Assembly: GCF_006861655.1 (NCBI RefSeq)
Contig: NZ_SESI01000001.1
Span: 322,328 to 386,327 of the forward strand
DNA: 64,000 bases
DNA from: Halonotius roseus
Lineage (GTDB): Archaea > Halobacteriota > Halobacteria > Halobacteriales > Haloferacaceae
Reading direction: 5' to 3'
Part shown: positions 1 to 64,000 of the stretch, piece after piece
How positions within the stretch are numbered: position 1 is the stretch's first letter
Layout of the letters: each line of letters starts with the position of its first letter
The notes under the pieces: generated by a model
What the model was told of the DNA's origin: nothing
Databases searched by the model: none
The model's input: the letters and a program-made list of their open reading frames with translations, nothing else
Translations under genes and position numbers: made by a program

Positions 1-35
1 CAGTGTTCACAGCGGATCGTAAAGAACGTTTGTGA

Positions 36-59
36 GTTAGAAATAAAATTTTGTCTAAC
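36..59. promoter_or_regulatory. Inverted repeat around an A/T-rich promoter-like core
   Basis: GTTAGA (36-41) and TCTAAC (54-59) form an inverted repeat around AATAAAATTTTG, which could hold a TATA element. The next gene starts near 136, so a leader of about 60 bases would be needed. It may be an operator for the sugar dehydrogenase; this is inference only. Confidence 0.25.
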
Positions 60-135
60 CTAAAACAGCTCCCGCTGATTGGTCGCCTTCTGCGGAGCCG
101 GTGTCGTTTTGCCCGAGACGCCCGATACGACTGGT

Positions 136-1296
136 ATGGATCGACGCAGCTATCTGTCGGCCGTTGGCGCGGTCGGTGCCGGCACGGTTGGCGGCTGTCT
201 CGGCGGGTCAGCGGGTGGATCAAGTCGCTCGGATCTCGCCGTCGAAACGGTTGTCGACGGGCTCACCCATCCGTGGGGGCTGGCGGTCGGTGGCCCCGAC
301 GACGCGCTGTTGGTCACCGAGCGCGATCCGGGTCGCCTCCAACGGGTCGATCCCGACGCCGGCACAGCAACCGAGATCACCGGCGTCCCCGCGGTTGACG
401 CCGGCGGACAGGGCGGCCTCCTCGATGTGGCGTGGGGGCCCGACGACACGTGGGTCTATCTCACCTACGCGATCGACGCCGGAGGCAACACAACGACGAC
501 CCGGCTCGGCCGCGGACGACTCGCCGCCGGAGGCGATCGACTGACCGACTTCGAGACGCTGTACACCGCCGAACCGGCGGTCGATTCCTCGGGGCACTAC
601 GGCTCCCGCGTCGCCTTTGGGGCCGACGACTATCTCTACATGACTGTTGGCGATCGCCAGTTCAAGAACTTCGGCCCCAACCATGTCGCCCAGGATCGGA
701 GCAATGATCTCGGAACGACGCTCCGCCTGCGACCGGATGGCTCGATCTCCGACGACAACCCCTTCGTCGGCGACGCCGATGCGCGGGACGCGATCTACAG
801 CTACGGCCACCGGAACGCACAGGGCCTCGACGTACATCCCGAGACGGGCGCGATCTGGGAAAGCGAGTTCGGCGAGTCCGACGGCGACGAGATCAACATT
901 ATCGAGCGCGGCGGCAACTACGGCTGGCCGGTCGCCGACGAGGGCTGTACCTACGGCACCGGCCAGCCGATCGGCGTTGGCCACGACGACCGCGAGGACG
1001 TGATCGCGCCGGTCTTCGGCTGGCCCTGCGGCGAGAACGGCCCCGCGCCAAGCGGGATGGCATTCTACGACGGCGATGCGATCCCGGAGTGGCAGGGCGA
1101 CCTCTTCGTCGGCGGTTTGGTCACCCAGCGCGTCGTTCATCTGGTGGTCGATGGCGACGACGTACGCGAGGAAGAACCGTTGTTGGCCGACCGCGGTTCG
1201 CGGATTCGGGACGTGGTCGTCGGCCCCGACGGCGCGTTATACGTCGCTGTCGATGCCGGCGACGCGCCGATCCTCCGGCTGTTGCCGGCGGAGTAA
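136..1296 (+). CDS. PQQ-dependent sugar dehydrogenase, Tat lipoprotein
   Basis: Soluble-type glucose/aldose dehydrogenase family: a six-bladed propeller that oxidises sugars to lactones with PQQ, acting outside the membrane. The start at 136 is chosen because the protein then begins MDRRSYLSAVGAVGAG, a twin-arginine signal followed by a lipobox ending in GGC (Cys about 21), the usual haloarchaeal lipoprotein anchor. Family signatures follow: GQGGLLDVAWGPD, VAFGADDYLYMTVGDR, YSYGHRNAQGLDVHP, GGNYGWP and FGWPCGENGPAPSGMAF. The length of about 386 residues is normal. The gene is convergent with the next one, with six bases between stops. Substrate unknown; glucose or another aldose is likely by family. 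Confidence 0.85.
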   Translation: MDRRSYLSAVGAVGAGTVGGCLGGSAGGSSRSDLAVETVVDGLTHPWGLAVGGPDDALLVTERDPGRLQRVDPDAGTATEITGVPAVDAGGQGGLLDVAWGPDDTWVYLTYAIDAGGNTTTTRLGRGRLAAGGDRLTDFETLYTAEPAVDSSGHYGSRVAFGADDYLYMTVGDRQFKNFGPNHVAQDRSNDLGTTLRLRPDGSISDDNPFVGDADARDAIYSYGHRNAQGLDVHPETGAIWESEFGESDGDEINIIERGGNYGWPVADEGCTYGTGQPIGVGHDDREDVIAPVFGWPCGENGPAPSGMAFYDGDAIPEWQGDLFVGGLVTQRVVHLVVDGDDVREEEPLLADRGSRIRDVVVGPDGALYVAVDAGDAPILRLLPAE

Positions 1297-1302
1297 TCCC
1301 GA

Positions 1303-2964
1303 TCACAGCGATCGCCGCGAGCCGGAGATAACGCCTAACACACCGATCACCACACCGACCGCGATCGATGGGAGTCCGGCCTCCGGCGGCAGCCAGCCGG
1401 CGAGCCAGAGCAGTCCGGCGGTGATGCTGATCACCACACCACCCAACGCCGGCGTGACGCGCATGGCGACACTACCGAGGACGACCACCAAGAGAATGGA
1501 CAGGATCGCCCGGACGACCGCCTCCCGTTGTTGTTGGCGTGCTGGGTTGCGGATCGTCTGCTGGCCGCTGATCGTCGCGTCGTTCGTTGTCGTCGCCTCG
1601 TAGTCGGCGTTCCAGTTTGCGTCCGTGTTCTCCTCGGGCACCGGCACGTCGGCGGTTACATTTTGATCGTAGCTGTCGTCAAGGAGTAGATTCGAGGCGT
1701 TGCCCGCCTCGCTGATCGACAGGTCAGCGGATCGCACGTTCGAGAGGTTGACCGCAAGCCTGTCGCCGTCCTCGTGGCTCCGATAAGCCGTCGAGATGTT
1801 GAGCCCATCGATGGATTCGGTGGTGTTGTACCGGATATCCTCGATCGGCACCGCGGTCGGCTCGCTCGTCCGGGGGGTGAGGCTGCTGACGTACGTTTGG
1901 CCGACGGTCGGATCGACAATGATGACGCGATATCGTTGGTTGCGCTGGAGTGCGGTCTGGAAGCCGTCGTCGCCGAGGCGGTCGCCGGCAACGGTTCGGT
2001 ACGCGGTTCCGGTCGCTGTCGGCACCGGCCGCTGGAGCCGGATCTCAGACCCCTGTTCGTCGAACCGGCCGGTTCGATCATCCAGCGTCAGCCGTGGCGA
2101 CACCGCTGCCACCGTGTCGTCATCCGGCAGCAGATAGGTCGGCTGCTGGTCGATCCGGGCCGGCAGCCGGACGCGGCGGTCGTAGTAGTCGCCCTCCGAG
2201 GAGAGATCGGCGGCAAACCGCTCGTTGATCGGCAGCCCGGTCATGTTGATCGTGCCGTCGCTGGTCGTCTGCTGGGTGCTCGGCTCGGTGGCCCCGACTG
2301 GGGTGAGTGACACATCGACCGCGCTGCCGTCGATCAGCGAGCCGTCGGTGACATCCCGGATCGATAGCTCCGAGGGGATCTCCGCCACCCGGATCGCCTG
2401 CTGGCCGCTCGGGAGATCCCGGAACGTCGCTGTGCCCTGGGGGTTCGGGGCGGTGTCGGTGGCGACGACCCGGCCTTCGTCGACGGCGGCGACGCCGGTG
2501 TCGGTCGGGACGCCACTGATCGAGATGGTCACGTTCTCGTTGGCTCGGTAGCTGAGATCGGGTTCGTCGTCGGTTGTGTCGATGCCGGGCGTCGAGAACT
2601 GATCGAATCGACCGTCGAGTTCGACGGCCCCGATATCGCTTCGGTTGACGGTGACGGGGTTGCGTGTCGCGTCGACCGATTCGAGGCCGACCGTCGATCG
2701 GTCGAAGGCGGCGTCGCTGACGGTCGCCGACGATGGGCCGTCGCTGCTGAGCCGGAGTGGGCCGCTCGTCCAGGTGTCGTTGCCGACGACCGGCGGCGAC
2801 TCAAACACCTGGGCGTCGGTCGCTGTGACCTCAAGGCCGGTGTCGGTCTCGTAAGTCAGATCGTCGACGGTCGTGTTCGTGATAACGGAGTAGGAGATCA
2901 CCGAGACCGGAATCGCCATTAGCCCGACGGCGATTACGACGACCAGCAGTTCGTTTCGGTTCAT
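1303..2964 (-). CDS. Membrane-anchored surface protein of unknown function
   Basis: A 553-residue protein with an N-terminal hydrophobic segment (about residues 6-27), a long acidic extracellular region rich in Thr/Ser/Asp with several N-glycosylation sequons, and a C-terminal hydrophobic region (about 485-548) with about three membrane spans ending GVISGSRRSL. The middle contains stretches resembling repeated beta-sandwich modules. I do not recognise a named family. No Shine-Dalgarno is seen at 2964; a TATA-like TTAACC near 3040 would give a leader of about 50 bases. It could be an S-layer-associated or secreted-matrix protein, but nothing in the sequence proves this. Confidence 0.7.
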   Translation of the reverse strand: MNRNELLVVVIAVGLMAIPVSVISYSVITNTTVDDLTYETDTGLEVTATDAQVFESPPVVGNDTWTSGPLRLSSDGPSSATVSDAAFDRSTVGLESVDATRNPVTVNRSDIGAVELDGRFDQFSTPGIDTTDDEPDLSYRANENVTISISGVPTDTGVAAVDEGRVVATDTAPNPQGTATFRDLPSGQQAIRVAEIPSELSIRDVTDGSLIDGSAVDVSLTPVGATEPSTQQTTSDGTINMTGLPINERFAADLSSEGDYYDRRVRLPARIDQQPTYLLPDDDTVAAVSPRLTLDDRTGRFDEQGSEIRLQRPVPTATGTAYRTVAGDRLGDDGFQTALQRNQRYRVIIVDPTVGQTYVSSLTPRTSEPTAVPIEDIRYNTTESIDGLNISTAYRSHEDGDRLAVNLSNVRSADLSISEAGNASNLLLDDSYDQNVTADVPVPEENTDANWNADYEATTTNDATISGQQTIRNPARQQQREAVVRAILSILLVVVLGSVAMRVTPALGGVVISITAGLLWLAGWLPPEAGLPSIAVGVVIGVLGVISGSRRSL

Positions 2965-3205
2965 CGAGAGGATGGCGGGGCAGGCGTCGGGCTGCCGTCA
3001 CGCCATGTGTGCGATACATCTACTGTTGGGAGGACGGTTAATACCGTTTATTGGCCAGAATGCGTGTGGGCTAGCCGTCCGTTTTGATCGATGACAGCCC
3101 AGATCGATCGTTGTGGCGGCTGGTCGCTGTTGTGACGCCGGCGGTGTTCAGATAAGAGCACCCAATCAAGTGGGCTGATCAGCCGATCAACCGACTTCCT
3201 GGTGG

Positions 3206-3370
3206 ACTGAAAGGGCGAGACGCGCGTGGCGGCGAAGCCGCCACGTTTTCGGCGGCCGGCAACGCCGGCCGCCCGCTCGACGAACCTCGGCGACACAAGC
3301 ACCACAGCGAACGCAGTGAGCGAGGAGCGCAGCGAGCCGCGGGAGTCGAGAGCGGCGAGGGCTTTCTACA
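3206..3370 (+). repeat. Dispersed structured element, copy A
   Basis: Shares the conserved ends ACTGAAAGGGCGAG and CGAGGGCTTTCTACA, and an interior GAACC..CGGCGAC..AAGCAC..GAGGAGCGCAGCGAG, with copies at 29647 and 51387. Outer arms GAAAG/CTTTC pair, then a C-G, G.A, A.G, G-C run can form. The inner stem is CGCTCGAC with GTCGAGAGCG. This copy contains an insertion holding two perfect triloop hairpins: CGTGGCGGC-GAA-GCCGCCACG (3225-3245) and a 10-bp stem with loop AAC (3251-3273). Reading frames over it are spurious. Confidence 0.75.
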
Positions 3371-3438
3371 CCAATCACTCTGCAAAGCTGTTTATCTGAA
3401 CACTACCGTGACGCCGATGCTCAGTTTCACAACAACGT

Positions 3439-3454
3439 CGGGCGGATTCGAACC
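3439..3454 (-). other. tRNA-Gln T-arm remnant
   Basis: The 16 bases CGGGCGGATTCGAACC are identical to part of the T-arm and acceptor 3-prime half of tRNA-Gln (3541-3613), lying about 90 bases beyond its 3-prime end in the same orientation. No cloverleaf can be completed. It looks like an attachment-site scar left by an integrated element. CTCCGAATCCGC at about 3492 can pair with it. Confidence 0.5.
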
Positions 3455-3540
3455 ACGGTCGTTTCGCTCACGCTGTTCGCGTCACTCCCTGCTCCGAATC
3501 CGCGTCGTGACGACTACTGCTCGCTATCGCTCGCAGAAGA

Positions 3541-3613
3541 TAGTCCCGGGCGGATTCGAACCGCCGTCATAGGCTCCAAAGGCCCATATGATTGGCCACT
3601 ACACCACGGGACT
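3541..3613 (-). tRNA. tRNA-Gln (UUG)
   Basis: On the minus strand the acceptor AGTCCCG pairs with CGGGACT, with discriminator A. The T-arm is GGCGG-TTCGAAT-CCGCC. The anticodon arm is TGGGC-CTTTGGA-GCCTA, giving anticodon TTG for Gln. The D-arm is short with wobble pairs. A TATA-like TAATGTAA lies about 25 bases upstream on the minus strand (3632-3645). CCA is not encoded. Confidence 0.93.
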
Positions 3614-3720
3614 GCACTCGCAACTCGGGCTGGCGATTACATTAGTCCTTTCTTTTTGTGACACCGTGAGCCCGCGGCGACGCCCGCCAGCGATATACGC
3701 CACCGGTGTCAGTGGCCGAT

Positions 3721-4011
3721 ATGGGACTGCAACGCGTTGGCCTCCTCTGTGGGACGCTCGGGCTCGCGGTCGTGTTGCTGACGGCCGTTCTCTTCGGTCC
3801 GGCCGCCGGCGGCACCGACGTGGCCTGCCCCGACCATGAGCCACGCTACGCGCTGGAGGGCGTCGATATCGACTCACTCACCGTCAGCTACACCGACGGC
3901 TGCAACACGTTCGCCCTCCAGCCGCTGATCACCGGCGGCGTCGGGCTGACCGCGCTCGGCGTCGCCATCGGGTTGGTCGGCGTCGGCCGCGCAACTGTCA
4001 ACACACCGTAG
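3721..4011 (+). CDS. Small two-span membrane protein
   Basis: A protein of 96 residues from ATG 3721; an in-frame GTG at 3706 would add five. It has two hydrophobic helices (about residues 4-24 and 68-92) around a polar loop of about 40 residues with two cysteines (VACPDHEP and DGCNTF), which could form a disulfide outside the membrane. I do not recognise the family. It lies alone between tRNA-Gln on the other strand and sucC. Confidence 0.6.
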   Translation: MGLQRVGLLCGTLGLAVVLLTAVLFGPAAGGTDVACPDHEPRYALEGVDIDSLTVSYTDGCNTFALQPLITGGVGLTALGVAIGLVGVGRATVNTP

Positions 4012-4054
4012 GGGTTGGGTTTCGAGGTGTCAACCAACTCGCCGTAAATGAGCG

Positions 4055-4062
4055 GATTTAAC
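4055..4062 (+). promoter_or_regulatory. TATA element of sucCD
   Basis: GATTTAAC about 30 bases before the sucC ATG, matching the haloarchaeal TATA position and predicting an almost leaderless sucCD transcript. Confidence 0.5.
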
Positions 4063-4088
4063 CGTCAGTCCGACCCGCGTAGACACGT

Positions 4089-5234
4089 ATGAGACTTCAC
4101 GAGTATCAAGCGAAGGAGATCTTCGCAGAAGCTGGGATTCCGGTACCGGAATCGCAACTTGCCGACAGCGTCGATGGGGTTCTCGACGCAGTCGACGAGA
4201 TCGGCTACCCAGCGGCCGTCAAAGCACAAGTCCACGTCGGCGGCCGCGGCAAAGCCGGCGGCATCAAGATCGCAACGAGCCGCGAGGAAGCCCGCGAGGC
4301 CGCCGACTCCATCCTCGGGATGGATCTCAAAGGCTACACCGTCGACCGCGTGCTCGTCGAACAGGGCGTCGATTTCGTCGACGAATACTACGTCGGCGTG
4401 ACGATGGACCGCGGCGAGGGCGAACCCGTCGCCATGGTCTCCACGAAGGGTGGCGTCGATATCGAGGCCGTCGCCGAAGACGACCCCGACGCGATCGCCC
4501 AAGAGCACATCGACCCCGCGTTCGGACTCCATCCTTACCAAGCGCGGAAGGTCGTCTACGACGCCGGTGTCCCCGCCGAGTACGCCCGCGATGTGTCCTC
4601 AATCCTCTCGACGCTCTACGAACTCTACGAGGCCAACGACGCCAGCGACATCGAGATCAACCCCGTCATGATCACCAGCGACGACGACGTGATCGCCGCC
4701 GACGCGGTCATGAACATCGACGAGGACGCCCTCTTTCGGCAGCCCGATCTCGCCGAGATGGAGGAGGACTCCTACCAGAACGACCTCGAACGCAAGGCCG
4801 GCGAATACGGCTTTGATTACGTCCGCTTGTCGGGCAACACCGGCATCATCGGCAACGGCGCGGGCCTCGTGATGGCGACGCTCGACCTCGTCGACTACTA
4901 CGGCGGCACGCCCGCGAACTTCCTCGACGTCGGCGGCGGCGCGAAGGCCGACCGCATCGGCAACGCCCTCGATATGGTCTTCTCCGACGAGAACGTCGAT
5001 AGCGTCGTGTTCAACATCTTCGGCGGGATCACCCGCGGCGATGAGGTCGCCAAGGGAATCAACGAAGCGCTCGAAGACTTCGACGAGATCCCGAAACCGG
5101 TCGTCGTCCGACTCGCCGGCACCAACGCCGAGGAGGGGATGGAAATCCTCAACACCGACCTCGTGCAGGTCGAAGCAACGCTCGAAGACGCCGTCCAACG
5201 CGCTGTTGCCAACGCCGAGGAGGTGGCCCAATGA
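4089..5234 (+). CDS. sucC: Succinyl-CoA synthetase (ADP-forming), beta subunit
   Basis: Joins with SucD to interconvert succinyl-CoA and succinate with ATP formation in the TCA cycle. It begins [16 protein letters not shown], the standard start of the ATP-grasp beta subunit, and continues with [13 protein letters not shown] (nucleotide-binding loop), [26 protein letters not shown] and [13 protein letters not shown] of the C-terminal CoA-ligase domain. The length of 381 residues is normal. The stop overlaps the sucD start by four bases (ATGA), so the two are translationally coupled. Confidence 0.97.
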
Positions 5235-6100
5235 GCGTGTTTGTCGATAATGACACCCGCGTCGTCGTGCAGGGCATCACCGGCGGCGAAGGGAAGTTCC
5301 ACACCGAGCAGATGCTCGAGTACGGCACCAACGTCGTCGCCGGCGCGGTGCCGGGGAAGGGCGGCCAAGAGGTCGCCGGCGTCCCGGTCTACGACACCGT
5401 CGATGAGGCCGTCGACGCCGAGGACGCAAACGCCTCGGTCGTCTTCGTCCCCCCGGCGTTCGCCGGCGACGCGGTCTTCGAGGCCCTCGACACCAACCTC
5501 GATCTCGTCGTTGCCATCACCGAAGGGATTCCGACCCAGGACATGGCGAAGGTGAACAAGCGACTCACCGAGGTCGACACGAACCTGATCGGACCAAATT
5601 GTCCGGGGATCATCACACCGGGCGAGGCCAAACTCGGTATCCTGCCGGGCAACATCTTCGAGGCCGGTAACGTCGGCCTCGTCTCCCGCTCAGGCACCCT
5701 GACCTACCAGGTCGTCTCGAACCTTACCGACCGCGGCATCGGCCAGACGACCGCCATCGGCATCGGCGGCGACCCGATCATCGGCACCTCCTTCATCGAC
5801 GCGCTGGAGGCCTTCGAGGCCGACCCTGAAACCGACGCGATCGCCATGTGCGGGGAGATCGGCGGCGAGGACGAGGAGCAAGCCGCGAAATACATCGCTG
5901 AGAACATGGATACCCCGGTCGCGGGCTTCATCGCCGGGCGCACCGCGCCGCCGGGCAAGCGGATGGGGCATGCGGGTGCCATCGTCTCGGGCTCCGGCAC
6001 CGGCACCGCCGACTCGAAGATCAGCGCGCTCAACGACGCCGGCGTCCCGGTCGCCGACACGCCCAGCGAGGTCGCCGAGGCGATCGAAGAGTTCCTGTAG
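5231..6100 (+). CDS. sucD: Succinyl-CoA synthetase, alpha subunit
   Basis: The CoA-binding and phosphohistidine subunit partnering SucC. Visible signatures are [15 protein letters not shown] near the N-terminus, [16 protein letters not shown], and [13 protein letters not shown], which holds the His that is phosphorylated. The length of 289 residues is normal. It is the last gene of the two-gene operon and is followed by a T-rich terminator. Confidence 0.97.
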
Positions 6101-6110
6101 GCGAGCGGAT

Positions 6111-6126
6111 TTCTGTTTCGTTTTTT
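6111..6126 (+). terminator. T-rich terminator after sucCD
   Basis: TTCTGTTTCGTTTTTT lies 11 bases after the sucD stop. Archaeal RNA polymerase stops at such T-runs without needing a strong hairpin. Confidence 0.55.
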
Positions 6127-6403
6127 GAACCGCCCCAGAGCTACTGTCAACAAAAATAAGATAAACTAATGAACAATCAGATTTAAATACATACGTATGT
6201 CCGGATCTGCGTCCCCCAACGGCAACGACGGGGCATGCCCACTGGAAGTCGCCTTTGGCGGCAGCGGTGTCCCGGACGACTGCCAAGTCACCAGCAACCG
6301 AGTTCGCTGTTCACCGTTATCTCACCACGCCGGCCTCCTCCCGATCAAAACCGGCCTTAAGATCGGCAAAACGTTCGACCGCGACGAACGCCAAGGCGGT
6401 GGG

Positions 6404-6709
6404 ATGATGACCGCCAAACAGATCATTCAGCCGGCCTACCAGCTCAAAGTCGAGTTCGATGATCAGACGATCGGCGGCTTCTTCGCCGACGTGATGACGC
6501 CGGATCACGAGGCGTATCCGATGACCGTCTACTACGGCTTCCGGCTGCAGACCGCCCGTGATGGGTTCAGATTCGCCAACTCGGTCGGCGAGAAGGTAGA
6601 AGAGCGGTTCCAGAGTGCGGATATCGTCAAAACTGGACGTACGGAGCTGGCCGTGCTGACCAACGCTGATCCGTTCCCTCACCAGCTGGTCGAAACGCTG
6701 CGTGGGTGA
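6404..6709 (+). CDS. Hypothetical protein coupled to the XPD-like helicase
   Basis: About 101 residues from ATG 6404 (a second ATG follows at once); the open frame extends up to 6197, but the upstream part has odd composition and overlaps the promoter-like TTTAAATAC at 6182. The core contains QPAYQLKVEFDDQTIGGF and TVYYGFRLQTARDGF, which look like a small mixed alpha/beta domain. I cannot assign a family. Its stop overlaps the GTG start of the helicase by four bases (GTGA), so the two are co-translated and may work together. Confidence 0.65.
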   Translation: MMTAKQIIQPAYQLKVEFDDQTIGGFFADVMTPDHEAYPMTVYYGFRLQTARDGFRFANSVGEKVEERFQSADIVKTGRTELAVLTNADPFPHQLVETLRG

Positions 6710-9312
6710 CCGAACAGCAAGGGTTGAAACCTGATCGCCACGCAACTGAGGATGTGACACGCGAGTCCGCCCCGGACTGGGAGCCGTATTTCGGCTTCGA
6801 GTCGCCCTACGAAAACCAAGCCGACGCGATCGAGCAGGCCATCGAGACAGTCGGCGACCGTGGCTATCTCGCCATGGAGGGCCCCTGCGGCACCGGAAAG
6901 ACGATGGCCGCGCTGACCGCGGCAGCGACCCTCCTCCGTGAGACCGACAGCTTCGACAACGTCTTCGTCGCCACGCCGGTCAAACAGCAACGCCAGCAGT
7001 TCATCGACGACCTCCGGACGATCAACCGCGGCGTCGACACCCCGCTGGCCGGCGTCGCACTCGTCGGCAAAACCGATCTCTGTCCCTACGGCCGCGAAGA
7101 TCTGTTTCCGGACGACGCAAGCGTTCACGATCGGTGTGAAGACCTACGAGACTCGACGGCTGATCTCATTCGCGCCGACGACAATGACGGCGCGGGCGAG
7201 GCGACAACGCAATCATCGATCGCCTCACAACTGCTGGGCAGCGTTGCCGGCGCGGTCGGCGGCGACGACGCTGACGCGCCCGAGCCGGCGGCCCGCCTCA
7301 CCGCCGGCCGTGAGGATACCGAACAGTGGTGGGACACCGAGCGCGCACTCGAACTCGTCCAAACGGCCCAGCAGGATCTCCACGCCGCCCAGCAATCCAG
7401 CGGCGATGTCGACGCAAATCCCCTGAAAACGGCCGGCGCGAGCGCGCCCTACGGCACCGCCCAGCCGGCCGCGCCCGAATCGATGACCGAGGGGGAATCG
7501 ACGCCGCTGTACTGCCCCTTCGAGGCCGACTGGTACGCCCGCGACAAGGGATCGCCAGTCGGCTTCGAGCAGGGCGTCGATCACGTGCTGTCGACCGAGG
7601 AGTTTCTCCCCGCCTCGGTCGAGGCCGGCACCTGCCCCCACCGCGCGATGGGCGTCCTGCTGGAACACGCCGATGTCGTCATCGGTAACTACAACCACCT
7701 CTTCGACAGCCGCACTCGTAATCTGACCGAGCCGATTCTCGACGAGCGCACGCTCGTGATTCTTGATGAGGCCCACCGGATCGAGGAGCGCGTCCGCGAT
7801 CTCGTCAGCGACACGGTCGGCCGCGTGACGCTCACACAGGCCCAGCGCGATCTCGGCGAATTGCTGGATCGCGCCAGCCAACACCCCGACAACAAGGAAC
7901 TGGTCGAAAAGCACCTCGCTGAACACGACGTGCCCTACGAGGCAGTCGAACAGGCCCGAACGTTCTACAGCGAAGCGGTCGCGTGGCTCGACGACCACGT
8001 CGACAACGCGTTGGCCGAGCGGTTCGACGGCTATGCGGCCGGCTATCCCGACGACCTCCCCGAGGATCGAATCGAGATCGAACTCCGCGATCCAGAAACC
8101 GACGAGCGCGACAGCTTCACCGAATGGGCCGAAAGTGCGGGCTACGATGGCGCGTTCTTTCGGACGCTCGGGACGGTCGGGAGTGCGGTCGAGGACGCCC
8201 TCTCGCAACTCGGCGTCGACCGCGACTGTGTGTGTACTGCTGTCGGCGCGCGCTTCGGGCAGTGGTGGACGCGGGATCACACCGCCTTCTTCCGGGAGAT
8301 CACGCTGGAGCCGACCGACGCCGACAGAGATCGTCTCGACCCCAAGTGGCGAACCGCCTACAACGCCTCGCTGGTGATGTACAACTGTATCCCGGCCGAA
8401 CAGGTGGGCGAGATCTTAGGCGAGTTTGGCGGCGGCGTGCTCATGAGCGCGACGCTGGAACCGCTGGACGTGTTCGAGGCGGTCAGCGGGCTGTCGTCGG
8501 TCGCGGCAGGGGGCAACACAGCCGGCGACGACACGGCTGGCAGGGGCGACAAAACCGGCGGCAACCCAACCGGCGGGGGCGACGACCGACCGCCCCGCCG
8601 CGTCGACCGCCGCAGCTACGACCTCGCGTTTCCCGAAGCCAACCGCGAAAGCTGGATCGTCGACGTGGAACCCTTCACCGCCCGGAACCGCGGCGACCCG
8701 ACCGGCCCCGACAACGCAACGCGGGATCGCTACGCCTACGTTGCCCGCGAGATCGCCCGGAGTTACGGGAATATCCTGCTGTGTTACCCCAACTACGCCG
8801 AAGCGAAGTGGGCCGCGGGCCGGCTCCGCGAGGAGATCGACAAACCAGTGTATCTCGACGAATCATCGAGCCACGAGACGACCCACGCGCTCCGCGAGGG
8901 GTTCGTCGACGACGACCACGCGGTGTTGGTGACGAGCACGCGCGGGACGCTGACCGAGGGCGTCGACTACGAGGGCGAGGAGCTGCATACCTGCGCCGTC
9001 TTCGGGATCCCGCTGGTCAACATCGGCTCCCCGCGCGTGCAGGCGGTGCGACACGCCTACGGCGACCGGTTTGGGAGCGACAACGCCTTCGAGTACGCGC
9101 TGACGGTGCCCGCGGTCCGGCAGGTGCGGCAGGCGATCGGTCGCGTCCTGCGCGGGCCCGAGGAGCGCGGCGTGCGGATCCTCGTCGGCGAGCGGTACCT
9201 CCCCGACAAACCGCGGTCGGTCGCGCCGTTCTTCGCGGAACAGGAGCGTGCGGAGTTCCGGCGACTCACACCGGAGTATCTCGATAGCCAGTTCACAGCC
9301 TTCTGGGGCTGA
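6706..9312 (+). CDS. XPD/DinG-type Fe-S DNA helicase
   Basis: An 868-residue superfamily 2 5'-to-3' helicase. Walker A is MEGPCGTGKT (about residues 57-66), Walker B is VILDEAH, motif VI is QAIGRVLRG. Four cysteines placed as in the XPD Fe-S domain are Cys126, Cys144, Cys270 and Cys310; between the second and third lies a low-complexity acidic insertion of about 125 residues. A second Gly/Asp-rich insertion follows the ALEPLDVF region (about residues 600-628). Likely role: repair or removal of blocked DNA structures. GTG start coupled to the upstream small gene. A shorter relative lies at 51585. Confidence 0.9.
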   Translation: MTEQQGLKPDRHATEDVTRESAPDWEPYFGFESPYENQADAIEQAIETVGDRGYLAMEGPCGTGKTMAALTAAATLLRETDSFDNVFVATPVKQQRQQFIDDLRTINRGVDTPLAGVALVGKTDLCPYGREDLFPDDASVHDRCEDLRDSTADLIRADDNDGAGEATTQSSIASQLLGSVAGAVGGDDADAPEPAARLTAGREDTEQWWDTERALELVQTAQQDLHAAQQSSGDVDANPLKTAGASAPYGTAQPAAPESMTEGESTPLYCPFEADWYARDKGSPVGFEQGVDHVLSTEEFLPASVEAGTCPHRAMGVLLEHADVVIGNYNHLFDSRTRNLTEPILDERTLVILDEAHRIEERVRDLVSDTVGRVTLTQAQRDLGELLDRASQHPDNKELVEKHLAEHDVPYEAVEQARTFYSEAVAWLDDHVDNALAERFDGYAAGYPDDLPEDRIEIELRDPETDERDSFTEWAESAGYDGAFFRTLGTVGSAVEDALSQLGVDRDCVCTAVGARFGQWWTRDHTAFFREITLEPTDADRDRLDPKWRTAYNASLVMYNCIPAEQVGEILGEFGGGVLMSATLEPLDVFEAVSGLSSVAAGGNTAGDDTAGRGDKTGGNPTGGGDDRPPRRVDRRSYDLAFPEANRESWIVDVEPFTARNRGDPTGPDNATRDRYAYVAREIARSYGNILLCYPNYAEAKWAAGRLREEIDKPVYLDESSSHETTHALREGFVDDDHAVLVTSTRGTLTEGVDYEGEELHTCAVFGIPLVNIGSPRVQAVRHAYGDRFGSDNAFEYALTVPAVRQVRQAIGRVLRGPEERGVRILVGERYLPDKPRSVAPFFAEQERAEFRRLTPEYLDSQFTAFWG

Positions 9313-9405
9313 GGTTGACTGTGTGGTAACACGCAACAAAAGATAGTCCGTGATCCACGACGATATCACCGAAGAGGGGTGCCCGACTCGATGTTGCGGG
9401 GTCGC

Positions 9406-9738
9406 TTACGCGCGCAGTTCGTCGAGGGCCGCCTGGAGGTCGGCCTTGTCCTGGACGCCGACAACGCGGTCGGCGGCCTCGCCGTTGTGGTAGAACTCGA
9501 TGGTAGGGACGCTTCGGATCCCCTTTTCGCTGGCGAGTTCTTGGAGCTCGTCGATGTCGACTTTGAGTACCGCCGCGTCGCTTTCGGCGGCCAGCTCCTC
9601 GACGGTGGGGGCCAGCATCTTGCAGGGCCCACACCAGTCGGCGTAGTAGTCGACGAGGACGACATCGTTGTCGGCGATCAGTTTCTCGAAGTGGTCGCTG
9701 TCCGTGACGTGGATCGGCTCGGTGGCTGCTTGGCTCAT
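9406..9738 (-). CDS. Thioredoxin
   Basis: A single thioredoxin domain of 110 residues with the active site ADWCGPCKM (about residues 33-41), the conserved Asp before it (VDYYADW), the cis-Pro segment RSVPTIEF, and GVQDKADL at the C-terminal helix. Cytosolic disulfide reductase. The start at 9738 has an upstream AAGGT and a TATA (TTATATG, 9760-9768) about 25 bases ahead. Longer upstream frames overlap arfC and are not credible. Confidence 0.95.
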   Translation of the reverse strand: MSQAATEPIHVTDSDHFEKLIADNDVVLVDYYADWCGPCKMLAPTVEELAAESDAAVLKVDIDELQELASEKGIRSVPTIEFYHNGEAADRVVGVQDKADLQAALDELRA

Positions 9739-9820
9739 ATTACCTTCTTCGGTAGCATTACATATAAGCATGAAGGGGCGATGCTGACAGCTCACACAAC
9801 CGAACCGCTCGACGGTCTGC

Positions 9821-10486
9821 TCAGCCTTCGACCGTGTATTCCAACACCACGCCGTCATCCAATCGCTCGATATCATCGAGCGTGAGCGCGGGGAACTCCT
9901 CGGTGAAGCCGTCGCCGTCGGCCAGCGTCGGCGCGTCCCGGCCGCCGATGAGCTGCGAGCCCACAAAGACGGAAAGCTCGTCGACGAGCCCGGCGTCGAA
10001 GGCCGAAAAGATGAGCTCGCCGCCGCCCTCGATCATCAGCCGTTCGATCCCCTCGTCAGCGAGGCGGTCGACCCCGGCCGCGAGATCGACGCGGTCGTCG
10101 CCAGCGACGATGATCTCCGCGCCTGCGTCGGCCAGCGCGGCCCGCCGGTCTTCGGGCGCGGCGTCGGCGACGAGCACGTAGGTTGTCGCCTCGTCGTCGA
10201 GGACTCTGGCATCTGGCGGCGTGCGCGCTGTCGAGTCGGCGACGACGCGGGCTGGGTTGCCCGGCCGGCCGTGTCGCTGCCGCTGCACACGGCGGTCGGT
10301 CACATCGAGAGTGAGGTGGGGGTCGTCGGCCAGCACGGTGCCGACGCCGACCATGACGCCGTCGGCGGCGGCCCGAATCCGGTCGACGCGGTCGAAATCC
10401 TCGGGGCCGCTGATGGCGAGCTGCTCCCGGCGGTGGGAGGCGAGTTTGCCATCGACGCTCATCGCGGCGTTGACGACGACGTGCAT
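9821..10486 (-). CDS. arfC: Diamino-ribosylaminopyrimidinone phosphate reductase (riboflavin pathway)
   Basis: RibD C-terminal reductase domain, here a stand-alone 221-residue protein as in archaea: NADPH-dependent reduction of the ribosyl group of the pyrimidine intermediate in riboflavin and F420 precursor synthesis. It begins VVNAAMSVDGKLAS and contains the substrate loop VGVGTVLADDPHLT and the nucleotide-binding MIEGGGELIFSAF. Full length. Monocistronic between thioredoxin (same strand, downstream) and the divergent glutaredoxin. Confidence 0.92.
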   Translation of the reverse strand: MHVVVNAAMSVDGKLASHRREQLAISGPEDFDRVDRIRAAADGVMVGVGTVLADDPHLTLDVTDRRVQRQRHGRPGNPARVVADSTARTPPDARVLDDEATTYVLVADAAPEDRRAALADAGAEIIVAGDDRVDLAAGVDRLADEGIERLMIEGGGELIFSAFDAGLVDELSVFVGSQLIGGRDAPTLADGDGFTEEFPALTLDDIERLDDGVVLEYTVEG

Positions 10487-10603
10487 ACCGGCCTTCGGCG
10501 CGTGATCGACATCGGGGTTTCGGTCGCGGCGCGCGACCGCGGCACCAAAGCGAGTGATCGAAGCGGCACCAAGCTACTTGGCTGCTGAACCCAAACGCAA
10601 GGT

Positions 10604-10840
10604 ATGGTTACCCTGTACGCGCTCGATGGCTGTCCGTACTGCGAAAACGTCCACGACGCCCTCAACGACAACGATATCGACTACGAGACGATCTGGACTG
10701 ACCCGCTCCACTCCGATCGCAACGAGGTCAAACGCGTCAGCGGCCAGCGCGGCGTCCCCGTCATCGTCGACGAGGCTCGCGGCGTGACGATGGCCGAAAG
10801 CGAGAACATCCTCACGTTCATCGAACGGAGTCTCGCATGA
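10604..10840 (+). CDS. Glutaredoxin-like protein
   Basis: A 78-residue glutaredoxin fold with a CPYC active site (LDGCPYCENVHDAL), the cis-Pro region GVPVIVD and a C-terminal helix. Predicted thiol-disulfide oxidoreductase, probably using the small thiol of the cell (gamma-glutamylcysteine in haloarchaea, by general knowledge). Its stop overlaps the start of the adenosyltransferase by four bases (ATGA), so the two are co-translated; a need for reduced Co(I) cobalamin may explain the pairing (inference). Confidence 0.88.
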   Translation: MVTLYALDGCPYCENVHDALNDNDIDYETIWTDPLHSDRNEVKRVSGQRGVPVIVDEARGVTMAESENILTFIERSLA

Positions 10841-11364
10841 CGATCTACACCGGCCGCGGCGACGAGGGGCTGACAGATCTGCGGGATCGCTCCCGGGTGT
10901 CGAAAACGAACGTCCGGATCGAGGCCTACGGCGTTGTCGACGAGGCCAACTCGCTGATCGGCCGGGCGCGGCCGACCGGCTACGACGATATCGACGACTG
11001 GCTGGCCGGCGTCCAGAACCACCTCCACATCATTCAGGCGGAGTTCTCGATGCCGGAGTCCGACGAACCGGCGATCGACGAGGAACACGTCGAAGAGATC
11101 GAGAACTGGATCGATACCGCCGACGAGGAGCTTGAGCCACTCACGGAGTTCATCCTCCCAGGCGGGAGCGACAGCGGTGCCGCCCTCCACCACGCCCGGT
11201 CGGTGACCCGGCGCGCCGAGCGGCGGGCGGTCGAACTCGCCAACAACGAGCCGATCAACGCCGAGGCGTTGGTGTATCTGAATCGCTTATCCGACGCGCT
11301 GTTTACCTTCGCGCGGCTGGTCAACGCCCGCGATGGGGTGCCGGAGGAGTCGCCAAGCTACTGA
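10837..11364 (+). CDS. Cob(I)yrinic acid a,c-diamide adenosyltransferase, PduO type
   Basis: Transfers the adenosyl group of ATP to Co(I) corrinoids, completing adenosylcobalamin. PduO-family marks are the N-terminal MTIYTGRGDEGLTDL (ATP loop), VRIEAYGVVDEANSLIG, PLTEFILPGGSDSGA and the Arg-rich helix HARSVTRRAERRAVEL with NRLSDALFTFARLVN near the C-terminus. The length of 175 residues is normal. Coupled to the upstream glutaredoxin-like gene. Confidence 0.95.
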   Translation: MTIYTGRGDEGLTDLRDRSRVSKTNVRIEAYGVVDEANSLIGRARPTGYDDIDDWLAGVQNHLHIIQAEFSMPESDEPAIDEEHVEEIENWIDTADEELEPLTEFILPGGSDSGAALHHARSVTRRAERRAVELANNEPINAEALVYLNRLSDALFTFARLVNARDGVPEESPSY

Positions 11365-11522
11365 GGAGAATCACGCATCAGGAACCGAAGCGGGCGACGA
11401 CCGACGGGACAGACGGGCGGATGCGGTCGTCGCAAACGGATGATGCCAACGATGCCGTCGGTGACACGACGGAAGCGGTGCAATCCGGCCACAACGGAAG
11501 CGGCTCCGTCGCCGGCCGTATA
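11365..11522. other. Intergenic, no supported gene
   Basis: Between the adenosyltransferase stop and the twin operators I see only short chance frames. After the operators a 12-codon frame (ATG 11600, ending TGA 11636-11638) is the only reading frame before 11682; it is too short to call. Confidence 0.4.
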
Positions 11523-11572
11523 TTTAGGTTTGCCTAAACCATTGTATAGGTTTCGGTTTAGGTAAACCTAAA
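11523..11572. promoter_or_regulatory. Twin TTAGG-N4-CCTAA operators flanking a TATA element
   Basis: Two 16-bp palindromes, TTTAGGTTTGCCTAAA (11523-11538) and TTTAGGTAAACCTAAA (11557-11572), sit 34 bases apart (centre to centre) with TTGTATAGG between them. TTAGG/CCTAA half-sites are those of DtxR/IdeR/SirR-type iron- or manganese-dependent repressors, though the spacer is 4 rather than 9 bases. A transcript would start near 11572 and run rightwards to the 88-codon gene at 11682. Confidence 0.65.
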
Positions 11573-11681
11573 AGCAAACGCCCGAACGGGGTAGCGGGGA
11601 TGGGCAGACCGCCCGGAAGCACAAAACTGTTGTTATGAGAAGGACACAAGAGCTATATCTGTTGGCGACGAAAGGACAGAT

Positions 11682-11948
11682 ATGAACAAACACTTCAGTG
11701 ATACTCGATACTACCTCACCCAAGCCGCATCGCACCTCAACCGTGGCATCCGCGAGGAACTCTCGCCGGTCGTTCGGCGGGTTCGACGGCGGTTGGGCCG
11801 AGAGGTTCCGGAGCCGACGCCGGAAACGCCGGCCGAGAAGGCCCGCGTCGCCGCCAAGCGGTCGACCGAGCGCGTCGTCGAAACCGCAAGCGACGCGAAA
11901 CAGCGCGTCGACAACTACCGTGGCGGCGACGGCGACGCCGCTGCCTGA
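11682..11948 (+). CDS. Small charged helical protein
   Basis: An 88-residue protein beginning MNKHFSDTRYYLTQAASHL, helical, with basic patches (VRRVRRRLGR) and an acidic C-terminus. Similar short haloarchaeal proteins exist, to my memory, without a function. AAGGA lies ahead of the ATG and a TATA-like GCTATATC is at 11651-11658; the twin TTAGG/CCTAA operators lie 110 bases further up, so the gene may be controlled by a metal-dependent repressor. Confidence 0.7.
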   Translation: MNKHFSDTRYYLTQAASHLNRGIREELSPVVRRVRRRLGREVPEPTPETPAEKARVAAKRSTERVVETASDAKQRVDNYRGGDGDAAA

Positions 11949-12032
11949 CGGTCGGTTCCGGTTCGTTTTGCGCCGCAACGAGTCGCCCGGAGAGAAGGCT
12001 TTAAGTCCAGCCGAGAGGTAGCTGCTTTCGCC

Positions 12033-12107
12033 GGGTCGGTGGTCTAGTCTGGTTATGACGGCTCCTTCACACGGAGCAGGCCGGCGGTTCAAATCCGCCC
12101 TGACCCA
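12033..12107 (+). tRNA. tRNA-Val (CAC)
   Basis: Acceptor GGGTCGG pairs with CTGACCC, discriminator A. Anticodon arm GCTCC-TTCACAC-GGAGC gives anticodon CAC. T-arm GGCGG-TTCAAAT-CCGCC. A TATA-like CTTTAAGT lies at about 11999-12006, 27-30 bases upstream. Confidence 0.95.
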
Positions 12108-12311
12108 TCCACTCACTTCGTTCGTGTAAACCGCAATGCAGCAGCCCAATCACCACAATATCTACTTAGCCGTTTCTGGTAATCAGATTTGCCGACCCAT
12201 TCGTTCGACGATTGGGGGGCCGCGCCGTATGGTCATTAAATCAAGGAATTACCGGAGTAAAAAAGAGCGAAGCGTCCTGTAGATCTCGGATTCACGGTTG
12301 CTGAAAGGCGG

Positions 12312-14492
12312 TTAGCTGCGAAAGCCGAGTAACCGAAGACCGTTCAGTGAGACGATGACCGTTGAGCCCTCGTGACCGACAACCGCAAGCGGGAGTGGGA
12401 TCCCGCGGAGGAAGATCGTCCCGACCATGAGTGCAATCGCGCCGAAGGCAATGGCGAGATTGATCGTGAGTGTTCGACGGGTCTGGCGGCCGAGCCCAAG
12501 TACGTAGGGAATCTTACTGAGATCATCGCCCATCAGTACCACGTCAGCAGTGTCGAGAGCGACATCAGTCCCGGCACCGCCCATCGCAATCCCGAGGGTT
12601 GCAGTGGCGAGTGCTGGGGCGTCGTTGACACCGTCGCCGACCATCGCCACATTCTCGTGTTGCTCGACCAGTCCGTCGATGGTCGCCACTTTCTCCTCCG
12701 GCAGCAGTTCTGCCTGGACTTCATCGATGCCGACCTCGTCGGCGATCCGCTGTGCAACACGCTCGTTGTCGCCGGTCAGCATAACGATATGCTCCACCCC
12801 AAGCGAGCGGAGATCCTCGATCATCTCGGCAGCACCTGGGCGAACGGTATCGGTAAACGCGAGCCACCCGACGACGCTGACTTCGCTCTGACTCTCTCTG
12901 GCAACGAGGACGCTCGTTTTCCCCTCTGCCTCTAACGTCCGGAGACGGTCGAGGCCAGGTTCAAGCCCATCGATGGCCGCGTCTCCGAGGACGGTCTCGA
13001 AGTAGCTGCGATTCCCAATATGTATCGTTCGACCGTCGACAGCTGCTTTGACCCCCTTCCCGGCGACCGACTGGAATCGCTCCGCATCAGGGATATCGAG
13101 TGACCGATCGTTTGCCGCCTGCACGGTCGCCCGAGCGAGATGGTGTTCTGAACGCGCCTGCACCGCGGCCGCGATGGAGAGGAGTCCGTCCTCGGTCAGT
13201 GTCTGATCCCCTGTCCCGTCACGAACGAGCACGTCGGTCAGCTGGGTGTCGCCCTGTGTGAGTGTGCCAGTCTTATCGAAGGCAACCGCATCAATGCGCG
13301 CCGCGGTCTCGACATGTTCGCCACCCTTGAACAGCACTCCCTGCCTCCCTCCGGAGGCGATTGCGGAGAGGACTGCTGCGGGCGTCGAGATGATGACCGC
13401 ACACGGCGAGGCAGCGACCATGAGCGTCATCGCGCGGTAGAACGTGCTGGTGAACTCGCTCCCAAGCGCGAGGGGGATTGTGATCGCCGCAATTGTGAGT
13501 CCGAAGACGCCGAGAACATACGGTTGTTCGAGCCGATCGATCAACCGTTGTGTTGGGGCTTTCTCGCTTTGGGCACGCTCGACCATATGAATAAGTCGGC
13601 TGATCGCCGAATCGTGAGCCTGTCGTGTGACCTCAATTTCGAGGCTCCCGCTCTCGTTGATCGTGCCGCCGAACACCTCATCGCCAGGCTCCTTTGGCAC
13701 AGGGATGGATTCGCCGGTCAGTGATGCTTGATCGACCGTACTCTCACCTGAGGTAACGATACCGTCGAGCGGAATCTTCTCGCCGGGACGAACAACGAAC
13801 ACGTCTCCGACGGCCACCTCGTCGATCGGAACGGTCACTTCCACACCGTCACGCAGAACCTGCGCTTCATCCGGTCGCATCTCGACGAGGGACTTGATCG
13901 CCCGACGCGACCGACCGATCGCGTAGTGTTGGAGCGTGTTCGACAGTGAGAACAGAAAGAGGAGCATCGCACCTTCGAATGGGGCTCCAATCGAGAGGGC
14001 ACCGACGGCGGCGACGATCATCAACAGGTCGATATCGACCGCACGATCGCGCAGGGTATCGATGGCTCCCATGAGCCCGTACCAGCCGCCAAACCCGTAG
14101 GCGACGCTGTAACTGGCCCATAGCAGCGGTCGCGGGCCATCGAGCCAGCCGGTTGCGACGCCGGCCAGCATGCCGAGTAGCGTCAGGCCGACAAACACCA
14201 CCTCTCGCCTGAGATCCGAGCGGGTGCTGACCTCATCCGTCCTCGCGTCAGTCTGGTCTTGGAGGGTGACGTTTTGCTCGCGGACTGATTGCCTGATCGC
14301 AGCTTCGGATGTGACACTCTCATCGTAGGAGATCCGTGCGCTCTCCGTTCGAAACGAGAGATCGACATCATGAACTCCAGGTGTGCGCTGCAACCGTCGT
14401 TCGAGTGCGCGTGCGCCCGCTTTACCACGCCCTCCTCGCCGTTCGATGTGGATCGTACACGTAGCAAGCGTCGGTGGGTCAGTGGTGCCCAC
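12312..14492 (-). CDS. Heavy-metal P-type ATPase, P1B-4 (SPC/HEGS) type
   Basis: A 726-residue metal pump. Signatures: phosphorylation site DKTGTLTQGD, TGES loop, GDGVNDAPALA hinge, membrane site SPC in VAASPCAVIISTP and HEGST in the last membrane region. SPC together with HEG(S/G)T defines subgroup P1B-4, known for Co2+, Zn2+ or Fe2+ export. The N-terminus has an HMA-like fold without the usual CxxC (CTIHIERRGGRGKAG). GTG start at 14492 with GGAGG about 14 bases ahead; the exact start is uncertain. Substrate cannot be fixed from sequence. Confidence 0.9.
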   Translation of the reverse strand: MGTTDPPTLATCTIHIERRGGRGKAGARALERRLQRTPGVHDVDLSFRTESARISYDESVTSEAAIRQSVREQNVTLQDQTDARTDEVSTRSDLRREVVFVGLTLLGMLAGVATGWLDGPRPLLWASYSVAYGFGGWYGLMGAIDTLRDRAVDIDLLMIVAAVGALSIGAPFEGAMLLFLFSLSNTLQHYAIGRSRRAIKSLVEMRPDEAQVLRDGVEVTVPIDEVAVGDVFVVRPGEKIPLDGIVTSGESTVDQASLTGESIPVPKEPGDEVFGGTINESGSLEIEVTRQAHDSAISRLIHMVERAQSEKAPTQRLIDRLEQPYVLGVFGLTIAAITIPLALGSEFTSTFYRAMTLMVAASPCAVIISTPAAVLSAIASGGRQGVLFKGGEHVETAARIDAVAFDKTGTLTQGDTQLTDVLVRDGTGDQTLTEDGLLSIAAAVQARSEHHLARATVQAANDRSLDIPDAERFQSVAGKGVKAAVDGRTIHIGNRSYFETVLGDAAIDGLEPGLDRLRTLEAEGKTSVLVARESQSEVSVVGWLAFTDTVRPGAAEMIEDLRSLGVEHIVMLTGDNERVAQRIADEVGIDEVQAELLPEEKVATIDGLVEQHENVAMVGDGVNDAPALATATLGIAMGGAGTDVALDTADVVLMGDDLSKIPYVLGLGRQTRRTLTINLAIAFGAIALMVGTIFLRGIPLPLAVVGHEGSTVIVSLNGLRLLGFRS

Positions 14493-14624
14493 GGGGTCAG
14501 TGCCTCCAATTCACGTCGCTATCGCGCCAGAGGGCCGGCACTGATTCGTCAATCAGCCATCTATGCGCGTGGTCGTCCAGGGCCGAGGGATGCCGTATCG
14601 TGGCCCAGTTCCACCGAGTAGCAA

Positions 14625-15053
14625 TCATGCGATGACCGCCACCGGAATCTGCGCGCGGCGGGTGACCGTCTCGGCGACGCTCCCAAGGAGGATTCGATCG
14701 AGCCCCGATCGGCCGTGGCTGCCAATAACGATCTGGTCGATATCGTTATTTTCGGCGTAGTCCAGAATTTCGGTTGCTGGCCTCCCGATTTCGGTGACGG
14801 TTTCGAGTTCGACAGCGTGCTCTGCTGCGATATCTCTGTCGCTCGTGTGGATCGAGTTCGCTCGGTCTTGGGCGTTCTCGTACCACTCCTCTGCGACAGA
14901 GAGCCCCCCGGCTTCCACGTCGATAACCGAATCAACCGGGTCAATGACATGTATGGACGTGAAGGTCGCATCCGGAAAGGTCTCAAGCGCGTAGATGAGC
15001 GCACGCTCGGAGAGTGGGGATCCGTCGGAGGCGACAAGCACGTTGTCAGGCAT
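14625..15053 (-). CDS. Universal stress protein (UspA family)
   Basis: 142 residues from ATG 15053. N-terminal DNVLVASDGSPLSERAL and the C-terminal ATP-binding loop GSHGRSGLDRILLGSVAETV define an ATP-binding UspA protein. The region 30-100 forms the usual alpha/beta fold. Probably a cytosolic stress-responsive homodimer. It lies next to the metal ATPase on the same strand with about 130 bases between them. The longer open frame to 15158 is less likely because MPDNVLVASDG is the family start. Confidence 0.93.
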   Translation of the reverse strand: MPDNVLVASDGSPLSERALIYALETFPDATFTSIHVIDPVDSVIDVEAGGLSVAEEWYENAQDRANSIHTSDRDIAAEHAVELETVTEIGRPATEILDYAENNDIDQIVIGSHGRSGLDRILLGSVAETVTRRAQIPVAVIA

Positions 15054-15496
15054 GCAACTATTTCGACTGCGACTGGAATGAACGTATCGCCAAAGTCGGT
15101 TCAGGTTATCGTTCAGATATCTGCTGATTTCTAGATGCAAAACTATTGGTTCCGACATTATCCGACGGCTGAGCGAGTTAGTTTCGCCGCCGTACCCAAA
15201 GGAATCCGTGCCAGAACGATACTCGATCCCATGCGATACGGCAATTTAGGCCGTAGAAATCAACGGTGACAGTCGCTTAGAGTAACGTGAGCTGAACGAG
15301 TGGGAGTATGCGGAGCGGGATATGGAACGGGGAGTTGGAGATCCTGATCGACGCGCTCTTGTTGATCTTTGGCTGGCGCAATCTCGCTCGTGGTTCTGTC
15401 GTCGGGGCCGCACAAGCAGGAGCCCGTCATTTCCCTCCAAGAGTGGTATTTATGCACTCTATGTTTATGCTGCTGCTGAGAGAACTAGACATGTAA
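15054..15496. other. A/T-richer intergenic stretch
   Basis: About 440 bases with no supported gene; short frames on both strands have no family marks. Near its right end, TGTTTATGC (15461-15469) is placed 28-36 bases before the DUF998 start and is the probable promoter of that gene. Confidence 0.45.
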
Positions 15497-16162
15497 ATGA
15501 CCCGTATTGATACCATTCGCTCTCGACTGGGATTTTCAGACGCGACAGCTGCGGGGTTCAGTCTCACGCTTGCTGGGTTCTGTGGCCTCATGGGGATCAT
15601 TACGGCTGAGGTTCTCTATCCCAACTATTCAACGAGAATGGATATCAGCGACTTGGGATCGACCCGCCCGCCGAATCCCGTAATTCAGGAACCATCTGCG
15701 ACGATCTTCAACACCACAATGTTGCTTACGGGAGCGTTAGTGGTGCTTGCAGCCTTCTTGCTGTATCGGAGCTTGGATCGTCGTGGGTTCCCGATTGCGC
15801 TTGGGCTGTTTGGTATCGGTGCCTTCGGCGTCGGCGTCTTTCCGGGGAATGTGACACCGTGGCATGGGATATTCGCACTGCTCACGTTCTTCAGTGGCGG
15901 GATTACGGTCGCCCTTTCGGCTCGGGTCGTTGCTCGACCGTTTTCCTTTCTATGCGGTCTCTTTGGTGGAATCTCACTACTCGTGCTTCTCAGTGTCTTC
16001 TTCTATGGATTGGTTATCGGCGGGCCGAGTCCACTGGAGCCACTGGGTGCCGGTGGAATTGAACGATGGGTCGTCTATCCGCTCATCATGTGGTTGCCTG
16101 CGTTTGGTGGCTATCTCCTGTCGAATGCGACCGATAATAATGGCGACCCCATTCGTCTGTAG
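15497..16162 (+). CDS. DUF998 family membrane protein
   Basis: 221 residues with six predicted membrane spans, beginning after a short cytosolic N-terminus (DTIRSRLGFSDATAA). The segment YSTRMDISDLGSTRPPNP between spans one and two, and FPGNVTPWHGIFALLTFF, are characteristic of DUF998. Function unknown. TATA-like element about 30 bases upstream suggests a leaderless mRNA. Base composition is more A/T-rich than in neighbouring metabolic genes. Confidence 0.8.
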   Translation: MTRIDTIRSRLGFSDATAAGFSLTLAGFCGLMGIITAEVLYPNYSTRMDISDLGSTRPPNPVIQEPSATIFNTTMLLTGALVVLAAFLLYRSLDRRGFPIALGLFGIGAFGVGVFPGNVTPWHGIFALLTFFSGGITVALSARVVARPFSFLCGLFGGISLLVLLSVFFYGLVIGGPSPLEPLGAGGIERWVVYPLIMWLPAFGGYLLSNATDNNGDPIRL

Positions 16163-16241
16163 CTGAGAGGCACACCTCGATAACCTAGCGGTAGCGTGCG
16201 TCTCTTCGAGTATCGATCGTTGCTGGTGGATCTTCTGAGTG

Positions 16242-17114
16242 TTATCGATTCCCTGTAAGAAACGCTCTCCCCGGAATCGATTTGCGAGCCAAGGATTTCG
16301 AACCAGAGTACGCCACGATGGCGATGACCACGAGTAGTTGGACTGCGAGCTGTGTCGCGGTGATTGTTGTGATGGCGGTTTCGTTGGGAACCCCACCGAT
16401 GAGAAGCTGATCAGGGGCCAGTGGGAGCAGAATATCGGCCGTGTTTACCATCGCATGAAGAACCATCACGATCAGTACGCTTCCCGTATTGTTGTAGGCC
16501 CATCCAAGGATGACCGAGAGCAAGATGATCCCGAGAAACCACCCGAGTTGATTGGCAAAGGTGAACGATGAGTGCGGGGTAAACGGGATCACGAAGTAGG
16601 GGAGATGCCAGCCCGCCCAAATCACGCCGATGATGAGACTCGCGGTGAGTGCGCTGAACCGGTCATTGAGGTACGGTTGTGCGAACCCTCGCCACCCCGG
16701 TTCTTCGTTTAATCCACCGCTGACCGTCAGTCCGAACAGAAAGACGATCGCGATCAACACCGGCGATTGTGCGGGCTGGGCGAGATCAACCGGGCCGCCG
16801 ATGACAACGAGAAGAGCCGTGGTGATCCCGACGATAGCAAGTGGGATACCGAAGGCAGCAACCCACCACGGCCAGCCGACCCGCCACCGGATGATCTGGC
16901 TGGCCCAGATCTTGAGATCATCACCTCGCACCCATGTGACCAACGCAGCACTTACTGGTGGCCCAAAACTGCCAATATAGATGAGTATCCACGCGCTCCA
17001 ACTTTCCTCAAGGAACAGAGCCGGTGCGGAGAGACTCCAGGTGATGGCATATGCGAGTACAAAGAACGACGCGACAGGGTGGGAGTCAATCAGTGAAATC
17101 CGCCGGATCGACAT
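16242..17114 (-). CDS. CPBP family intramembrane metalloprotease
   Basis: 290 residues, about eight membrane spans. Catalytic motifs of the CPBP (CAAX/Abi) family: LNEEPGWRGFAQPYL (the EExxxR motif), WAGWHLPYF (second His motif) and MVLHAMVNTADIL (third). Such proteins cleave within the membrane or give bacteriocin immunity. It lies alone on the minus strand, convergent with DUF998. Substrate unknown. Confidence 0.88.
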   Translation of the reverse strand: MSIRRISLIDSHPVASFFVLAYAITWSLSAPALFLEESWSAWILIYIGSFGPPVSAALVTWVRGDDLKIWASQIIRWRVGWPWWVAAFGIPLAIVGITTALLVVIGGPVDLAQPAQSPVLIAIVFLFGLTVSGGLNEEPGWRGFAQPYLNDRFSALTASLIIGVIWAGWHLPYFVIPFTPHSSFTFANQLGWFLGIILLSVILGWAYNNTGSVLIVMVLHAMVNTADILLPLAPDQLLIGGVPNETAITTITATQLAVQLLVVIAIVAYSGSKSLARKSIPGRAFLTGNR

Positions 17115-17179
17115 ACGGATTGTAACAAGGCCATAGCTACTTCGTTAGTGGGTGCCAACATGTTGCTGAGACGGGCTGA

Positions 17180-17452
17180 TCACGGACGCCGAAAGGTATA
17201 GCTCAATTCGTCTGTGTGGATCGAAATCGAGTTGTTTTCGTGGTCGACGATGAGCGATACGTCGCCGTCGTGTTCAATCTCATGAAGCGGCATCCCCGTG
17301 CTGATGCTGCCTTGCTTTGTTACTTCGATATACGCACTCCCAAATGTAACGCGAATGCTGTCGTCGCGGGTGTCGACCTCACCGGTGGTGCCAAACCGCT
17401 GCAGTTCGGTCGTCACTGCCTCCCAGTCGGTGAGTTGGATTTCAGCGGTCAT
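17180..17452 (-). CDS. Small hypothetical protein
   Basis: 90 residues from ATG 17452, whose first bases overlap the stop of the next gene upstream (ATGA), so the two are co-translated. The protein is mostly beta with acidic patches: AEIQLTDWEAVTTELQRFG followed by RVTFGSAYIEVTKQGSIS and ENNSISIHTDELSYTF. It may be a small immunity-like or binding domain. No family recognised. Longer frames into the neighbour are not credible. Confidence 0.65.
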   Translation of the reverse strand: MTAEIQLTDWEAVTTELQRFGTTGEVDTRDDSIRVTFGSAYIEVTKQGSISTGMPLHEIEHDGDVSLIVDHENNSISIHTDELSYTFRRP

Positions 17453-17973
17453 CGAAATCCTGGAAGATACTCCCAAATGTATGTTGATGCTGCCATGAGG
17501 ACAATCATTGCCATCCCGATGGCCGTCCACACTGGGCCGTTCGCACCGGTGGCAAATGTGAGGACTGCCCACCCGAGTCCGCCGAAGATGGTAACCTTCT
17601 GAAACCGGACGATCTGTCGCTGCTGGCGAGCAAGGGTTTGTTGTTGGGACTCAAGTCGCGCTGGTGTGAGGTTTCCCTCTCCGGATGCTGATAGATCGGA
17701 CTTGCTTGCTGTGAGACCTGTATTAACCAGTTTCTCAACTGCATCACCGACTGAGATATCGTGAGCCTCCGCATATTCGGTGACGGCGGCCTTGGTATCA
17801 CTGTTGAGGTGGCCTTCTAATGGTTCCTGCGACACAAACACAATTGGGGTCGGAAGTGTATCAACCCGCTGGATGCTATCAGCCGTCTTAGCGGCAGTGT
17901 GATCTGATTCTCCGTTCAGTGTCTCAATTGTGACTACTGGAGGATGCAAACCCGCGGGCCGTGTAACTCCCAA
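17449..17973 (-). CDS. RHH-like domain protein with C-terminal membrane hairpin
   Basis: Up to 174 residues. The middle (TKAAVTEYAEAHDISVGDAVEKL) resembles a ribbon-helix-helix DNA-binding segment. It is followed by a Gln-rich helix (ESQQQTLARQQRQI) and two membrane spans (about residues 130-168). The ATG at 17973 lies only 25 bases from the divergent start at 17999; in-frame GTG codons before SQEPLEGHLNSDTKAA are alternative starts. Coupled to the small gene downstream. Function unknown; a membrane-tethered regulator is possible. Confidence 0.6.
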   Translation of the reverse strand: MGVTRPAGLHPPVVTIETLNGESDHTAAKTADSIQRVDTLPTPIVFVSQEPLEGHLNSDTKAAVTEYAEAHDISVGDAVEKLVNTGLTASKSDLSASGEGNLTPARLESQQQTLARQQRQIVRFQKVTIFGGLGWAVLTFATGANGPVWTAIGMAMIVLMAASTYIWEYLPGFR

Positions 17974-17998
17974 CCCTATTCAGGACAGCCGCAGTACA

Positions 17999-19021
17999 AT
18001 GAACGAGATGTACACCAACCGTCACTGGGTTCTCGCTGAGCGGCCGGCTGGAGAACCTGATCTCGACTGTTTTGAACTCACAGAGACGGAGACCCATGAG
18101 CCAACCGAGGGTGAGATCCTTGTTGAGACGCGATATCTCTCGGTTGATCCATACATGCGTGGGCGGATGAGCGAACAGGAATCATACGCTGAGCCGTGGG
18201 CAGTCGGTGATCCATTGAACGGTGGCATCGTCGGTGAGGTTGTCGCCACCGAGAGCGACGCCTACGATACCGGCGACCTCGTTACGGGCGAAGGGCTCTG
18301 GGCTGAGTATAGCTGCTTGGATGCTGACGATGTCGCTCCAGTCGATCCATCGGTGGCACCGCCAGAAGCCTATCTTGGCGTGCTTGGGATGCCCGGCCGG
18401 ACGGCGTATTTCGGCCTGCTAGAGGTCGGTGATCCTTCACCCGGTGAGACAGTTGTTGTCTCAGGGGCTGCGGGGGCTGTCGGCTCTGTGGTCGGCCAAA
18501 TTGCGAAATTGAATGGCTGTCACGTCGTTGGATTTGCTGGCAGTGATGAGAAAACGACGTGGTTGACCGACGATCTGGGCTTCGATGCTGCGATCAATTA
18601 CAAATCAGTGGATGACTATCAGGCCGCCTTGGCGGATGCGGCTCCCGGTGGCGTAGATGTCTACTACGACAATGTCGGAGGGCCGATCACTGATGCAGTC
18701 TTCACCCAATTGAATCTAGATGCGACTGTCGCTGTCTGTGGCCAGATCGCCTACTACAATGCTGAGTCGATGCCGACTGGCCCTCGAAAACTCCCGCAAT
18801 TGATCACCAAACGGGCAACCGTAGAGGGATTGCTTGTCGGTGACTTTTCGAACCGCTTTGGGGTCGCCACTGAACAACTCAGTGAGTGGGTTGCAGACGG
18901 GACGCTCCAGCATCGAGAGACGGTCGTCGAGGGGCTTTCAAACGCGCCGGAGGCGTTCTTGGGGCTGTTCGCCGGCGACAATATCGGCAAGCAGGTAGTC
19001 CGAGTGACTGAGGAGTCGTGA
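17999..19021 (+). CDS. NADP-dependent oxidoreductase, zinc-free MDR family
   Basis: 340 residues of the YncB/CurA/prostaglandin-reductase group: medium-chain dehydrogenase fold without the zinc cysteines, reducing double bonds of alpha,beta-unsaturated carbonyls with NADPH. Visible signatures are YLSVDPYMRGRM, GLWAEYSCLDADD, GMPGRTAYFGLLEV, VVSGAAGAVGSVVGQIAK (nucleotide loop), DVYYDNVGGPITDAV and RKLPQLITKRATVEGLLV. The ATG at 17999 gives the family N-terminus NRHWVLAERPAGEP. Confidence 0.9.
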   Translation: MNEMYTNRHWVLAERPAGEPDLDCFELTETETHEPTEGEILVETRYLSVDPYMRGRMSEQESYAEPWAVGDPLNGGIVGEVVATESDAYDTGDLVTGEGLWAEYSCLDADDVAPVDPSVAPPEAYLGVLGMPGRTAYFGLLEVGDPSPGETVVVSGAAGAVGSVVGQIAKLNGCHVVGFAGSDEKTTWLTDDLGFDAAINYKSVDDYQAALADAAPGGVDVYYDNVGGPITDAVFTQLNLDATVAVCGQIAYYNAESMPTGPRKLPQLITKRATVEGLLVGDFSNRFGVATEQLSEWVADGTLQHRETVVEGLSNAPEAFLGLFAGDNIGKQVVRVTEES

Positions 19022-19112
19022 GCGAGCGGGACGCACCAAGAGCCGAGCGAGATGATGGCTCGTGCCCGCATTCAAATCCATCCACCCCTTCTCGCGGTTA
19101 TCTCAGGAGCGA

Positions 19113-19565
19113 TCAGCCGCCACGGAAGAACTCGTTTCGCGTCTCCTGCAGCACCGTCCGGGCGTGCCCCGACGGATCAGCGTTTGGCGGGTCGTAGACG
19201 GCGGTAACCTCTCCGTCGGCGAGAACGAACGTTCGGCGGTCGATCATCCCATCTGTGGGTTCAAGTCCAAAAGCGTCGGCGAGGTCACCGTCGGGATCGG
19301 CCAACAGATCGAAGACGAGGCCTTCGGCGTCGGCGAAGTCGGCGTGGGTCTCGACATCGTCCATCGAAACGCCGTAGATGTCGGCACCGATCTCCTGAAA
19401 CTCCGGGAATGCGGCCTGGAACTCCGCGGCCTCGGTCGTACAGCCGCCGGTGAAATCCTTCGGGTAGAAGTAGACGATCGTCGGCTGGACGAACTCGGGG
19501 GTTACCGTCTCGCCGTGTTGGTTCTTCGCGGTGATCGAGGGGGCCGGATCGCCGACATCGAGCAT
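19113..19565 (-). CDS. Peroxiredoxin, Bcp/AhpC-TSA family
   Basis: 150 residues from ATG 19565. The fold begins MLDVGDPAPSITAKNQHGE and has the peroxidatic cysteine in YFYPKDFTGGCTTEAAEF (about residue 42). Downstream are the conserved VSMDDVETHADFA and LLADPDGDLADAFG. A cytosolic thiol peroxidase, probably 1-Cys or atypical 2-Cys, since no clear second cysteine is nearby. The upstream extension to 19619 lacks family similarity. Confidence 0.92.
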   Translation of the reverse strand: MLDVGDPAPSITAKNQHGETVTPEFVQPTIVYFYPKDFTGGCTTEAAEFQAAFPEFQEIGADIYGVSMDDVETHADFADAEGLVFDLLADPDGDLADAFGLEPTDGMIDRRTFVLADGEVTAVYDPPNADPSGHARTVLQETRNEFFRGG

Positions 19566-19681
19566 ACTCGTCTGTCGGTCGCCGCCGGCATACCGGTTGT
19601 GATCGCTGCGATGCGGCATCCTGTTTCGTGGTTCGTGCTACCAACCCACAGTGATTTATCTGTCGAGCCCGAAGATCAGAT

Positions 19682-19861
19682 ATGTTTGCAACACTCCTCG
19701 CGGTGTCCGCCGAGCAACAGCTGCTGATGAAGCTCCAATCGACGGTCGTGATGTCGATCTTCGGGCTCATCGCCGGGCTCGTCTTCAAGCAGGTGTTACG
19801 GGCGATCATCGGGGATGGGTTTATCCACGCAAGCCCCTCTCGCCGGTCGCCGTGGCGGTAG
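19682..19861 (+). CDS. 59-residue membrane protein
   Basis: A short gene beginning MFATLLAVSAEQQLLMKLQ, with one hydrophobic span (VVMSIFGLIAGLVFKQVL) and a basic C-terminus (SPSRRSPWR). A TATA-like GATTTATC (19653-19660) lies about 25 bases before the ATG, indicating a leaderless mRNA. No family recognised. Confidence 0.6.
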   Translation: MFATLLAVSAEQQLLMKLQSTVVMSIFGLIAGLVFKQVLRAIIGDGFIHASPSRRSPWR

Positions 19862-19913
19862 CGGGTGACACAGCCAAGGATTTTTATTCGCCGAGTCCGT
19901 GACACGTGTTGTC

Positions 19914-20066
19914 ATGTGTCACCACGTAGATATGGCCATCGACTGGGACGAGGTCGAAACCGAATCGGAGTCACGAACCGAGACGATCGAAACACACGAG
20001 ACCGAGGAGCCGGAGCTCGACGCCGCGGAATCGCCGGAAGAAATCGCACCGCCAGCTGACGACTGA
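19914..20066 (+). CDS. 50-residue acidic protein
   Basis: Begins MCHHVDMAIDWDEVETESES and continues as a very acidic, probably disordered tail. TTTTTATTCG (19881-19890) lies 24-33 bases before the ATG, as expected for a leaderless mRNA. A Cys-His-His start suggests metal binding, but this is inference. T-runs follow the stop (TTTTCTCTTTTT, 20082-20093). ATG 19932 is an alternative start. Confidence 0.6.
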   Translation: MCHHVDMAIDWDEVETESESRTETIETHETEEPELDAAESPEEIAPPADD

Positions 20067-20276
20067 CGAAGAGCCGCCGCGTTTTCTCTTTTTGAGGACG
20101 ATCGTAGGTGTCGACGGCGATCACCAGCGATCCGTCTTCGTCGCTCAGCCGCCACGCTGTGTATTCTACAGCAGTTTGAAGTAGCCGACTGGCGAACCCC
20201 CTGCCAGAGTATCATCCCGTCACCGACCAATGATCCCACCAGCCACGACCCGCGAGATGTGTGACAGAGGGAGTCG

Positions 20277-21536
20277 ATGATCGGATCGCTCGCCGGCACA
20301 GCGATCGCACTCGTATTTTGGGTGACGCTGGTGCTGTATGGGTTTTCCTCGTTTTGGTGGCTGCTTGAGGTGACGGTGCTGGCTCGCGGCTGGCAGGCCG
20401 ACGACGACAGCGAGATTCCCCTCGACAACATCCAAGTGCGGATTCTGACCTACAACTCGCCGTCGACCGTGCAGGTGACCGCCAACTCGGTTCCGGAAGG
20501 GATCGGCGCGACGAAGGTGATCGCCGAAGCCGAGATGGACATCGACGGCGCGGATGTCCACGTCGTTCCCGAGAGCTTCGAGAGCGCGGCCCAAAAGAAG
20601 GGTCGAGCCATCGAATGGGCGCGAAAACACGTCGAGTGCGAGCAAGAGTACATCCTCTATCTCGACGAGGACAGCATCATGGTCAACTTCGAGGGGTTGC
20701 CGGCAGCCGATCTGATCCAGATCAGCGAGCACCCGCTGCGAACCGGGTCGTGGTGGGTCTATCTCTGTGAGGTGTTCCGGGTCGGTTATCAGCGCGAGCA
20801 GCGGGCGTTCCACCGGATGGCGTACCCGCTCTACGCGTGGGGTGGCGCGGTCGCCGTCCGGCACGAACTCGAAAACGAGGTCACGTGGGACGTGCCGACG
20901 ATCACGGAGGATACGACCTACATCTGGCGGGCTGCGGAGTACGTCGACCAGCAGGGCGGGAAGTTCCAGTACCGGCTGCTCAACAGGCGGTTTCGGAATC
21001 AGGCTCCGCCGACGATTCGTGGGATGTTCAATCAACGACGGCGGTGGATGTCGGGGACGCTGCGGGATATGTACCGGCTGCCGAAGCGGTATCTCCCCCT
21101 ACAGTTCGCCCGGATCATCACGTGGACGCTGTCGCCGGTGATCCCGCTGTTGTCGGTGCTGGCGTTTCTGTACCCGCAGTTTGTGCCCCAACACGGCCTC
21201 TATCAGATCACCTCGATCGCCCTGTTCAGCATGCTGTTCGTCTATATGATCGCCGGGCTGATCGAATACAAGAAATATCCCGAGGTGTGGCCGATCTATG
21301 TGGTGTTGACACCGCTGGTCGTCGCACTCCACGCGGTCGGCGCGCTGTGGGGATTGCTGCGGCCGGCGACAGATTTCAAGATCACCGAGAAAACACCCGG
21401 GCGTGTCACTCAGGACCAACCGGAACGTGCGAGTGCCGCAACGCTCGCCGACCTGAATCCCGACCTCGATGCGGAGATTATGGAACCAAACGAACCAACG
21501 GAAGAAGACGAGACCGTGGCATCAGCGAACGACTAA
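20277..21536 (+). CDS. Membrane glycosyltransferase, family 2 (egghead-like)
   Basis: 419 residues. One N-terminal span (about 7-29), a GT-A catalytic region with LYLDEDSI (metal-binding DxD-like), GGAVAVRHELE, TITEDTTYIW and the acceptor motif FNQRRRWMSG, then three C-terminal spans (about 275-365) and an acidic tail. This layout matches processive or egghead-like GT2 enzymes that build surface or lipid-linked glycans at the cytosolic membrane face. A GAGGGAG Shine-Dalgarno-like sequence precedes the ATG. Donor and acceptor are unknown. Confidence 0.85.
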   Translation: MIGSLAGTAIALVFWVTLVLYGFSSFWWLLEVTVLARGWQADDDSEIPLDNIQVRILTYNSPSTVQVTANSVPEGIGATKVIAEAEMDIDGADVHVVPESFESAAQKKGRAIEWARKHVECEQEYILYLDEDSIMVNFEGLPAADLIQISEHPLRTGSWWVYLCEVFRVGYQREQRAFHRMAYPLYAWGGAVAVRHELENEVTWDVPTITEDTTYIWRAAEYVDQQGGKFQYRLLNRRFRNQAPPTIRGMFNQRRRWMSGTLRDMYRLPKRYLPLQFARIITWTLSPVIPLLSVLAFLYPQFVPQHGLYQITSIALFSMLFVYMIAGLIEYKKYPEVWPIYVVLTPLVVALHAVGALWGLLRPATDFKITEKTPGRVTQDQPERASAATLADLNPDLDAEIMEPNEPTEEDETVASAND

Positions 21537-21540
21537 CAAC

Positions 21541-21807
21541 TTAGCCCCAGATGTTGCCCCCGCCGTAGTCGGCTTCGCACTGACGGCAGGTGTTGATCCC
21601 GAGGGCAGCGTAGATGCCACATGTGCCTGTCAGAGCACTTGTGACGAAAATAAAGACAAGCAGCCCGAGGCCGCCCATAGCCGCCAGCGTCGTCGACGAC
21701 TGCGGAACCGAGGTGTAGAGCCACACGATAGCACCGAGAGCAACCGGTGTCAGCAGGGTGCGTGCGATTCGGTCACGGCGACCAACGTTTGTTTTTCGTC
21801 CACTCAT
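21541..21807 (-). CDS. DUF2892 family membrane protein
   Basis: 88 residues from ATG 21807: a basic N-terminus (SGRKTNVGRRDR), two membrane spans (about 18-37 and 41-61) and a C-terminus with LTGTCGIYAALGINTCRQC, a cysteine-rich ending seen in DUF2892 (YgaP-tail) proteins. A minus-strand TATA (GCTTTATGA, 21831-21839) is 25 bases ahead, giving a leaderless mRNA. The ORF extension to 21900 runs through this promoter and is rejected. Confidence 0.8.
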   Translation of the reverse strand: MSGRKTNVGRRDRIARTLLTPVALGAIVWLYTSVPQSSTTLAAMGGLGLLVFIFVTSALTGTCGIYAALGINTCRQCEADYGGGNIWG

Positions 21808-22033
21808 ACGAAATAGTACGTCGTTCAGAGTCATAAAGCAACCGTATAGAGACCAGCTATCCGATAGAGAGACAGTCAAAACGATACAGTTCCGGAACAA
21901 CCAACGAGTGCCAACAGTTGCGAGACACCGTACTGAGGGTGGTCAGCGCGATTATTGTGCCTTGGTAACTTTTCTCTTTGTTTTAGCCACTCTGATTGGA
22001 CAATTGCCATCTTTCACCCCACGCAGAGCGATG

Positions 22034-22043
22034 GCTTTATTAC
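22034..22043 (+). promoter_or_regulatory. TATA element ahead of leuA
   Basis: GCTTTATTAC is 25-30 bases before ATG 22069, so transcription should begin at about 22063-22067, almost exactly at that ATG. This makes ATG 22069 the expected first codon of the message. Confidence 0.6.
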
Positions 22044-22068
22044 TCGGGTAGCCACTTAGTGCAGGTAC

Positions 22069-22140
22069 ATGTCTCACCACGACACGGAGGACACGTCGGA
22101 TTCCCCGGCGGATCGAGTTCTTCGAGGGCACATTGACTAA
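22069..22140 (+). other. 23-codon reading frame overlapping the leuA start
   Basis: ATG 22069 opens MSHHDTEDTSDSPADRVLRG and stops at TAA 22138-22140, overlapping the leuA TTG at 22133 by eight bases in another frame. Either it is a short upstream ORF coupled to leuA, or it is the true leuA N-terminus separated by a one-base frame change: the leuA frame upstream of 22133 is open back to 22052 and reads RRIEFFEGT just before TTG, but holds no ATG or GTG. Confidence 0.5.
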
Positions 22141-23299
22141 CACTGACGAAATAGAGTCAGTACGAATTTTCGACACGACGCTGCGTGATGGCGAACAGTC
22201 ACCACGCACATCGTTTGATTACAACGACAAACGCGCCATCGCCGAGCTGCTGGACGAGATGGGCACCCACGTCATCGAGGCCGGGTTCCCCGTCAACTCC
22301 GACCCCGAGTTCGAGGCTGTCTCGGACATCGCGGCGGCGACCGATGCGACGACCTGCGGGCTCGCCCGCGTCGTCGAGAAGGATGTCCAAGCGGCGATCG
22401 ACGCTGGCGTCGACATGGTGCACGTCTTCGTTTCGACGAGCGACGTGCAGCTCCAAGACTCGATGCACGCGAGCCGCGAGGAGGCGGTCAACCGCGCGGT
22501 CAAAAGCGTCGAGCAGGTTCGCGATGCGGGCCTGGAGGTCATGTTCTCGCCGATGGATGCGACCCGTACCAACGAGTCGTTCCTCGTCGAGGTCGTCGAG
22601 GCGGTCAGCGAGGCCGGCGTCGACTGGATCAACATCCCCGACACCTGTGGCGTCGCAACCCCAACCCGGTTTGCGAAGCTCATCAGGCTCGTCGGCGAAC
22701 ACACCGACGCCCGGATCGACGTCCACACCCACGACGACTTCGGGCTGGCAACCGCCAACGCGATGTCGGGCTTCGAGGCCGGCGCGCACCAGGCGCAGGT
22801 CTCGGTCAACGGCATCGGCGAACGCGCGGGCAACGCGGCCTTCGAGGAGGTCGTCATGTCCGCCGAGAGCCTGTACAACGTTGACACCGGCATCGACACG
22901 ACTCGGATCACCGAGCTGGCGAAGCTCGTCGAGGAGAAGTCGACGATCCCGATCCCGGTCAACAAGGCGGTCGTCGGCGACAACGCCTTCGCCCACGAGA
23001 GCGGCATCCACGCCGCGGGCGTCATGGAGAACACCGACACCTTCGAACCCGGCGTGATGACCCCCGAGATGGTCGGCGCGTCCCGGGAGTTCGTCCTCGG
23101 CAAACACACCGGCACCCACTCGGTTCGGAAACGCTTGGAGGAACTCAACTACGAGCCCAGTGACTCCGAGGTGCGGGCGGTCACCAAACTCGTCAAAGAG
23201 TTCGGCGCCGAGAAGGAGCAGATCACCGACAGCGTGATCGCACGCTTCGCCGAGGAGGTCGGTGTCGCCGAAGCCGACTCCGAGGAGGTACGGGTCTAA
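22133..23299 (+). CDS. leuA: 2-isopropylmalate synthase / citramalate synthase family
   Basis: Condenses acetyl-CoA with 2-oxoisovalerate (leucine) or pyruvate (isoleucine via citramalate). HMGL-like TIM barrel with RIFDTTLRDGEQSP, the metal and substrate motifs HTHDDFGLATAN and VNGIGERAGNAA, and GIHAAGV. At about 388 residues it lacks the LeuA C-terminal allosteric domain, so leucine feedback is doubtful. Only TTG 22133 (after GAGGG) is available as a start in frame; see the frame question above. First gene of the branched-chain amino acid cluster; LeuA is the likelier role because leuC, leuD and leuB follow. Confidence 0.88.
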   Translation: MTNTDEIESVRIFDTTLRDGEQSPRTSFDYNDKRAIAELLDEMGTHVIEAGFPVNSDPEFEAVSDIAAATDATTCGLARVVEKDVQAAIDAGVDMVHVFVSTSDVQLQDSMHASREEAVNRAVKSVEQVRDAGLEVMFSPMDATRTNESFLVEVVEAVSEAGVDWINIPDTCGVATPTRFAKLIRLVGEHTDARIDVHTHDDFGLATANAMSGFEAGAHQAQVSVNGIGERAGNAAFEEVVMSAESLYNVDTGIDTTRITELAKLVEEKSTIPIPVNKAVVGDNAFAHESGIHAAGVMENTDTFEPGVMTPEMVGASREFVLGKHTGTHSVRKRLEELNYEPSDSEVRAVTKLVKEFGAEKEQITDSVIARFAEEVGVAEADSEEVRV

Positions 23300-23443
23300 T
23301 GCCCGCCCCCTGCTCGTTTGCACCCGGTGAGCGACAGCCCCAGCCAGCCGTCAGGGCGGCGAAGGCAGGGTCGTCGATAGCACGCGGAGGGTCGTCGGAA
23401 ACGCGTAACTATTATTATGAACCGTGTCATTTCTCTGGGTACG
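23300..23443 (+). promoter_or_regulatory. Start of the leuA-ilvB spacer with TATA-like TATTATTAT
   Basis: This part of the 358-base spacer has no supported gene. AACTATTATTATG (23407-23419) can act as a TATA element; a transcript would begin near 23438-23442, just before ATG 23444. Confidence 0.45.
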
Positions 23444-23521
23444 ATGCCACAGCAACGATCTCTCGGCACGGCGGTCGACCGAGTCAGTGCTGTCGGCGTA
23501 CGCGGTATTGTAGGGGTCTAA
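23444..23521 (+). other. Candidate Val-rich leader peptide of ilvB
   Basis: A 25-codon frame, MPQQRSLGTAVDRV then SAVGVRGIVGV, in which nine residues are Val, Ile or Leu, concentrated at the end. The frame can be opened further up (ATG 23417, 34 codons). Its stop codon starts inside the loop of a hairpin, GGGGT-CTA-ACCCC (23513-23525), followed by T5 at 23534-23538. The arrangement resembles a branched-chain amino acid attenuator, but the same T-rich sequence can also be read as a TATA element. Confidence 0.4.
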
Positions 23522-23541
23522 CCCCGACTCCACTTTTTATC
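23513..23541 (+). promoter_or_regulatory. Hairpin plus T-run / TATA upstream of ilvB
   Basis: A 5-bp perfect stem with a three-base loop (23513-23525), then GACTCCAC and TTTTTATC. As RNA it could stop transcription; as DNA, CTTTTTATC is a TATA element predicting a start at about 23565 and a 92-base ilvB leader. Confidence 0.45.
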
Positions 23542-23608
23542 CACACATCCGGCGTTCGATCCACACCCTCAGCAGGTGTCGAACCGAGATTCACCCGACA
23601 GCAAACCA

Positions 23609-23661
23609 TGCATTCACGACCGACAACACGCGACCGACCGACCACAAGAGGACGACAATGA
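23609..23661 (+). other. 17-codon frame overlapping the ilvB start
   Basis: ATG 23609 opens MHSRPTTRDRPTTRGRQ and ends at the TGA inside the ilvB ATGA (23658-23661). Placed in the predicted ilvB leader, it could couple ribosomes onto ilvB. It may also be chance; a Shine-Dalgarno-like AGAGGA before ilvB would allow direct initiation. Confidence 0.3.
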
Positions 23662-25448
23662 GCGAAACAGCCAAATCACCACCCGATGCCGAGGAGGAAT
23701 CGACAGCCGAGGAAACGACCGCGGACGACGCGGCCAGCGAGGCCGACGACGGCGCGACACCCGTCACCGACGGCTCGACGGCTATCGTTCGCGCACTCGA
23801 AAACGGCGGCGTCGAACACGCCTTCGGCGTCCAAGGCGGGGCGATCATGCCCGTCTACGACGCGCTGTGGGACTCCGATATCGAACACATCACGATGGCC
23901 CACGAGCAGGGCGCGGCCCACGCGGCTGACGCCTACGGCGTCGTCGCCAACGAACCCGGCATCGCCCTCGCAACGTCGGGGCCGGGCGCGACTAACCTCG
24001 TCACCGGCATCGCCGACGCCAACATGGACTCCGACGCCATGCTCGCACTCACGGGCCAAGTCCCCAGCGACATGGTCGGCTCCGACGCCTTCCAGGAGAC
24101 CGACACCACCGGGGTCACGATGCCGATCACGAAACACAACTGGTTCGCCTCCTCGGCCGACACCATCGGCGACACCGTCGGCGAAGCCTTCGCCCTCTCT
24201 GAATCCGGTCGCCCCGGCCCGACGCTGGTCGATCTCCCGAAGGACGTGAGCTTCGAGGAGACCGACAACCAGCCCGGCGAGCCCGAACTCCCGGCCGGCC
24301 AAGAGCCACCCACGACAGCCGATGAGGAAGATATCGACGCGGCCGCCCGCGCCATCGAGCGCGCGGAAAAACCGCTCCTTCTGCTCGGCGGCGGCGTCAT
24401 CAAGGCCGAAGCCAGCGACACCGCCCGCGAGTTCGCCCGCGAACACGGTATCCCCGTCGTGACGACGATGCCCGGCATCGGCAGCTACCCCGAGGACGAC
24501 GAACTCTGTCTCTCGTGGGCCGGCATGCACGGCACCGGCTACGCCAACATGGCGATCACCCACACCGACTGCCTGATCGGCGTCGGCACCCGCTTCGACG
24601 ACCGACTGACCGGCGGCATCGACACCTTTGCTCCTGAAGCTGAGGTCGTCCACATCGACATCGACCCCGCCGAGATCAGCAAGAACATCCACGCCGACTA
24701 CCCCTGTATCGGCGACGCGGGGACGGTGCTCGACCAGCTGACGGAAGAAATGGATCGAGAGCCCGACGCCCGCGAGTGGCGCGAGCAGTGTGCGACGTGG
24801 AAAGAGGAGTACCCGATGGATTACTCGGTCGACAAGGACGCGCCGCTGCGACCGGAGTTCATCGTCGAGGCCTTCGACGAGGCGACCGACGACAACACCA
24901 TCGTCACCAGCGGCGTCGGCCAACACCAGATGTGGGCCTCCCAGTACTGGGAGTTCACCGAGCCGCGCACGTGGGTCTCCTCCCACGGGCTCGGCACGAT
25001 GGGGTACGGCCTGCCGGCGACGATCGGCGCGCGCTTCGCCGCTGACGACGACCAAGACGTGGTCTGTTTCGACGGCGATGGCTCCTTTTTGATGACGATC
25101 CAGGAGCTATCGGTCGCCGTCCGCGAGAACCTCGATATCACGGTCGCCGTCCTCAACAACGAGTACGTTGGGATGGTTCGACAGTGGCAGGACGCCTTCT
25201 TCGAGGGTCGCCACATGGCCTCGGAGTACAACTGGATGCCGGAGTTCGACAAGCTCGCCGAAGCCTTCGGCGCGAAAGGATGGCGCGTCAACGACTACGA
25301 CGAGGTCGCCGACACCGTCGAAGCCGCTCTCGACTACGACGGCCCGTCGGTCATCGACTTCCACATCGACCCCGACGCCAACGTCTATCCGATGGTCGCA
25401 AGCGGCGCGCCCAATGGAAAGTTCGCGCTCTCGGAGGATCAGCTATGA
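23658..25448 (+). CDS. ilvB: Acetolactate synthase, large (catalytic) subunit
   Basis: First shared step of Val, Leu and Ile synthesis; joins two 2-oxo acids with thiamine diphosphate and FAD. After an acidic extension of about 38 residues come HAFGVQGGAIMPVYDAL, the catalytic Glu in MAHEQGAAHAADAYG, GPGATNLVTGIADA, and the ThDP motif DGDGSFLMTIQELS through NNEYVGMVRQWQ. Length 596 residues, normal. The stop overlaps the ilvN start by four bases (ATGA). Confidence 0.97.
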   Translation: MSETAKSPPDAEEESTAEETTADDAASEADDGATPVTDGSTAIVRALENGGVEHAFGVQGGAIMPVYDALWDSDIEHITMAHEQGAAHAADAYGVVANEPGIALATSGPGATNLVTGIADANMDSDAMLALTGQVPSDMVGSDAFQETDTTGVTMPITKHNWFASSADTIGDTVGEAFALSESGRPGPTLVDLPKDVSFEETDNQPGEPELPAGQEPPTTADEEDIDAAARAIERAEKPLLLLGGGVIKAEASDTAREFAREHGIPVVTTMPGIGSYPEDDELCLSWAGMHGTGYANMAITHTDCLIGVGTRFDDRLTGGIDTFAPEAEVVHIDIDPAEISKNIHADYPCIGDAGTVLDQLTEEMDREPDAREWREQCATWKEEYPMDYSVDKDAPLRPEFIVEAFDEATDDNTIVTSGVGQHQMWASQYWEFTEPRTWVSSHGLGTMGYGLPATIGARFAADDDQDVVCFDGDGSFLMTIQELSVAVRENLDITVAVLNNEYVGMVRQWQDAFFEGRHMASEYNWMPEFDKLAEAFGAKGWRVNDYDEVADTVEAALDYDGPSVIDFHIDPDANVYPMVASGAPNGKFALSEDQL

Positions 25449-26170
25449 CGGAGAACCAACAGGGCCTGCAGGGGCCACGACCGGAAGAACGCCCACACCC
25501 GGACGGTCGGCGCAACAGCCAAGGGATTCGGATCGACCCAGAGGTCGAGGCCGAACCAGATAGCCGAACCGCGATGATATCCGCGCTCGTTGAACACGAA
25601 CCGGGCGTCCTCGCCCGTATCGCGGGGCTGTTCTCGCGGCGGCAGTTCAATATCGAGAGCCTGACGGTCGGCCCGACGACCGTCGAGGGCAACGCCAGAC
25701 TCACCCTCATCGTCGAGGAGCCGGAACCTGGCATCGACCAGGCGAAAAAGCAGCTCGCCAAGCTCAAGCCGGTCATCTCGGTCGGCGAACTCGAAAACCG
25801 GCCAATCCGCTCGGAGCTCGTCCTGCTGAAGGTCAACGGCGACGAGCCCGATAAGGTGCAAGCGGTCACCGAGATGTACGACGGCGAAACGTTGGATGCC
25901 GGCCCCGAAACGATTACCGTCCAGCTTACCGGCGAGTACGACGAGATCGAGGACGCCCTCGATGCCTACCGGCAGTTCGGCATTATCGAGATCGCCCGCA
26001 CCGGCCCGACCGCCCTCGCTCGCGGCGAGACGCCGACGACGCCGGGCGAAAAGCCCGCAGCGGAGGCGACCGCGGTCGGCGTCGAGACCGACGGTGGCAC
26101 CGAAACCGACGGCTCCGGCGCGGGTGACGCGACCGACGCCTCCGAAAGCCAAGCCGAAACCACCAACTAA
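25445..26170 (+). CDS. ilvN: Acetolactate synthase, small (regulatory) subunit
   Basis: 241 residues: an acidic N-terminal extension, then an ACT domain (ISALVEHEPGVLARIAGLF, FNIESLTVGPT) that binds valine for feedback inhibition, a second C-terminal regulatory domain (SELVLLKVNGDEPDKV, FGIIEIARTGPTALARG), and a disordered acidic tail of about 50 residues that usual IlvN proteins lack. The start at 25445 overlaps ilvB; the longer open frame to 25184 lies inside ilvB and is rejected. Confidence 0.96.
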   Translation: MTENQQGLQGPRPEERPHPDGRRNSQGIRIDPEVEAEPDSRTAMISALVEHEPGVLARIAGLFSRRQFNIESLTVGPTTVEGNARLTLIVEEPEPGIDQAKKQLAKLKPVISVGELENRPIRSELVLLKVNGDEPDKVQAVTEMYDGETLDAGPETITVQLTGEYDEIEDALDAYRQFGIIEIARTGPTALARGETPTTPGEKPAAEATAVGVETDGGTETDGSGAGDATDASESQAETTN

Positions 26171-26194
26171 GGGGGGCGTCTTTCCGGAGACACA

Positions 26195-27199
<1,005 letters not shown>

Positions 27200-27240
27200 A
27201 TACGGATGGAACACGCAACCCACACTAACGGAGATATCAG

Positions 27241-28701
27241 ATGAGCAACGGAACGCTGTACGACAAGGTATGGGAGAAGCACAAAGTAGCTGAGTTGCCG
27301 AGCGGACAGGATCAACTGTTCATCGGCCTGCACCTCGTCCACGAAGTGACGAGCCCGCAGGCCTTCGGCATGCTCCGGGAGCGCGATCTCAACGTCGCCT
27401 ACCCGAATCAGACCTTCGCAACGACTGATCACATCGCGCCGACAGAGGCCGAAAAGCGGAAGCGACCGCTGACCGACGAGCAAAGCGAGGAGATGCTGTC
27501 CGCGCTGGAGCGCAACACCAGCGAGAACGGCATCACGTTCTTCGGCTTCGAGTCCGGCAAGCAGGGCATCACCCACGTGGTCGCCCCCGAACTCGGTCTC
27601 TCGCAGCCGGGGATGACCGTCGCCTGCGGTGACAGCCACACCGCGACGCACGGTGCGTTCGGCTCCATCGGTGTCGGTATCGGCACCAGCCAGATCCGCG
27701 ACGTGCTGGCGACGGGCTGTATCGCGGCTGACAAACAGAAGGTTCGCCGGATCAACGTCGAGGGCGAACTCGGCGAGGGCGTCTACGCCAAGGACATCAT
27801 CCTGAAGATCATCCAGGATCTCGGCGTCGACGGCGGCGTCGGCCACGTCTACGAGTACGGCGGGCCAGCCATCGAAGCACTCGATATGGAGGGCCGACTG
27901 GCGGTCTGTAACATGTCCATCGAGGGCGGCGCTCGCGCGGGGTACATCAACCCCGACGAGACGACCTACGAGTACCTGAAGGGCCGCGAATATGTCCCCG
28001 AAGGCGAGGCCTTCGAGGAGCGAAAGGAGTACTGGGAGTCCATCAGCAGCGACGCGGACGCCGAGTACGACGATGTCGTCACGGTTGACGCCGACGACAT
28101 CGACCCGCTGATTACGTGGGGGATCAACCCCGGTCAGGTCATCGAGATCACCGACACCGTCCCCCAGCCCGAGGACTTCGAGGCCCGAACGGATCGAGAA
28201 GCCGCCGAGCAAGCCCTCGAACACATGGATATCGAACCCGGCCAGTCGATGCTGGGCTACGATGTCGATGTCGCCTTCCTCGGCACCTGTACGAACGGCC
28301 GCGTTTCGGACTTCGAAGAAGCCGCGAAAATCCTGGAGGGCAACACAGTCGCCGACGGCGTGCGCGCGCTGGCCGTCCCCGGCTCCGAGACCGTCCGCGA
28401 GGAGTGTGAGGCTCGCGGCCTCGACGAGGTCTTCATCAACGCCGGCTTCCAGTGGCGTCGCGCCGGCTGTTCGATGTGTCTGGCGATGAACGACGACTCG
28501 CTGGAGGGCGACGAGGTCTGTGCGTCGTCGTCGAACCGGAACTTCATCGGCCGCCAAGGCAGCAAGGACGGCCGCACCGTCCTGATGAGTCCGGCGATGG
28601 TCGCCGCTGCGGCCGTCGAAGGCGAAGTCGCCGACGCACGCGAGTACCTGAGCGACGATCCGGCTGGCAGCCCCAGCGGGGTCGGGGAGGCGGCTGACTA
28701 A
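27241..28701 (+). CDS. leuC: 3-isopropylmalate dehydratase, large subunit
   Basis: Aconitase-family subunit carrying the 4Fe-4S cluster; isomerises 2- to 3-isopropylmalate with LeuD. Signatures are VACGDSHTATHGAFGSIG, IGTSQIRDVLATGC, the cluster cysteines in FLGTCTNGRVSDFE and RRAGCSMCLAMN, and SSSNRNFIGRQGSK. The length of 486 residues is normal. Its stop shares one base with the leuD ATG (TAATG), so both subunits are made together. Confidence 0.97.
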   Translation: MSNGTLYDKVWEKHKVAELPSGQDQLFIGLHLVHEVTSPQAFGMLRERDLNVAYPNQTFATTDHIAPTEAEKRKRPLTDEQSEEMLSALERNTSENGITFFGFESGKQGITHVVAPELGLSQPGMTVACGDSHTATHGAFGSIGVGIGTSQIRDVLATGCIAADKQKVRRINVEGELGEGVYAKDIILKIIQDLGVDGGVGHVYEYGGPAIEALDMEGRLAVCNMSIEGGARAGYINPDETTYEYLKGREYVPEGEAFEERKEYWESISSDADAEYDDVVTVDADDIDPLITWGINPGQVIEITDTVPQPEDFEARTDREAAEQALEHMDIEPGQSMLGYDVDVAFLGTCTNGRVSDFEEAAKILEGNTVADGVRALAVPGSETVREECEARGLDEVFINAGFQWRRAGCSMCLAMNDDSLEGDEVCASSSNRNFIGRQGSKDGRTVLMSPAMVAAAAVEGEVADAREYLSDDPAGSPSGVGEAAD

Positions 28702-29306
28702 TGGCTCCTGAAAATCACATCACCGAGGTCGGCGGCACCGGCGTCCCGATCCCCGGCGACGATATCGACACCGACCAGATCCTGCCGGCGCGCTTTATGA
28801 AGGAGGTCACTTTCGACAACATGGCCGACTACCTCTTTTATGATGCGCGGCGGGACGACGACGGCGAGTTCAACGACCACCCGTTGAACCGCTTCGACGG
28901 CGCGTCGATTGCGGTCATCAACTCCAACTTCGGCTGTGGCTCCTCGCGTGAGCACGCTCCCCAGGCGATGATGCGCTGGGGCGTCGACGGCATCGTCGGC
29001 GAGTCCTACGCGGAAATCTTCCGCGACAACTGCAAGTCGCTGGGGATTCCGGCCGTGACGACCGACCACGAGACCGTCACCGAACTCCAGGAGTGGATCG
29101 AAGCCAACCCTGACGGCGAGATCGACATCGACGTCGAGAACGAGACCGTCACCTACGGCGACACCACTATCGACGTCGACATCGACGACGCGATGCAGGA
29201 AGCCCTCGTTGAGGGGATTTGGGATACGACCGCGCTGATGTACTCGAACCGCAGCAAGGTCGAGGAAACCGTCGCCGGGCTGCCGTACGTCGAAGGCGAC
29301 GACTAA
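28701..29306 (+). CDS. leuD: 3-isopropylmalate dehydratase, small subunit
   Basis: The swivel-domain partner of LeuC, with DDIDTDQILPARFMKEV at the N-terminus and the substrate loop NSNFGCGSSREHAPQAM. At 201 residues it includes the usual archaeal C-terminal part. Last gene of the ilv-leu operon. Its stop overlaps by three bases the stop of the UPF0175 gene on the opposite strand. Confidence 0.96.
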   Translation: MAPENHITEVGGTGVPIPGDDIDTDQILPARFMKEVTFDNMADYLFYDARRDDDGEFNDHPLNRFDGASIAVINSNFGCGSSREHAPQAMMRWGVDGIVGESYAEIFRDNCKSLGIPAVTTDHETVTELQEWIEANPDGEIDIDVENETVTYGDTTIDVDIDDAMQEALVEGIWDTTALMYSNRSKVEETVAGLPYVEGDD

Positions 29307-29557
29307 ACCGATTCCCCGCTGTATTCTATATCCTCGGCTAACTCACCGTCGTCGTAGTGTCGGGTGATTTCTCGGTCGCCGAGGAGCTTGTGAAACTCAC
29401 GTTTCGACAGCCCTGCCAAGGAACGGGCCTTACCGAACGAGAGGATGTCACGAGCATACAGAGAGACAGCCAACTCCTTTTTCACCGTGTCTTTCCGTTC
29501 TCCTTCAGGAATCTGTAACGCTTCATAGACTTCGTCGTCGATTTCGAGGGTAGCCAT
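29303..29557 (-). CDS. UPF0175 family protein (orphan antitoxin-like)
   Basis: 84 residues from ATG 29557. The N-terminus (MATLEIDDEVYEALQIPEG) and the helix-turn segment ELAVSLYARDILSFGKAR with LAGLSKREFHKLLGD are those of UPF0175, a small DNA-binding family usually beside a PIN-like toxin. No such partner is present: it is flanked by leuD (convergent) and a dispersed repeat. It may be a lone regulator or the remainder of a lost toxin-antitoxin pair. The frame extension to 29728 crosses the repeat and is spurious. Confidence 0.88.
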   Translation of the reverse strand: MATLEIDDEVYEALQIPEGERKDTVKKELAVSLYARDILSFGKARSLAGLSKREFHKLLGDREITRHYDDGELAEDIEYSGESV

Positions 29558-29646
29558 TGGTGAATATGTGGGACACTTTCGTATTGAGTGTTCGGCAGCA
29601 GCCAACCAGAGTGGATCGACCGGCCGACCAGCCGCCGCCCTGGCGG

Positions 29647-29766
29647 ACTGAAAGGGCGAGGCAGGGTCGGCGAACCCCGGCGACGTAAGCACCGCAGGAA
29701 CGAGCGGAGCGAGTGACGAGGAGCGCAACGAGTCGCGGGAGCCGAGCCTGCCGAGGGCTTTCTACA
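29647..29766 (+). repeat. Dispersed structured element, copy B
   Basis: 120 bases with conserved ends ACTGAAAGGGCGAG and CGAGGGCTTTCTACA and the shared interior GAACCCCGGCGACG..AAGCACCGC..GAGGAGCGCAACGAGTCGCG. The inner stem is GCAGGGTCGGC with GCCGAGCCTGC, ten of eleven positions paired, while copy C uses a different pair of arms. No additional triloop hairpins. It lies between the orphan UPF0175 gene and the DoxX gene, inside the gap that separates leuB from the other leucine genes. Confidence 0.8.
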
Positions 29767-29811
29767 CCTCTGTTGCTCAGTTGAATTCAGTCGAATCGCC
29801 AGAGATGCACG

Positions 29812-30225
29812 CTAAGAACCCACAGCATCCGAATCAGTGTACCAGTAGGCCCACAGAATCAATACGCCCTGTAACGGCAGCCGCGCCCAGCGAATCAGCG
29901 GCGATGGGTCGCCACCGCTGATTCCGTCGACGACGACCATCGAGGTCGCCATGTAGACGTTCGCCGGGAAAATCGCAACGAGCAGCGCAATCGTCGCCCA
30001 CGCCGCGTAGCGTCGCGTCCGTGGAATCAATACCCCGACACCGACGGCGATTTCGGCGACGCCGGACAGATAGACCAACGCCAGGGGCGCGGGCAGGAAC
30101 GGCGGGATGATCTGGGCGTATAGCTCCGGGACGACGAAATGCAGCACGCCCGCGACGACGTAGAGCGGCCCCATCAGGTAGAGCAGCGGGCGTTTGAACC
30201 GCGCCAGGCGACCTCTCATTGCCAC
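29812..30225 (-). CDS. DoxX-like membrane protein
   Basis: 137 residues with four membrane spans: [60 protein letters not shown] and [14 protein letters not shown]. HFxxP in span one and the GVAEI segment are typical of DoxX/DoxD-type proteins linked to quinone or thiol redox. Start ATG 30225, or ATG 30219 ([11 protein letters not shown]). It interrupts the leucine gene order and has no evident role in that pathway. Confidence 0.8.
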
Positions 30226-30337
30226 CTGCTATGGTGACGGCAGGGAAGCGGTTTGGGGTTACTCTGTTCCGGCGACGCAGGTCGTCACGACTTCGCCACA
30301 TCGACATGCTCTTTTCAGTGCTGGCAAGACGACGCGT

Positions 30338-31309
30338 ATGAGCCACACAATCGCCGTCATCGAAGGCGACGGCATCGGACAGGAAGTGATCCCGGCAACC
30401 GTCAAAGTCCTGGAATCGCTCGATCTCGACCTCGAATTCGTCGAAGGCGAGGCCGGCGACGCCGTCAAAGCCGCGACCGGCGAGGCACTCCCACAGGAGA
30501 CCTACGACCTCGCGGCCGAGTCCGACGCCACGCTGTTCGGCGCGGCTGGCGAGACCGCCGCCGACGTGATCCTCCCGCTGCGGGAGGCCGTCGACTCGTT
30601 CGTCAACATCCGCCCCGCGAAAGCCTATCCCGGCGTCGATGCCGTCCGGCCCGAAACCGACCTTGTCTTCCTCCGCGAAAATACCGAGGGTGTCTACTCG
30701 GGTCACGAGGACGACCTCTCCGAGGATCTGTCGACGCTGACGCGCGTCGTCACCACCTCGGCCTCCGAGAAACTCGCGGAGTTCGCCTGCGAGTACGTCG
30801 ACGGCGAGGGGTTCAGCGTCGTCCACAAGGCCAACGTGATGCGGAAGACCGACGGCCGGTTCCGCGACGCGGTCGTCCGCGTCGCCGACGACCACGGCGT
30901 CGAGACCGACGAAGTCCTGATGGACGCCTTCGCAACGCGGGTCTGTCTCGACCCCACGCAGTTCGACACCATCGTCTGTCCGAACCTCGCGGGCGACGTG
31001 CTCTCTGATCTCGCTGCTGGCCTCGTTGGCGGGCTGGGGCTCCTGCCCTCCGCGAACATCGGCGACGACAACGCGCTCTTCGAGCCGGTTCACGGTACCG
31101 CACCCGATATCGCCGGCCAAGGCGTCGCCAACCCGATGGCGACGGTGCTCTCGGCGGCGATGTTACTCAATCATCTCGGCTACAGCGAAGAATCGGATCG
31201 CGTCGAGACCGCCGTCGAAACCGTGCTCGCCGAGGGGCCGCGGACGGCCGATCTCGGCGGCGACGCCGATACCGACGAGGTCACGCAGGCGATCATCGAC
31301 CAATTGTAG
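30338..31309 (+). CDS. leuB: 3-isopropylmalate dehydrogenase
   Basis: NAD-dependent oxidative decarboxylation of 3-isopropylmalate. 323 residues: N-terminal [16 protein letters not shown], substrate residues in [19 protein letters not shown] and [43 protein letters not shown], and cofactor loop [17 protein letters not shown]. The start at 30338 gives the family N-terminus; the frame extension to 30194 lacks similarity. It stands about 1 kb from leuD with its own promoter region. Confidence 0.95.
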
Positions 31310-31346
31310 CGCAGCCGAACGAACCCGGCGAAAAGAGTGACAGTCG

Positions 31347-32081
31347 TTAGCTCACGAACTCGGTCGCCGTCGATCCCTGTTCTTCCTCGGTTTCAAGCTG
31401 GAGCGACTGGTCGGTGATGTCGTCGAGGGCATCCTTGCCCATCAGCGCGAGCATGGCGAAGCCGACCTTCGTGATAATGTCGAGGTAGACGATCACCATC
31501 ATTTCGACGCCAGGCTCCAGCAGCCCGAACCCGACCGGCGCGAGCAGCCAGACGACGGGGTACAGCGTCCACAGCACGACGGTCACGTTCCGGAGTTTGG
31601 CGAAGACGATGCCGACGCGCTCGCTGGCGAAGGCGGCCTGCTCCGGAAGCTCCGTGACCAGCAGGTAGGCCAAGGCGACGTAGGCCACGCCGCCGAGTCC
31701 GAACAACGTCAGTGACAGCACGCCCGAGGTGAAGATCGCGGCGATCCCGAGGGCGATCAACACCACGTCCAGCCCGATCAACAGCGCGTAGAGCTGTTTG
31801 CCCGGTTTGCACAGCAGCGTCAGGTAGAGGATCAACAGCGGCGTCGTCAACAACCAATCGACGTACCGCGGCGTGTAGAACGTCGCGCCGTCGACCGGGA
31901 TTGAGCCGATCCCCAGCGAGGTCAGCGTGTAGGCGACTGTGGCGATCCCCGTGATCGCCGCGAGCACGCCGTAGTATTTCCTGTTTTTCTCGTCACGAAC
32001 CGCGTAGTACGCCGAGGGGGTCGTGCCGAGACCCAGTGCCACCGCGCCGACCGCCGCCCAGCCGTTTGCTGATAACAACAT
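31347..32081 (-). CDS. Sensory rhodopsin II-like photoreceptor
   Basis: Seven-helix retinal protein of 244 residues. The Schiff-base lysine lies in YLDIITKVGFAML; the counter-ion Asp in TPRYVDWLLTTPLL. The proton-donor position of bacteriorhodopsin (Asp96) is Tyr here (LLILYLTLL), which argues against a pump. Thr just before the retinal Lys and Tyr in WTLYPVVWLL match the signalling Thr/Tyr pair of Natronomonas SRII, and no His is found at the SRI-specific site. Its start overlaps the transducer stop by one base, the usual htrII-sopII arrangement. Blue-light phototaxis receptor is likely. Confidence 0.9.
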   Translation of the reverse strand: MLLSANGWAAVGAVALGLGTTPSAYYAVRDEKNRKYYGVLAAITGIATVAYTLTSLGIGSIPVDGATFYTPRYVDWLLTTPLLILYLTLLCKPGKQLYALLIGLDVVLIALGIAAIFTSGVLSLTLFGLGGVAYVALAYLLVTELPEQAAFASERVGIVFAKLRNVTVVLWTLYPVVWLLAPVGFGLLEPGVEMMVIVYLDIITKVGFAMLALMGKDALDDITDQSLQLETEEEQGSTATEFVS

Positions 32082-33769
32082 TAGGAATCACCGAAGTTGA
32101 AGCCGTCGTCGGTTGTCCCACTGTCCGTCTCCTGCCCACCGTCGGTCGCTGCCACATCGGGTGTCGCTACCGTCGCGTCCGGCGTCAACTCGCTGCCAAC
32201 GGTCGGTGCCGCTGACTCGTCAAGCCCACCACCGCTAGCCGACTCGGCCTCGACCTCGAAGCGGTCGAGGGCCTCGTGCAGTTTCGCGGCTTGCGACCGC
32301 AGTTGCGTCGCCGAGGATTCGACCGTCTGGAGCGTCTCCTGCTGGGCGGTCGCCGTCTCGGTCACGTCGTCGGCCGTCTCGGTCGTCGTCTCGCTGATCT
32401 CGGCGACCTCGTCGATCATCTCGACGACCGAGTTGGCCGCGCGGGCCTGCTCCTCGGTCGTCCGGTTGATCTCGCTCATGCTGCTGTCGACCTCGTCGAC
32501 ATACTCGATCACGTCGTTGAGCTGGTCGATTGCGCCCTCGACCGTCTCGACGCCCTGGCTGATTCGGACGCTGGTCTCGTCCATGCCGGCGACGGCCTCG
32601 CTGGTCTTCTCCTGGACGCGCTGGATCCGGCCTTCGATCTGGCCGGCGGCCTCCTTCGTCTCCTCGGCGAGTGATTTGACCTCTTCGGCGACGACGGCGA
32701 AGCCTTCGCCCTCTTGACCGGCGCGAGCAGCTTCGATGGAGGCGTTGAGCGCGAGGAGGTTCGTCTGCTCGGCGATCTCGCTGATCATATCGACGATCTC
32801 GCCGATCTCGTCCATCTCCTCGTCGAGCACCTCGATATCCTCCAGCGTCTCGTTGGTCGTCGACTCGACGGCGTCCATCTGCTCGATGGCGTCGGCCGCG
32901 GCGGCTTCCCCTTCGGTGCCGGCTTCGGTCGCCTGTTCGGTCGTTTCGGCGACCGTATCGACCGTGGCGGCAACTTCTTCCGCGCCCGAGGAGAGCCCGT
33001 CCATCTCGTCGGCCACGTCTCGGAGGTTCTCCGTCTGCTTGTGTGCGCCGTCGGAGATGTCCTCGACGGCGTTGGCGACGCCGCTGCTGTCCTCGTAGAG
33101 CTGGTCGGCGTTGCTGTCGACGCCGGCGGCAGCATCCTCGACGTGGTCGGCGAATGTCATCACCTCGCTGACGGTTCCCTCCAGCTCGTCGAGCGTCTCG
33201 TTGAACGCGATCCCGACCTGCTGCATCGCCTCGCTGTCGGTATCTGGATCGACGCGCTGGGTGAGGTCGCCGTCGGCGACGGCCTGCATCACACGTTCGT
33301 ACTCCGCAGCCTTCTGTTCGATCCGTTGGGCCCGCTGTTCCATCTCCTCGCGGGCGGCCTGTGCGTCTTCTTGCGCTTCCTCGGCTGCCGAGATCTGCTC
33401 CCGCAGCGAGCGGCGCATCGAATCGAAGGCCTGGTGGAGCTGACCGATCTCGTCGGTTCGCTTGGTGTCGAGATCGACATCAAGATCGCCCTCGGCCATC
33501 TGGTCGGCCTTGGTTGTCAGCCGCCGGAGGGCGATGATCGTGTTGCTACCGATCGTCACGCCGATCAGCGCGAGGCTGATGACGGTGACGAGAATCAATC
33601 CCAGAATGCTTGAGCCGATGACGCCAGCCTCCGCGCCGAACAGCGACCGGGCCTGGAAGTACACCAGCACGCCGGCCGCCGTGGCGAGAGCGACCACCCC
33701 CGCCAACGAAAGCGTGAGCTTCGTCGCGTAACTGTCGCGTATCGGGTTGCCAGACTGCGTTCCAGCCAT
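32081..33769 (-). CDS. Rhodopsin transducer (HtrII-like methyl-accepting protein)
   Basis: 562 residues from ATG 33769 (an in-frame GTG at 33793 would add eight). Two membrane spans (about 17-37 and 50-72) with a very short outer loop, as in Natronomonas HtrII; HAMP regions ([16 protein letters not shown] and a second, [10 protein letters not shown]), then a long helical signalling domain with the CheA/CheW-binding tip [34 protein letters not shown]. It pairs with the rhodopsin encoded directly downstream. TATA CCTATACAG at 33811-33819 on the minus strand. Confidence 0.92.
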
Positions 33770-33931
33770 AGGTAGACATTGAAAGCCGATCACCTATGCG
33801 TACGCGCTATCTGTATAGGCTGTTCCTCAGCAGCCAAACCCATTCAGTATAGGCATCACCACAAATGCCTTCGAACAATGTTCCGCGACAACAATGTAAC
33901 CATGCCGAGACAACAAAAACACGAAAACCGC

Positions 33932-34387
33932 TCACCGCTCCGCCGATTCGACGTAGGCTTCCCTGACAGCCTCGAAGCCGTCGTTCGCTTCGAGATGCTG
34001 TTGGAGTTCGTCGGCGTACTCCTGGGCGAGTGATTCGGCCGCCGCCAACCTCTCGGGGTCGACGCCGTCATCATCGTTGCTGAACCCGAGCGCGCCTTTG
34101 ATCGAGTCGATGATCCCGGGGTCGTTGGCACCCTCGTCGGCCCCACCGGCCATCGGGCCGCTCCGCGAGCGGATCGCCGCCAGCTCGGGCATGATCGATT
34201 CGACCGCCTCGGTGTCGGCAACGAGCCGGGCGGCCTCGGGATCGGCGGCGTGCTCGATGTCGAGTTCGGTCGCCGTCATGATCAGCCCCCACTCCTGGTT
34301 CGTGAACGCCGACCCCTGAACCCGGTCGGTGAACGCCTGATCGACAGCCATCCGGTCGCCGACAAGCATGTCTCGCCACTCGCTCAT
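33932..34387 (-). CDS. Haloarchaeal conserved protein (DUF5799-like)
   Basis: 151 residues from ATG 34387: MSEWRDMLVGDRMAVDQAF, QEWGLIMTATELDIEHAADP, a Gly/Met-rich linker, and an acidic helical C-terminus (DPERLAAAESLAQEYADELQ). The N-terminal half resembles what I recall as DUF5799, a cytosolic haloarchaeal family without known function; this name is from memory. The upstream open frame to 34558 runs into the halocyanin promoter and is rejected. Confidence 0.75.
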   Translation of the reverse strand: MSEWRDMLVGDRMAVDQAFTDRVQGSAFTNQEWGLIMTATELDIEHAADPEAARLVADTEAVESIMPELAAIRSRSGPMAGGADEGANDPGIIDSIKGALGFSNDDDGVDPERLAAAESLAQEYADELQQHLEANDGFEAVREAYVESAER

Positions 34388-34511
34388 ATCGCCGGCTTGG
34401 GACGGCGACGGTTTCAGCCTGCCGGCCGGGGCGGGAGGGGCCGGCTGGCCGCCGGCGACGATTGCTGTCGGTAAACGCATCACTAATGGCTCCGCAGCAG
34501 CCAGTGGAACC

Positions 34512-34946
34512 ATGAGATCATACAGCCGCAGACGGACGCTTGCGGTCGCCGGCAGCACGGTTCTCGCTGGGCTCGCCGGCTGTGCAGGCGGAGGCGGCGA
34601 CAGCAGCCCCTACAACGGCTGGCTGGACGGTGCTAACAACTTCGAGGCAGTCGTCGATCGAACCGGAACCGAAACCGTGACCGTTGAGGTGGGAACGCCG
34701 AACCCGTATGCGTTCGACCCCGCAGCCGTCCGAATTTCACCAGGAACAACGGTCGTCTGGGAGTGGAGTGGCCGCGGGAGCAGCCACAACGTCGTCGACA
34801 ACGGCGGTGCCTTTGAGAGCGACTACTATCTCGAAGAGGGGAGCACCTTCGAACACACCTTCGCGGAGCCGGGGGTCTACAAATACTACTGTACCCCCCA
34901 CCAGACACAGGGCATGCTCGGCGTCATCGAGGTCGTCAACGGTTAG
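34512..34946 (+). CDS. Halocyanin-type blue copper protein
   Basis: 144 residues. Tat lipoprotein signal (SYSRRRTLAVAGSTVLAG, lipobox LAGC at about residue 22) anchors it outside the membrane. One cupredoxin domain follows, with copper ligands His in GRGSSHNVVDN, Cys and His in YYCTPHQTQGM, and the Met of QGM. A peripheral electron carrier between quinol-oxidising complexes and terminal oxidases. Its stop overlaps the menC stop by four bases (convergent). Confidence 0.95.
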   Translation: MRSYSRRRTLAVAGSTVLAGLAGCAGGGGDSSPYNGWLDGANNFEAVVDRTGTETVTVEVGTPNPYAFDPAAVRISPGTTVVWEWSGRGSSHNVVDNGGAFESDYYLEEGSTFEHTFAEPGVYKYYCTPHQTQGMLGVIEVVNG

Positions 34947-35989
34947 CGACGCAAGCTATCGAAGCCGCTACCACAGAGCCCACCCCCGGTCGGCACGCTC
35001 GCAGTTCCCTCGCTGATCCTCACCGGATCGGCGGCGAGATCGTCCGCGAGCAGCGACCCCGTCGCTAGCCCACACGGGGCGATCTCCGGAACCGCCGCGG
35101 CGACGTGAACGGCAGCCGTCCGCGCGACAACAGCATCGATCGTCGTCGTCACCACGGGCTCGACACCGGCCTCGCGGGCGCGGGCGGCCGCCTGTGTCGC
35201 CCGCAGCGGCCCGCCGAGAGCCATCGGTTTGAGGATCACTACGTCGGCCGCGTCGGCATCGAGGACGGCCGAGATCGACGCTGACGACAGCGACTCATCA
35301 AGAGCGATGTCGACACCGCGACCACGAAGCTCGCGGTGGCCGGCGATGTTAGACGCCGGCAGTGGCTGTTCGACGTAAGCAACATCGAGAGCTGCGAACT
35401 CGTCGAGAGCGTCCTCGGCGGTTGGAACATCCCACGCGCCGTTGGCGTCGATCCGGAGCGCGACAGCGTCGTCGACTGCCTCGCGGACGGCGCGGACGCG
35501 CTGGAGATCGGCCTCCAAGGACTGGCTGCCGGCTTTGAGTTTGAGACAGTCGTAGCCGTCTGCGAGTGCGCTTTCTGCGGCTGCCACGGTCGCATCGATG
35601 TCGGCGTCGCCGATGGTCGCGTTGACTGGTACCTGTTGGGGTACCGCAGCATCGGCATCATCGAAGGCGTCTTGTCGGAGGGTTGTCGCCAACGGCGTTG
35701 AATCGTTGCGACCGCGCCGGTCGAGCCCTGCGAGTTCGACGGCGTGGGCGGCCGCCGGTGTCATTGAGGGATCAGGGAACGTCTCGGTCGATTCGGGGTC
35801 GGTCGCGTCAAGCGCGGTTTGACACGCCTCAACGGACTCAGTCCAGCCGGGCAGCGGGCTCGCTTCGCCGATCCCGGGTGGGGCCGCGGTGTCGTCGACG
35901 CCGACGAGGAACCCCCGTCGCTCGGTGATCTCGCCGCGAGCAGTCGACAGCGGCGATGCAAGCGCGAGAGAAAACGACTCGATCCACAT
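34943..35989 (-). CDS. menC: o-Succinylbenzoate synthase
   Basis: Enolase-superfamily enzyme of 348 residues that dehydrates SHCHC to o-succinylbenzoate in menaquinone synthesis. Marks are GIGEASPLPGWTES near the N-terminus, the catalytic KLKAGSQSLEADLQRV (KxK-like), metal ligands in RIDANGAWDVPTAEDAL, YVEQPLP and DIALDESLSS, and VILKPMALGGPLRA. Its start overlaps the menA stop by one base, forming a menA-menC operon. N-acylamino-acid racemase activity is an alternative seen in relatives, but the menA neighbour supports MenC. Confidence 0.92.
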   Translation of the reverse strand: MWIESFSLALASPLSTARGEITERRGFLVGVDDTAAPPGIGEASPLPGWTESVEACQTALDATDPESTETFPDPSMTPAAAHAVELAGLDRRGRNDSTPLATTLRQDAFDDADAAVPQQVPVNATIGDADIDATVAAAESALADGYDCLKLKAGSQSLEADLQRVRAVREAVDDAVALRIDANGAWDVPTAEDALDEFAALDVAYVEQPLPASNIAGHRELRGRGVDIALDESLSSASISAVLDADAADVVILKPMALGGPLRATQAAARAREAGVEPVVTTTIDAVVARTAAVHVAAAVPEIAPCGLATGSLLADDLAADPVRISEGTASVPTGGGLCGSGFDSLRR

Positions 35990-36924
35990 CAGACCGCCAA
36001 CCCCACGCCAAACAGCAGCGCGTAGCCCGCCAGCAGCTTCCCGGTCGTTTCCAGGGCTGGGTTGAGGGCTGCGCCGGTCGTTTCAGTCCGAACCGTGTCG
36101 GCGACCTGGACGGCGACCGGCAGCGTCACCAGCGGGAGCAACACGGCCACCGAGGCGTCGGTCGCCAACCACAGCCAGACGGGTACCAGATACGCTACCC
36201 CGAGCAGGCCGATGTACTCGGCGCGGCTGAACCCATAGCCGAACCGCACCGCCAGCGTTCGCTTGCCGGTCGTTTCGTCTTCCGCTTTGTCGCGGATATT
36301 GTTGACAACAAGGATGTTCGTCGAGATGGCCGCCACGGGGAGGCTGGCAACGAATGCTTCGAGGGTAATCGTCCCGGCGGGAACCGTCGTTGCCAGCGGC
36401 GCGGCAACCACGGCCGCAGCCTGGACGTAGTAGGTGCCGGTGACGGCGATGACGCCGAAAAAGAGGAAGACGAAGAGATCACCCAGGCCGTGGTATCCCA
36501 GCGGATAGGGGCCGCCGGTGTAGGCGATCCCGGAGATGACCGACAGTAGGCCGATCACGAGGATCGGGACGCCGCCAACATAGACGAGATACCCCCCGAC
36601 GACAACGGCGGCGGCGAAGGTGAGATACATCGCAGCCTTGACGCGGCCGGGTTCGATGAGGCCGGCCTGCGTGACGCGCGTGAACCCCTCGCGGTCGTCG
36701 GTGTCGGCACCCTGGATCGCGTCGTAGTAGTCGTTGGCGAAGTTGGTGCCGATCTGGATGAGGGCCGCGCCGACGAAGGCGGCGACGGCTGGCAACGGGG
36801 CAACGACGCCGTCGTTGACCGCGAGGCCGACGCCGACGATGACGGGGGCGGCCGCCGCGGGCAGCGTCTGGGGGCGGGCGGCGGCAACCCACGCCTGTCG
36901 CCGCGAGAGATTCGAACCGCTCAT
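35989..36924 (-). CDS. menA: 1,4-Dihydroxy-2-naphthoate polyprenyltransferase
   Basis: Integral membrane UbiA-family enzyme that adds the isoprenoid chain in menaquinone synthesis. 311 residues with eight to nine spans. The first prenyl-diphosphate/Mg site is in TNFANDYYDAIQGADTDD, the second in VVNNIRDKAEDETTGKRTLAVRFG. The N-terminus (RRQAWVAAARPQTLPAAA) is typical of MenA. First gene of the menA-menC pair. Confidence 0.95.
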   Translation of the reverse strand: MSGSNLSRRQAWVAAARPQTLPAAAAPVIVGVGLAVNDGVVAPLPAVAAFVGAALIQIGTNFANDYYDAIQGADTDDREGFTRVTQAGLIEPGRVKAAMYLTFAAAVVVGGYLVYVGGVPILVIGLLSVISGIAYTGGPYPLGYHGLGDLFVFLFFGVIAVTGTYYVQAAAVVAAPLATTVPAGTITLEAFVASLPVAAISTNILVVNNIRDKAEDETTGKRTLAVRFGYGFSRAEYIGLLGVAYLVPVWLWLATDASVAVLLPLVTLPVAVQVADTVRTETTGAALNPALETTGKLLAGYALLFGVGLAV

Positions 36925-36981
36925 AGTCGTATTGGGGTCGGCTCGTGCCTGAATGTTGCCATTCGGCCACAGGTGAGGAGA

Positions 36982-36989
36982 CTATTTAC
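36982..36989 (+). promoter_or_regulatory. TATA element of the gluconate dehydratase gene
   Basis: CTATTTAC, 23-30 bases ahead of ATG 37012; fixes that ATG as the start of a leaderless mRNA. Confidence 0.6.
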
Positions 36990-37011
36990 GAATGGACACC
37001 AACGCCGAGGT

Positions 37012-38247
37012 ATGGTCGATTACGACTCCTTACACGACCCGAACGCCGAGTACACGATGCGTGAGCTCTCCGGCGAAACGATGGGCGTCACCGCCAGCCG
37101 CGGCGGCGACCGCGACGTCGAGATCACCGACGTGCAGACGACGATGATCGACGGCAACTTCCCGTGGACGCTCGTCCGCATTTACACCGACAGCGGCGTC
37201 GTCGGCACCGGCGAGGCCTACTGGGGTGCGGGCGTTCCCGAACTCATCGAACGCATGAAACCGTTCGTCGTCGGCGAGAACCCGCTGGATATCGATCGGC
37301 TCTACGAACACCTGATCCAGAAAATGTCCGGGGAAGGCAGCATCGAAGGCGTCACCGTCACCGCCATCGCCGGCATCGAAATCGCACTGCACGATCTGGC
37401 GGGCAAGATCCTCGATATTCCGGCCTACCAGCTGCTGGGCGGCAAGTACCGCGACGAAGTCCGGGTCTACTGTGACTGCCACACCGCCGATGAGGCCGAT
37501 CCACAGGCCTGTGCCGACGAGGCCGAACGCGTCGTCGAAGAACTCGGCTACGACGCCCTGAAGTTCGATCTCGATGTGCCCTCGGGGCTCGAAAAAGATC
37601 GCGCCAACCGACACCTCCGCCCCGGTGAAATCCGCCACAAGGCCGAGATCGTCGAGGCCGTCACCGAGCGCGTGAAGGATCGCGCCGACGTTGCCTTCGA
37701 CTGTCACTGGACGTTCTCGGGCGGTAGCGCGAAGCGGCTCGCCGCCGAGATCGAGGAGTACGACGTGTGGTGGCTCGAAGACCCCGTCCCGCCGGAGAAC
37801 CTCGAAGTCCAAGAGGAAGTAACGAAATCCACGATCACGCCGATCACCGTCGGCGAGAACCGCTATCGCGTGACCGAGGAGCGACGCCTCATCGAGAACC
37901 AGGCGGTCGACATCATCGCGCCCGACCTCCCGAAGGTCGGTGGGATGCGCGAGACCAGAAAGATCGCCGATGTGGCGAATCAGTACTACATCCCGGTCGC
38001 CATGCACAACGTCTCCTCGCCGGTGGCGACGATGGCGAGTGCCCATGTCGGCGCGGCGATCCCGAACTCCTTGGCCGTCGAATACCACAGCTACGAGCTC
38101 GGCTGGTGGGACGAACTCGTCGAGGAAGACGTGATCGTCGACGGCTACATCGAGATTCCGGAAGAGCCAGGTCTCGGCGTCACGCTCGACATGGACGCTG
38201 TCGAGGAGCACATGGTCGACGGTGAAACGTTGTTCGACGAAGCCTGA
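37012..38247 (+). CDS. gnaD: Gluconate dehydratase-like enolase-superfamily enzyme
   Basis: 411 residues of the mandelate racemase group. It begins MVDYDSLHDPNAEYTMREL, as I recall for haloarchaeal gluconate dehydratases of the semi-phosphorylative Entner-Doudoroff route. Enolase-type features are VKFD-like KFDLDVPSGLEKDRANRH, metal ligands in FDCHWTFSGGSA, WLEDPVPPENL and VGENRYRVTE, and MHNVSSPVATMASAHVG. Related enzymes act on xylonate or galactonate, so the substrate is not certain. Monocistronic, followed by two hairpins. Confidence 0.85.
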   Translation: MVDYDSLHDPNAEYTMRELSGETMGVTASRGGDRDVEITDVQTTMIDGNFPWTLVRIYTDSGVVGTGEAYWGAGVPELIERMKPFVVGENPLDIDRLYEHLIQKMSGEGSIEGVTVTAIAGIEIALHDLAGKILDIPAYQLLGGKYRDEVRVYCDCHTADEADPQACADEAERVVEELGYDALKFDLDVPSGLEKDRANRHLRPGEIRHKAEIVEAVTERVKDRADVAFDCHWTFSGGSAKRLAAEIEEYDVWWLEDPVPPENLEVQEEVTKSTITPITVGENRYRVTEERRLIENQAVDIIAPDLPKVGGMRETRKIADVANQYYIPVAMHNVSSPVATMASAHVGAAIPNSLAVEYHSYELGWWDELVEEDVIVDGYIEIPEEPGLGVTLDMDAVEEHMVDGETLFDEA

Positions 38248-38278
38248 GCTTCGTCGAGCCAGCGGAGCTCTGCTCCGC
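38234..38278 (+). terminator. Two adjacent perfect hairpins after the dehydratase gene
   Basis: TCGACGAAGC-CTGA-GCTTCGTCGA (38234-38257) has a 10-bp stem with the stop codon TGA in its four-base loop; GCGGAGC-TCT-GCTCCGC (38262-38278) follows. There is no T-run, so they may protect the mRNA end rather than stop transcription. Confidence 0.5.
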
Positions 38279-38350
38279 GAGGGTTGACGAGAAACCACGA
38301 TACCCCTCTCGGGTCATCGTTTTACTGAGCTAGAGGGATCGATCGGTGGT

Positions 38351-38360
38351 GTTTATACTT
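38351..38360 (+). promoter_or_regulatory. TATA element of the pseudo-receiver gene
   Basis: GTTTATACTT, 22-31 bases before ATG 38382; supports that start over the GTG at 38346. Confidence 0.6.
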
Positions 38361-38381
38361 CCGGAACACCATCTTCGAGCT

Positions 38382-39827
38382 ATGGATGCGGAGCCACGGC
38401 TACTGTACGTAGACGCTGATGCCGACACGGCGGCGTCTCGCGCGGAGACGCTCTCCGCGGACTACGAGTTCGAGGTGCGGACCGCCAGCGACGTGGCTAC
38501 CGCGAAAGCAGCACTCGACGCACACGATATCGACTGCGTCATCAGCGAGTTTCGGCTCGGCGACGACGATGGCCTCGATCTGCTGTCGCACGTGCGCTCG
38601 GGACACAGCTCGCTCCCGGTCATTCTCCTGATCGACGACGAACCGGAGGAGATCGCCCGCGATGCGTTCAGCTCCGGTGCAACCGATCTCTTCCCCCGGT
38701 CGATGATCGAGCTCTCCTATGAGCCGCTGGTCGAACGGATCCGCGAGCTGACCGCCGAATCGACCGAGGCGGCCGCCGAGCCGTCGGCTGATGGCGAGAA
38801 ACAGACACCCGACAAAGCACGAACCACCGAGGAGGTCGCAGCGAGTACGGACGGTGGCGGCACCGAGGCGTCGACGCCCGGGTCGTCGGGGCCGACAGAC
38901 ACCACTGCAACCGAGTCGACAGCGAGCGACGATGCGGCCGACACACCGGCAGCCGATAAGTCGACTAACGATCTGTCGGTCTCCGATCTCGATCTTGAGG
39001 AGCTCCAAGCACTCCCGAAAGATGAGCTGATCGCACTGCTGGCGAAGATCATCGGCGACGACGATGAGCCGGCAACCGAGTCGGCCGAGGCGATGGCCGA
39101 AACCATCGACACGAGCGCGGCCGACAGCCAATCGTCCGCACAGGCCGCAGCCACCGACACCACGCCAAGCGATACGAACACACCGACCGCCGATGCGCCG
39201 ACAGCTGAGCCGGACGCCGACGACACGGTGTGGGAAACCAACGAGGGCTACCAGCGTCCGCCGAACCTGGATCTCTCGCCGGGGACAACGATCCTCGTCC
39301 AGTGTAGCTCACAGGACGCCCGCAAACACGACGCCCGTCGTGATCTGCTCGGCGTCACCGAGGCCGACGATCGCAATATCCTCCTGATCCAGTACCGATC
39401 GATGAACACCGATCGGCTGGCGGCGATCGCCGAGGCCGCCCAACGGGTCAAGGTGATCACCGTCGGCTGTTCACAGTCGGTGCCGACCGCCGTCAGCGAC
39501 ACCGTCGAGGTCGTCAACATCAACAACCCCAACGATGTGACGCGGCTCGGGATCCTCTCGACGAAGACGCTGGACGACTGGCGAGCCCTCGATGGCGGGA
39601 TCGCTGTCTCGCTCGACCCGCTCGACGTGTTGTTCCGATACAAATCCGTTGAGGGCACCTTCCGGTTTCTCCACATTTTCCTCGGCAAGCTGAGTGCCGG
39701 CGGGGCGGTTAGCTCCTTTTTCGTCAACCCCTCGGCCAGCAACCCACAGGATGTGAACACGCTCAAACCGCTGTTCGATCACATCATGACAGTCGATGCC
39801 GGCGGCGTCGATCTGGAAGGGACGTGA
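38382..39827 (+). CDS. Pseudo-receiver protein with C-terminal RecA-like haloarchaeal domain
   Basis: 481 residues. Residues 1-115 form a response-regulator receiver fold (RLLYVDADADTAAS), but the phospho-acceptor position is Glu (DCVISEFRLGDDDGLD), the conserved Thr is missing (VILLIDDEPEE) and the Lys is Arg (LFPRS). A Thr/Ala/Asp-rich linker (about 120-265) includes a short helix LEELQALPKDELIALLAKII. The C-terminal 190 residues (TTILVQCSSQDARKHDA, LIQYRSMNTDRLAAIA, ITVGCSQSVPTAVSD) resemble a RecA-like haloarchaeal domain without a Walker A motif. Probably a phosphorylation-independent signalling adaptor. Confidence 0.75.
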   Translation: MDAEPRLLYVDADADTAASRAETLSADYEFEVRTASDVATAKAALDAHDIDCVISEFRLGDDDGLDLLSHVRSGHSSLPVILLIDDEPEEIARDAFSSGATDLFPRSMIELSYEPLVERIRELTAESTEAAAEPSADGEKQTPDKARTTEEVAASTDGGGTEASTPGSSGPTDTTATESTASDDAADTPAADKSTNDLSVSDLDLEELQALPKDELIALLAKIIGDDDEPATESAEAMAETIDTSAADSQSSAQAAATDTTPSDTNTPTADAPTAEPDADDTVWETNEGYQRPPNLDLSPGTTILVQCSSQDARKHDARRDLLGVTEADDRNILLIQYRSMNTDRLAAIAEAAQRVKVITVGCSQSVPTAVSDTVEVVNINNPNDVTRLGILSTKTLDDWRALDGGIAVSLDPLDVLFRYKSVEGTFRFLHIFLGKLSAGGAVSSFFVNPSASNPQDVNTLKPLFDHIMTVDAGGVDLEGT

Positions 39828-39863
39828 GCCGATCTCGGTAGAAAGGACGTGATCCGGTCTCGG
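39817..39863 (+). repeat. Tandem duplication across the stop codon of the pseudo-receiver gene
   Basis: A 22-base unit at 39817-39838 (including the TGA stop) recurs at 39842-39863 with 19 of 22 bases identical, period 25. Confidence 0.6.
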
Positions 39864-40017
39864 CTCCGGCGGCCGCCAAGAATGCCGGAATCATCGAACA
39901 AAACCAAGCCCCACAGCGGGCTGTCTGTGGGGTCATGACAGCATCTCACATCGTCGAAAAGTGCCATACTGCGAGTCGATCATAACCCTTAACCGTAGCT
40001 GTGGCATCCGTTTTGAT

Positions 40018-40092
40018 AGCGGGATGGGATAGCCAGGAGATTCCGCCGGGCTCATAACCCGGAGATCGGTAGTTCAAATCTACTTCCCGCTA
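40018..40092 (+). tRNA. Initiator tRNA-Met (CAU)
   Basis: Acceptor AGCGGGA pairs with TCCCGCT; the first pair A-U and the three G-C pairs of the anticodon stem (CCGGG-CTCATAA-CCCGG) mark an archaeal initiator. T-arm GTAG-TTCAAAT-CTAC. Discriminator A, no CCA, no intron. CCTTAACC (39988-39995) is a TATA-like element about 27 bases upstream. Confidence 0.95.
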
Positions 40093-40201
40093 CTTTTTGA
40101 GGCGAATAATAAGAGGAGCGTAGCGACGAGTGTCGTGAGCCTCACAAAAGCTCGGAAGAGATTTGAAGGAGACAACGAGGGAGCGAAGCGACCAAGTTGG
40201 C

Positions 40202-40225
40202 GTAGTTCAAATATACGTCCTGCTA
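40202..40225 (+). other. Displaced copy of the tRNA-iMet 3-prime end
   Basis: 24 bases match 40069-40092 of tRNA-iMet at 21 positions (T-arm plus acceptor 3-prime strand), same orientation, 133 bases downstream. No tRNA 5-prime half precedes it. This is the pattern left by an integrase that used the tRNA 3-prime end as attachment site; the 110 bases between hold no gene. Confidence 0.6.
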
Positions 40226-40309
40226 TACGTCTCAGACTCACACTACAACGGCGAGTCTCTTCTCGACACGATCTGGGGCACCAGCGGTCGGCAGACGACG
40301 AGTGGGCAG

Positions 40310-41260
40310 TCACCAGTGCCAGTAGTTGTACGTGACCCCGGTCGCCGCCTCGCTTCGTTCCCACAATCTCCGAGCGGCGTCCTCATCGTATGAAGCGTCG
40401 CTGGAGGACTGCTTTGTTGGGGATCCCCGCAGGTTCTTGAAGCCGCCAGGCCCGTAGTAGTCGCCACCCGCAACATCGTCGGCTGTTGCCGCGTACAACA
40501 GCGGCAACACCCCGTCTGCGGGCGACTGGCCGACGATCGCATTAGCGATCTTCATCATCGCCAACCGGAGCATCGAACCCTGTTGTTGGGGCCCCCGGTA
40601 TTGGAGATTGGTTGCGGCGTAGCCGGGATGGCAGGCGACACTCAGCGTCCCGGTGATCCCATGGGCGTCAAACCGCCGCTGCAGCTCGTAGGCAAACAAC
40701 AGATTGGCGAGTTTGCTCTGGCCGTAGGCCTCCCACTTGTCGTAGGACTGCTCGCGGTGTAGATCCTCGAAGTTCAGCGAGCCGATCGTGTGCGCGCCGC
40801 TGGAGTGGGTGACGATCCGGCTTTCGCTGTCGCTGTCGAGCAGGAGGTCTAAGAGCTGTCCTGTGAGTGCGAAATGGCCGAGATGATTCACGCCGAGCTG
40901 TGTTTCGAACCCATCCTCGGTTTCCTGTCGGGGGATCGCCATCACGCCAGCGTTGTTACAGAGGATATCCAGCGTGTCGTAGTCGTCGGCGACGCCGTTG
41001 GCGAAGGCGGCGATCGAATCCAACGATGCAAGATCGCACTCCCGGACGTTCAGTGTCGCGCCGGTCTCGCCGACCGTGGTCTTGATCTCGGTGGCAGCCT
41101 GTCGACCGCGGTCGAGGCTGCGACAGGCCATGATCACGGTCGCACCCTTGGCGGCGAACGCTTTCGTCGCTTCGTAGCCAAGCCCACTGTTGGCTCCGGT
41201 GATAACGACGGTGCGATCACGACAATCCGGCATCTGATCGGTAGTCCACGTAGGTGACAT
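40310..41260 (-). CDS. Short-chain dehydrogenase/reductase
   Basis: 316 residues, Rossmann fold: cofactor loop VVITGANSGLGYEA, Arg in MACRSLDRGRQA suggesting NADP, DLASLDSI, NNAGVMAIP, catalytic Ser in IVTHSSGAHT and YGQSK as the YxxxK pair, with PGYAATNL after. Length and pattern match the retinol-dehydrogenase / protochlorophyllide-reductase-like SDR group common in haloarchaea. Substrate unknown. The gene ends 85 bases from the tRNA-iMet scar. Confidence 0.92.
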   Translation of the reverse strand: MSPTWTTDQMPDCRDRTVVITGANSGLGYEATKAFAAKGATVIMACRSLDRGRQAATEIKTTVGETGATLNVRECDLASLDSIAAFANGVADDYDTLDILCNNAGVMAIPRQETEDGFETQLGVNHLGHFALTGQLLDLLLDSDSESRIVTHSSGAHTIGSLNFEDLHREQSYDKWEAYGQSKLANLLFAYELQRRFDAHGITGTLSVACHPGYAATNLQYRGPQQQGSMLRLAMMKIANAIVGQSPADGVLPLLYAATADDVAGGDYYGPGGFKNLRGSPTKQSSSDASYDEDAARRLWERSEAATGVTYNYWHW

Positions 41261-41507
41261 AGTGGGCTCCAGTATAGCGAACGTTCACGCCGTGTCGTAA
41301 TTAATTACACCGATGCTACTGCTGGTGCTGTGATCGGTAGTGCCGCGAAAATTGGGATACAGTGCTGCACCATGCCAGTGGTGTAGCAGGGTTCGAGGGG
41401 GTCAATGTCGCGCGCTCTCGAAGACTCGGAAGTCGGGGGAGACTTCCACACCTATTCAGGGGGTGTCGCCTTCTGTGAGTAGCGACATCTTTGTGTGGTG
41501 CGAGGAG
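41261..41507. other. Intergenic region with a perfect hairpin
   Basis: No supported gene. GGAAGTC-GGGGGA-GACTTCC (41429-41448) is a perfect 7-bp hairpin. The minus-strand frame 41316-41558 has no family resemblance. Confidence 0.4.
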
Positions 41508-41516
41508 ATATAAATA
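41508..41516 (+). promoter_or_regulatory. Strong TATA element without a following gene
   Basis: ATATAAATA preceded by a purine-rich BRE-like GAGGAG; predicts transcription from about 41537 rightwards, where no convincing reading frame begins. Confidence 0.6.
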
Positions 41517-41536
41517 CATTCGGCGCAGAATATCAG

Positions 41537-41657
41537 CTGTAATAATCAGGAGACCCAAGGGCGGTCGACACGGAGCAGCCAGTACAGATTTCGTGGGAGT
41601 GCTACAAAAAACAGAGCGCGTCGAAGCCGGTAGGTCGGCGCGCTACCGCTGTTTTTT
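41537..41657 (+). ncRNA. Candidate small non-coding RNA
   Basis: The stretch lies between a strong TATA element (41508) and a hairpin with T6 end (41606-41657), about 120 bases, with no Shine-Dalgarno or plausible gene. Its 3-prime end would be the stem AAAAAACAGAGCGCG paired with CGCGCT..CTGTTTTTT. The only frame is a 26-codon GTG frame without recognisable similarity. It overlaps the 3-prime end of the minus-strand gene at 41643, so it could also act on that mRNA in antisense. Confidence 0.4.
41606..41657. terminator. Bidirectional hairpin terminator
   Basis: AAAAAACAG+AGCGCG (41606-41620) pairs with CGCGCT (41639-41644) and CTGTTTTTT (41649-41657), a 15-bp stem with a 4-base bulge. Read on either strand it ends in a U-run, so it can end both the candidate RNA (plus) and the 66-codon gene (minus), whose stop lies inside the stem. 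Confidence 0.65.
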
Positions 41658-41843
41658 CACCGGTGCGTAGCCGCGGGCTGCCAGCTTGCGCTCGACCCGT
41701 TCGGATTCGGCGTCCAGCGCGGCCGCCACAGGGGTCTGCTGTCGTCGGGCCTGTCGCCGACAGCGTTCTTGGGTCATCCAGCGGGATCGTTCCTCGTCGG
41801 TCATGGCCGCCCAGTCGGGCGGGAGGTCGTAATCGTGTCTCAT
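41643..41843 (-). CDS. Small basic protein
   Basis: 66 residues from ATG 41843: MRHDYDLPPDWAAMTDEERS followed by a basic helix (ERCRRQARRQQ) and ESERVERKLAARGYAPVKKQ. A minus-strand TATA GGTATATG at 41881-41888 predicts a start of transcription near 41858, which excludes the upstream ATG 41879. The basic helices could bind nucleic acid. Family not recognised. Confidence 0.6.
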   Translation of the reverse strand: MRHDYDLPPDWAAMTDEERSRWMTQERCRRQARRQQTPVAAALDAESERVERKLAARGYAPVKKQR

Positions 41844-42043
41844 AGCGTCGGTATGGGCATCTGTATGGTATACCGTCACACATATACCTCTTTTCGGTTC
41901 TGTTCAAACGGTACTCGTTTGGGTGGTTTTAGTTTTATTTCAACTAGCTTGCTGGATATTCACAACAGAAACAGGCTATTTTTCGCGTTTGAGACCGTGT
42001 TAATCAACCATGGACAATATCACGCGGTCTGAGAGACCTTGGC

Positions 42044-42053
42044 GTTTATATTC
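42044..42053 (+). promoter_or_regulatory. TATA element before the gene at 42086
   Basis: GTTTATATTC; predicted transcription start about 42075, ruling out the GTG at 42056 as start codon. Confidence 0.5.
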
Positions 42054-42085
42054 CCGTGGCGTCTACCACGCCGATAGACGACATC

Positions 42086-42469
42086 ATGGGATCCGATACC
42101 ACTGACACCCTCTCGACGCTGGGACGCGTGTTGTTCGGCCTCGGCGTCGCACTGCAAGCGACCGAAGATTTCCGGGAGATGGACGAGACGATCGAGTACG
42201 CCGACTCCGCCGACGTGCCACTGCCAGAGATCGCGGCCCCGTTTGCCTCCGGCATGATGGTCGTTGGCGGGCTGGGAACAGCACTCTGGCGGTTCCCGCG
42301 GCTGGCGACCGGTGCGGTGGCAACGTTTCTGGCGGTGGTGACACCGACGATGCACGATTTCTGGAACGCCGATCCCGACGACAAAAGCGGCGAGCGGCTG
42401 GCCTTTTTCGGGAATCTCGCCATGTTCGGCGCGGCCCTCGCCTTCCTCCGGGCGGCCTACAAACGGTAG
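42086..42469 (+). CDS. Small DoxX-like membrane protein
   Basis: 127 residues. Four membrane segments can be drawn: TLGRVLFGLGVALQATEDF, the region from EIAAPFASGMMVVGGLGTAL, LATGAVATFLAVVTPTMHDFW, and FFGNLAMFGAALAFLRAA. The pattern with TPTMHDFWN between spans three and four resembles DoxX-family proteins. Function unknown. ATG 42086 is supported by the TATA at 42044. Confidence 0.7.
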   Translation: MGSDTTDTLSTLGRVLFGLGVALQATEDFREMDETIEYADSADVPLPEIAAPFASGMMVVGGLGTALWRFPRLATGAVATFLAVVTPTMHDFWNADPDDKSGERLAFFGNLAMFGAALAFLRAAYKR

Positions 42470-42608
42470 CAACACGGATTTCGACCGGTTCTGAGAGGAA
42501 CACGACAGCCACCCGGTGCCGGTAGGAGCAACACTGTCCGCAACCGCGCTAAATCCATCCCCAACTGATCCGAAATATACAATACCATGTTTGAGTAATG
42601 AGTACGTC

Positions 42609-43478
42609 ATGAGTGAGGAGGTCGTCGCTGATTTCACCGGAAAGCTCCTCACCGAAGATATCGACCAGCTCAAACCTGTCAAAGGGAGAGTACTTCTTAA
42701 CCACGAACAGTTAGTGCTTGTCACGGGCGACAGCAAGGAGAGCATCTTTCTCTCGAAGATCGTCAGCACAAACCCCGGCTCGGTCGCCGACAGCGTCTCA
42801 CAGTTTTTTGAGGAGGCGATCGCCGTCGCCTACGAGCGAAACGGGAACCGACGGCGGGCGATCATCGGCGGCAGCCCGGATACCATCGCCAAGTTCCGGA
42901 CGCTGCTGTTCAAGCTCCTGATCGGTAAACAGACCGTGATCGCCCAACACCCCGCCAAACGCGGCGGCCGGGTCACCGATGTGCCGCCACGAAAGATGCT
43001 GTTGGACCTCTCCGAATCGGCGATCGAGCTCTCGTTGGACGACAAGACCGCCCGAATCAACGTTGAGGCGGTCATCGGCTTCGAGCACGAACAGCGGGAG
43101 CTGATGGATCGCGCCCGGCCGACGCTGATCTTGGATCACGCCGCCGGCAACACGACACTGACGACCTACATCTCGCTGCTCAGCAAGCGGAAGCTCACCT
43201 TCCTGAGTCAGTTTGTCCGGCTCAACTACAGCAAGGTGATCAACGACGTGCGGGAGACAGAGGTCAACGACACCGAAACCCAGGCCCTTATTTCGCTGTA
43301 CAGTGCCGGCGGCAGCGCGTCGCTTGAGGGGATCGTCACCGACAACGACACCGACGCACGGACGGTCGGCGAAAACCTCCTCGAAAAGGAGTTGGTCACG
43401 GAGGAGGAGGGCGTGCTCTATCTCACCTCCCGCGGCGAGATCGTCGTCACCGAACAGCTGGAATCGGTCAACGAGTAG
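42609..43478 (+). CDS. cheF: Taxis protein CheF
   Basis: 289 residues of the archaeal CheF (DUF439) family, which links CheY and the Che system to the archaellum motor. Characteristic segments are MSEEVVADFTGKLL, EAIAVAYERNGNRRRAIIGG, KFRTLLFKLLIGKQTVIAQHPA, KRGGRVTDVPPRKM and the C-terminal winged-helix-like ALISLYSAGGSASLEGIV. TATA AAATATAC (42573-42580) about 30 bases upstream. It stands alone here, apart from other che or arl genes but 9 kb from the rhodopsin-transducer pair. Confidence 0.92.
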   Translation: MSEEVVADFTGKLLTEDIDQLKPVKGRVLLNHEQLVLVTGDSKESIFLSKIVSTNPGSVADSVSQFFEEAIAVAYERNGNRRRAIIGGSPDTIAKFRTLLFKLLIGKQTVIAQHPAKRGGRVTDVPPRKMLLDLSESAIELSLDDKTARINVEAVIGFEHEQRELMDRARPTLILDHAAGNTTLTTYISLLSKRKLTFLSQFVRLNYSKVINDVRETEVNDTETQALISLYSAGGSASLEGIVTDNDTDARTVGENLLEKELVTEEEGVLYLTSRGEIVVTEQLESVNE

Positions 43479-43494
43479 TAGCCTGCCGGCAGCA

Positions 43495-43779
43495 CTACAT
43501 CGTGAACAGCTCGGTGTCGTCGGGCACCGAAAACAGCCCCATCCGGACACCACAGTCCAGCCAGCCGTAGCCGTAGGAAAACGCCGCCAGGGCGTTCACG
43601 GGGTCGTCATCCGCTCGGAAGTGACGGCCGTCCGCCAGATACGACGCTGCCATCTCCCGACACTCGGCGGCAGCCTCACCGAGTGGTGTGTCGGCTGGCG
43701 GTTGTATCGTCGCCGCGGCCAAGGCGTCGGCCAACATCCGCTCGTAGCGATCCGTCTTTTCGTCGAGGTCAGCAGCCAT
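43495..43779 (-). CDS. DUF357 family protein
   Basis: 94 residues, all helical: EKTDRYERMLADALAAA, EAAAECREMAASYLADGRHF and the family signature DPVNALAAFSYGYGWLDCGVRMGLF. DUF357 is an archaeal family of small helical-bundle proteins with no proven role. Convergent with cheF, 16 bases between the stops. Confidence 0.9.
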   Translation of the reverse strand: MAADLDEKTDRYERMLADALAAATIQPPADTPLGEAAAECREMAASYLADGRHFRADDDPVNALAAFSYGYGWLDCGVRMGLFSVPDDTELFTM

Positions 43780-43825
43780 ACCTGTGGCTTGCCGGCCAGC
43801 CCGAAAGCCGTTCGGTCGCTGGTCG

Positions 43826-43996
43826 CTACTCCTTGACGGACTGTTTCAGGATCAACGGCGTCACGATCGCATCCAGCGCGGCGATCCCGTAGGCGACGAG
43901 TTGGACGGTGCCACTCAAATAAAAGTAGGCGACGCCGGCGACGATCGCAGCTCCCCAGAGACCGATACCCCAACGGACGAGCGGATTACGCAACAT
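43826..43996 (-). CDS. 56-residue membrane protein
   Basis: From ATG 43996: LRNPLVRWGIGLWGAAIVAG, two membrane helices (about 9-29 and 31-50) and a basic end (LKQSVKE). ATTTTACG (44019-44026, minus strand) is a TATA-like element about 25 bases before this ATG, so the longer GTG start at 44032 is unlikely. No family recognised. Confidence 0.55.
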   Translation of the reverse strand: MLRNPLVRWGIGLWGAAIVAGVAYFYLSGTVQLVAYGIAALDAIVTPLILKQSVKE

Positions 43997-44092
43997 ACCG
44001 CGGAGGTTGACCGCGAGGCGTAAAATCGTCACTATCGGTTCGACGCCTGTTTCACTGACAGGCGATCACATGTGACAGTTGCTCGGTGACCA

Positions 44093-44172
44093 CTAGCTCC
44101 GCTCGGCCAGCTACAACTCCTCGTCGGCCAGCTACAGCTCAGCTCGGCCAACTACAGCTCTTCGTCGGCCAG
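44093..44172 (-). repeat. Tandem 20-21-base repeat carrying the helicase C-terminus and stop
   Basis: On the minus strand the unit CTGGCCGACGAAGAGCTGTAG (last codons plus TAG) is followed by three more imperfect copies of 20, 21 and 18 bases, each ending in TAG. Only the first is coding; the rest lie past the stop. Confidence 0.8.
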
Positions 44173-46209
44173 CTCCTGTTCGGCGACGATCTCGTACGGC
44201 GACAACCCATTGCGGATCCCATCGAGCAGCCGGAAGGCATCGTCCGGCGAGAGGAAATGCCGGGTGACCGCCCGGCCCATCGGCGTCGGTTCGAGGCCGT
44301 CGATAAACTCCCACTCCAGCAGCTTGCCGACCGCTCGCTGGGTGTCGATCTCACCGAGCATGCGGTCGTTGAGCCGCTTGGCCGACTCACCGGCGACGGT
44401 GATGTTGGCAAGAGTCTCCTCAACGGCAGCAGCCTGATCGTAGACGTTTCGTACGTCCTCCATCTCGCCCTTCAAAAGCTTGAACGCGACCTCGTCTTCG
44501 GTCATCTCCATCGAGTTGTGGTAGGTGCAGTCGGGCTCGATCAGCATGTAGACCGTCCCCTTGTCGTGGTAGTCGGGCCGCCCCGCGCGGCCAAGCATCT
44601 GGCTGAACTCCTGTACTGAGAGCCATTCGATCCCCATCGCCAGCGAATCAAAAATGACCTGCGAGGCCGGGAAGTCGACACCAGCAGCCAGCGCGGCGGT
44701 GGTGACGACCGCCGAGAGTTCCTGATCGAGGAATTTGCTTTCGACCTGTTTGCGCTTCTTGTAATCGAGGCCGGCGTGATACGGTGCAGAGTCGTAGCCC
44801 AGTTTCCGGCTGATCGAGTGACAGCGTCGCCGCGAGTTGGTAAAGATGATCGTCTGGCCGCGGTAGCCCTTCGAGGATTTCTGATCGAAGGCGCGTTTGA
44901 CGAGCTTATCCTCCAGTCGCAGCTTCTCGCGTTCGTCGGCGAAGGTGACGTGTCGCTCGATGGGGACGGGTCGCTCCTCGAACTCGATGAGCGTCGCGCC
45001 GAGCTGTCCGGCCAGCCATTCGGGGTTGCCGACGGTCGCCGAGAGGTAAAGCCACTGCGCGCCGCCGTACTCGCTTCTCGTGTCGGCGCGCTCCGCACAG
45101 TAGTATTTGAGTCGTGAGATGAGGCCGTCAAGCCGGTGGCCGCGCTCGGGCTCTTTGAGCGTATGCACCTCGTCGATGACGACGGTGCCGATGTCGCCGA
45201 GATCCTTGCCTGTTCGCAACGCGTGATCGATCCCCTCGTAGGTGCCGACGATCACGTCCGCCCCCGGATCGAACCGCGTCCCGTCGTCGTTGATCCGGCT
45301 CGCGCCGACGCGGATCGTCACATCCAGCCCGAGATCGCCGTACCGATCCCGGAAATCCTCGTGTTTCTGATTTGCGAGGGCAACAAGCGGGACGAGAAAC
45401 AGCATCTTGCCCTTGCCTTCCAGTGCGCGGTTGACACCCGCCAGCTCGCCGATCAGTGTTTTGCCTGTTGCGGTCGCGCTGACGACAAGCTGGTCGTCGC
45501 CATCAAAGAGGCCGTTGCGCACCGAAAGACTCTGAACTGGCAGCAACTCATCGAACCGGGATTCGATCATCGACTGCAACTGCGGGTGGAGACCGAGATC
45601 GGCCGTCTGCACCGGGTCGACATCGTCGACGGTCGCGCTGATCGTATCGAACTTCGTGAGGTCGGGGTCGAGATCACCCGAAAGCAGGTTGACGATCCGG
45701 TCGAGATCTTGGACTTCGAGCAGGAGATCCTCAAGCCGCTGTTGGGCCTGCCCGGTAAACTGGCCCTTGTAGGCGAGTTCCCGCTCTAACTCCTCGCGGG
45801 CACAGTCTGGACAGATATGCTCGCGGTCGGTTTTGATCGCCGTCTCCTCGGTGATCGGCGAGTACGCGCCGTCGTTGGCGCAGTACCGGCAGGTGCGAAC
45901 CGTTTTCGCCGATAGCTGATAGCCATCGAGCAGTGCCTGAAGCTCCTCCCGTCCAGCCGTCGAGGTCTGTTGGGAGATGCGGATGCGGCCCGCTTGGCGG
46001 GCGAGTTCGACGAACTCATCTGGGTTTCGCGGCTCCTCGGTGGTTCCGTCCTTCGTGCGGAACCGCCCCGGTCGCGGGCCGGCGCTCGTCTCCTTCGTAT
46101 CGAGCGTGCCGTGGAAAACGCGCTGGCCGTCCCGGATAGCGACGACGCGGTAGCTGTCGCCGCGCTCATGCAGGAACAGCGTCTCGACAGCCGAGGCCTG
46201 CGTGGACAC
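44152..46209 (-). CDS. DEAD/DEAH-box helicase, haloarchaeal DUF5814 type
   Basis: 685 residues. An N-terminal domain (about 1-190) includes a zinc-binding CRYCAND...CPDCARE (about 104-138). The superfamily 2 core follows: SATATGKTLIGEL (Walker A), VVIDEVHTL (DEVH box), YLSATVGNPEWL (SAT), FTNSRRRCHSI, and QMLGRAGRPDYHDKG (motif VI), then a winged-helix-like C-terminus. Motifs are Hel308/Ski2-like. I recall DUF5814 as the name for the N-terminal part. Role in DNA repair or RNA processing is open. Its 3-prime end lies in a tandem repeat. Confidence 0.88.
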   Translation of the reverse strand: MSTQASAVETLFLHERGDSYRVVAIRDGQRVFHGTLDTKETSAGPRPGRFRTKDGTTEEPRNPDEFVELARQAGRIRISQQTSTAGREELQALLDGYQLSAKTVRTCRYCANDGAYSPITEETAIKTDREHICPDCAREELERELAYKGQFTGQAQQRLEDLLLEVQDLDRIVNLLSGDLDPDLTKFDTISATVDDVDPVQTADLGLHPQLQSMIESRFDELLPVQSLSVRNGLFDGDDQLVVSATATGKTLIGELAGVNRALEGKGKMLFLVPLVALANQKHEDFRDRYGDLGLDVTIRVGASRINDDGTRFDPGADVIVGTYEGIDHALRTGKDLGDIGTVVIDEVHTLKEPERGHRLDGLISRLKYYCAERADTRSEYGGAQWLYLSATVGNPEWLAGQLGATLIEFEERPVPIERHVTFADEREKLRLEDKLVKRAFDQKSSKGYRGQTIIFTNSRRRCHSISRKLGYDSAPYHAGLDYKKRKQVESKFLDQELSAVVTTAALAAGVDFPASQVIFDSLAMGIEWLSVQEFSQMLGRAGRPDYHDKGTVYMLIEPDCTYHNSMEMTEDEVAFKLLKGEMEDVRNVYDQAAAVEETLANITVAGESAKRLNDRMLGEIDTQRAVGKLLEWEFIDGLEPTPMGRAVTRHFLSPDDAFRLLDGIRNGLSPYEIVAEQELADEEL

Positions 46210-46346
46210 GCCCTCCGGTAGACTATCGGAGTATATCAGGGGTTCGGCTTTCGGCGACGCCGTGCTGTCGGTTCCCTCGCCGCGGCCACGCCTGCCGCCA
46301 CCACCCGGAAAGCCAGGTTAATACCTGCTCGTGGCGAACAGCTGGT

Positions 46347-47531
46347 ATGCGAGGGCTTCGTCTCGGACGGGTATTTGGTATCCCTGTTCAACTCAACTGG
46401 ACATTCCTGCTGATCCTCCCGATCTTTGCGTGGATTATCGGCTCGGATATCGACCGACTAACCGATCTTATCAACGGTGTTCTCGGCGGCAACCTCGCCG
46501 TCGAGACGCTCACAGCCGGCATAACCCCGTGGCTGCTCGGGATCGCCGCCGCAGTCGGGCTGTTTGGTGGCGTGTTGCTCCACGAGTTCGGCCACTCGCT
46601 GGTGGCGATGCGCTACGACGTGGAGATCGAATCGATCACGCTGTGGTTGCTCGGCGGCGTCGCCAGCTTCAAGGAGATCCCCGAAGCCTGGCAGGAGGAG
46701 TTCAATATCGCTATCGCCGGCCCGCTTGTCAGCGTCGGCGTCGGCGGCCTCTCCTATCTCGCCTTTCTGGTCGTACCGGGCGGTCTCGATCCGATCCGGT
46801 TCGTCCTCGGCTATCTCGCTGTGATGAACGTCGGGCTCGCCCTCTTCAACATGCTGCCGGGGTTCCCGATGGATGGCGGCCGGGTGCTCCGCGCGCTGCT
46901 GGCCCGCAACCGACCCCACGCACGGGCGACCCAACTCGCCTCCGAGGTCGGCAAAACCTTCGCGTTCGCCCTCGGCCTGCTGGGGCTGTTTGCGTTCAGC
47001 CCGCTGTTGATCCTGCTGGCATTCTTTATCTACATCGCCGCCTCCGGCGAGGCCCAGCAGTCGACGCTGAAAGCCGCCTTCGAGGGTGTCACCGTCGGCG
47101 ACATCATGACGCCCGGTGAGGATCTGCTCGTTGTCGACCCCGAGACAACGATCACCGACCTGCTAAACCGGATGTTGACCGAACGCCACACCGGCTACCC
47201 GGTTGTCGACAGCGGCGGGGAGCTGATCGGGATGGTCACGCTGGATCACGCCCGCTCGATCAAGGAGGTCGAACGCGACGCCTACACCGTCGGCGATGTG
47301 ATGGAACGCGATATCACGGCCATCTCGCCGCAGGCCGACGCCTTCACCGCGTTACAGGCGATGCAGGAACACGGCGTCGGCCGGCTCCCCGTCGTCGACG
47401 AGGGCGAGAACCTCGTCGGCATCGTATCGAAAACCGACCTGATGACCGCGTTCAACATCATCCAGAGCCGCGGGGAGTCGACGACGCTGATCGGTGATCA
47501 GGCAAGCGGCGATCTGCCGTCGCTCCGGTAG
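46347..47531 (+). CDS. Site-2 protease family (M50) with CBS pair
   Basis: 394 residues. Membrane metalloprotease core with six spans: VLLHEFGHSLVAMRY holds the zinc-binding HExxH and MLPGFPMDGGRVLRALLA the third ligand (PMDGG). Two CBS motifs follow (GDIMTPGEDLLVVDPE...GYPVVDSGG and GDVMERDITAISP...RLPVVDEGENLVGIVSKTDL), which probably sense nucleotides. Likely releases membrane-bound regulators. TATA GGTTAATACC (46316-46325) lies 22-31 bases ahead. The 3-prime end is partly duplicated after the stop. Confidence 0.93.
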   Translation: MRGLRLGRVFGIPVQLNWTFLLILPIFAWIIGSDIDRLTDLINGVLGGNLAVETLTAGITPWLLGIAAAVGLFGGVLLHEFGHSLVAMRYDVEIESITLWLLGGVASFKEIPEAWQEEFNIAIAGPLVSVGVGGLSYLAFLVVPGGLDPIRFVLGYLAVMNVGLALFNMLPGFPMDGGRVLRALLARNRPHARATQLASEVGKTFAFALGLLGLFAFSPLLILLAFFIYIAASGEAQQSTLKAAFEGVTVGDIMTPGEDLLVVDPETTITDLLNRMLTERHTGYPVVDSGGELIGMVTLDHARSIKEVERDAYTVGDVMERDITAISPQADAFTALQAMQEHGVGRLPVVDEGENLVGIVSKTDLMTAFNIIQSRGESTTLIGDQASGDLPSLR

Positions 47532-47564
47532 GCTGATAGCAGCGATATCCCGTCGCTCCGGGAG
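47505..47564 (+). repeat. Tandem duplication across the stop codon of the M50 protease gene
   Basis: 27 bases ending in the TAG stop (47505-47531) recur at 47538-47564 with 23 of 27 identical; in the copy TAG has become GAG. Period 33. Confidence 0.6.
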
Positions 47565-47618
47565 GACGGATTCGCCGACAGCGGTAGTTTTTCCCCACTG
47601 CATAGCTGAGTAAGAGGT

Positions 47619-48128
47619 ATGCTAACTGTCGTTTCTGACACCCACAGTGTCCGGGGCCACGAGCTGACGGGCCGGACGCTGCAGGCTGTCCGGGAGGCCG
47701 ATCTTGTTATTCATGCCGGGGATTTCATGCGGGCGTCGGTGCTCGATGCCTTCGAGGATGAAGCCCGGACAGTTCGGGGTGTCTACGGCAACAACGACGA
47801 CAGCGAGATCCGCGATCGGCTCCCGGAGGCCCGGACGGTCGACTACAAGGGGTTCCGGTTTGCGGTTACTCACCGCGTCAGCGGCGGCCCGACGGAGCTG
47901 ACGCTGTTCGGCCGGGAACGCGACGCCGACGCCGTGATCTACGGCCACAGCCACAACCCCGAGGTCGACACGAGTGGCGAGCTCCCCCTCATCAACCCGG
48001 GCAGCCACGCCCAACCCCGCGGCTATCGGAAAGCCCACGCCGAACTGGAGCCGAGCGACGACGGGCTTGCTGGGCGGCTCGTCACACCCAACAACTACGT
48101 GATCGAGGAGTTCAGCGTCTCCAGATAA
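47619..48128 (+). CDS. YfcE/MJ0936-type phosphodiesterase
   Basis: 169 residues of the calcineurin-like metallophosphoesterase fold. Metal ligands: VVSDTHSV (Asp, His), VIHAGDFM (Asp), GVYGNNDD (Asn), VTHRVSGG (His) and IYGHSHNPEVD (His-x-His). Small archaeal members hydrolyse phosphodiester model substrates and some cyclic nucleotides; the natural substrate is unknown. Probably monocistronic. Confidence 0.93.
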   Translation: MLTVVSDTHSVRGHELTGRTLQAVREADLVIHAGDFMRASVLDAFEDEARTVRGVYGNNDDSEIRDRLPEARTVDYKGFRFAVTHRVSGGPTELTLFGRERDADAVIYGHSHNPEVDTSGELPLINPGSHAQPRGYRKAHAELEPSDDGLAGRLVTPNNYVIEEFSVSR

Positions 48129-48173
48129 CCGCTGACCGAAACGTCTTTGCGGCGTGCCGGCGGTGAGGCAACT

Positions 48174-48320
48174 ATGACTGTTGGTGAGCTCCTCACGGAT
48201 CCTGTCCTCATCGGGATTCTTGTGGTGCTGTTATTGTTCGTCTTCTTTGGGTATCTTCTCATGCGGCGTACCGTCCTCGGGCTCCGAGAAGGGTATCGTG
48301 ATGGCCAACGGCGGGAGTAA
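48174..48320 (+). CDS. 48-residue single-span membrane protein
   Basis: MTVGELLTDPVLIGILVV continues through one long hydrophobic helix (LLLFVFFGYLLM) to a basic, Tyr/Asp-containing tail (RRTVLGLREGYRDGQRR). It sits between the phosphodiesterase and the phosphate transporter in the same direction with 45 and 30 bases of spacing. A very small gene with a plausible haloarchaeal pattern but no known function; it might be an accessory peptide of the transporter (inference). Confidence 0.65.
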   Translation: MTVGELLTDPVLIGILVVLLLFVFFGYLLMRRTVLGLREGYRDGQRRE

Positions 48321-48350
48321 CGTGGTCGACACCAACCACCGGAACACACT

Positions 48351-49535
48351 ATGATCGGTGTCGAAACGCTGGTCACCTTCGGGATCGCCGCGGCGGCCAG
48401 CCTCTTTATGGCGTGGGCGATCGGCGCGGGCTCCTCGGGGTCGACGCCGTTTGCCCCCGCGGTCGGCGCGAACGCCATCTCCGTGCTCCGGGCCGGCCTC
48501 ATCGTCGGCGTCCTGGGCTTCTCCGGGGCGGTACTCCAGGGAGCCAACGTCACCGAGGCCGTCGGCAGTGAGCTCATCGTCGGCGAGCCGCTGACCGCCG
48601 GCGCGGCGATCGTCGGCCTGCTGACCGCAGCCGTCCTCGTTGCTCTCGGCGTCTTTGCGGGGTATCCGATCGCCACCGCCTTTACCGTCACCGGCGCGGT
48701 CGTCGGCGTCGGGCTGGCGATGGGCGGTGGGCCCGCCTGGCCGAAGTACGCGGAGATCCTCACGCTGTGGACGCTGACACCGTTTGTTGGTGGCGGGATC
48801 GCCTACGGGATCGCTCGGCTCATCCGCGGGGATCGCTTCGATGAGGATCGGCTGATCGCCGCGCTTGGTGGGCTCGTCGGCGCGCTGATCGCCAACATCG
48901 GGTTTACCTTTCTCGGCCCGCCGGGCGAACAGGGGTCGATCGCCAGCACCCTTGGCCCGGCGACTGGGCTTCCCACAGCCGCCGGCGTCGCCGTCGCCAC
49001 CCTCGGCGTCGCCCTCGCCGCGATGGCAACGCTGTGGCTCGCACTGAATCGGGATCGGGCGACCGGCCAGCGACGCTTCCTGCTGTTTTTGGGCGGGCTG
49101 GTCGCCTTCTCGGCCGGTGGGAGTCAGGTCGGCCTGGCGATCGGGCCGCTGGTGCCCCTGCTCGGGAGTGGGATCGATATCCCGCTGTGGGCTGTGCTTG
49201 TCGGCGGCGGGTTTGGGCTCCTGGTCGGCTCCTGGACCGGCGCGCCGCGGATGATCAAGGCGATCTCACAGGATTACTCCTCGCTTGGGCCGCGGCGATC
49301 GATCGCGGCGTTGATCCCGTCGTTTGCGATCGCCCAGACCGCCGTCTACTTTGGGATCCCAGTTTCATTCAACGAGATCATTGTCAGCGCGATCGTCGGC
49401 AGCGGGCTGGCCGCCGGCAACGCCGGGGTGAGCCGCGACAAGATGCTGTATACCGTGTTGGCGTGGGTCGGCTCGCTGGTCTCGGCGTTTGTCATCGGCT
49501 ACGTGGTGTACACCGCTGTCCAACTCGTCTTCTAA
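48351..49535 (+). CDS. Inorganic phosphate transporter, PiT family
   Basis: 394 residues with about ten to eleven membrane spans and two PiT repeats: GAGSSGSTPFAPAVGANAIS with GFSGAVLQGANVTEAVGS, and the second half SAGGSQVGLAIGPLVPLL followed by NEIIVSAIVGSGLAAGN. Low-affinity, cation-coupled phosphate uptake is the family role; sulfate transport occurs in some relatives. No PhoU-like gene is adjacent. Confidence 0.92.
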   Translation: MIGVETLVTFGIAAAASLFMAWAIGAGSSGSTPFAPAVGANAISVLRAGLIVGVLGFSGAVLQGANVTEAVGSELIVGEPLTAGAAIVGLLTAAVLVALGVFAGYPIATAFTVTGAVVGVGLAMGGGPAWPKYAEILTLWTLTPFVGGGIAYGIARLIRGDRFDEDRLIAALGGLVGALIANIGFTFLGPPGEQGSIASTLGPATGLPTAAGVAVATLGVALAAMATLWLALNRDRATGQRRFLLFLGGLVAFSAGGSQVGLAIGPLVPLLGSGIDIPLWAVLVGGGFGLLVGSWTGAPRMIKAISQDYSSLGPRRSIAALIPSFAIAQTAVYFGIPVSFNEIIVSAIVGSGLAAGNAGVSRDKMLYTVLAWVGSLVSAFVIGYVVYTAVQLVF

Positions 49536-49577
49536 CTCGTCGCTCGGCTGTTGCTCCAAACGCTGTCCGCAAAACGG

Positions 49578-50945
49578 CTACTCCGTCAACTCGGGTTCGT
49601 CGTCGTTCTCGGTTTTCGGATACTCGTCGGTGACGGTGAGCCGGGCTTTGAGGATGCGCGTGCTGTCGACCTCCTCGATCTCGATGACGACGCCGTCGTA
49701 CTCGAAGGTCTCACCCTCCTCGACGAGCCGGCCGGCGCGGTTGAAGACGAAGCCGGCCAGCGTTTCGAACTCCTCGCCTTCCGGGAGATCGATGTCGAGT
49801 ACCTCGTTGACCTCGTGGATATTGACCTCGCCGCGGATGATTGTCGTCTGGTCGTCGAGCCGCTCGAAGGGCTCCTGCTCGTCGCCTTCGAGGATGTCGC
49901 CGACGATCTCCTCGACCATATCTTCGAGGGTGATGATCCCCTCAGTGGTGCCGAACTCATCGAGAACGACGACCATCTGGAGGCGGTTTTCCTGCATTTC
50001 GGCCAGCAGCTCGTCGACGTTTTTCGATTCGGGGACGTGCAGCGTCGGCTGGACGATATCCCGCAGCTCGCTTTCGCCCTCGCTGTACTGGTGTTCCCGC
50101 ACCAGATCCCGGACGTTGACGACGCCGATGATGTTGTCGAGGTTGCCGTCGTAGACGGGCACACGGACGTGGTCGTGGCCGATACAGGCCTCGATGGCCT
50201 CCTCGATGGTGGCGTCCTGGGAGACGGCCGTCACGTCGAGCCGCGGGGTCATCACCTCCTTGGCGATAGTAGAATTAAAGGTGAAGATGCGTTTGAGCAT
50301 CTCGCGTTCCTCCTCGTCGATGACGCCCTCCCGTTCGCCGGTTTCGATGATATCCTTGATCTCATCGCGGGTGACGTACGGCGATTCGATCGCCGAGGAG
50401 CTGCCCATCGCCTTGTTGACGATGCGGGTCAGTCGGTCGAAGACGATGATCAGCGGAAAGAGGACGTACTCTGAGAGCTTGAGCGCGCCCGCGATCCGCA
50501 ACGCCCACGACTCGGTGTTTTCGACGGCGTAGGATTTCGGCGCGCTCTCACCGAACAGCAGGACGACCGCGGTGATCCCAAAGGTCGCCGCGACCACGGC
50601 CTGGCCCTGCGAGAGGTAGATCCCGAACAGCGCGGTGGCGATCGAGGACATGGCGATGTTGACGATGTTGTTGCCGACGAGGATCGTCACCAACAGCCGG
50701 TGAGGGTCGTCCTTGAGCCCCTTGACCGTCTTGGCGTTGGGGATCCCCTCTTCGACCATCGATTCGATTCGGTGTTGTGGCAGCGAGAAGAAGGCGATCT
50801 CGGAGGACGAGAAGAACGCCGAGAGGCCGATCAGCAGGACGATAGCGACGATCCCGAGGCCGGTGATCGCCGTCGTACTGAGGGCTGGCAACTGGAGCAC
50901 CCCGGCGGCGAGAGACATGCCTACAAGCGATAAGCCCATTGTCAC
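49578..50945 (-). CDS. CNNM/CorC (hemolysin-like) membrane protein with CBS domains
   Basis: 455 residues. A DUF21 membrane domain (spans about 25-45, 95-115, 118-145; signature LSAFFSSSEIAFFSLPQHR and LVGNNIVNIAMSS), a linker TRDEIKDIIETGEREGVIDE, a CBS pair (EVMTPRLDVTAVSQDATIE through FGTTEGIITLEDMVEEIVGDI) and a C-terminal CorC/HlyC transporter-associated domain (EVNEVLDIDLPEGEEFETLAG). Family members export Mg2+ or Co2+ or stabilise cation levels. Confidence 0.93.
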   Translation of the reverse strand: MTMGLSLVGMSLAAGVLQLPALSTTAITGLGIVAIVLLIGLSAFFSSSEIAFFSLPQHRIESMVEEGIPNAKTVKGLKDDPHRLLVTILVGNNIVNIAMSSIATALFGIYLSQGQAVVAATFGITAVVLLFGESAPKSYAVENTESWALRIAGALKLSEYVLFPLIIVFDRLTRIVNKAMGSSSAIESPYVTRDEIKDIIETGEREGVIDEEEREMLKRIFTFNSTIAKEVMTPRLDVTAVSQDATIEEAIEACIGHDHVRVPVYDGNLDNIIGVVNVRDLVREHQYSEGESELRDIVQPTLHVPESKNVDELLAEMQENRLQMVVVLDEFGTTEGIITLEDMVEEIVGDILEGDEQEPFERLDDQTTIIRGEVNIHEVNEVLDIDLPEGEEFETLAGFVFNRAGRLVEEGETFEYDGVVIEIEEVDSTRILKARLTVTDEYPKTENDDEPELTE

Positions 50946-51089
50946 TGATCGTTCCTCGGCCCCGGAATTAAGCGTTGTCCTCCGGACAGTTCAAGCCGTC
51001 AGTCGCCACCCAACCGACCATCGCCGCCGCGACGCGACGTGTCGTCGCCGAGCGGTGGACTGAAACCGCCGGCCACCCTCCTACGACCA

Positions 51090-51311
51090 ATGACGACACG
51101 GCGGTGTGACGGCTGTAACACAAAGGTCAAGATCGCTGGCGGGATCGGCGATTTCTGGAGTTTCGACTTCGGGCCGACCGACGGGATGATCCTCGAACTC
51201 GCCGACGGCAGCGAGCACTTCCTCTGTCTCGACTGTGTTGACCGACTGCCCGACGACCACGACCCCACTGCCGACGACGTGGCTGCGTTGCCGGCGGCTG
51301 ACGAGGAGTAA
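51090..51311 (+). CDS. Small CxxC zinc-ribbon-like protein
   Basis: 73 residues: TTRRCDGCNTKVKIAGGIGD, then FWSFDFGPTDGMILELADGS, and FLCLDCVDRLPDD. Two CxxC pairs about 40 residues apart can bind one zinc ion. An acidic tail follows. Similar short haloarchaeal proteins are known to me only as conserved hypotheticals. Start at ATG 51090 follows from the CDGC motif position; the earlier frame to 51039 lacks it. Confidence 0.8.
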   Translation: MTTRRCDGCNTKVKIAGGIGDFWSFDFGPTDGMILELADGSEHFLCLDCVDRLPDDHDPTADDVAALPAADEE

Positions 51312-51338
51312 TTCGCCAACCGCACACCTGGCGGCCTG

Positions 51339-51384
51339 CGAAAATCGAAGATTTTCGGGCGACCAGAAGACGCAGTCTTCTGGT
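51339..51384 (+). repeat. Two perfect triloop hairpins flanking repeat copy C
   Basis: CGAAAATC-GAA-GATTTTCG (51339-51357) and a 10-bp stem ACCAGAAGAC/GTCTTCTGGT with loop GCA (51362-51384) lie one after the other, directly before copy C. Copy A carries a similar pair of hairpins with unrelated arm sequences. Confidence 0.75.
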
Positions 51385-51386
51385 AG

Positions 51387-51500
51387 ACTGAAAGGGCGAG
51401 GCTCTCTCGGCGAACCCCGGCGACGCAAGCACCGCAACGAGCCGAGCGAGTGAGGAGCGCAGCGAGTCGCGGGAGTCGAGAGAGCCGAGGGCTTTCTACA
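51387..51500 (+). repeat. Dispersed structured element, copy C
   Basis: 114 bases with ends ACTGAAAGGGCGAG and CGAGGGCTTTCTACA and interior GAACCCCGGCGACGCAAGC..GAGGAGCGCAGCGAGTCGCG. Inner stem GCTCTCTCGGC with GTCGAGAGAGC: ten Watson-Crick pairs and one G.U. Compared with copy B, about six positions of each arm differ and all remain paired or nearly so. Confidence 0.8.
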
Positions 51501-51584
51501 TCTCCGTCTCGCACACAATCGTGCATCTAAATTACCCCCACCGCAATCCCTACGCTTTTCTCCCCGGCAATCCGACCGACGGCC

Positions 51585-53387
51585 GTGAAGCCAGCCCGCA
51601 TCGTCGAGGAGTTCCCCGCCCCCGAGTTCCGGGCCCAACAGAAACAGGCCCTCCGGGACATCCAGTCGGCCTTCGAGGCCGACAACGACGTGGTGCTGGT
51701 GCGCGCGCCGACCGGCAGCGGAAAGTCGTTGTTGGCGCGGTCGATCATGGGCTGTGCGCGCTCGAAACAGACCGCCGAGCCGGCGCAGGCAACGGGTGCC
51801 TACTACACGACGCCGCAGGTCTCCCAACTCGACGATGTGGCCGCCGACTCCCTGCTCGACGATCTCAACATCATCCGCGGGAAGAACAATTATTCCTGTT
51901 TGCTCCCGGGTGAACACGACACGCCGGTCGATCAGGCCCCCTGCGCCCGCGAGTCCGGGTTCGACTGCTCGGTCAAACACCGCTGTCCGTACTTCTCCGA
52001 CCGATCGATCGCCTCCGCCCAGCCCCACGCGGCGATGACGCTGGCATACTTCATGCAGACCGCGGGATCGGACGTGTTCGGGAAACGCGATGTCGTCGTC
52101 ATCGACGAGGCTCACGGGCTCGCCGAGTGGGCCGAGATGTACGCGACGATCGAACTATCACCCGATCGCGTCCCCGTCTGGGATGAGGTCGGCGTGCCAG
52201 CTGTCGCCGCTGCCGACGACCCCCTCGACCGCACCGTTCGCTTTGCCGAAACGCTGGCGGGTGTCTGCTCGCGGGCGAAAGATGAGCTGACCGCCCAGCC
52301 CGAACTCTCCCCCGACGAAGTCGCCCGCCGGGATCGACTCGGCGAACTCATCTCGGATCTCAACTGGTTTGTCGACGACTACCGCGATCCCGAGAGCCCG
52401 ACGACATGGGTCGTCGATCAAGCCGGTGGGGAAGGCACCACGATCACGATCAAACCGCTCGATCCCGCCCGGTATCTCCAGCATACGGTCTGGGATCGCG
52501 GCGATGCCTTCGCGCTGCTGTCGGCGACGATCCTCAACAAGGAGGCGTTCTGCCGGGGGGTCGGTCTCAATCCCGACCGTGTCGCCCTCGTCGATGTCGA
52601 CCACACGTTTCCGGTCGAGAACCGCCCGCTGTACGATGTGACACAGGGGAAGATGACCTACGAGCACCGCGATGAGACACTCCCGAAGCTCGCCCGCCTG
52701 CTCGTTCGACTGATGGCCGAACATCCCGACGAGAAAGGGTTGATCCACGCCCACTCGTATGCCATCGCCGACGATCTCGCCGACCGGCTGGCCGAGTTTG
52801 GTGTTGGGCCGCGGGTTCGCACTCATACGACCGACAGCCGCGACGACGAGCTCGGCGCGTGGAAGGCCAGCGACGACCCCGAGGTCTTCATCGCGGTCAA
52901 GATGGAGGAGGCCCTTGATCTTGCGGGCGATCTTGCCCGCTGGCAGGTGCTCTGTAAGGCACCCTATCTCAACACCAACGACTCACGGGTCGCTCGCCGC
53001 CTCGAAGACGGCCAGTGGGCGTGGTACCACCGGGCGGCGTTACGAACGGTGATTCAGGCCTGCGGGCGCGTGGTTCGCGCGCCCGACGACTACGGGGCGA
53101 CGTATCTCGCCGATTCAAGCCTGTTGGATCTCTTTGATCGGGCAGCCGCCGACATGCCGCCGTGGTTCCGCCAGCAGGTCGATCGCTGCTCGGAGCCGAC
53201 GCTGCCGGCGTTCGATCCCGAGGCTGCACTCGCCGGGATCGATGCCACGGCCGACAGCCGGGATCGGCCGTCCGCCGTCACGCGTGGACACATCGACTCC
53301 ACAGGGTCGGGAGGTCAGTCCCAAGCCGACGCCGACGCTGGCCAACGGGACGACCACCCGCTGTCGGATGTGTGGGGCGACGGCTAG
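51585..53387 (+). CDS. Compact XPD-like Fe-S helicase
   Basis: 600 residues, GTG start. Walker A is VRAPTGSGKSLLA (about 39-51), Walker B VVVIDEAHGLAEW, motif VI IQACGRVVRAPDD. Four cysteines that can hold a 4Fe-4S cluster are Cys105, Cys120, Cys128 and Cys134, more closely spaced than in the larger relative at 6706. The C-terminus has a disordered tail of about 55 residues. Both proteins share the XPD fold, but the middle region is much shorter here. Likely a DNA-unwinding repair enzyme. It begins about 85 bases after repeat copy C. Confidence 0.9.
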   Translation: MKPARIVEEFPAPEFRAQQKQALRDIQSAFEADNDVVLVRAPTGSGKSLLARSIMGCARSKQTAEPAQATGAYYTTPQVSQLDDVAADSLLDDLNIIRGKNNYSCLLPGEHDTPVDQAPCARESGFDCSVKHRCPYFSDRSIASAQPHAAMTLAYFMQTAGSDVFGKRDVVVIDEAHGLAEWAEMYATIELSPDRVPVWDEVGVPAVAAADDPLDRTVRFAETLAGVCSRAKDELTAQPELSPDEVARRDRLGELISDLNWFVDDYRDPESPTTWVVDQAGGEGTTITIKPLDPARYLQHTVWDRGDAFALLSATILNKEAFCRGVGLNPDRVALVDVDHTFPVENRPLYDVTQGKMTYEHRDETLPKLARLLVRLMAEHPDEKGLIHAHSYAIADDLADRLAEFGVGPRVRTHTTDSRDDELGAWKASDDPEVFIAVKMEEALDLAGDLARWQVLCKAPYLNTNDSRVARRLEDGQWAWYHRAALRTVIQACGRVVRAPDDYGATYLADSSLLDLFDRAAADMPPWFRQQVDRCSEPTLPAFDPEAALAGIDATADSRDRPSAVTRGHIDSTGSGGQSQADADAGQRDDHPLSDVWGDG

Positions 53388-53470
53388 ATCAGACTCGTCG
53401 CGCCCCACGCGACCATCGAGCCAACCATCAAGACCGCAAAGAGGACGGCGATGATCTGCTGTCTGTTCAT
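53384..53470 (-). CDS. 28-residue membrane peptide
   Basis: MNRQQIIAVLFAVLMVGSMV then AWGATSLI: a single hydrophobic helix with a short basic start. From memory, near-identical very short peptides occur beside helicase or other genes in many haloarchaea, which supports a real gene despite its size. Its stop overlaps the helicase stop by three bases on the other strand (CTAG). Below the usual cutoff of gene finders. Confidence 0.6.
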   Translation of the reverse strand: MNRQQIIAVLFAVLMVGSMVAWGATSLI

Positions 53471-53695
53471 AACTGTAGCTATTGTATCGAATGATTTAGC
53501 TCCATTGACTTCGCGGCCGACAGGGAACGTCACGCCAAACTGCAGGCCACAGCGTTATCGAACAAAAGTATGGAGACCATTCAACCAAATTTATCCGATT
53601 AGAGAAAACAAAACAATAGTAATCTGAGTTTAATAGCTTGACTGCGGTACTAATTCTCACAGTAGACTTATATTCAACCACTCTGTAAGAGGTGT
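53471..53695. other. A/T-rich intergenic region
   Basis: Markedly A/T-rich for this genome, with runs such as AACAAAAGT and AAAACAAAACAATAG. No gene is supported. Its right end carries ACTTATATTC (53666-53675), a TATA element 21-30 bases before ATG 53696. Confidence 0.45.
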
Positions 53696-53878
53696 ATGGC
53701 CACAGACAGCCTGATGATCGCGCTCACCCTGTATCGTTGTGGAACACTCACCTTCGGGCAGGCCGCGACCCGTGCCGGGCAGTCGCCGGAATCCTTCGCT
53801 CGCGTTCTTGACCGCTTCGATGTGCCGTACTGCACGGAACAGCCACCCACCGCACCACGCTCAGAACCAACAGTGTAG
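53696..53878 (+). CDS. Short UPF0175-like protein
   Basis: 60 residues: SLMIALTLYRCGTLTFGQAA with TRAGQSPESFARVLDRFDVP matches the helix-turn core of UPF0175 antitoxins (compare the gene at 29303), with a Pro-rich tail (TEQPPTAPRSEPT). The N-terminal strand region of full-length members is missing. TATA about 25 bases ahead. A gene of unknown type follows at 54029; no PIN-like toxin is present. Confidence 0.7.
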   Translation: MATDSLMIALTLYRCGTLTFGQAATRAGQSPESFARVLDRFDVPYCTEQPPTAPRSEPTV

Positions 53879-54028
53879 CCGAGCCGCGAAATCGGCTTGC
53901 GGGCCCAACAGCGAAAGCGGCTCACAGGCGAAGCGTTCAACGCCGAAGAAGCCACAGATATCAGTGGAGATAATTGAGGGCCGAATCTTTTGTACGTGGT
54001 ACTCCTTCTCACGAATGGAGGCACCCGT

Positions 54029-54346
54029 ATGACAGCATCCGTAACTGACCCCTGTGGCCGGCTCGAACTCCCACACGCCGAGGCATGGGCCGCCCACGCA
54101 ACCGTCGAGCACTGGCTTCGAGACGCCGTCGACCGCACCACTGTCGACGATGTGCGTATCGAACGGGTCTCTCGAATCCTTGACCGACTCGAAGCCGACG
54201 GGGTATTCACAACGGATGAGCTGTCACTGCTCTGTGAGCTGTGTCGTGACCGGCTGTCGGAGTCGGCAGCACCAACGCGGGATCACTCCTCGCTGCGGGC
54301 AGTCATCGACGCGGCTGAAACACAGCGTGAACGTTGCGCGCAGTAA
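54029..54346 (+). CDS. Hypothetical helical protein
   Basis: 105 residues from ATG 54029, preceded by a clear Shine-Dalgarno GGAGG (54017-54021), so it is probably internal to a transcript that begins before the UPF0175-like gene. All-helical with segments AEAWAAHATVEHWLRDAV, RVSRILDRLEADGVFTTDEL and LLCELCRDRLSESAAP. It may be the partner of the UPF0175-like protein, but no toxin motif can be seen. Confidence 0.65.
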   Translation: MTASVTDPCGRLELPHAEAWAAHATVEHWLRDAVDRTTVDDVRIERVSRILDRLEADGVFTTDELSLLCELCRDRLSESAAPTRDHSSLRAVIDAAETQRERCAQ

Positions 54347-54376
54347 CGCGGAAAACGAGACAGCGGTCGACCAACG

Positions 54377-57300
54377 TCAGGTTGTCCGCAGGTGATCCTG
54401 CTTCGGTTCGTACACCTCGCCTTTTCGCCGCAGCTTTTCGATCTCATCTTCGGCTTTGGAGGCATCCATCCCGATCTCATCGGCCCGATCTAATACTTCC
54501 TCGATCGGCGCGCCCTCCTCGAACTCCTCCTCGATATCGGTGATCAGCCCCTTGATGTTCTTGATCCGATCGCGTTGCGTCTTTGAGGTGCCTGTCTCGA
54601 CCACATCGGCGTCGAACTGGCCGGTTTCGGGGTCGACACCGATATCCTGGAGACACGAGCGGACGATATCGACCGACCGCTCGGCATCTTCGGCCTCGAC
54701 AGTATCCGAGAGTCGCACGCGCGCACTCGCCTCCGCCAGCCGGACGAGGGCTTCGAGTTTTCGGGCGGTGACCGGGATCGGCGCGTCCTCGTCGGCACCT
54801 TTCGATCGGAGGTCGACGTAGAACTCCCGGATCGTCGCCTTCGCCTCGTCGGTCATCGTCGGGAAACAGGAGCGTTTGGCGTGGGCGACGTATTTCCGTA
54901 GGAGCTCGGCGTCGATCACGGGGGCGACCTCCTCGGTCACGTCGTCGACCTGCTGTTGGGTGAACTCGGAGGTGGCGATCCGGTCGCGCTGGGTGTTGAG
55001 CTCCCCGGCGTAGTTCGTTTTCAGGATGTGGTCGGCCAGCTTGCCGTCGTGTTCGGGGTCGGGTTGGTCGGTGACGGTGAAGATGAGATCGAATCTGGAG
55101 ATCAGGGCGGGTTCGAGGTCGATCTGCTCGCCGATCGGTTCGTACTGGTCGAACCGGCCGTACTTCGGGTTGGCCGCACCCAGGAGGGAACAGCGGGATT
55201 TCAGGGTGGCGTTGATCCCGGCCTTCGAGATGCTGATCTTCTGCTGTTCGAGGGCCTCGTGCATCGCCGAGCGGTCGTCGCTGGCCATCTTGTCGAGCTC
55301 GTCGACCGCGGCGATCCCCTTGTCGGCCAAGACGAGCGCGCCCGCTTCGAGTGTCCACTGCTGGCCGTCGCCGAAGTCATCTTGCACAGCGGCGGCGGTG
55401 TTGTGTGTGACGAGACCGTTGCCAACGAAGTTGTGTGTCTCGGGGACGGTCAGGTCGAACACCTCCTTCTCGCCCGTGTTTTCGACGGCAACGACCTCAT
55501 CCCATCGCAACTCCGCGTTCACCACTTCACGGACGAGCGGTTCGGCGGGGCCGAGATCGATATCCTGCAGCATCGAGCGCGCCCTCGCCCGTCCAGGGTT
55601 GTCACCGCGGTGGATGTTCATGTAGTATTCCCCAGCCGACCCCTCAGCGGGGGCAAGTGTCGACCCGACCGGCATCGTTTCGCGCTGGCGTCGTTCAGTG
55701 CTGACGATCTCCTGTAGTGCCTCGGCTTTTGCCGTCGATGCAAAGCCGATGTTTCCTGCGTAGCGGTCGATATCCGCACCGTAGATTTCGATGTGGTGTT
55801 GGACGTGTTTGGATTCGATTGTCCCCCCGTTGGCGAGTTCGTACGTGCCACGCCGATCGCGTTCCCTGGTTTGTGCCCGGACGCCGTAGGTCTCCAACAT
55901 CAACTGCACCTGTTCGGCGAGGTCATCACTGATCGTCGACATGAGAACGCTCGACCCGCCGTCGTTGCGTGCCGAGACGGAGCCATCCGCGTCCATGAGG
56001 CCGCGGAGGAACGCATCCGCATGCTCCGCGGTGGTCAGCCGTGGATCGAGTGCCAGCCCGTCCTTCGGCGTCTGCATCCCGGCGTTGGCGAACAGCCGGG
56101 CAATCGTCGCACTGTTGGCCCGAATACAGGGCACTTTGTCCGCCTGCCGTTCGATATCGGGGCGTTTGTCGAACTTGGTTTCGAAGATATCGGCGGCGCG
56201 TTCGAGCAGCTGTGTGTCGCTGTTCGAGATCCGAACCATCCCGCGGTTGCCATCGCGGCGGTTCAGCGAGATATCCCCATCCCCAAAGACGAGCCCGAGC
56301 AGGTACATGAGATCCTCGTCGAACGTCTCCGGAATGGTGATGCTGTCGCCGTGTCTGAGCATCGCTCGCTCAATCGTGGCGTCCTCACGGGTCGCACCAA
56401 CCGCATTCAGCATCCGATCGAGTTTGTCCAGTGGGACGTGGCGGTTTTTGAGGTGGAGGTAGATGAAATTCTCCGAGAGGTCGAGTGCCGCCGCGGCGTC
56501 CCGCAACGAGCCGAACTCCGCTGTCAGCTCCTCGCGGAGGAACGCAACCGTCTCGTCGGCGAGGCGTACCTTCTCGGTCGTCAACTCCAAGAACTCCCGA
56601 ACGTCGATCTCCGAGCGGTCGAGGTCTGCGTACCGCGGTACTGCCACATACTCGCCGGGTTCGACCGCCGAGATTTCGATCCACTCCATCCCGTCGGAGC
56701 CACACGTCAGGACGGGCGTACTGCGGGATGCTTCGAGTTCTTTCCCGTGCGCCGTTTCGAGGCGTCGACACTCCTTTTTCGGCATTCTCCACGCGTGCGA
56801 TGACGTGTCGCTCTTCATCTCACCCGTCTCGCGGTCGAACGTCTGGAGCCCCACCTCCTTCTCGACAGCCGTCTCGTCGCTGACGGGGTCGGGTAGCTCA
56901 CTCGTCACGAGGTCTTGTATTTGCCTGAAACCCTCGTTCGTGTGTACAAGCGTGTCTCCTGTGACACACAGCCCCGCCGAACTGCTGCCCTTCCCCGAGG
57001 TGTAAACTGACCGGGGAGCGATATTTTCTATATATGACAGCATCTGGGACTTACCCGTACCCGGGTCACCGATAAGCAGCATATGCAGATCGCCACGAAT
57101 CCGTGAGCCGTCGGGGAGATTCTTCGTCACCCCGGAGAACAACTGGAGAATCATCGCCAGCTTCTCCTCCTCGTAGCCGTAGATCGCCGGCGCGACCGAG
57201 CCGACCATCTGGTCGTAGATATCGTCCTCGTTGGAGAGGGTGATGATCGTCTCGATGTCATCTTGCTCGATGTCCATATCCTCAAACTCCTCGTCCTCGA

Positions 57301-58048
57301 CGGTGATCGAGACACCGTCCATGTAGAGATCGAACAGCGAGGATTTCTCGTTGCCCTCCGACATCTGTTCGATGTGGAGGACGCCGACGGCGGTGACGTG
57401 ATCGCCGGGGGTGACCTTCCCGGTGATGTCGTCTTCGACGTTCATGTCGATGCTCTGTGGCGTCTCGCCGCCGCGCAGGCCTTCGGGGCTCTCCTGGACG
57501 CGGATCTTCTGGGCGTCGATAAACTCCGATTGGTCGAAGTTGATCCGGAACGGCCCCTGTCGCTCACAGCCCTGACACTCGTGGGGCTCCTGAAACTCGC
57601 CGTCCTGCTGTGGGATGTAGTTCATCGTCCCACACCGCTGGCACTCGAAGGCCGAATCCGTGATCTTCGGGCGCACGTCGGTCGCTTTGCGGACGATCCC
57701 CTGCACTGAGACGAGCTTGCCGATGTGGTTGTCGTGGACGCGGATGCCGCGGATGTCGACCGAGTCCGGAAGGTTCCGCAGCCGGACGTGGGCGTTGCCG
57801 AGTTTGACATCCGCCGGGAGATCGTAGAGTCGGAGGGCTTCCTCGGCGTACTCCTGGAGCTGGTCGGGCTGGGAGCGATAGTCCTCGGCGAGATCCGAAT
57901 CGAACTGGTAGAGGTCGTCGTAATCGATGTACAGCGATCGCTTTTCGTTGGGATACTGTTGGGCGAGCTGCCCGATCTCATCGCGGTAGTAGTTGCGGTA
58001 GAACTGGATGAACCGATCGGTGAGCTCCTGATTGGAGGCCTGCGCCAT
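54377..58048 (-). CDS. mcm: MCM replicative helicase with intein
   Basis: 1,223 residues from ATG 58048; about 700 remain after removal of a 523-residue intein (361-883). N-terminal domain with zinc motif CQRCG...CQGC (about 136-161), OB region and ATPase core: Walker A LLIGDPGTGKSQM (about 324-336), ALVLADKGIAAVDELDKM (Walker B), SRFDLIFTVTD (arginine finger), and a C-terminal winged helix. This is the ring helicase that opens replication forks. TATA TTTCATAACC (58072-58081, minus strand) predicts a leaderless mRNA. The longer frame to 58213 is upstream of that promoter and rejected. Confidence 0.96.
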   Translation of the reverse strand: MAQASNQELTDRFIQFYRNYYRDEIGQLAQQYPNEKRSLYIDYDDLYQFDSDLAEDYRSQPDQLQEYAEEALRLYDLPADVKLGNAHVRLRNLPDSVDIRGIRVHDNHIGKLVSVQGIVRKATDVRPKITDSAFECQRCGTMNYIPQQDGEFQEPHECQGCERQGPFRINFDQSEFIDAQKIRVQESPEGLRGGETPQSIDMNVEDDITGKVTPGDHVTAVGVLHIEQMSEGNEKSSLFDLYMDGVSITVEDEEFEDMDIEQDDIETIITLSNEDDIYDQMVGSVAPAIYGYEEEKLAMILQLFSGVTKNLPDGSRIRGDLHMLLIGDPGTGKSQMLSYIENIAPRSVYTSGKGSSSAGLCVTGDTLVHTNEGFRQIQDLVTSELPDPVSDETAVEKEVGLQTFDRETGEMKSDTSSHAWRMPKKECRRLETAHGKELEASRSTPVLTCGSDGMEWIEISAVEPGEYVAVPRYADLDRSEIDVREFLELTTEKVRLADETVAFLREELTAEFGSLRDAAAALDLSENFIYLHLKNRHVPLDKLDRMLNAVGATREDATIERAMLRHGDSITIPETFDEDLMYLLGLVFGDGDISLNRRDGNRGMVRISNSDTQLLERAADIFETKFDKRPDIERQADKVPCIRANSATIARLFANAGMQTPKDGLALDPRLTTAEHADAFLRGLMDADGSVSARNDGGSSVLMSTISDDLAEQVQLMLETYGVRAQTRERDRRGTYELANGGTIESKHVQHHIEIYGADIDRYAGNIGFASTAKAEALQEIVSTERRQRETMPVGSTLAPAEGSAGEYYMNIHRGDNPGRARARSMLQDIDLGPAEPLVREVVNAELRWDEVVAVENTGEKEVFDLTVPETHNFVGNGLVTHNTAAAVQDDFGDGQQWTLEAGALVLADKGIAAVDELDKMASDDRSAMHEALEQQKISISKAGINATLKSRCSLLGAANPKYGRFDQYEPIGEQIDLEPALISRFDLIFTVTDQPDPEHDGKLADHILKTNYAGELNTQRDRIATSEFTQQQVDDVTEEVAPVIDAELLRKYVAHAKRSCFPTMTDEAKATIREFYVDLRSKGADEDAPIPVTARKLEALVRLAEASARVRLSDTVEAEDAERSVDIVRSCLQDIGVDPETGQFDADVVETGTSKTQRDRIKNIKGLITDIEEEFEEGAPIEEVLDRADEIGMDASKAEDEIEKLRRKGEVYEPKQDHLRTT
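55400..56968 (-). other. Intein with LAGLIDADG homing endonuclease in MCM
   Basis: 523 residues from Cys361 (CVTGDTLVHTNEGFRQI) to Asn883 (NFVGNGLVTHN), followed by Thr. Extein sequence GKGSSSAGL joins TAAAV directly, a conserved loop after the Walker A motif. Splicing blocks are the N-terminal CVTGDTLV, and the C-terminal His-Asn. Two dodecapeptide motifs with catalytic Asp are intact: LLGLVFGDGDIS and FLRGLMDADGSV, so the endonuclease may still be active. Confidence 0.95.
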
Positions 58049-58147
58049 TGAGAGAGGCGTAGGTCGGCATCGGTTATGAAAGTCCGGTTCCCACACCCCC
58101 TCAACTGGGATCCGAGTTCTGTACCACCACCACAACAGTGCTCGAAC

Positions 58148-58183
58148 CGCTACACACGGTATGGTCGCTACACACGGTATGGT
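58148..58183. repeat. Perfect tandem 18-bp repeat upstream of mcm
   Basis: CGCTACACACGGTATGGT occurs twice without a spacer (58148-58165 and 58166-58183), 100-135 bases upstream of the mcm start. It may be a pair of regulator sites. The plus-strand frame over it (58076-58522) is a by-product. Confidence 0.75.
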
Positions 58184-58427
58184 GCCATCGCAGTCGACGA
58201 AAGCAGCGACCACACAGGCGCACGCAAACGCCTATATCGACGTTACCGGCAGCATCAGCAGGCTTACCGCGGTGACGTTCACCGCACCGCCGGGATCGAG
58301 ACACGACGGTTTGAGATATCGCTTGGATATTGCGCGTGCATCCAGCAAATCAAAACAATACACTATATGCCGTTTTTAGACCACATACATCTATTTTATA
58401 TACTTATAAAACAATATATGATTTGTG
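58184..58427. other. Intergenic, A/T-rich at the right end
   Basis: No gene is supported. TTTTATATAC (58394-58403) is a TATA element 25-34 bases before ATG 58428 and predicts a leaderless mRNA for the secreted protein. Confidence 0.5.
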
Positions 58428-58901
58428 ATGAACCTCGCACGGAGTCTGCAAGTGTTGGTCGTTGTCGGAGTACTTGTGAGCGCGGCGACCGGCGGTGTCG
58501 TCGCACAGTCGGACAGCGGTGACGCTGATCTGTACAAATCCTTGGAGAACATGGTGCCGATCTACAACGAGAACGCCGATAGCGTCGATCTCGGCCCGGT
58601 CTCCATTGCCGGCACGAATAACATCTACATCGAAGACGGTGAGTCGGTCGTCACCTACTCGATGGTCATCAACGATCAAAACCGCATTACGGCACTCAAC
58701 GACAGCCCCAGCGAGGCTGCAAAACGAAAGATCACCACGGATCGGGCGACGATCGAAGAGCTCACCAGCGCGAGCAACCCCGCACTCACCTTCCGGAACG
58801 GGGTCGCTAACGACGATATCGTGATCACCGGCGAAGACGGCCAGATCCTTGAGGGGGTCAAATGGGCGGTTCTCAACGCGCTCAAGGGCTTTTTCATCTG
58901 A
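58428..58901 (+). CDS. Secreted protein of unknown function
   Basis: 157 residues. A Sec-type signal peptide (NLARSLQVLVVVGVLVSAAT, cleavage probably after GGVVAQ) leads into a globular acidic domain of about 130 residues (DADLYKSLENMVPIYNENAD, NNIYIEDGESVVTYSMVI, RATIEELTSASNPALTFRNG). No transmembrane anchor or lipobox. I do not recognise the family. Confidence 0.65.
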   Translation: MNLARSLQVLVVVGVLVSAATGGVVAQSDSGDADLYKSLENMVPIYNENADSVDLGPVSIAGTNNIYIEDGESVVTYSMVINDQNRITALNDSPSEAAKRKITTDRATIEELTSASNPALTFRNGVANDDIVITGEDGQILEGVKWAVLNALKGFFI

Positions 58902-58989
58902 TCGCGGCTGTTCGAAGCTGCCAATGCGGCGGGAGACAGTCAGGCAAACCCCGAACGCCTATCCGTGCGTCACCCCTCAGATCGATCTA

Positions 58990-60162
58990 ATGCTTGACGG
59001 TGTCAACGTCGCACTGGGCGTCACGGGGAGTATCGCCGCGGTGAAAACCGTCGAACTCGCCCACGAACTCCGCCGACAGGGCGCGTCAGTCCGCGCGCTG
59101 ATGAGCGAGAGCGCGACCGGCGTCATCCACCCGTGGGCGCTGGAATTCGCCACCGAACACGATGTTGTCACCGAGATCACCGGCCGGGTCGAACACGTTG
59201 ATCTCTGTGGTCGGGAGGGCTGGGCCGACGTACTCCTTATCGCGCCCGCGACCGCCAACACGGTCGGCAAGATCGCCGGCGCGGTCGACGACACGCCCAT
59301 CACCACGGCGGCGACGACCGCCCTCGGCGCGGACGTGCCGGTCGTCATCGCGCCCGCAATGCATGAACCGATGTACGACCATCCCGGTGTCCTCGACGCC
59401 ATCGACCGTGTGGAATCGTGGGGCGTCGAGTTCGTCGATCCCAGAATCGAGGAGGGGAAAGCCAAGATCGCCACCGAGGAGGCCATCGTCACCGCCACCG
59501 CGCGGGCGACAACAACCCAAGACCTCGCCGGTCGCCACATCGTTGTCACCGGCGGGGCGACAAGCGAGGCGATCGATCCGATCCGCGTGCTGACCAACCG
59601 CGCGTCGGGCCGCACCGGCCGCGAGGTCGCCCGCGCCTGCCACATCCGCGGTGCTGAGGTAACCCTGATCCACGATGGTTCCGGGGTTCCGTACGCCGAT
59701 GTCGTCGAAATCGAGAGCGCGGCGGAGATGCTGGCCGCGGCCGACGCCGCCTGCGAGGACGCCGACGCGATGGTTTCGGCCGCGGCCATCGGCGACTACA
59801 CGGTACAGGAGGCCTCGGCAAAGCTCCGATCCGGGGAGGCTCGTACCATCGATCTCGAACCGACGCCGAAGGTACTCGACTCGATCCGACAGGGCCACCC
59901 TGATCTCACGATGGTCGGCTTCAAGGCCGAAACAACGGGCGACGACGAGGCCCTCTTCGAGCAGGCGACCGCGCTCCGCGATCGCGTCGACCTCGCCTTC
60001 GTCGTCGCCAACGACGCGACCGTGATGGGCGAGGCCGACACCCGCGCGCTGTTGGTCGATCGGGCGGCCGAATCGGTCGCCGACTGCGAGGTCGTCGAGG
60101 GATCGAAGCGGCTGTTGGGGGATCGGATCGCCACGCAACTCGGGGAGATCCTCGATTCGTGA
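58990..60162 (+). CDS. coaBC: CoaBC, phosphopantothenoylcysteine synthetase/decarboxylase
   Basis: 390 residues. The N-terminal CoaC flavoprotein (VALGVTGSIAAVKTVELAHE, the His in VEHVDLCG, APATANTVGKIAGA, and PAMHEPMY) decarboxylates the intermediate formed by the C-terminal CoaB ligase domain (VVTGGATSEAIDPIRVLTN, RASGRTGREVARA, AAIGDYTVQE, KVLDSIR). Both steps lead to 4-phosphopantetheine for coenzyme A. The start at 58990 gives the expected CoaC N-terminus. Confidence 0.96.
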   Translation: MLDGVNVALGVTGSIAAVKTVELAHELRRQGASVRALMSESATGVIHPWALEFATEHDVVTEITGRVEHVDLCGREGWADVLLIAPATANTVGKIAGAVDDTPITTAATTALGADVPVVIAPAMHEPMYDHPGVLDAIDRVESWGVEFVDPRIEEGKAKIATEEAIVTATARATTTQDLAGRHIVVTGGATSEAIDPIRVLTNRASGRTGREVARACHIRGAEVTLIHDGSGVPYADVVEIESAAEMLAAADAACEDADAMVSAAAIGDYTVQEASAKLRSGEARTIDLEPTPKVLDSIRQGHPDLTMVGFKAETTGDDEALFEQATALRDRVDLAFVVANDATVMGEADTRALLVDRAAESVADCEVVEGSKRLLGDRIATQLGEILDS

Positions 60163-60320
60163 TCGCCCTGGCACCGCAAAACTGAACAGCTGCCGGCGTA
60201 CACCACCCCAACTATCCAGATTCGGACGCCGACAGTGTGATTTCAAACCACAGTCGACCGGAGGCGGCCGAGATAAGAATAGTTTTGAGGCGTCCCCAAC
60301 TCCGTACAGTCAAGACCAGT

Positions 60321-60371
60321 ATGACGTTCGGACAACCCCCTCGTGTGCCGGACGGAGTGACCCGCGGATGA
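60321..60371 (+). other. 16-codon frame overlapping the mnhE start
   Basis: ATG 60321 opens MTFGQPPRVPDGVTRG and stops at TGA within the mnhE ATGA (60368-60371). It could couple translation onto mnhE, as at ilvB, but may be chance. Confidence 0.3.
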
Positions 60372-61546
60372 CGGCTCCCGCGTCGGGGATCGTCGTTCCC
60401 GTCAAACGTTCGCCGACCCTCCGCCAGACCGTCGGCTACGTGATCCAGCAGGCACTCGACGCCGACGGCGACGCCCCCGTCATCCACTTCGTCTCGGTTG
60501 CCTCCTGGCGCGCCGACGACCCCGGATCGGACGCCGACCGCCGACGGGCGACCGAGCTGCTCGAACAGGTCGAAACGTGGTCGCGGTTCGAACTGGAGGA
60601 GGCCGACGCCGACCCCGACGCGATCACCATCGAAACCGCGGTGATCGGCGACGACGACTACCTGTTCAGCCCGGCCGACTACGCCGAGCTGCTCACCGCC
60701 TACGGCGAGAGCCACGGTCTCGGTCACGTCGTCGTCGACCCCGAATACTCGCTTGTCGGCCACACGACACTGGTGGAGCCCCTGGAGTTCGAACTCCAGC
60801 AACGAAAGCTCTCCATCGAAGAGGCTCCCGTCGACCGGCCAACGCGCCGCGGCCGACTGACCGTTTCCTCGACCCCGGCGCGCTTCCTCACGCTGTTCGG
60901 CACCTCGTTTCTTTTCTATCAGATCCTTGGTGGCTTCAGCGGCCTCTTTGACATCGTGACCGGCCTTGCGACCGCGCTGGTCGTCGCTATCGCCCTCGAC
61001 AACGTGAGCTTCTACCGCGATCCGACGCTGGTGGAGTCGCCGAAACGCCTCGCACGCGGCGTGATCTACGTGCCGTATCTCCTCTATGAGATCGTCGTCT
61101 CGAACCTCGTCGTCGCCCGCGTGATCCTCGATCCGCGGCTCGATATCGACCCGCGGCTGACCAAAGTTCGCGTCTTCGTCGGCTCGGGGTTCCCGTTGAC
61201 GACGCTGGCAAACAGTATTACGCTGACGCCGGGAACGCTGACGGTGAAAGCCGACGATCAGGAGCTGTACGTCCACTCGCTGGTACCCTTCGCCCGCGAT
61301 GGGCTGTTCGACGGCGCGTTAGAACGCTGGGTTCGGTTCGTCTTCTATGGGCGAGAAGCCGCCCGCTTCCCCACGCCGCGAGAACGTGGCGACACCGAAA
61401 TCTTGCAAGATCCTGACGCGTCGTCGACAGCTGACGCGAACGCGGTCGCCGACGGCGGGGTCGATGTCGACGGCGACAGCGGTGTCGACGACAGCACCGA
61501 CATCGCTGACGATAGCGCGACTCGCTCACAGGAGGGCGAGCGATGA
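60368..61546 (+). CDS. mnhE: Na+/H+ antiporter subunit E with N-terminal UspA-like domain
   Basis: 392 residues in two parts. Residues 1-150 resemble a UspA fold (GIVVPVKRSPTLRQTVGYVI, APVIHFVSVASWRADDPG, HGLGHVVVDPEY). The C-terminal part is MnhE/MrpE (YQILGGFSGLFDIVTGLATA, RLARGVIYVPYLLYEIV, TTLANSITLTPGTLTVKADD) with about three spans, and an acidic tail. The fusion suggests nucleotide or stress control of the antiporter. First gene of an operon whose neighbours overlap by four bases each. Confidence 0.9.
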   Translation: MTAPASGIVVPVKRSPTLRQTVGYVIQQALDADGDAPVIHFVSVASWRADDPGSDADRRRATELLEQVETWSRFELEEADADPDAITIETAVIGDDDYLFSPADYAELLTAYGESHGLGHVVVDPEYSLVGHTTLVEPLEFELQQRKLSIEEAPVDRPTRRGRLTVSSTPARFLTLFGTSFLFYQILGGFSGLFDIVTGLATALVVAIALDNVSFYRDPTLVESPKRLARGVIYVPYLLYEIVVSNLVVARVILDPRLDIDPRLTKVRVFVGSGFPLTTLANSITLTPGTLTVKADDQELYVHSLVPFARDGLFDGALERWVRFVFYGREAARFPTPRERGDTEILQDPDASSTADANAVADGGVDVDGDSGVDDSTDIADDSATRSQEGER

Positions 61547-61848
61547 GCGTCGCCGACACCACGGTGATCGCCGGCTACACTGTCGGTGACGGCCTGCTGA
61601 TCGCGGCCGCGCTGTTCGTCACACTGGCCGTTGCGATGCTCTACCGAGCGATTCTGGGGCCGACCAATCAGGATCGCGTGCTCGCGGTCAACGTCCTCGG
61701 CACCAATACGGTCGTCATCCTCGCCTTGCTCGGTGCTGCCCTCGGCGAGCCGTGGTTCCTCGATATCGCGCTCGTCTACGCGTTGTTGAACTTCCTGATG
61801 TCGATTGCCATCTCGAAGTTCACCGTCGAGCGGGGTGGGGTCATATGA
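61543..61848 (+). CDS. mnhF: Na+/H+ antiporter subunit F
   Basis: 101 residues, three spans. MrpF features are AMLYRAILGPTNQDRVLAVN with VLGTNTVVILALLG and DIALVYALLNFLMSIAIS. The start overlaps the mnhE stop (ATGA) and its stop overlaps mnhG. Confidence 0.93.
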   Translation: MSVADTTVIAGYTVGDGLLIAAALFVTLAVAMLYRAILGPTNQDRVLAVNVLGTNTVVILALLGAALGEPWFLDIALVYALLNFLMSIAISKFTVERGGVI

Positions 61849-62165
61849 TCACCACCGCCCGTATTGGACTCATCGCGGTCTTCGTCGCGTTGGGCCTGTT
61901 TTTCACGTTCGTCTCGGCGACCGGCGTCATCCGCCTGCCGGACGTGTTCTCGCGGGCTCACACCGCCTCCCAAGCCGACACGCTCGGCGCGGGCTTTGCA
62001 CTCGCGGCTGTCGCGTTGACGATTGGCTGGGGGCCAACAGCGGTCAAGACGGTGCTGCTGCTGTTTTTCATCTTCGTCACCAACCCGACGGCCGCCCACG
62101 CCATCGCGCGAGCGGCCTACGAGGAGGGCGTCGAGCCCTGGACACGGGGGGATGAGCGACGATGA
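61845..62165 (+). CDS. mnhG: Na+/H+ antiporter subunit G
   Basis: 106 residues with three spans. MrpG signature: GVIRLPDVFSRAHTASQADT between spans one and two, then a hydrophobic FFIFVTNPTAAHAIARAA end. Overlaps mnhF and the next gene by four bases. Confidence 0.94.
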   Translation: MITTARIGLIAVFVALGLFFTFVSATGVIRLPDVFSRAHTASQADTLGAGFALAAVALTIGWGPTAVKTVLLLFFIFVTNPTAAHAIARAAYEEGVEPWTRGDERR

Positions 62166-62719
62166 GCGTCGCTGTCGGCATTACGCCCATCGAGGCGTCG
62201 CTGTTCGTGTTCGTCCTGCTCACGGCCGTCCTGACCGCGCTGTTCCGGGACGTCCTCGCCTCGATTGTGGTCTTTGCGGCCTACAGCCTTGGATTGGCCC
62301 TGCTGTACACGTTCTACCGCGCGCCGGACGTGGGGCTGACCGAGGCCGCAATCGGGGCCGGCGTCACCACCGTCTTCCTGCTGTTGACGATAGCGAAGAC
62401 GACCCGGCCCGCCAGCGACGCCCGCTTCGAGTCGATCAACTGGCCCGCCGTCGGCGTCTGTGGGCTGTTCGTCCTCGTTGTCGGCGCGACGCTCCCGGCG
62501 TTCCCGGCGGTCGGCGACCCGGCCTCGCCGATCCTCGCCAACGCCGACGTGACCGGCTACTACATCGCCAACGCCTACGACGAGACCGGCGCGGAAAACG
62601 CCGTCACAGCCGTTTTGGCGGCCTACCGCGGGTTCGATACCTTCGGCGAGGCTATCGTCGTCTTCGCCGCTGGGGTCGCCAGCCTGCTCGTGCTCGGTCG
62701 GGAGGTGTTCACCGCATGA
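62162..62719 (+). CDS. DUF4040 / MbhD-like antiporter subunit
   Basis: 185 residues. DUF4040 region corresponding to the C-terminal part of MrpA in bacteria, here a separate protein as in archaeal Mrp operons. Segments VFAAYSLGLALLYTFYRAPD, VGLTEAAIGAGVTTVFLLLT and the last span with FGEAIVVFAAGVASLLVLG are typical. Five to six spans. Overlapping starts and stops with mnhG and mnhB tie it to the complex. Confidence 0.88.
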   Translation: MSVAVGITPIEASLFVFVLLTAVLTALFRDVLASIVVFAAYSLGLALLYTFYRAPDVGLTEAAIGAGVTTVFLLLTIAKTTRPASDARFESINWPAVGVCGLFVLVVGATLPAFPAVGDPASPILANADVTGYYIANAYDETGAENAVTAVLAAYRGFDTFGEAIVVFAAGVASLLVLGREVFTA

Positions 62720-63330
62720 GCAGCGACCGACTCGACGGCGACACTAACGGCATCGCCCGCCAGCGGCCGATGTACACCGAGAGCCAGGTCATCATGACGA
62801 CCGTCAAGGCCGTGATCCCGTTCGTGTTGACCTACGGGCTGTTCATCACGTTCCACGGGACGAGTTCGCCCGGCGGCGGCTTCCAAGGCGGCGCGCTCGT
62901 CGCCTCGGTGGTGTTGATGATCGCCTTCGCCTTCGGCATCGAGTCGACCCGCGAGTGGCTGTCCAACTCGCTTGTCGTCGGCCTCGGCACGGTCGGCGTG
63001 GCGATCTTCGCGGGCATCGCGCTCGTCCCGATGGCTCTCGGCGAGAACTTCCTCGATTACACCGCCTACTACCCCGTGTTGGGCGACACGCTCGGCCTCA
63101 AGGAGTACGAGTTCGTCAAATACGGGATGGAGGCCGTCGAGATCGGCGGGATCGCCTTCATCGTTTCCGGTGTCCTGATGGGGCTGTTTTTCGCCCTCGC
63201 GGCCGGCGTGACGCCGCCCAGCGGCACCGCCAGCGACGCTGCCGAGGCGTCGGATTCGGATGGCGAAACCGATGTCGACGACGGCGAGACTGCTGGCGAC
63301 ACCGCCACTGAGGCGGGTGAGAACGAATGA
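62716..63330 (+). CDS. mnhB: Na+/H+ antiporter subunit B
   Basis: 204 residues, four spans. MrpB features are VIPFVLTYGLFITFHGTSSP with GGGFQGGALVASVVLM, then EYEFVKYGMEAVEIGGIAFI and a long acidic tail (SDSDGETDVDDGETAG) typical of halophiles. The start ATG 62716 overlaps the preceding gene by four bases. Confidence 0.94.
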   Translation: MSSDRLDGDTNGIARQRPMYTESQVIMTTVKAVIPFVLTYGLFITFHGTSSPGGGFQGGALVASVVLMIAFAFGIESTREWLSNSLVVGLGTVGVAIFAGIALVPMALGENFLDYTAYYPVLGDTLGLKEYEFVKYGMEAVEIGGIAFIVSGVLMGLFFALAAGVTPPSGTASDAAEASDSDGETDVDDGETAGDTATEAGENE

Positions 63331-63695
63331 CCGACTTCCTCGGGGTGGTGACGACGCGACACGCCTACGCGCTGTTCGTCCTGCTGTCTGCCATCGGGCT
63401 CTACATGATGATCGCGAACAAAAACCTCGTCAAGAAGATTATCGGGCTGAACATGTTCCAAACCGGCGTCTTCCTGTTTTTCGTCACCTCGGCCTACCGG
63501 ATCGGCGGCGCGGCCCCGATCATCACCGAGGGGGCTGGCCCCTACGTCAGCCCGCTGCCGCAGGTGATCGTGCTGACGGCGATTGTCGTCGGCATCAGCC
63601 TTACGGCAGTCGGCCTCGCGCTCACCATCCGGCTGTACAGCGAGTACGGCACGCTGCGTGCCGACGCGCTCCGGGAGGTGATCGGCGATGAGTGA
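63327..63695 (+). CDS. mnhC: Na+/H+ antiporter subunit C
   Basis: 122 residues, three spans, related to NuoK. Segments include AYALFVLLSAIGLYMMIANK, KKIIGLNMFQTGVFLFFV and VSPLPQVIVLTAIVVGISLT, the last being the NuoK/MrpC signature. Overlaps mnhB and mnhD. Confidence 0.95.
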   Translation: MTDFLGVVTTRHAYALFVLLSAIGLYMMIANKNLVKKIIGLNMFQTGVFLFFVTSAYRIGGAAPIITEGAGPYVSPLPQVIVLTAIVVGISLTAVGLALTIRLYSEYGTLRADALREVIGDE

Positions 63696-64000
63696 CGCCC
63701 TCCTGCCGCTGTTGATCGCTCTGCCGCTCCTTGCGGCGATATTCCCGCTGCTGTTCGGCCTCCGATTCGAGCGCGTCGGCTGGCCGGTCGCGATGGCAAC
63801 GTCGCTGTCGGTTGCCGGCCTCGCGGCGTGGCTCGCGTGGGCCGTCTCGCCGTGGAGCGGCGGAAGTCGGCGGTTCGTCCACGACCTCGCGGGCTACCCC
63901 GCGCCCTACGGGATCGAACTCGTCGGCGACGGGCTGTCGGCCCTGCTCGCACTCCTCATCGCCATCGTTGCCGTCGCCGTCCTCGTCTACGCCCGGACGA
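63688..64000 (+). CDS. mnhD: Na+/H+ antiporter subunit D, N-terminal part
   Basis: Begins MSDALLPLLIALPLLAAIFP and continues to the window edge (104 codons seen) with GIELVGDGLSALLALLIAIV, typical of the proton-channel subunits MrpD/NuoN. The rest lies outside the window. Its start overlaps mnhC by eight bases. Confidence 0.9.
   Translation, partial: MSDALLPLLIALPLLAAIFPLLFGLRFERVGWPVAMATSLSVAGLAAWLAWAVSPWSGGSRRFVHDLAGYPAPYGIELVGDGLSALLALLIAIVAVAVLVYART

Follow-up and report, generated by a model that had tools for sequence, protein, structure and literature searches.

The window analysed here, a stretch of 64,000 nucleotides from Halonotius roseus, contains leuA followed by a spacer (23300–23657) and then by ilvB, an intervening frame, ilvC, leuC and leuD. 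The first gene 3' of the leader that occupies this spacer is ilvB (23658–25448, plus strand, as are all the leader features below), which encodes the large subunit of acetolactate synthase and whose product scores 683 bits against TIGR00118 (cut-off 538). Within the spacer, a TATA-like box, ATTATTAT (23411–23418), is centred 29 nt 5' of the ATG of a 25-codon leader peptide frame, hereafter called uORF1 (23444–23521; MPQQRSLGTAVDRVSAVGVRGIVGV). The frame runs from the ATG at 23444 to a TAA at 23519–23521 and closes with ATT-GTA-GGG-GTC-TAA, so that the peptide ends I-V-G-V. The candidate control codons ATT-GTA (Ile-Val; 23507–23512) are the last two before a hairpin, GGGGT-CTA-ACCCC (23513–23525), with arms at 23513–23517 and 23521–23525, a CTA loop and a predicted energy of −6.2 kcal/mol. 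This hairpin encloses the uORF1 stop codon, whose first two bases lie in the loop and whose last A pairs with T23517. A pyrimidine tract (23526–23541) follows, and its T5 run (23534–23538), which starts eight bases past the hairpin, is a candidate transcript end.

The sequence-only reading had described the leader frame, hairpin, T5 run and TATA-like element, and all four are present where it placed them. It also called the frame rich in Ile, Leu and Val, which is correct, although the count is eight rather than nine of 25 residues. The element extends beyond position 23541, where that reading ended it, to a second frame that closes on the ilvB start codon. This frame, uORF2 (23608–23661; MHSRPTTRDRPTTRGRQ), has a TGA that overlaps the ilvB ATG at 23658. 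Just 5' of the uORF2 start lies CCGACAGCA (23595–23603), the 3' partner of a clade-level pairing with TGCTGTCGG (23488–23496) inside uORF1.

From the window alone, this feature does not rise above chance. A terminator scan of positions 23000–24000 gave one terminator-like site against 0.9 expected, the whole leader folded no better than its shuffles (z −0.55), and the leader matched none of the Rfam covariance models, T-box and riboswitches included, at E ≤ 5. A second GTAGGGG..CCCC in the window (63530–63545, minus strand) lies antisense inside a coding frame, and we judged it a chance occurrence. It is the comparative data that make the case.

The leader is conserved across the order. An IlvB scan yielded 80 loci, 51 of them haloarchaeal (L031–L081); bacterial ilvB loci (L082–L110) were unused, and L056, which is cut, and L080, which is masked, are omitted from some counts. 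The motif (ATT/ATC/GTA)-GTA-GGGG-N-CCCC lies 5' of ilvB in 50 of the 51 haloarchaeal loci, the exception being L056 with only 105 nt of upstream sequence, and L003 has the element too. It terminates a short frame ending I-V-G-A/V, with or without extra residues. The sequence-only reading had singled out a longer cluster, SAVGVRGIVGV; the part of it encoded at ATT-GTA-GGGG..CCCC is conserved, and the stretch as a whole is not.

A covariance model derived from the leaders of 50 haloarchaeal ilvB loci (R1; its E-values are rough) matches 374 of the order's 392 genomes at E ≤ 0.01 and, by an eye count, 363 at E ≤ 1e-4. Weak matches (E 0.004–0.01) also occur away from ilvB in the window's own genome, so we place little weight on the 11 genomes, again counted by eye, whose best E exceeds 1e-4. 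When 196 genomes were drawn from the phylum, all 28 genomes that matched at E ≤ 1e-4 fell within the order. An IlvB motif is found downstream, inside the stretch retrieved, in 29 of the best 30 matches, the exception (L146) being on a short contig. Ten of the 18 genomes without a match have no true ilvB (the best relative is at most 35% identical over most of its length, or there is none). The others include one cut by its contig (G322), three with divergent versions of the leader (G052, G066, G153) and four in which ilvB is present without the element (G013, G043, G045, G058); G071, counted as a weak match, likewise has an ilvB with no element upstream. All these counts come from related genomes and hence are not independent. 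One complete-looking leader (L157; G065:C2:397906-397970), with LIVGV, a stop in the hairpin and a second short frame, lies in a fetched stretch that contains no ilvB. A different leader in that genome does come with ilvB (L160), and L157 may be a leftover or an element that acts by itself.

Several features indicate that uORF1 is a coding frame. Within 150 nt 5' of GTAGGGG, 77 of 92 ATGs fall in the uORF1 frame, and Ile, Leu and Val make up 51% of its last nine codons (220/432) compared with 13% of the remainder (103/774). The absence of in-frame stops is uninformative, because another frame is equally open. An in-frame ATG lies 25–31 nt from the centre of an AT-rich octamer in 34 of 36 scorable loci, where scoring required at least seven A/T in eight and 15 of the 51 loci had no such octamer. 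The TATA-like element that had been noted upstream of the frame is one instance of a box that recurs 25–31 nt before uORF1. From this spacing, the uORF1 transcript is probably leaderless, as are 72% of protein-coding transcripts in Haloferax (PMC4983044). The TATA spacing, the ATG bias and the conserved frame together predict a translatable short frame between the promoter and the first gene.

The recurring box also bears on a competing proposal, that TTTTTATC just serves ilvB as its TATA box and that the preceding frame arose by chance. The stretch is indeed T-rich and lies 5' of ilvB. It is not TATA-like in other Halonotius loci, where CTTTTCACTC and CTTTTCACCC take its place, no start codon lies 25–30 nt downstream of it, and the TATA box that does recur is the one before uORF1. 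Since the frame and hairpin are moreover found across the order, we regard this proposal as almost certainly wrong.

The codons at the end of uORF1 are highly constrained. GTA stands just before the hairpin in all 51 leaders, the window included; GTA belonged to the search pattern, yet every locus with enough upstream sequence fitted that pattern. The codon preceding it is ATT in 39 leaders, ATC in 11 and GTA in one, giving Ile-Val in 50 of 51 and Val-Val in the other. Both codons are rare in the genes themselves: across 50 ilvB genes, GTA accounts for 16 of 2292 Val codons (0.7%) and ATT for 114 of 1212 Ile codons.

The hairpin that follows is conserved and covaries. As the sequence-only reading observed for the window, the frame stops inside it, and this holds in 49 of 51 sequences; in L050 and L070 the stop lies just 3' of the hairpin. 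Around the loop, the closing pair is C-G in 36 leaders, U-A in 12, U-G in two and a mismatch in one (n = 51). Its 5' base is the second of the Ala or Val codon, and its 3' base falls at the stop codon or immediately after it. This position explains why Ala mostly occurs with TAG and Val mostly with TAA: among 50 leaders, Ala occurs with TAG in 29, with TAA in four and with TGA in three, and Val with TAA in 13 and with TAG in one. On the IlvB tree the pair type changes eight times, and there are just four independent contrasts; on average 3.6 go in the same direction and none in the opposite one (p 0.125), so the phylogenetic test agrees with covariation and is underpowered. Divergent stems, with pairs read by eye, appear re-paired as GGTGC/GCGCC (L184), GGCG/CGCC (L185) and GGGCC/GGCCC (L177, L180).

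Related leaders upstream of valS, the valyl-tRNA synthetase gene, carry a different set of codons. The extra R1 matches in other families of the order sit 5' of valS, which we recognised by its translated start and, for one set of genomes, by TIGR00422. We gathered 18 valS leaders with GTAGGGG, eight from R1 matches and ten from 20 further valS upstream regions, in which ten had the element (L248 with a weak 3' arm) and ten did not. These leaders end F-V-G-A, V-V-G-A, R-V-G-A or F-V-G-E-I, mostly with another Val codon within three codons. GTA is preceded by TTC in nine, by another GTA in five, by CGT in three and by TTT in one, and never by an Ile codon (0/18). Codons cognate to the downstream pathway thus stand at the decision point at ilvB and valS alike, and the change from Ile-Val to Val without Ile fits the product of the downstream gene. 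It is the strongest single argument for a ribosome reading these codons as a sensor, and judged on sequence it would be hard to explain without one.

The valS leader is patchily distributed. The element is absent from 30 other valS loci (L207–L236), where the one TAGGGG..CCCC match (L230) has no GTA codon, and the ten negatives among the 20 further regions include valS of the window's own genome (L237) and of five others of its family. Haloarchaeal ValRS scores form two groups, at about 840–910 and 690–770 bits, and ilvB-type leaders were seen only with the second.

The valS leaders also help to weigh two accounts in which the codons do not sense tRNA. If GGGG..CCCC were a DNA operator or the site of an RNA-binding regulator, with the frame incidental, a palindrome would covary just as a hairpin does, and it would be understandable that GTAGGGG is kept more strictly than coding alone requires. 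The spacing between the arms, however, is 5, 6, 7, 8 or 9 bases, unlike that of a dimer operator, and the ATG frame bias and the Ile-to-Val change at valS require translation; we consider such a site very unlikely. The second account is nascent-peptide arrest of the TnaC type, in which a free amino acid would make the ribosome stall at the I-V-G-A/V end. Arrest peptides of this type keep a constant sequence a set distance away from where the ribosome stalls. Conservation of the peptide end at ilvB is as arrest would predict, but the stop codon lies 9, 12, 18 or 24 bases past the start of GTA and the residue before V-G becomes F, R or V at valS. With neither a fixed stop distance nor constant residues, arrest is highly improbable.

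A separate leader with Trp codons, an independent parallel to the one at ilvB, precedes trpS. At stand-alone trpS genes, 11 of 13 loci (L320–L331, L333) have a Trp-codon leader peptide, the two without being L320 and L327; the motif is W-R-W in ten (TGGNNNTGG) and W-S-W-P-W in one. The Trp codons sit between the arms of a covarying hairpin, with stems GTCCGCTCCC/GGGAGCGGAC, TCGCTCTCCG/CGGAGAGCGG, GCTGTCCGCTGG/CCAGCGGACAGT and ATCCGCTTCCCA/TGGGAAGCGGAT (the stem picked by script in L324 differs), and a GCTCACTCGCTTTCTC-like tract lies 3' of it. For a Haloferax tryptophan-tRNA ligase, Babski et al. (PMC4983044) list a long 5'UTR that contains a uORF of 23 aa. By that account a transcript of this kind exists in Haloferax, and their frame may be the one seen here. 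No comparable leader was found at ileS (30 loci, inspected by eye and with a list of perfect G/C stems) or at pheS (30 loci, searched for short frames with at least three Phe), and no Trp leader was found at 30 trpD loci (L350–L379). The trpD genes, including that of the window's genome (L365), have repeated TGTACA motifs and a TATA just upstream, an arrangement that looks like operator control.

We asked what the hairpin and the tract behind it may do. The sequence-only reading took hairpin and T5 for a terminator. That description suits the Halonotius group; elsewhere the hairpin is followed by a T-enriched pyrimidine tract, and T5 is not conserved as a run, occurring within the set only in the window and L031. 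The frequency of T peaks at 0.48–0.50 about 12–14 bases past the CCCC arm and is about 0.1–0.15 further on. In Haloferax in vivo, termination reached 95% at a T5C sequence and 59% at a tested hairpin, and hairpins lie at most 10 nt upstream of 503 mapped ends (PMC7237163). These data make a terminator of hairpin plus tract plausible.

Taken together, the conserved coding frame, the stop in the hairpin, the codon choice, the covarying closing pair and the cognate switch at valS suggest that the ilvB leader acts in cis, sensing charged tRNA-Ile and tRNA-Val through its leader peptide frame and so setting expression of the ilvB operon, a reading we hold to be likely. The attenuator-like interpretation first proposed for the window is thereby supported, since leader peptide, cognate codons, stop-holding hairpin and promoter are all conserved across the order. 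As to mechanism, ribosome-mediated attenuation without an antiterminator appears most likely, with a ribosome stalled on the Ile or Val codons masking the hairpin.

In this mechanism, transcription would begin at or a few bases from the uORF1 ATG, as the TATA spacing suggests, and the first ribosome would load onto the leaderless 5' end and translate to AUU-GUA, the last codons ahead of the hairpin. With ample Ile-tRNA and Val-tRNA, it would reach the stop codon inside the hairpin and depart, the hairpin would fold, and RNA polymerase would tend to stop at the pyrimidine tract. With either tRNA scarce, the ribosome would stall on AUU or GUA, where its front would cover the G4 arm and block the hairpin, and transcription would proceed into uORF2 and ilvB. 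The architecture suggests that uORF2 would then pass ribosomes to the ilvB start through the stop-start overlap. Because the ribosome itself would be the antiterminator, an alternative hairpin would be unnecessary. A mutually exclusive hairpin, sought through pairing between uORF1 and downstream sequence, was not found order-wide.

The second frame allows a translational version of this scheme, in which the uORF1 ribosome would gate uORF2 and ilvB through the hairpin or through uORF1-uORF2 pairing and transcription would not be ended. Of 50 loci, 42 have a frame of at least nine codons that closes on the ilvB start; 50 of the 63 ATGs in the spacers lie in that frame, and the T run is poorly conserved. 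The pairing between uORF1 and the uORF2 start is moreover re-paired in Halonotius, Halohasta and Natronocalculus loci. Over all 50 loci, however, the longest such pairing averages 6.82, compared with 6.63 (sd 0.12) in a swapped-partner control whose largest value in 40 shuffles was 6.98. We therefore dropped the order-wide pairing and retain it as a clade-level possibility only. Eight of the 50 loci have no such uORF2, and of the 18 valS leaders about 11 carry a second frame that closes on the valS start codon and several have none. We consider the translational version unlikely, though less so than the other alternatives discussed here. The uORF2 peptides are rich in Arg, Thr and Pro, with Ile, Leu and Val together below 3%, and share recurring YR and RRP motifs at ilvB and valS alike, features that are unexpected in an acidic proteome.

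In bacteria, the control of amino-acid genes by leader peptides is textbook knowledge. In the enterobacterial attenuators (trp, ilvGMEDA), codons cognate to the operon product precede a terminator-like hairpin that has a mutually exclusive antiterminator. The ilvB leader shares the cognate codons before a hairpin, whereas in haloarchaea masking of the hairpin would fall directly to the stalled ribosome. As there is no order-wide antiterminator, we do not class it as a classical attenuator, although it would work alike minus that part.

Closer parallels come from actinobacteria. There, short frames with Ile, Val and Leu codons overlap candidate terminator hairpins ahead of ilvB, and this group also has leaders at trpS and leuS (Seliverstov et al. 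2005, PMC1262725). Those leaders are bacterial and have poly-U after the hairpin, and the likeness seen is one of architecture. The haloarchaeal leader differs in that an invariant GTA precedes a minimal hairpin containing the stop, in being probably leaderless and in having a second frame coupled to ilvB. In Streptomyces coelicolor, whose ilvB is the closest bacterial analogue, altering candidate regulatory codons had no effect (PMC1262725), a result that cautions against taking control codons at face value. Attenuation upstream of ilvB is also described for Corynebacterium glutamicum ilvBNC, with a three-hairpin model (PMC11857589); comparable alternative hairpins were not found in the haloarchaeal leader.

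Among archaea, the nearest precedent is the set of uORFs that Babski et al. (2016, PMC4983044) reported in long 5'UTRs of Haloferax volcanii; these short frames are transcribed from starts of their own, and one of them lies at trpS. In the accessible text of that paper they are classed as small proteins, ilvB is not among the 16 rows of the table and the word "attenuation" does not appear. Full-text searches of the open-licence literature, on leader-peptide attenuation in haloarchaea or archaea and on Haloferax uORFs, turned up no paper whose title or abstract reports such a system; an older or subscription paper may exist.

A separate observation, which is not part of the evidence for ilvB, concerns the start of leuA (22037–22175 in the window; L031–L081), where we saw no convincing in-frame start. 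A frame M-S-..-S-P-A-G/D-R-V-L-P/R-G-H..stop begins at a leaderless ATG (position 22069 of the window). In all 49 visible loci it is offset by one base from the LeuA frame (..R-V/I-E-F-F-Q/E-G-T-L..), which it overlaps. By an eye count, about 40 of these 49 have no ATG, GTG or TTG in the LeuA frame between the leaderless ATG and the catalytic motif. This layout makes leuA a candidate for programmed +1 frameshifting near a conserved CGA-GTT-CTT-C (Val-Leu, GTT CTT C), and such a site would possibly sense leucine. A literature search combining frameshifting, leuA and haloarchaea found no paper.

These leaders raise the tentative idea, to which we give somewhat less than even credence, that haloarchaea sense aminoacyl-tRNAs generally through leaderless leader frames, reading Ile-Val at ilvB, Val at valS and Trp at trpS, each with a hairpin, and that leuA of the same operon is produced solely through a +1 frameshift near the Val-Leu site, which possibly senses leucine. 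If so, archaea would have their own equivalent of the attenuators and T-boxes of bacteria. Leader-peptide coupling of translation to expression would then also operate, across nearly a whole order, in archaea, with their leaderless mRNAs and an RNA polymerase like that of eukaryotes. The leaders would provide a testable case of archaeal transcription-translation coupling, with ilvB, valS and trpS as a candidate regulon, and may give meaning to short frames that transcriptome studies have recorded with no function assigned.
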